Shown: piece by piece, positions 1 through 7,332 of the stretch | How positions within the stretch are numbered: position 1 is the stretch's first letter | How the letters are laid out: every line of letters begins with the position of its first letter | Assembly (NCBI GenBank): GCA_031281115.1 | Contig: JAITFV010000328.1 | Span: forward strand, 1-7,332 | Direction: 5' to 3' | From: Oscillospiraceae bacterium | GTDB taxonomy: Bacteria; Bacillota; Clostridia; Oscillospirales; Ruminococcaceae | DNA length: 7,332 nt | The notes under the pieces: generated by a model | The model's input: only the letters and a program-made list of their open reading frames with translations | What the model was told of the DNA's origin: nothing | Databases searched by the model: none | Program-made: the position numbers and the translations under genes

Positions 1-894
1 TTCATGGACCATATGATGCCGGAGATGGACGGCATTGAAGCTACTGCCCGTATCCGCGAAATAAACTCCGCTGTACCGATTATCGCGCTGACCGCCAACG
101 CTATGATTGGCTCTAAAGAAATGCTCGTAAAAGCAGGAATGAACGACCTTTTAGCGAAACCGATTGTAATTGATGAGATGTATAGTGTGTTGCGAAAATG
201 GCTTCCGGCAAAGAAAATCATCTCAAAGCAAAACCCTACCTCCGAAAATCCTATTATAATTGATGATTTGTTAAGCTTCATGGAAAAAGGAGGCAGAATT
301 ATAACCGCTGCCATGAACATCCCGGAATTAGACGTGAATGCGGGGCTTTCCGCTGCTGCATTCAGAGAAGATGTTTATGAAAGCTCGCTGAAACTCCTCT
401 TCTCGAAAATCCCGAAGATTACGGATACTCTGAAAATCTGCCTTGATGAAAATAATATCCCAGAATTCATTCTTCATGTGCAGGAAATGAAAAGTTCGCT
501 TTCCGCTGTCGGAGCCTCTTCTCTTTCAAATCAGGCTGCCGCGCTTGAAGGCGCGGGAAGTGAAGGTGACAGCGAATCGTGCAAAAAAATGTTCCCCGAA
601 TTCGCTGCGAGTTTAAAAATGCTTAAGGAGCAGATTGCATTGTTTTTCACCGGCGATGCGCCCGTGCCGAAAAAAACCGGTACGCAAGCGATTTTGAATA
701 AAAATATCGCCGTTCTTACGGAGGCTCTGGAGAATTATAATTATGATTTATTGATTGAAACTATTACAAGTATGGCTGAGTTTAATTTCGGGTTTGAAAT
801 TAACAGCGATATTTTAAAAATTAAAATCCTGGCAGATAATTTTGATTATGACGGAATAATCGAAGCCTTGGGAGAGATTCGAGATTTAAGATGA
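1..894 (+). CDS. Hybrid sensor histidine kinase, C-terminal part (receiver + degenerate Hpt), 5' truncated
   Basis: The reading frame is open from base 1, so the true start and the sensor and kinase domains lie upstream. Residue numbers count from the Met at base 4. Residues 1-68 are the second half of a response-regulator receiver domain: phospho-acceptor Asp2 in MDHMMPEMDG, the conserved Thr30 in ALTAN and Lys52 in AKP. After a short linker, residues about 106-215 resemble an Hpt domain: the entry motif IPELDVNAGL, then VQEMKSSLSAVGASSLS. In Hpt domains this helix normally reads HxxKS; here the His position is Gln160, while Lys163 and Ser164 are kept. Residues 230-296 form a helical tail ending in a NFDYDGIIEAL segment, common at the ends of such kinases. 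The expected role is a membrane or cytosolic phosphorelay sensor, but the Hpt part probably cannot carry phosphate. The stop codon overlaps the lhr start (ATGA). Domain assignment is secure; the signal sensed is unknown. Confidence 0.88.
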   Translation, partial: FMDHMMPEMDGIEATARIREINSAVPIIALTANAMIGSKEMLVKAGMNDLLAKPIVIDEMYSVLRKWLPAKKIISKQNPTSENPIIIDDLLSFMEKGGRIITAAMNIPELDVNAGLSAAAFREDVYESSLKLLFSKIPKITDTLKICLDENNIPEFILHVQEMKSSLSAVGASSLSNQAAALEGAGSEGDSESCKKMFPEFAASLKMLKEQIALFFTGDAPVPKKTGTQAILNKNIAVLTEALENYNYDLLIETITSMAEFNFGFEINSDILKIKILADNFDYDGIIEALGEIRDLR

Positions 895-3800
895 CATTGT
901 TTAATAAAAACACAAGAAACTGGTTCAAAAAGACCCTCGGCGAACCCACGGCTGTTCAGTCTGAAGCGTGGGCTGCAATCGCCGAAGGTTCACACGCGCT
1001 TGTAAGCGCACCGACCGGCACAGGCAAGACCTTGTCGGCTTTTCTTGTTTTTATTGACAGATTAATGGAATTATCGAAAAAAGGCGAGTTGAAGGACGAG
1101 TTGTACGTAATTTATATATCGCCGCTCAAGGCGCTTGCGGGGGACATTCGCGAGAATTTACATCGCCCGCTTGCTGGAATAGCCGATGGTGACTTTCCGC
1201 CTGTAACTACCTTTGTGCGAACCGGCGACACTACCTCTGCCGAACGTCAGAAAATGCTGCGCAAACCGCCGCATATTCTTATTACAACACCGGAATCTTT
1301 ATACTTGCTGCTGACATCAAAATCAGGGCGCGGGATATTGAAAACCGCGAAAGCTGTGATTGCGGATGAACTTCACGCCATGATGAACTCTAAGCGCGGC
1401 GCGCATTTTATGCTGTCGCTTGCACGATTGGACAAGCTGTGCGGAAAACCGCTTCAGCGAATCGGGCTTTCCGCGACCGTAAATCCGCTCCGGCTCGCGG
1501 CAGATTATCTTTCCGGCGGTGAACCTGTGAAAATTATCGCGCCTAAGATGCAGAAAGATTTTGAAATCGTTGTTACAGGTCCTAAGGAGGATTTCGGGCT
1601 TCTGCCGCACGGCACAATCTGGACGGAAATCGCACGTATGGTATTCAAGCAGTGCGAGGGTGCGCGGAGCGTAATCGCTTTTACTGACGGGCGTATGTTC
1701 ACGGAGAAGCTGGCTTTCTATGTCAATCAGATTGCAGGTGAAAATTTCGCACTCACGCACCACGGCTGCGTTTCAAAAGAACAGCGGCAAAAAGCTGAAA
1801 TGAGGCTTCGCAGCGGCGATTTAAGGCTGCTCTGCGCAACTTCCTCAATGGAGCTCGGCATTGACGTGGGAGAAGTTGACAAAGTTTTACAAATAGGTTC
1901 CCCAAAGAGCGTTTCGAGCGTTTTGCAGCGGCTCGGACGTGCGGGCCATAATCCGGGCAGATTAAGCGTAATGCGCATCTTCCCTAAAACCGCTGCAGAC
2001 GGGCTGTTCTGCGGGCTGACCGCTTACGCTGCTGTTCATTATGGCGTTGAACCTTTGAAGCCGCCGCGGCTTTGTTTTGATGTGCTGTCACAGCACTTAG
2101 TTTCCATGGCGGCAGAAAGCGGCTACACAATTGATGAAATTATGGAACTTCTCCGGCGCGCCTACCCTTTCCGCGAAGTCACGCGGGAAGATGTTAAATC
2201 AATCCTTGAAATGCTCGCAGGTGATTATGAACATGACAGGGATTTACCGGTTCGCCCCCGTTTATTTTACGACAGGATTAACGAGCGCGCCGAGGGGGAC
2301 GCATACAGCAGAATACTGGCTGTTCGAGCCGGCGGGACGATTCCCGATACAGGAATGTTCGCTGTTAAGAGCGAGTCCGGCGTAAAGCTTGGCGAACTTG
2401 ACGAAGAATTCGTTTTTGAGTCGAGAGTCGGCGATAAATTTCTGCTCGGCTCGTTCGCATGGAAAATTACACAGATGAACAAAGACACTGTCACGGTTCG
2501 GCAGGCAATGAGCGACGGCGCTCGTCCTCCTTTTTACAGACATATGTGGATGAGCAGAAACTACAGTATGTCGGGCTTCTTCGGTGAGCAGATGAGAAAG
2601 CTGTCTTATGCGGAAACTCACGATGATGTTGTGAAAATTCTGCGCGGTTTCGGTATGGACGAGAACTCGGCGGCAGATACGGGACATTATCTCATGCGGC
2701 AAAAAGAATCCGTCGGAATCCTCCATGACGATAAAACTATAATAGCCGAGCATTTCTGTGATGAATCCGGCGACAACCAGCTCATGCTCCACTCGATTTT
2801 CGGCAGGCAGGTGAATTTTCCTCTCGGGCTTTTATTACAGCATAAATTAGAAGAGCTCACCGGTGCTTCAGCGGCTTTATGTGACGACGATGACGGGGTT
2901 CTGCTTTATCTGCGCGGTAAGTATGAAATTCCCGAAAATCTTTTGCAGATGATTGCACCTGAAAATGCGCGGGAAATTCTTGAAGCGTTATTACCGACTT
3001 CTTCCCTTTTTAGCATTGCATTCAGGCATAACGCCGCCCGTGCGCTTGTAATGGGTATCCGTCAGGGTAAACGGCAGCCGCTTTGGGTTCAGCGGCTCCG
3101 CGGCGCGGAAACGCTCGACATGATTATTGAGCACCGGAATCACCCTCTCATTCGTGAAACCATGCGCGAATGTCTTGAGGATTACTGGAATCTTGACGGG
3201 CTTGTTGAGGTGCTTGAAAAAATTAAAAACGGCGGAATCGAAGTCCGTGAAATAACAAGCGAGGAACCTTCACCCATGTCTTTGGGACTCCGCAGAATGG
3301 CGGAAGCAAATTTCCTGTATGAATATTATCCGTCTACAAAGCGAATCAATCAGTCGGTTGAAGAAGCCTTGAAAGAAGCGGAAAAAATTAAGCCTGCTTC
3401 AGAATTCCTCGCCAATTCTGAACGGAAGAAGTTACCGCAGGATGAAAACCGGCTCCACTCGCTGTTAATGATTGAAGGTGATTTGGAAAGCGGCGAACTT
3501 GATTTACCTTTATTATGGTTCGAGAATCTCGCAAAAGCCGGAAGAATCGCCTATATTGAACCGGGATTGTGGATTGCTGCCGAACATCTTGAGGAATACG
3601 AGGAACCCGCTCTCCAAAAAATTATACGCCGCTGCCTGCGTTATAAAGGTGCGGCGGATGCTGAAAGTATTTCCGCACGTTATTTTATTTCTGCGAAAGC
3701 TGCAGAGAAGGTATTACGCGCTCTCTGCGAAGAAAAAGCAATTATTGAGGATAGCGGGCTTTATTATCATGCAGACCTGTACGAAAAAGCAAGGCGCGAA

Positions 3801-4955
3801 ACTATTGCTTTCCGGCGCAGTGAAATCAAAACCGCGCCGCCGCAGAATTACGCGGCTTTACTCGCAAATAATCTGCGTATAAATGCACCGCCGACCGAGC
3901 AGTCAGACCATGCGCTCAATGCGCTCGCCGACCGCTCATTTCCGATTAGTTTGTGGGAAAATGTACTTCTCCCCGCCCGAGTTAAATCCTATAACTGCGG
4001 GCTGCTTGACAAGCTGCTGTCCGAGGGAAAATATTTTTGGAATATAAATGAAAATGAGCTTACTTTTCACCTTTATGAAAATATAAACTGGGATTCAGAG
4101 CCGTCAGCGGAACTTGAAGGCGACGAAAAAGCAATTTTCGAGCAGATAAAAAAGCGCGGCGCGGTTTTCCTGTCGGCTCTTTCAAGCGCGGTTAATCAGC
4201 GCCCGCTCTTGGAGCCTGCACTGTCTTTGATTGAAAAAGGCTTACTGCGGGCAGATTCTTTTGTGCCTGTAAGGCAAATTCAAGACAAAGAAAAACTCCT
4301 GACCGCGCCTGTAAAACAGCGTGTTTCAGCGACTGTTAAGGCGCTTAACGCCGGGCGCTTTGACCTTGTCCGTCCTGTCGCTGAAAAATCAATTGAAGAT
4401 TGTATCAGCAGCGCTTTCGATAAAGCAATTATTCTCTGCCGCGAGACTGCGGCACAGATGGGTTTGCCTTGGGGACCGGCGCTTGAAAAACTCCGCGTGT
4501 GGGAATATACGGGTAAGGTGCGCCGCGGATATTTCGCGGAGGGTTTGTCGGGGGCGCAGTTTATCCGCGATGAGGATTTTACTAAAACTGTTCACGCTCT
4601 TGCGAATCCACGTAATGATTTTGTTTGCATTAATGCAGCCGACCCGCTGATGCCGTGGGGCAATCCCCTGCCGCACTTGCCGGAGCGGAATTTCATCTGT
4701 GTCTCCGGAACTGCTGTTGTTTTAAAAGCAGGTGTCCCCGTAGCATTGCTCGAGAAACAAGGGCGGGTTCTCCGGGTTTTCGAGCCTGAATTTGCCGCGG
4801 AAGCCGTCGCGGCTTTTGCGGGAGATTTTAAAAAAGGTTTTATTTTCCCGAATTTAAAAAGATTAATAATTAAACAATATCCCAAAGAAGCCGAATCCGC
4901 GCTTAAAAGCGCGGGGTTCATGAGCCAGATGTTGGATTTTGCACTTTATAAGTAG
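891..4955 (+). CDS. lhr: Lhr-type ATP-dependent DNA helicase, full length with C-terminal domain
   Basis: Superfamily 2 3'-5' DNA helicase of the Lhr (large helicase-related) family, 1354 aa, against about 1500 for E. coli and mycobacterial Lhr. RecA1 shows Q23, Walker A APTGTGKT (40-47), SPLKAL (77-82), TTPESL (132-137), DELH (159-162) and SAT (194-196). RecA2 shows AFTDGR (263-268), HHG (290-292), TSSMELGIDVGEVD (317-330) and QRLGRAGH (346-353). A winged-helix region (about 400-460) and the Lhr beta domain with the DEAD/DEAH-associated region (about 470-800) follow, the latter containing LMLHSIFGRQVN and EEPSPM. Residues about 850-1354 match the Lhr C-terminal domain: WENVLLPARVKSY (1022-1034), GKVRRGYFAEGLSGAQF (1208-1224) and NAADPLMPWG (1248-1257). 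The E. coli C-terminal domain is reported to have uracil-DNA glycosylase activity needing an Asp near the C-terminus; Asp1349 is a candidate equivalent, untested. The start is fixed by the ATGA overlap and a family-like N-terminus. Likely role: DNA repair. No frameshift seen. Confidence 0.95.
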   Translation: MTLFNKNTRNWFKKTLGEPTAVQSEAWAAIAEGSHALVSAPTGTGKTLSAFLVFIDRLMELSKKGELKDELYVIYISPLKALAGDIRENLHRPLAGIADGDFPPVTTFVRTGDTTSAERQKMLRKPPHILITTPESLYLLLTSKSGRGILKTAKAVIADELHAMMNSKRGAHFMLSLARLDKLCGKPLQRIGLSATVNPLRLAADYLSGGEPVKIIAPKMQKDFEIVVTGPKEDFGLLPHGTIWTEIARMVFKQCEGARSVIAFTDGRMFTEKLAFYVNQIAGENFALTHHGCVSKEQRQKAEMRLRSGDLRLLCATSSMELGIDVGEVDKVLQIGSPKSVSSVLQRLGRAGHNPGRLSVMRIFPKTAADGLFCGLTAYAAVHYGVEPLKPPRLCFDVLSQHLVSMAAESGYTIDEIMELLRRAYPFREVTREDVKSILEMLAGDYEHDRDLPVRPRLFYDRINERAEGDAYSRILAVRAGGTIPDTGMFAVKSESGVKLGELDEEFVFESRVGDKFLLGSFAWKITQMNKDTVTVRQAMSDGARPPFYRHMWMSRNYSMSGFFGEQMRKLSYAETHDDVVKILRGFGMDENSAADTGHYLMRQKESVGILHDDKTIIAEHFCDESGDNQLMLHSIFGRQVNFPLGLLLQHKLEELTGASAALCDDDDGVLLYLRGKYEIPENLLQMIAPENAREILEALLPTSSLFSIAFRHNAARALVMGIRQGKRQPLWVQRLRGAETLDMIIEHRNHPLIRETMRECLEDYWNLDGLVEVLEKIKNGGIEVREITSEEPSPMSLGLRRMAEANFLYEYYPSTKRINQSVEEALKEAEKIKPASEFLANSERKKLPQDENRLHSLLMIEGDLESGELDLPLLWFENLAKAGRIAYIEPGLWIAAEHLEEYEEPALQKIIRRCLRYKGAADAESISARYFISAKAAEKVLRALCEEKAIIEDSGLYYHADLYEKARRETIAFRRSEIKTAPPQNYAALLANNLRINAPPTEQSDHALNALADRSFPISLWENVLLPARVKSYNCGLLDKLLSEGKYFWNINENELTFHLYENINWDSEPSAELEGDEKAIFEQIKKRGAVFLSALSSAVNQRPLLEPALSLIEKGLLRADSFVPVRQIQDKEKLLTAPVKQRVSATVKALNAGRFDLVRPVAEKSIEDCISSAFDKAIILCRETAAQMGLPWGPALEKLRVWEYTGKVRRGYFAEGLSGAQFIRDEDFTKTVHALANPRNDFVCINAADPLMPWGNPLPHLPERNFICVSGTAVVLKAGVPVALLEKQGRVLRVFEPEFAAEAVAAFAGDFKKGFIFPNLKRLIIKQYPKEAESALKSAGFMSQMLDFALYK

Positions 4956-4984
4956 TTGACAAACCCAAAATATTGTGCTATACT
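4956..4984 (+). promoter_or_regulatory. SigA-type promoter of maf
   Basis: The -35 box TTGACA (4956-4961) and -10 box TATACT (4979-4984) are separated by exactly 17 bases, with an extended -10 TG at 4976-4977. The -35 starts on the base after the lhr stop codon. The predicted transcript start is near 4990, giving a leader of about 30 nt before maf. No intrinsic terminator lies between lhr and maf, so maf could also receive read-through from lhr. Confidence 0.85.
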
Positions 4985-5022
4985 CTTCTAAGATACCCCA
5001 AATGGAGGATTTTTAGGAGAGT

Positions 5023-5586
5023 ATGTTAATTTTAGCGAGTGCGTCACCGCGCAGACGTGAGCTGCTCAAAAGCGCAGGTTATAAATTCAAGATAATCCCC
5101 GCAGAGAGCGAGGAAATTATCCCGGAGGCGAAACCGGAGGAAGCGGCTGTTTTAACCGCGAAAAGCAAAGCGCTTGAAGTTTCGGCAAAACACCCGGATG
5201 ACGTAATCTTAGCCGCAGACACTATATTTTTCATAAGCGGCGAAATCATGAACAAACCTAAAGACGAAGCAGATGCTTTTCGGATGCTGAATATTTTATC
5301 GGGCGCACGACATACAGTGATTACCGCGGTTTGTATAATTTACAAAAATAGAATCCGCTCTTTCTTCGGACGGACATCGGTGGAGTTTTACAAGCTTTCG
5401 GAAGATGATATAGATGCCTACATAAAAACCGGCGAGCCTTTCGATAAAGCGGGAGCCTATGGCATACAGGAAAAAGGCGCACTGCTCGTAAAAGGCATCA
5501 GAGGCGATTTCTACAATGTAATGGGGCTGCCGCTCGCGAGAACGGTGCGGGAACTTAAAAAATTCGGAATAGAACCTGATATATAA
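5023..5586 (+). CDS. maf: Maf family nucleoside triphosphate pyrophosphatase
   Basis: Cytosolic house-cleaning enzyme that hydrolyses nucleoside triphosphates to monophosphate and pyrophosphate. At 187 aa it has the usual family length. Family motifs run in order: SASPRRRELL (6-15), AADT with Asp66 aligning with the proposed general base, NKP with Lys78 (77-79), LSGARH (92-97), then TGEPFDKAGAYGIQ (136-149) with Gln149, and GDFYNVMGLPL (161-171). The KAGAYGIQ form is typical of the dTTP/UTP pyrophosphatase (YhdE-like) subgroup rather than the 7-methyl-GTP subgroup; the subgroup call is inference. Start chosen at ATG 5023 because AGGAGA (5015-5020) precedes it and the protein begins directly at the first motif. 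Some Maf proteins are linked to septum or division control. Transcribed from its own promoter at 4956-4984. A hairpin repeat abuts the stop codon. Confidence 0.95.
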   Translation: MLILASASPRRRELLKSAGYKFKIIPAESEEIIPEAKPEEAAVLTAKSKALEVSAKHPDDVILAADTIFFISGEIMNKPKDEADAFRMLNILSGARHTVITAVCIIYKNRIRSFFGRTSVEFYKLSEDDIDAYIKTGEPFDKAGAYGIQEKGALLVKGIRGDFYNVMGLPLARTVRELKKFGIEPDI

Positions 5587-5701
5587 TACTGTTTCTGAAC
5601 AAACAAAGTTTGTTCAGAAACAGGGATTGCGCTGCTGCAACAGTGCCTGCGGCTCGCAAGCCGCGGAACCTGTTATCCATTTCTTAAATGGATAACAGTA
5701 T
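5586..5701. repeat. Hairpin repeat element, copy 1 (four stem-loops, 8-bp terminal inverted repeats)
   Basis: Sits in the 205-nt gap between maf and the next gene and begins on the last base of the maf stop codon. The ends are inverted 8-mers, ATACTGTT (5586-5593) and AACAGTAT (5694-5701). Inside are a perfect 16-bp hairpin with loop AAA (5589-5623), a weaker GC-rich fold (about 5629-5647), GCGGCT-CGCA-AGCCGC (5649-5664), and a perfect 13-bp hairpin with loop CTT (5670-5698). The GC-rich middle (5623-5665) recurs in reverse orientation at 7049-7091. None of the hairpins is followed by a T run on the plus strand, so they are not standard terminators. Likely a REP/MITE-like non-autonomous element or a structured RNA segment; which one is unknown. 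Confidence 0.8.
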
Positions 5702-5777
5702 GAATACAGGTTCTAAAAGTCTAATAGGCAATTTATTCAAAAGTTAGTGGAAATGTCTGACAAATTCTATAAAATTG

Positions 5778-5785
5778 AAGAGGTG
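5778..5785 (+). promoter_or_regulatory. Ribosome binding site deciding the start at 5792
   Basis: AAGAGGTG lies six bases before ATG 5792. The upstream in-frame ATG at 5747 has only a poor AGTGGA-like sequence ahead of it, so the internal ATG is preferred. Confidence 0.65.
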
Positions 5786-5791
5786 CAAAAA

Positions 5792-6214
5792 ATGTTTGGA
5801 TTATTTAAGAGAAAGAAGAAGCTTGATTTGGGGTATGAGGAGCAGCCGCAAATACAAGTGCAGGAAGAAAACAGCGCGCCGTATTATCGCGAAATAGAAA
5901 AAAGCGGTTACTTTTTGAATGAGAAGGACATAAAAGTAATTGTGAAAGCATGCGTTTTCTTCGCGAAAAACGGCGACGGTTACGGCGATGTTGTTGAAAG
6001 AATCCCTGAAACCGGCGGCAAACTCCGCGATAAAACGGATTTATCGCCTGATGACATAACGGTGATTTCTATTTGCTTGCAAGCTTATAACAACGAGATG
6101 TGTAAATTTATAAGCGAGTACCCCGAATCACCCGATATGTTTAAACTGCGGAGCGAGAAAGTATATTTTCTGACTATAATTGAAAAATTAACGAATTATT
6201 TGACAGTGAGATAA
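5792..6214 (+). CDS. Small cytosolic protein of unknown function
   Basis: I do not recognise this 140-aa protein. From the chosen start it begins MFGLFKRKKKLDLGYEEQP, a short hydrophobic then Lys/Arg-rich start common in small Firmicutes proteins. It continues with a Gln/Glu-rich hydrophilic stretch (about 15-35) and an apparently alpha-helical remainder with alternating hydrophobic and charged residues (IKVIVKACVFFAK; DDITVISICLQAY; VYFLTIIEKLTNYL). There is no signal peptide, no convincing membrane span and no catalytic motif. An alternative start at 5747 would add 15 residues. Codon use resembles the neighbours. It is preceded by the hairpin repeat, and I see no clear promoter in 5702-5777, so it may depend on read-through from maf. 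Its last codons contain the -35 box of the next gene's promoter. It is likely a real gene because of its ribosome binding site and placement. Confidence 0.7.
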   Translation: MFGLFKRKKKLDLGYEEQPQIQVQEENSAPYYREIEKSGYFLNEKDIKVIVKACVFFAKNGDGYGDVVERIPETGGKLRDKTDLSPDDITVISICLQAYNNEMCKFISEYPESPDMFKLRSEKVYFLTIIEKLTNYLTVR

Positions 6215-6228
6215 TTTTATGTTATAAT
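6200..6228 (+). promoter_or_regulatory. Consensus SigA promoter of the lipoprotein gene
   Basis: TTGACA (6200-6205) and TATAAT (6223-6228), both perfect consensus, are separated by 17 bases, with an extended -10 TG at 6220-6221. The -35 lies inside the 3' end of the preceding gene. The predicted start near 6235 gives a leader of about 79 nt. That leader is very AT-rich and holds an 8-bp all-AT inverted repeat (6252-6272, loop CTATA), probably too weak to matter. Confidence 0.9.
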
Positions 6229-6313
6229 GTGTGAGTTATAGTCCTTTAATTTTAAAATTCTATAAATTTTAAGTTAATTGAGTATATTATATTAAAAAAG
6301 GAGTTTTTATCAA

Positions 6314-6916
6314 ATGAAAAAGTTTTGCGTATTACTTATGGCATCAATTATGGTTTTCACTTTCGCGGCTTGCGGCAGCGACCCTGCCGGCGATTTCGTT
6401 AAAACTATAGCGAACGGCAAATTCACCTTTGACATCGAAACGGTTATGGAAGGTGAGAAAATAACAGGATACATGGCAATGGACGGCGACAAAATGGTCG
6501 TAAGAATGGATAGCAATGATGACAGCATTAGAATTATCGCAAGGGACAACAATGTTTACATGATTTTTGACGAGATGGAAGCTTATCTTGAAATGTCTGC
6601 CGATGAAATGGGTATGGAAGATATGTTTTTCGGTGTTGACAGCGGAATTACACCCACAAAATCCGGAGAAGGTTCAGAAAATCTGAATGGAAAATCTACG
6701 GATTACGTTGAATACGACGTTGAAGACGGAGGTTATTTCCGCGTGTTTGTCGAAGACGGCAAGGTAATAGCGTTTACAACTCATGATATGGAAGGTATAA
6801 ACATGTTTGTATCCAATGTGAAAAATACCGCCGTTTCAAGTTTGTTCGACTTGCCCTCCGGTTATGAAGCTTACACGGATATGTTCGAGATGATGATGGA
6901 TATGTATAGTTTCTAA
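6314..6916 (+). CDS. Predicted surface lipoprotein of unknown function
   Basis: 200-aa protein with a lipoprotein signal: Lys2-Lys3, hydrophobic core 4-18, and lipobox FAAC with Cys20 as the lipidation site (start of the mature protein, GSDPAG following). The rest is acidic and appears beta-rich. Paired strands such as GYMAMDGDKMVVRMD, SIRIIARDNNVYMIFDEME and GGYFRVFVEDGKVIAFTTH suggest a LolA/LppX-like or DUF4412-like half-barrel, and the segment FDLPSGYEAY near the end is usual in that kind of fold. The fold call is inference from the pattern; no ligand can be named. The tail (about 189-200) is Met-rich (DMFEMMMDMYSF). AAGGAG (6298-6303) lies ten bases before the ATG. Own perfect promoter and own terminator make it a monocistronic unit, likely well expressed. 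Acts outside the membrane, anchored by lipid. Confidence 0.85.
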   Translation: MKKFCVLLMASIMVFTFAACGSDPAGDFVKTIANGKFTFDIETVMEGEKITGYMAMDGDKMVVRMDSNDDSIRIIARDNNVYMIFDEMEAYLEMSADEMGMEDMFFGVDSGITPTKSGEGSENLNGKSTDYVEYDVEDGGYFRVFVEDGKVIAFTTHDMEGINMFVSNVKNTAVSSLFDLPSGYEAYTDMFEMMMDMYSF

Positions 6917-6929
6917 AAAGTTCCGGTTG

Positions 6930-6957
6930 ACGCCGTCCGAAGGGGCGGCGTTTTTTT
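6930..6957 (+). terminator. Intrinsic terminator after the lipoprotein gene
   Basis: Nine-base-pair GC-rich stem (6930-6938 with 6943-6951, one T-G wobble) around loop GAAG, followed directly by seven T residues (6951-6957). It starts 14 bases after the stop codon and closes the 6200-6957 transcription unit. Confidence 0.93.
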
Positions 6958-6980
6958 GTAAAAAAATTTTCAAAAATCTA

Positions 6981-6997
6981 TTGACTTATTCAGTCAA
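6981..6997. promoter_or_regulatory. Palindromic operator candidate 1
   Basis: 17-bp palindrome TTGAC-TTATTCA-GTCAA centred at 6989, with 7 of 8 position pairs complementary. It covers the whole -35 box and the front of the spacer. Binding here would block RNA polymerase. The TTGACT/AGTCAA half-site style fits TetR/AcrR-family operators; the protein is not seen. Confidence 0.6.
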
Positions 6998-7009
6998 CCG
7001 TGTTATAAT
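6981..7009 (+). promoter_or_regulatory. Strong SigA promoter for the gene starting at 7316
   Basis: TTGACT (6981-6986) and consensus TATAAT (7004-7009), 17 bases apart, with an extended -10 TG at 7001-7002. The predicted transcript start is near 7016, giving a leader of about 300 nt to the start codon at 7316. The -35 is part of a palindrome (see next entry), which suggests control by a repressor. Confidence 0.85.
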
Positions 7010-7012
7010 GAC

Positions 7013-7035
7013 ATTGACCGACTTAGTCAGTCAAT
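7013..7035. promoter_or_regulatory. Palindromic operator candidate 2 over the transcript start
   Basis: 23-bp palindrome centred at 7024, with 10 of 11 position pairs complementary. It shares the half-site CAGTCAA with candidate 1 and begins just after the -10 box. Centre-to-centre spacing is 35 bp. It could be a second repressor site. Alternatively it is the left outer hairpin of repeat copy 2, since copy 1 has a hairpin in the matching place. Confidence 0.6.
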
Positions 7036-7122
7036 CGTTCTGCCGCTTCGCGGCTTGCGAACCGCAGGCGCTGCCGCAGCAGCGCCATCCCAAAAATCCA
7101 ATAGACCAGTTTATTGGATTTT
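7013..7122. repeat. Hairpin repeat element, copy 2, inverted relative to copy 1
   Basis: The core 7049-7091 matches the reverse complement of 5623-5665 at 38 of 43 positions. Around the core are hairpins: the 23-bp palindrome at 7013-7035, GCCGC-TTC-GCGGC (7042-7054), a perfect 8-bp stem GGCGCTGC with loop CGCA (7067-7086), and an 11-bp stem with an 8-nt loop (7093-7122). The outer hairpins share no sequence with those of copy 1, only their position. An 8-nt stretch (7041-7048) is extra relative to copy 1. It lies in the leader of the downstream gene, after its promoter. The left boundary is uncertain. Confidence 0.75.
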
Positions 7123-7133
7123 AGTGTAGCCAG

Positions 7134-7287
7134 TTAAGTTAAAAACACTAAAGCGTTTTTAACCCGCGGCGTATACGCCGCGAACCGCCAAAGGCGGCTT
7201 GACTTGACTGCATAGCTGATTGTCCGTGCTGATGGCACGGAGGCAAGCGCCGCTTGCCGAGAAAACACTTTAGTGTTTTCAATTTAA
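7134..7287. mobile_element. 154-bp MITE-like element with 26-bp terminal inverted repeats
   Basis: The left end (7134-7159) and right end (7262-7287) are inverted copies matching at 23 of 26 bases, with shared inner sequence AAAACACTAAAG. Each outer edge is TTAA, which could be part of the repeat or a target duplication. Each end can itself fold as a hairpin. The interior is a run of palindromes: CGCGGCGTATACGCCGCG (7165-7182), CCGCC-AAA-GGCGG (7185-7197), a 7-bp stem with 5-nt loop (7223-7241) and GGCAAGC-GCC-GCTTGCC (7242-7258). It holds no coding potential. It sits entirely in the 5' leader of the gene starting at 7316 and ends 14 bases before its Shine-Dalgarno sequence. A structured leader RNA is the main alternative. 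Confidence 0.65.
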
Positions 7288-7301
7288 TCAACTATATAAA
7301 C

Positions 7302-7310
7302 AGGAGGTGA
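7302..7310 (+). promoter_or_regulatory. Ideal Shine-Dalgarno sequence
   Basis: AGGAGGTGA is a full match to the 16S rRNA 3' end. It points to ATG 7316 rather than ATG 7311, because the 7311 frame stops after three codons (ATG TTA TGT TAG). Confidence 0.85.
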
Positions 7311-7315
7311 ATGTT

Positions 7316-7332
7316 ATGTTAGACGAAATAGA
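7316..7332 (+). CDS. Start of an unidentified gene, 3' truncated by the window end
   Basis: Only five whole codons are visible (MLDEI). The start is supported by the perfect Shine-Dalgarno at 7302-7310 and a promoter at 6981-7009. The product cannot be identified. The paired palindromes at the promoter suggest a regulated, possibly autoregulated gene such as a TetR-type repressor or an exporter operon, which is inference only. Confidence 0.6.

Follow-up and report, generated by a model that had tools for sequence, protein, structure and literature searches.

This locus raises the question of how a short sequence can be repeated almost unchanged when the hairpins beside it have nothing in common. 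The stretch of DNA analysed here (the window, 7,332 nt) is contig C263 of G000, a MAG of 2.18 Mb in 333 contigs that is 87% complete. As originally predicted, it carries a 43-bp core in inverted copies, 5623-5665 and 7049-7091, complementary at 38 of the 43 positions (88% over 43 nt). A degenerate pattern for the first core hairpin gave three matches, which fall at two places of the window only, one of them matched on both strands, against 0.01 expected.

We conclude, with a probability of roughly 0.8, that both copies are members of a multi-copy family of four-hairpin repeats, likely non-autonomous MITEs, in which a conserved core stands between long palindromes, the likely transposase-binding ends, and these ends recombine through the core. 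The copies differ because 5587-5700 is a hybrid of the A-D and C-B types and 7049-7124 is a truncated C-B element. Since the core is common to the subfamilies and the end hairpins are not, a conserved core with differing hairpins is what the window displays. The relevant features are the following (module letters are our own naming; CM, covariance model):

5023..5586, + strand: Maf-like gene (Pfam PF02545), context, directly upstream of element 1
5587..5700, + strand: element 1, complete, 114 bp, hybrid A-core-B with tips TA...TA; CM match of 107 bits
5589..5623, + strand: end hairpin A (HP1), 16-bp arms, 3-nt loop
5629..5646, + strand: core hairpin HP2
5647..5666, + strand: core hairpin HP3, the compensating hairpin, b type as in C-B elements
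5670..5698, + strand: end hairpin B (HP4), 13-bp arms
6237..6286, + strand: single palindrome similar to an end hairpin of the TA type (TATAGTCC...), with its right boundary placed by eye
6981..7035, + strand: host promoter and operator-like palindrome (7013-7035) upstream of the TetR-family gene, from a promoter scan; not part of the element
7049..7124, - strand: element 2, C-core type, truncated, with hairpin C, HP2 and HP3 and the second end hairpin missing, from the fold
7091..7124, - strand: end hairpin C, a recurring module, from the fold
7127..7294, + strand: E-J type TA-tipped repeat (modules E, e, g, J), different from element 2 and directly beside it

Element 1 folds with a z-score of -10.9, and element 2 is matched by the covariance model at 7016-7126 with 53 bits. 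Hairpins had been predicted directly outside both ends of each core. For the first copy this is nearly exact, as the 16-bp hairpin at 5589-5623 abuts the core and the 13-bp hairpin at 5670-5698 starts 4 bases beyond it. For the second copy it applies to one side, where 7091-7124 is part of the element; the palindrome 7013-7035 on the other side, 13 bases from the core, belongs to the host promoter/operator. Since this promoter/operator block is conserved upstream of the TetR-family gene in the relative G048, there without any core, one of the four hairpins claimed around the cores is not derived from an element. The hairpins were also thought to be unrelated between the copies; their sequences do differ, but every element hairpin recurs elsewhere in G000.

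A modular family of four-hairpin repeats

The plan of the family is TA-[long hairpin]-GGG-[hairpin]-[hairpin]-CCC-[long hairpin]-TA, and the window core is its middle. Complete elements have four hairpins and measure 114-141 bp with their tips (about 110-140 bp), and the core consists of two GC-rich hairpins closed by GGG/CCC. The long end hairpins occur as the sets A-D, C-B and F-I, each of which recurs at many sites of G000. C-1-b-B and A-1-d-D elements are 109-110 bp long, the shorter C-1-B form 92-93 bp, and F-1-i-I elements 126-128 bp without their TATA tips; the hybrids are A-1-b-B (the window), A-1-B, A-b-B and D-1-i-I. The left and right ends of an element share a loose motif only, for instance TACYRWWNTCCA or TATARTC..TTTAA as read by eye, and each end is palindromic in itself. 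The E-e-g-J repeat is unrelated to the core family.

In G000 there are 68 matches to the 114-bp element, many of which comprise one end and the core only and several both strands of one palindrome. In 456 kb of this genome, 330 hairpins with arms of at least 10 were found, 122 of which fall in 11 groups of three or more, and we recognise nine of these groups as modules. A module scan of 884 kb of G000, made up of 38 sources (the window and 37 contigs picked by matches) and 83 contigs picked regardless of matches, yielded 201 chains. At least two modules are present in 109 of them, and 31 of these 109 lie in the 552 kb picked regardless of matches. The elements are thus short (<500 bp), multi-copy, with at least 46 model matches in G000, and without a transposase of their own, as MITEs are.

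The original prediction called for an inspection of the flanks of other core copies. Among 65 matches to the first core hairpin at least 130 bp from contig ends (32 further matches near contig ends were left out), an end hairpin is present on both sides in 32, on one side in 16 and on neither in 17. Flanking palindromes are therefore common, not universal; 15 of the 17 matches without an end hairpin are isolated hits of 18 bases that contain up to 4 mismatches, and chance may account for part of them.

Target duplications outside the end hairpins

In the A/B/C/D group, TNA is repeated outside the TA...TA tips, with the same 3-mer on both sides in 16 of 22 two-ended elements and no exact pair in the remaining 6. 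TNA stands on both sides of 18 elements; the N is identical in 16 of these, where 32% would be expected (P = 1e-6). When all 42 chains are considered, lone modules included, 18 agree at the TNA offset, and each of 12 other offsets gives 0-1 agreements. Since the TNA duplication lies outside the end hairpins, the core and its palindromes arrive together.

Matching TNA is found in 15 of 19 non-hybrids and in one of three hybrids. Among the A-B hybrids (n = 3), two have unequal flanks, as recombination predicts, and one has equal flanks. Element 1 itself is flanked by TAA on the left and TGA on the right, as expected from recombination of two elements, and a point change could equally account for it. 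Three C-B copies of G070, read by eye, have the flanks TAA/TAA, TAA/TAA and TTA/TTA. End hairpins also occur as lone copies of 33 bp: four lone B hairpins are flanked by TA on both sides, and two of the four have a matching TNA duplication of their own.

All 12 complete copies of the F-I elements carry TATAGT...ATTATA, and a further duplication is absent. A B hairpin at locus L064 is interrupted at its TA by an E-J repeat, which has TA on both sides. The target-site duplication that marks MITEs is, in this genome, TNA for the A/B/C/D group and TA for E-J.

Sites without the element and copies inside genes

A U32 peptidase gene contains an A-D element, and all 23 relative loci aligned with it are gapless at the junction; they come from 21 genomes and include some paralogues, of 37-47% identity. 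The insertion therefore added exactly 39 codons (114 + 3 bp), so that an exact empty site is combined with an element length that leaves the frame intact. This is the only exact empty site, because intergenic sequence has diverged.

The relative G048 is collinear with the window except at window positions 6203-6955. The distance from the Maf block to the block of the next gene is 65 bp in G048 and 201 bp in the window, and that from the promoter/operator block to the block of the TetR-family gene is 46 bp against 249 bp. In the G048 locus matching the window, the covariance model found nothing, and neither core nor end hairpin is present at either window site, contrary to the idea that the palindromes pre-date the core. 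The reverse case was also observed, as G000 lacks one element matched by the model and one E-J-like repeat that G048 has. A comparison of loci L248 and L075 showed no clear empty site.

Seven of the 109 multi-module chains lie in frames open for at least 25 codons on both sides. Four of them are in recognisable genes, encoding a hybrid histidine kinase, the U32 peptidase, an MntP-like pump and MutS2, and the remaining three (two in L084, one in L085) were not counted as genes. All four in-gene copies are A-D elements, in the same strand and frame each time, and this is the only subfamily found in recognisable genes. The MntP and MutS2 copies are truncated; the MutS2 that carries one can be aligned over almost its full length to a MutS2 of solved structure. 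In-frame insertion with a conserved reading frame in conserved protein genes, the phenomenon known from RPE, is thus seen in four genes, with exact insertion shown in one.

In the two intact in-gene A-D copies, three or four of the six frames are open. The A-D peptide occurs at 14 places of G000, with stops in 9. Region searches of 5.8 billion proteins, whose length limits exclude some hosts, returned three proteins, apparently all of this genome. The U32 frame is shorter than those of most relatives, and this gene may therefore be decaying.

A fold that persists over changing sequences

A covariance model built from 20 elements matched 8 of 71 genomes of the genus, the own genome included: at least 46 matches in G000, 29 in G069, 19 in G016, 11 in G070, 4 in G048, 3 in G043, 3 in G019 and 2 in G010, some being both strands of one place. 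These counts are lower bounds because scoring was limited to 46 candidates or fewer in each genome, under stricter filters; all 46 scored in G000 matched. A further 294 genomes of the order, including at least 8 from the genus itself, gave no match to the model, a weak negative with 11 candidates scored per genome, and neither did 41 of 80 named loci. A plain DNA search of 40 relatives found G016 only, and the covariance model was needed to reveal the other species. Plasmids and phages (searched by blastn) and viral contigs (searched with one exact 22-base pattern) gave no match. G070 carries the C-B subfamily almost unchanged.

Across the carriers, the order HP1-GGG-HP2-HP3-CCC-HP4 holds while the ends differ. 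The 31 distinct end palindromes of the eight related genomes have arms 34% identical on average and are 93% paired over ten positions, a description rather than a test, as the best palindromes were taken as end hairpins (arms of at least 10 in 34 of the 40) and the high pairing is partly by construction. When arms were exchanged between palindromes, pairing was 37%, with 48% as the largest value of 1000 shuffles. In the core (19 sequences), 93.1% of cells pair against 84.8% after shuffling, and covariation is 0.294 against 0.144 shuffled, neither being reached in any of 500 shuffles, and at most 0.126 when slid. The 17 further pair types observed were reached by 36 of 500 shuffles and are less striking. 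These shuffles leave relatedness in, and the alignment includes one misaligned row (G010_a), which was counted. HP2 is nearly constant, and HP3 shows compensatory changes.

The suggestion that selection acts on structure alone fares well in one respect, since the plan persists over eight species and hairpin sequences change with compensation; selection or self-correction of the palindromes may account for this. Self-correction could arise from template switching during replication, where one arm of a hairpin is corrected from the other, so that the ends would drift yet stay palindromic without selection. Such a sub-mechanism is compatible with the MITE reading and may perhaps contribute to the pattern, as we tentatively suppose. 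The diversity of the 31 end palindromes, picked as they were for being palindromic, is in line with it, as is a B hairpin at L253 in which, in our reading, one arm is partly rewritten to C sequence; the near-constant HP2, however, is left unexplained by drift and correction alone. With 31 different end palindromes available from the eight related genomes, the choice between selection and hairpin self-correction becomes testable.

The compensatory changes of HP3 next to a nearly constant HP2, the very stable folds and one window hairpin that is terminator-like on the minus strand (three such hairpins found against a mean of 2.0 in shuffles) could also be read as signs of a structured RNA, namely an attenuator, terminator or processing signal whose fold is maintained by selection, with spread being secondary. 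We consider this improbable: there is no Rfam match at gathering thresholds, copies also lie within coding genes, the clean insertion and the target duplications mark copies as inserts, and the examined sites are not common to G000 and G048.

Proposed mechanism and search for a mover

The repeats are likely moved by transposases supplied in trans. The IS1031 subgroup of the IS5 family is described as preferring TNA and making 3-bp direct repeats (PMC12016507). A TNA target with a 3-bp repeat is found here in the A/B/C/D group only, which suggests an IS1031-like enzyme for this group, as a candidate mover only; no match of end sequences to this subgroup was found. The mover of the TNA group would thus be an IS5/IS1031-like enzyme, and that of the TATA-tipped F-I and E-J groups presumably another one. 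Each end hairpin may be viewed as a TIR followed by its own inverse, likely able to move alone as well. Recombination through the common core would swap the ends and could have produced element 1 of the window. The case for movement is drawn from sequence comparison across sites, and the mover is a candidate.

A search with five Pfam families, two of them in G000 alone, found no transposase with matching ends; the assembly of G000 is incomplete. Profiles PF01609, PF13586, PF13340 and PF01797 are all absent from G000, and the only PF13358 match there is a fragment lying at the edge of a contig; the end that can be seen is unlike the element ends by eye. PF01609 is present in 2 of 7 other carrier genomes, and DUF4096, not found in G000, is present in G070, G069 and G010; by eye, the ends seen do not match in either case. 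As for terminal repeats common to the IS1031 type, only one left end of an IS5-type element, in G070 (GAACCTATCC), could be read, and it is unlike the element ends by eye. No high-copy long repeat that could be a parent transposon appeared among 70 repeat rows of at least 180 bp in the 884 kb. TIR-like end pairs 300-3000 bp apart in own and relative loci numbered 10, 7 and 7 for three motifs.

High-copy hairpins in pairs would also recall REP-type palindromes mobilised by a RAYT/Y1 (IS200-like) transposase, a very improbable origin that the evidence already disfavours. Y1 transposition is not known to make a 3-bp target duplication, such as is present here. Y1_Tnp (PF01797) occurs in one of the eight carrier genomes and not in G000. 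The GTAG or CGTC tag described for the stem foot of REPs (PMC3733652) is found at 0 of 40 end hairpins.

Only the window layout speaks for the two remaining suggestions, namely that the element seeks out palindromes already in place or that its insertion duplicates the neighbouring DNA in inverted form. Both keep next to no probability, being refuted for the sites examined by the 3-bp TNA duplication outside the palindromes, by the G048 sites without core and end hairpin and by the recurrence of identical hairpins at unrelated sites; one E-J repeat did enter a B hairpin, but at an ordinary TA.

Relation to known repeat families

A usual MITE is one long hairpin spanning from the left to the right TIR. 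In the present family, by contrast, each end is a complete palindrome, and a conserved core of two more hairpins is added. Otherwise, the elements resemble the bacterial MITEs RUP, Correia/NEMIS and ERIC, which are described as being shorter than 200 bp, without a protein of their own, with TA tips, target duplication and stable hairpins, and present in many copies (PMC2229807). Separate end hairpins have a precedent in CIR elements, reported in the same source to fold as separate 5' and 3' stem loops.

In plan, which is the only level compared, the family is also similar to streptococcal BOX elements, where the end modules boxA and boxC surround the middle module boxB (PMC3049150). According to this source, S. 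suis has a second set of end modules, boxE and boxF, around the same kind of boxB, which comes close to the present family. The BOX middle is described as occurring in variable tandem number, whereas the present elements have one middle and a full palindrome at each end.

It is conceivable, and we propose it tentatively, that such compound palindromes constitute a new architectural class. Each end hairpin would be a minimal mobile unit, two of which carry the two-hairpin core as a passenger, with cassette-like exchange of ends through the core; the fold would be kept while arm sequences turn over between species, and the frame-neutral subfamily of 114 + 3 bp would supply proteins with RPE-like insertions of 39 codons in organisms other than Rickettsia and Wolbachia. 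A search of titles and abstract beginnings found no description of the present family; most subscription papers were outside its scope, so this is weak evidence of novelty. Of interest in either case is a DNA family of mobile appearance whose structure is retained longer than its sequence.

The Rickettsia RPEs provide the closest parallel for the in-gene copies, being described as palindromic repeats of ~105-150 bp, inserted in frame in unrelated protein genes and encoding a conserved peptide (PMC10969869, PMC2229807). The likeness is one of behaviour, with no sequence kinship claimed, and the bacteria are different ones, as the best named relatives of the Maf-like gene are from Oscillospiraceae MAGs. 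A TNA duplication is present here, whereas that of RPE carries a question mark in a review table (PMC2229807 or PMC10969869). Palindromes that encode protein have been cited for Rickettsia, Wolbachia and one archaeon (PMC2996958); the A-D copies are in-frame palindromic insertions in conserved proteins outside these named groups.

The E-J repeat beside element 2 and within B hairpins

Element 2, a truncated C-core element, is directly adjoined in the window by a second TA-tipped repeat of the E-J type, to which it is unrelated. When the locus was compared with that of G048, a relative of the same genus, the leader of the TetR-family gene proved to be about 200 bp longer, a difference corresponding to element 2 and the E-J repeat combined. 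At three other loci, an E-J repeat splits a B hairpin.

Window 7127-7294: E-J repeat adjoining element 2
L064 780-1000: E-J repeat splitting a B hairpin
L194 7160-7364: E-J repeat splitting a B hairpin
L223 2578-2764: E-J repeat splitting a B hairpin

In the long-repeat search, the L194 match, and in part the L223 match, cross the junction into the B remnant, and hence the E-J repeat and the hairpin around it may have been copied together, as one nested unit.

A-D elements in genes and altered element ends

Elements of the A-D subfamily lie in frame within four protein genes, and all four share an identical strand and frame.

L064 8710-8823: in-frame A-D element
L065 4843-4956: in-frame A-D element
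L076 12202-12290: in-frame A-D element
L187 2629-2690: in-frame A-D element

A C-B element of G070, another relative (L253 1501-1614), has the outer arm of its B end hairpin partly rewritten to C sequence, so that its left and right tips are now alike; end conversion is possibly under way in this copy.

Transposase fragment and probable assembly breaks at repeats

A family search of G000, the genome containing the window, returned a single DDE_3 match.

L236 1-310: IS630-type (DDE_3) transposase fragment, at a contig edge

Among G000 contigs not chosen by hits, 15 of 162 ends carry a hairpin module within 60 bp, the module being F, I, i or 1 (part of the core) in 12 of them. Given this position of the modules, the assembly was likely broken by these repeats.

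Other palindromes

Window 6237-6286: lone TATAGTCC palindrome, upstream of a lipoprotein-like gene

A variant of this palindrome, followed by the core, is observed near position 1165 of L213. A further recurrent palindrome (GTTTGAAAGAAATC...) is present at L059 14226, L067 3584, L074 742 and L076 11607, among others, and is neighboured by a conserved stretch with GAGGCACAAA.
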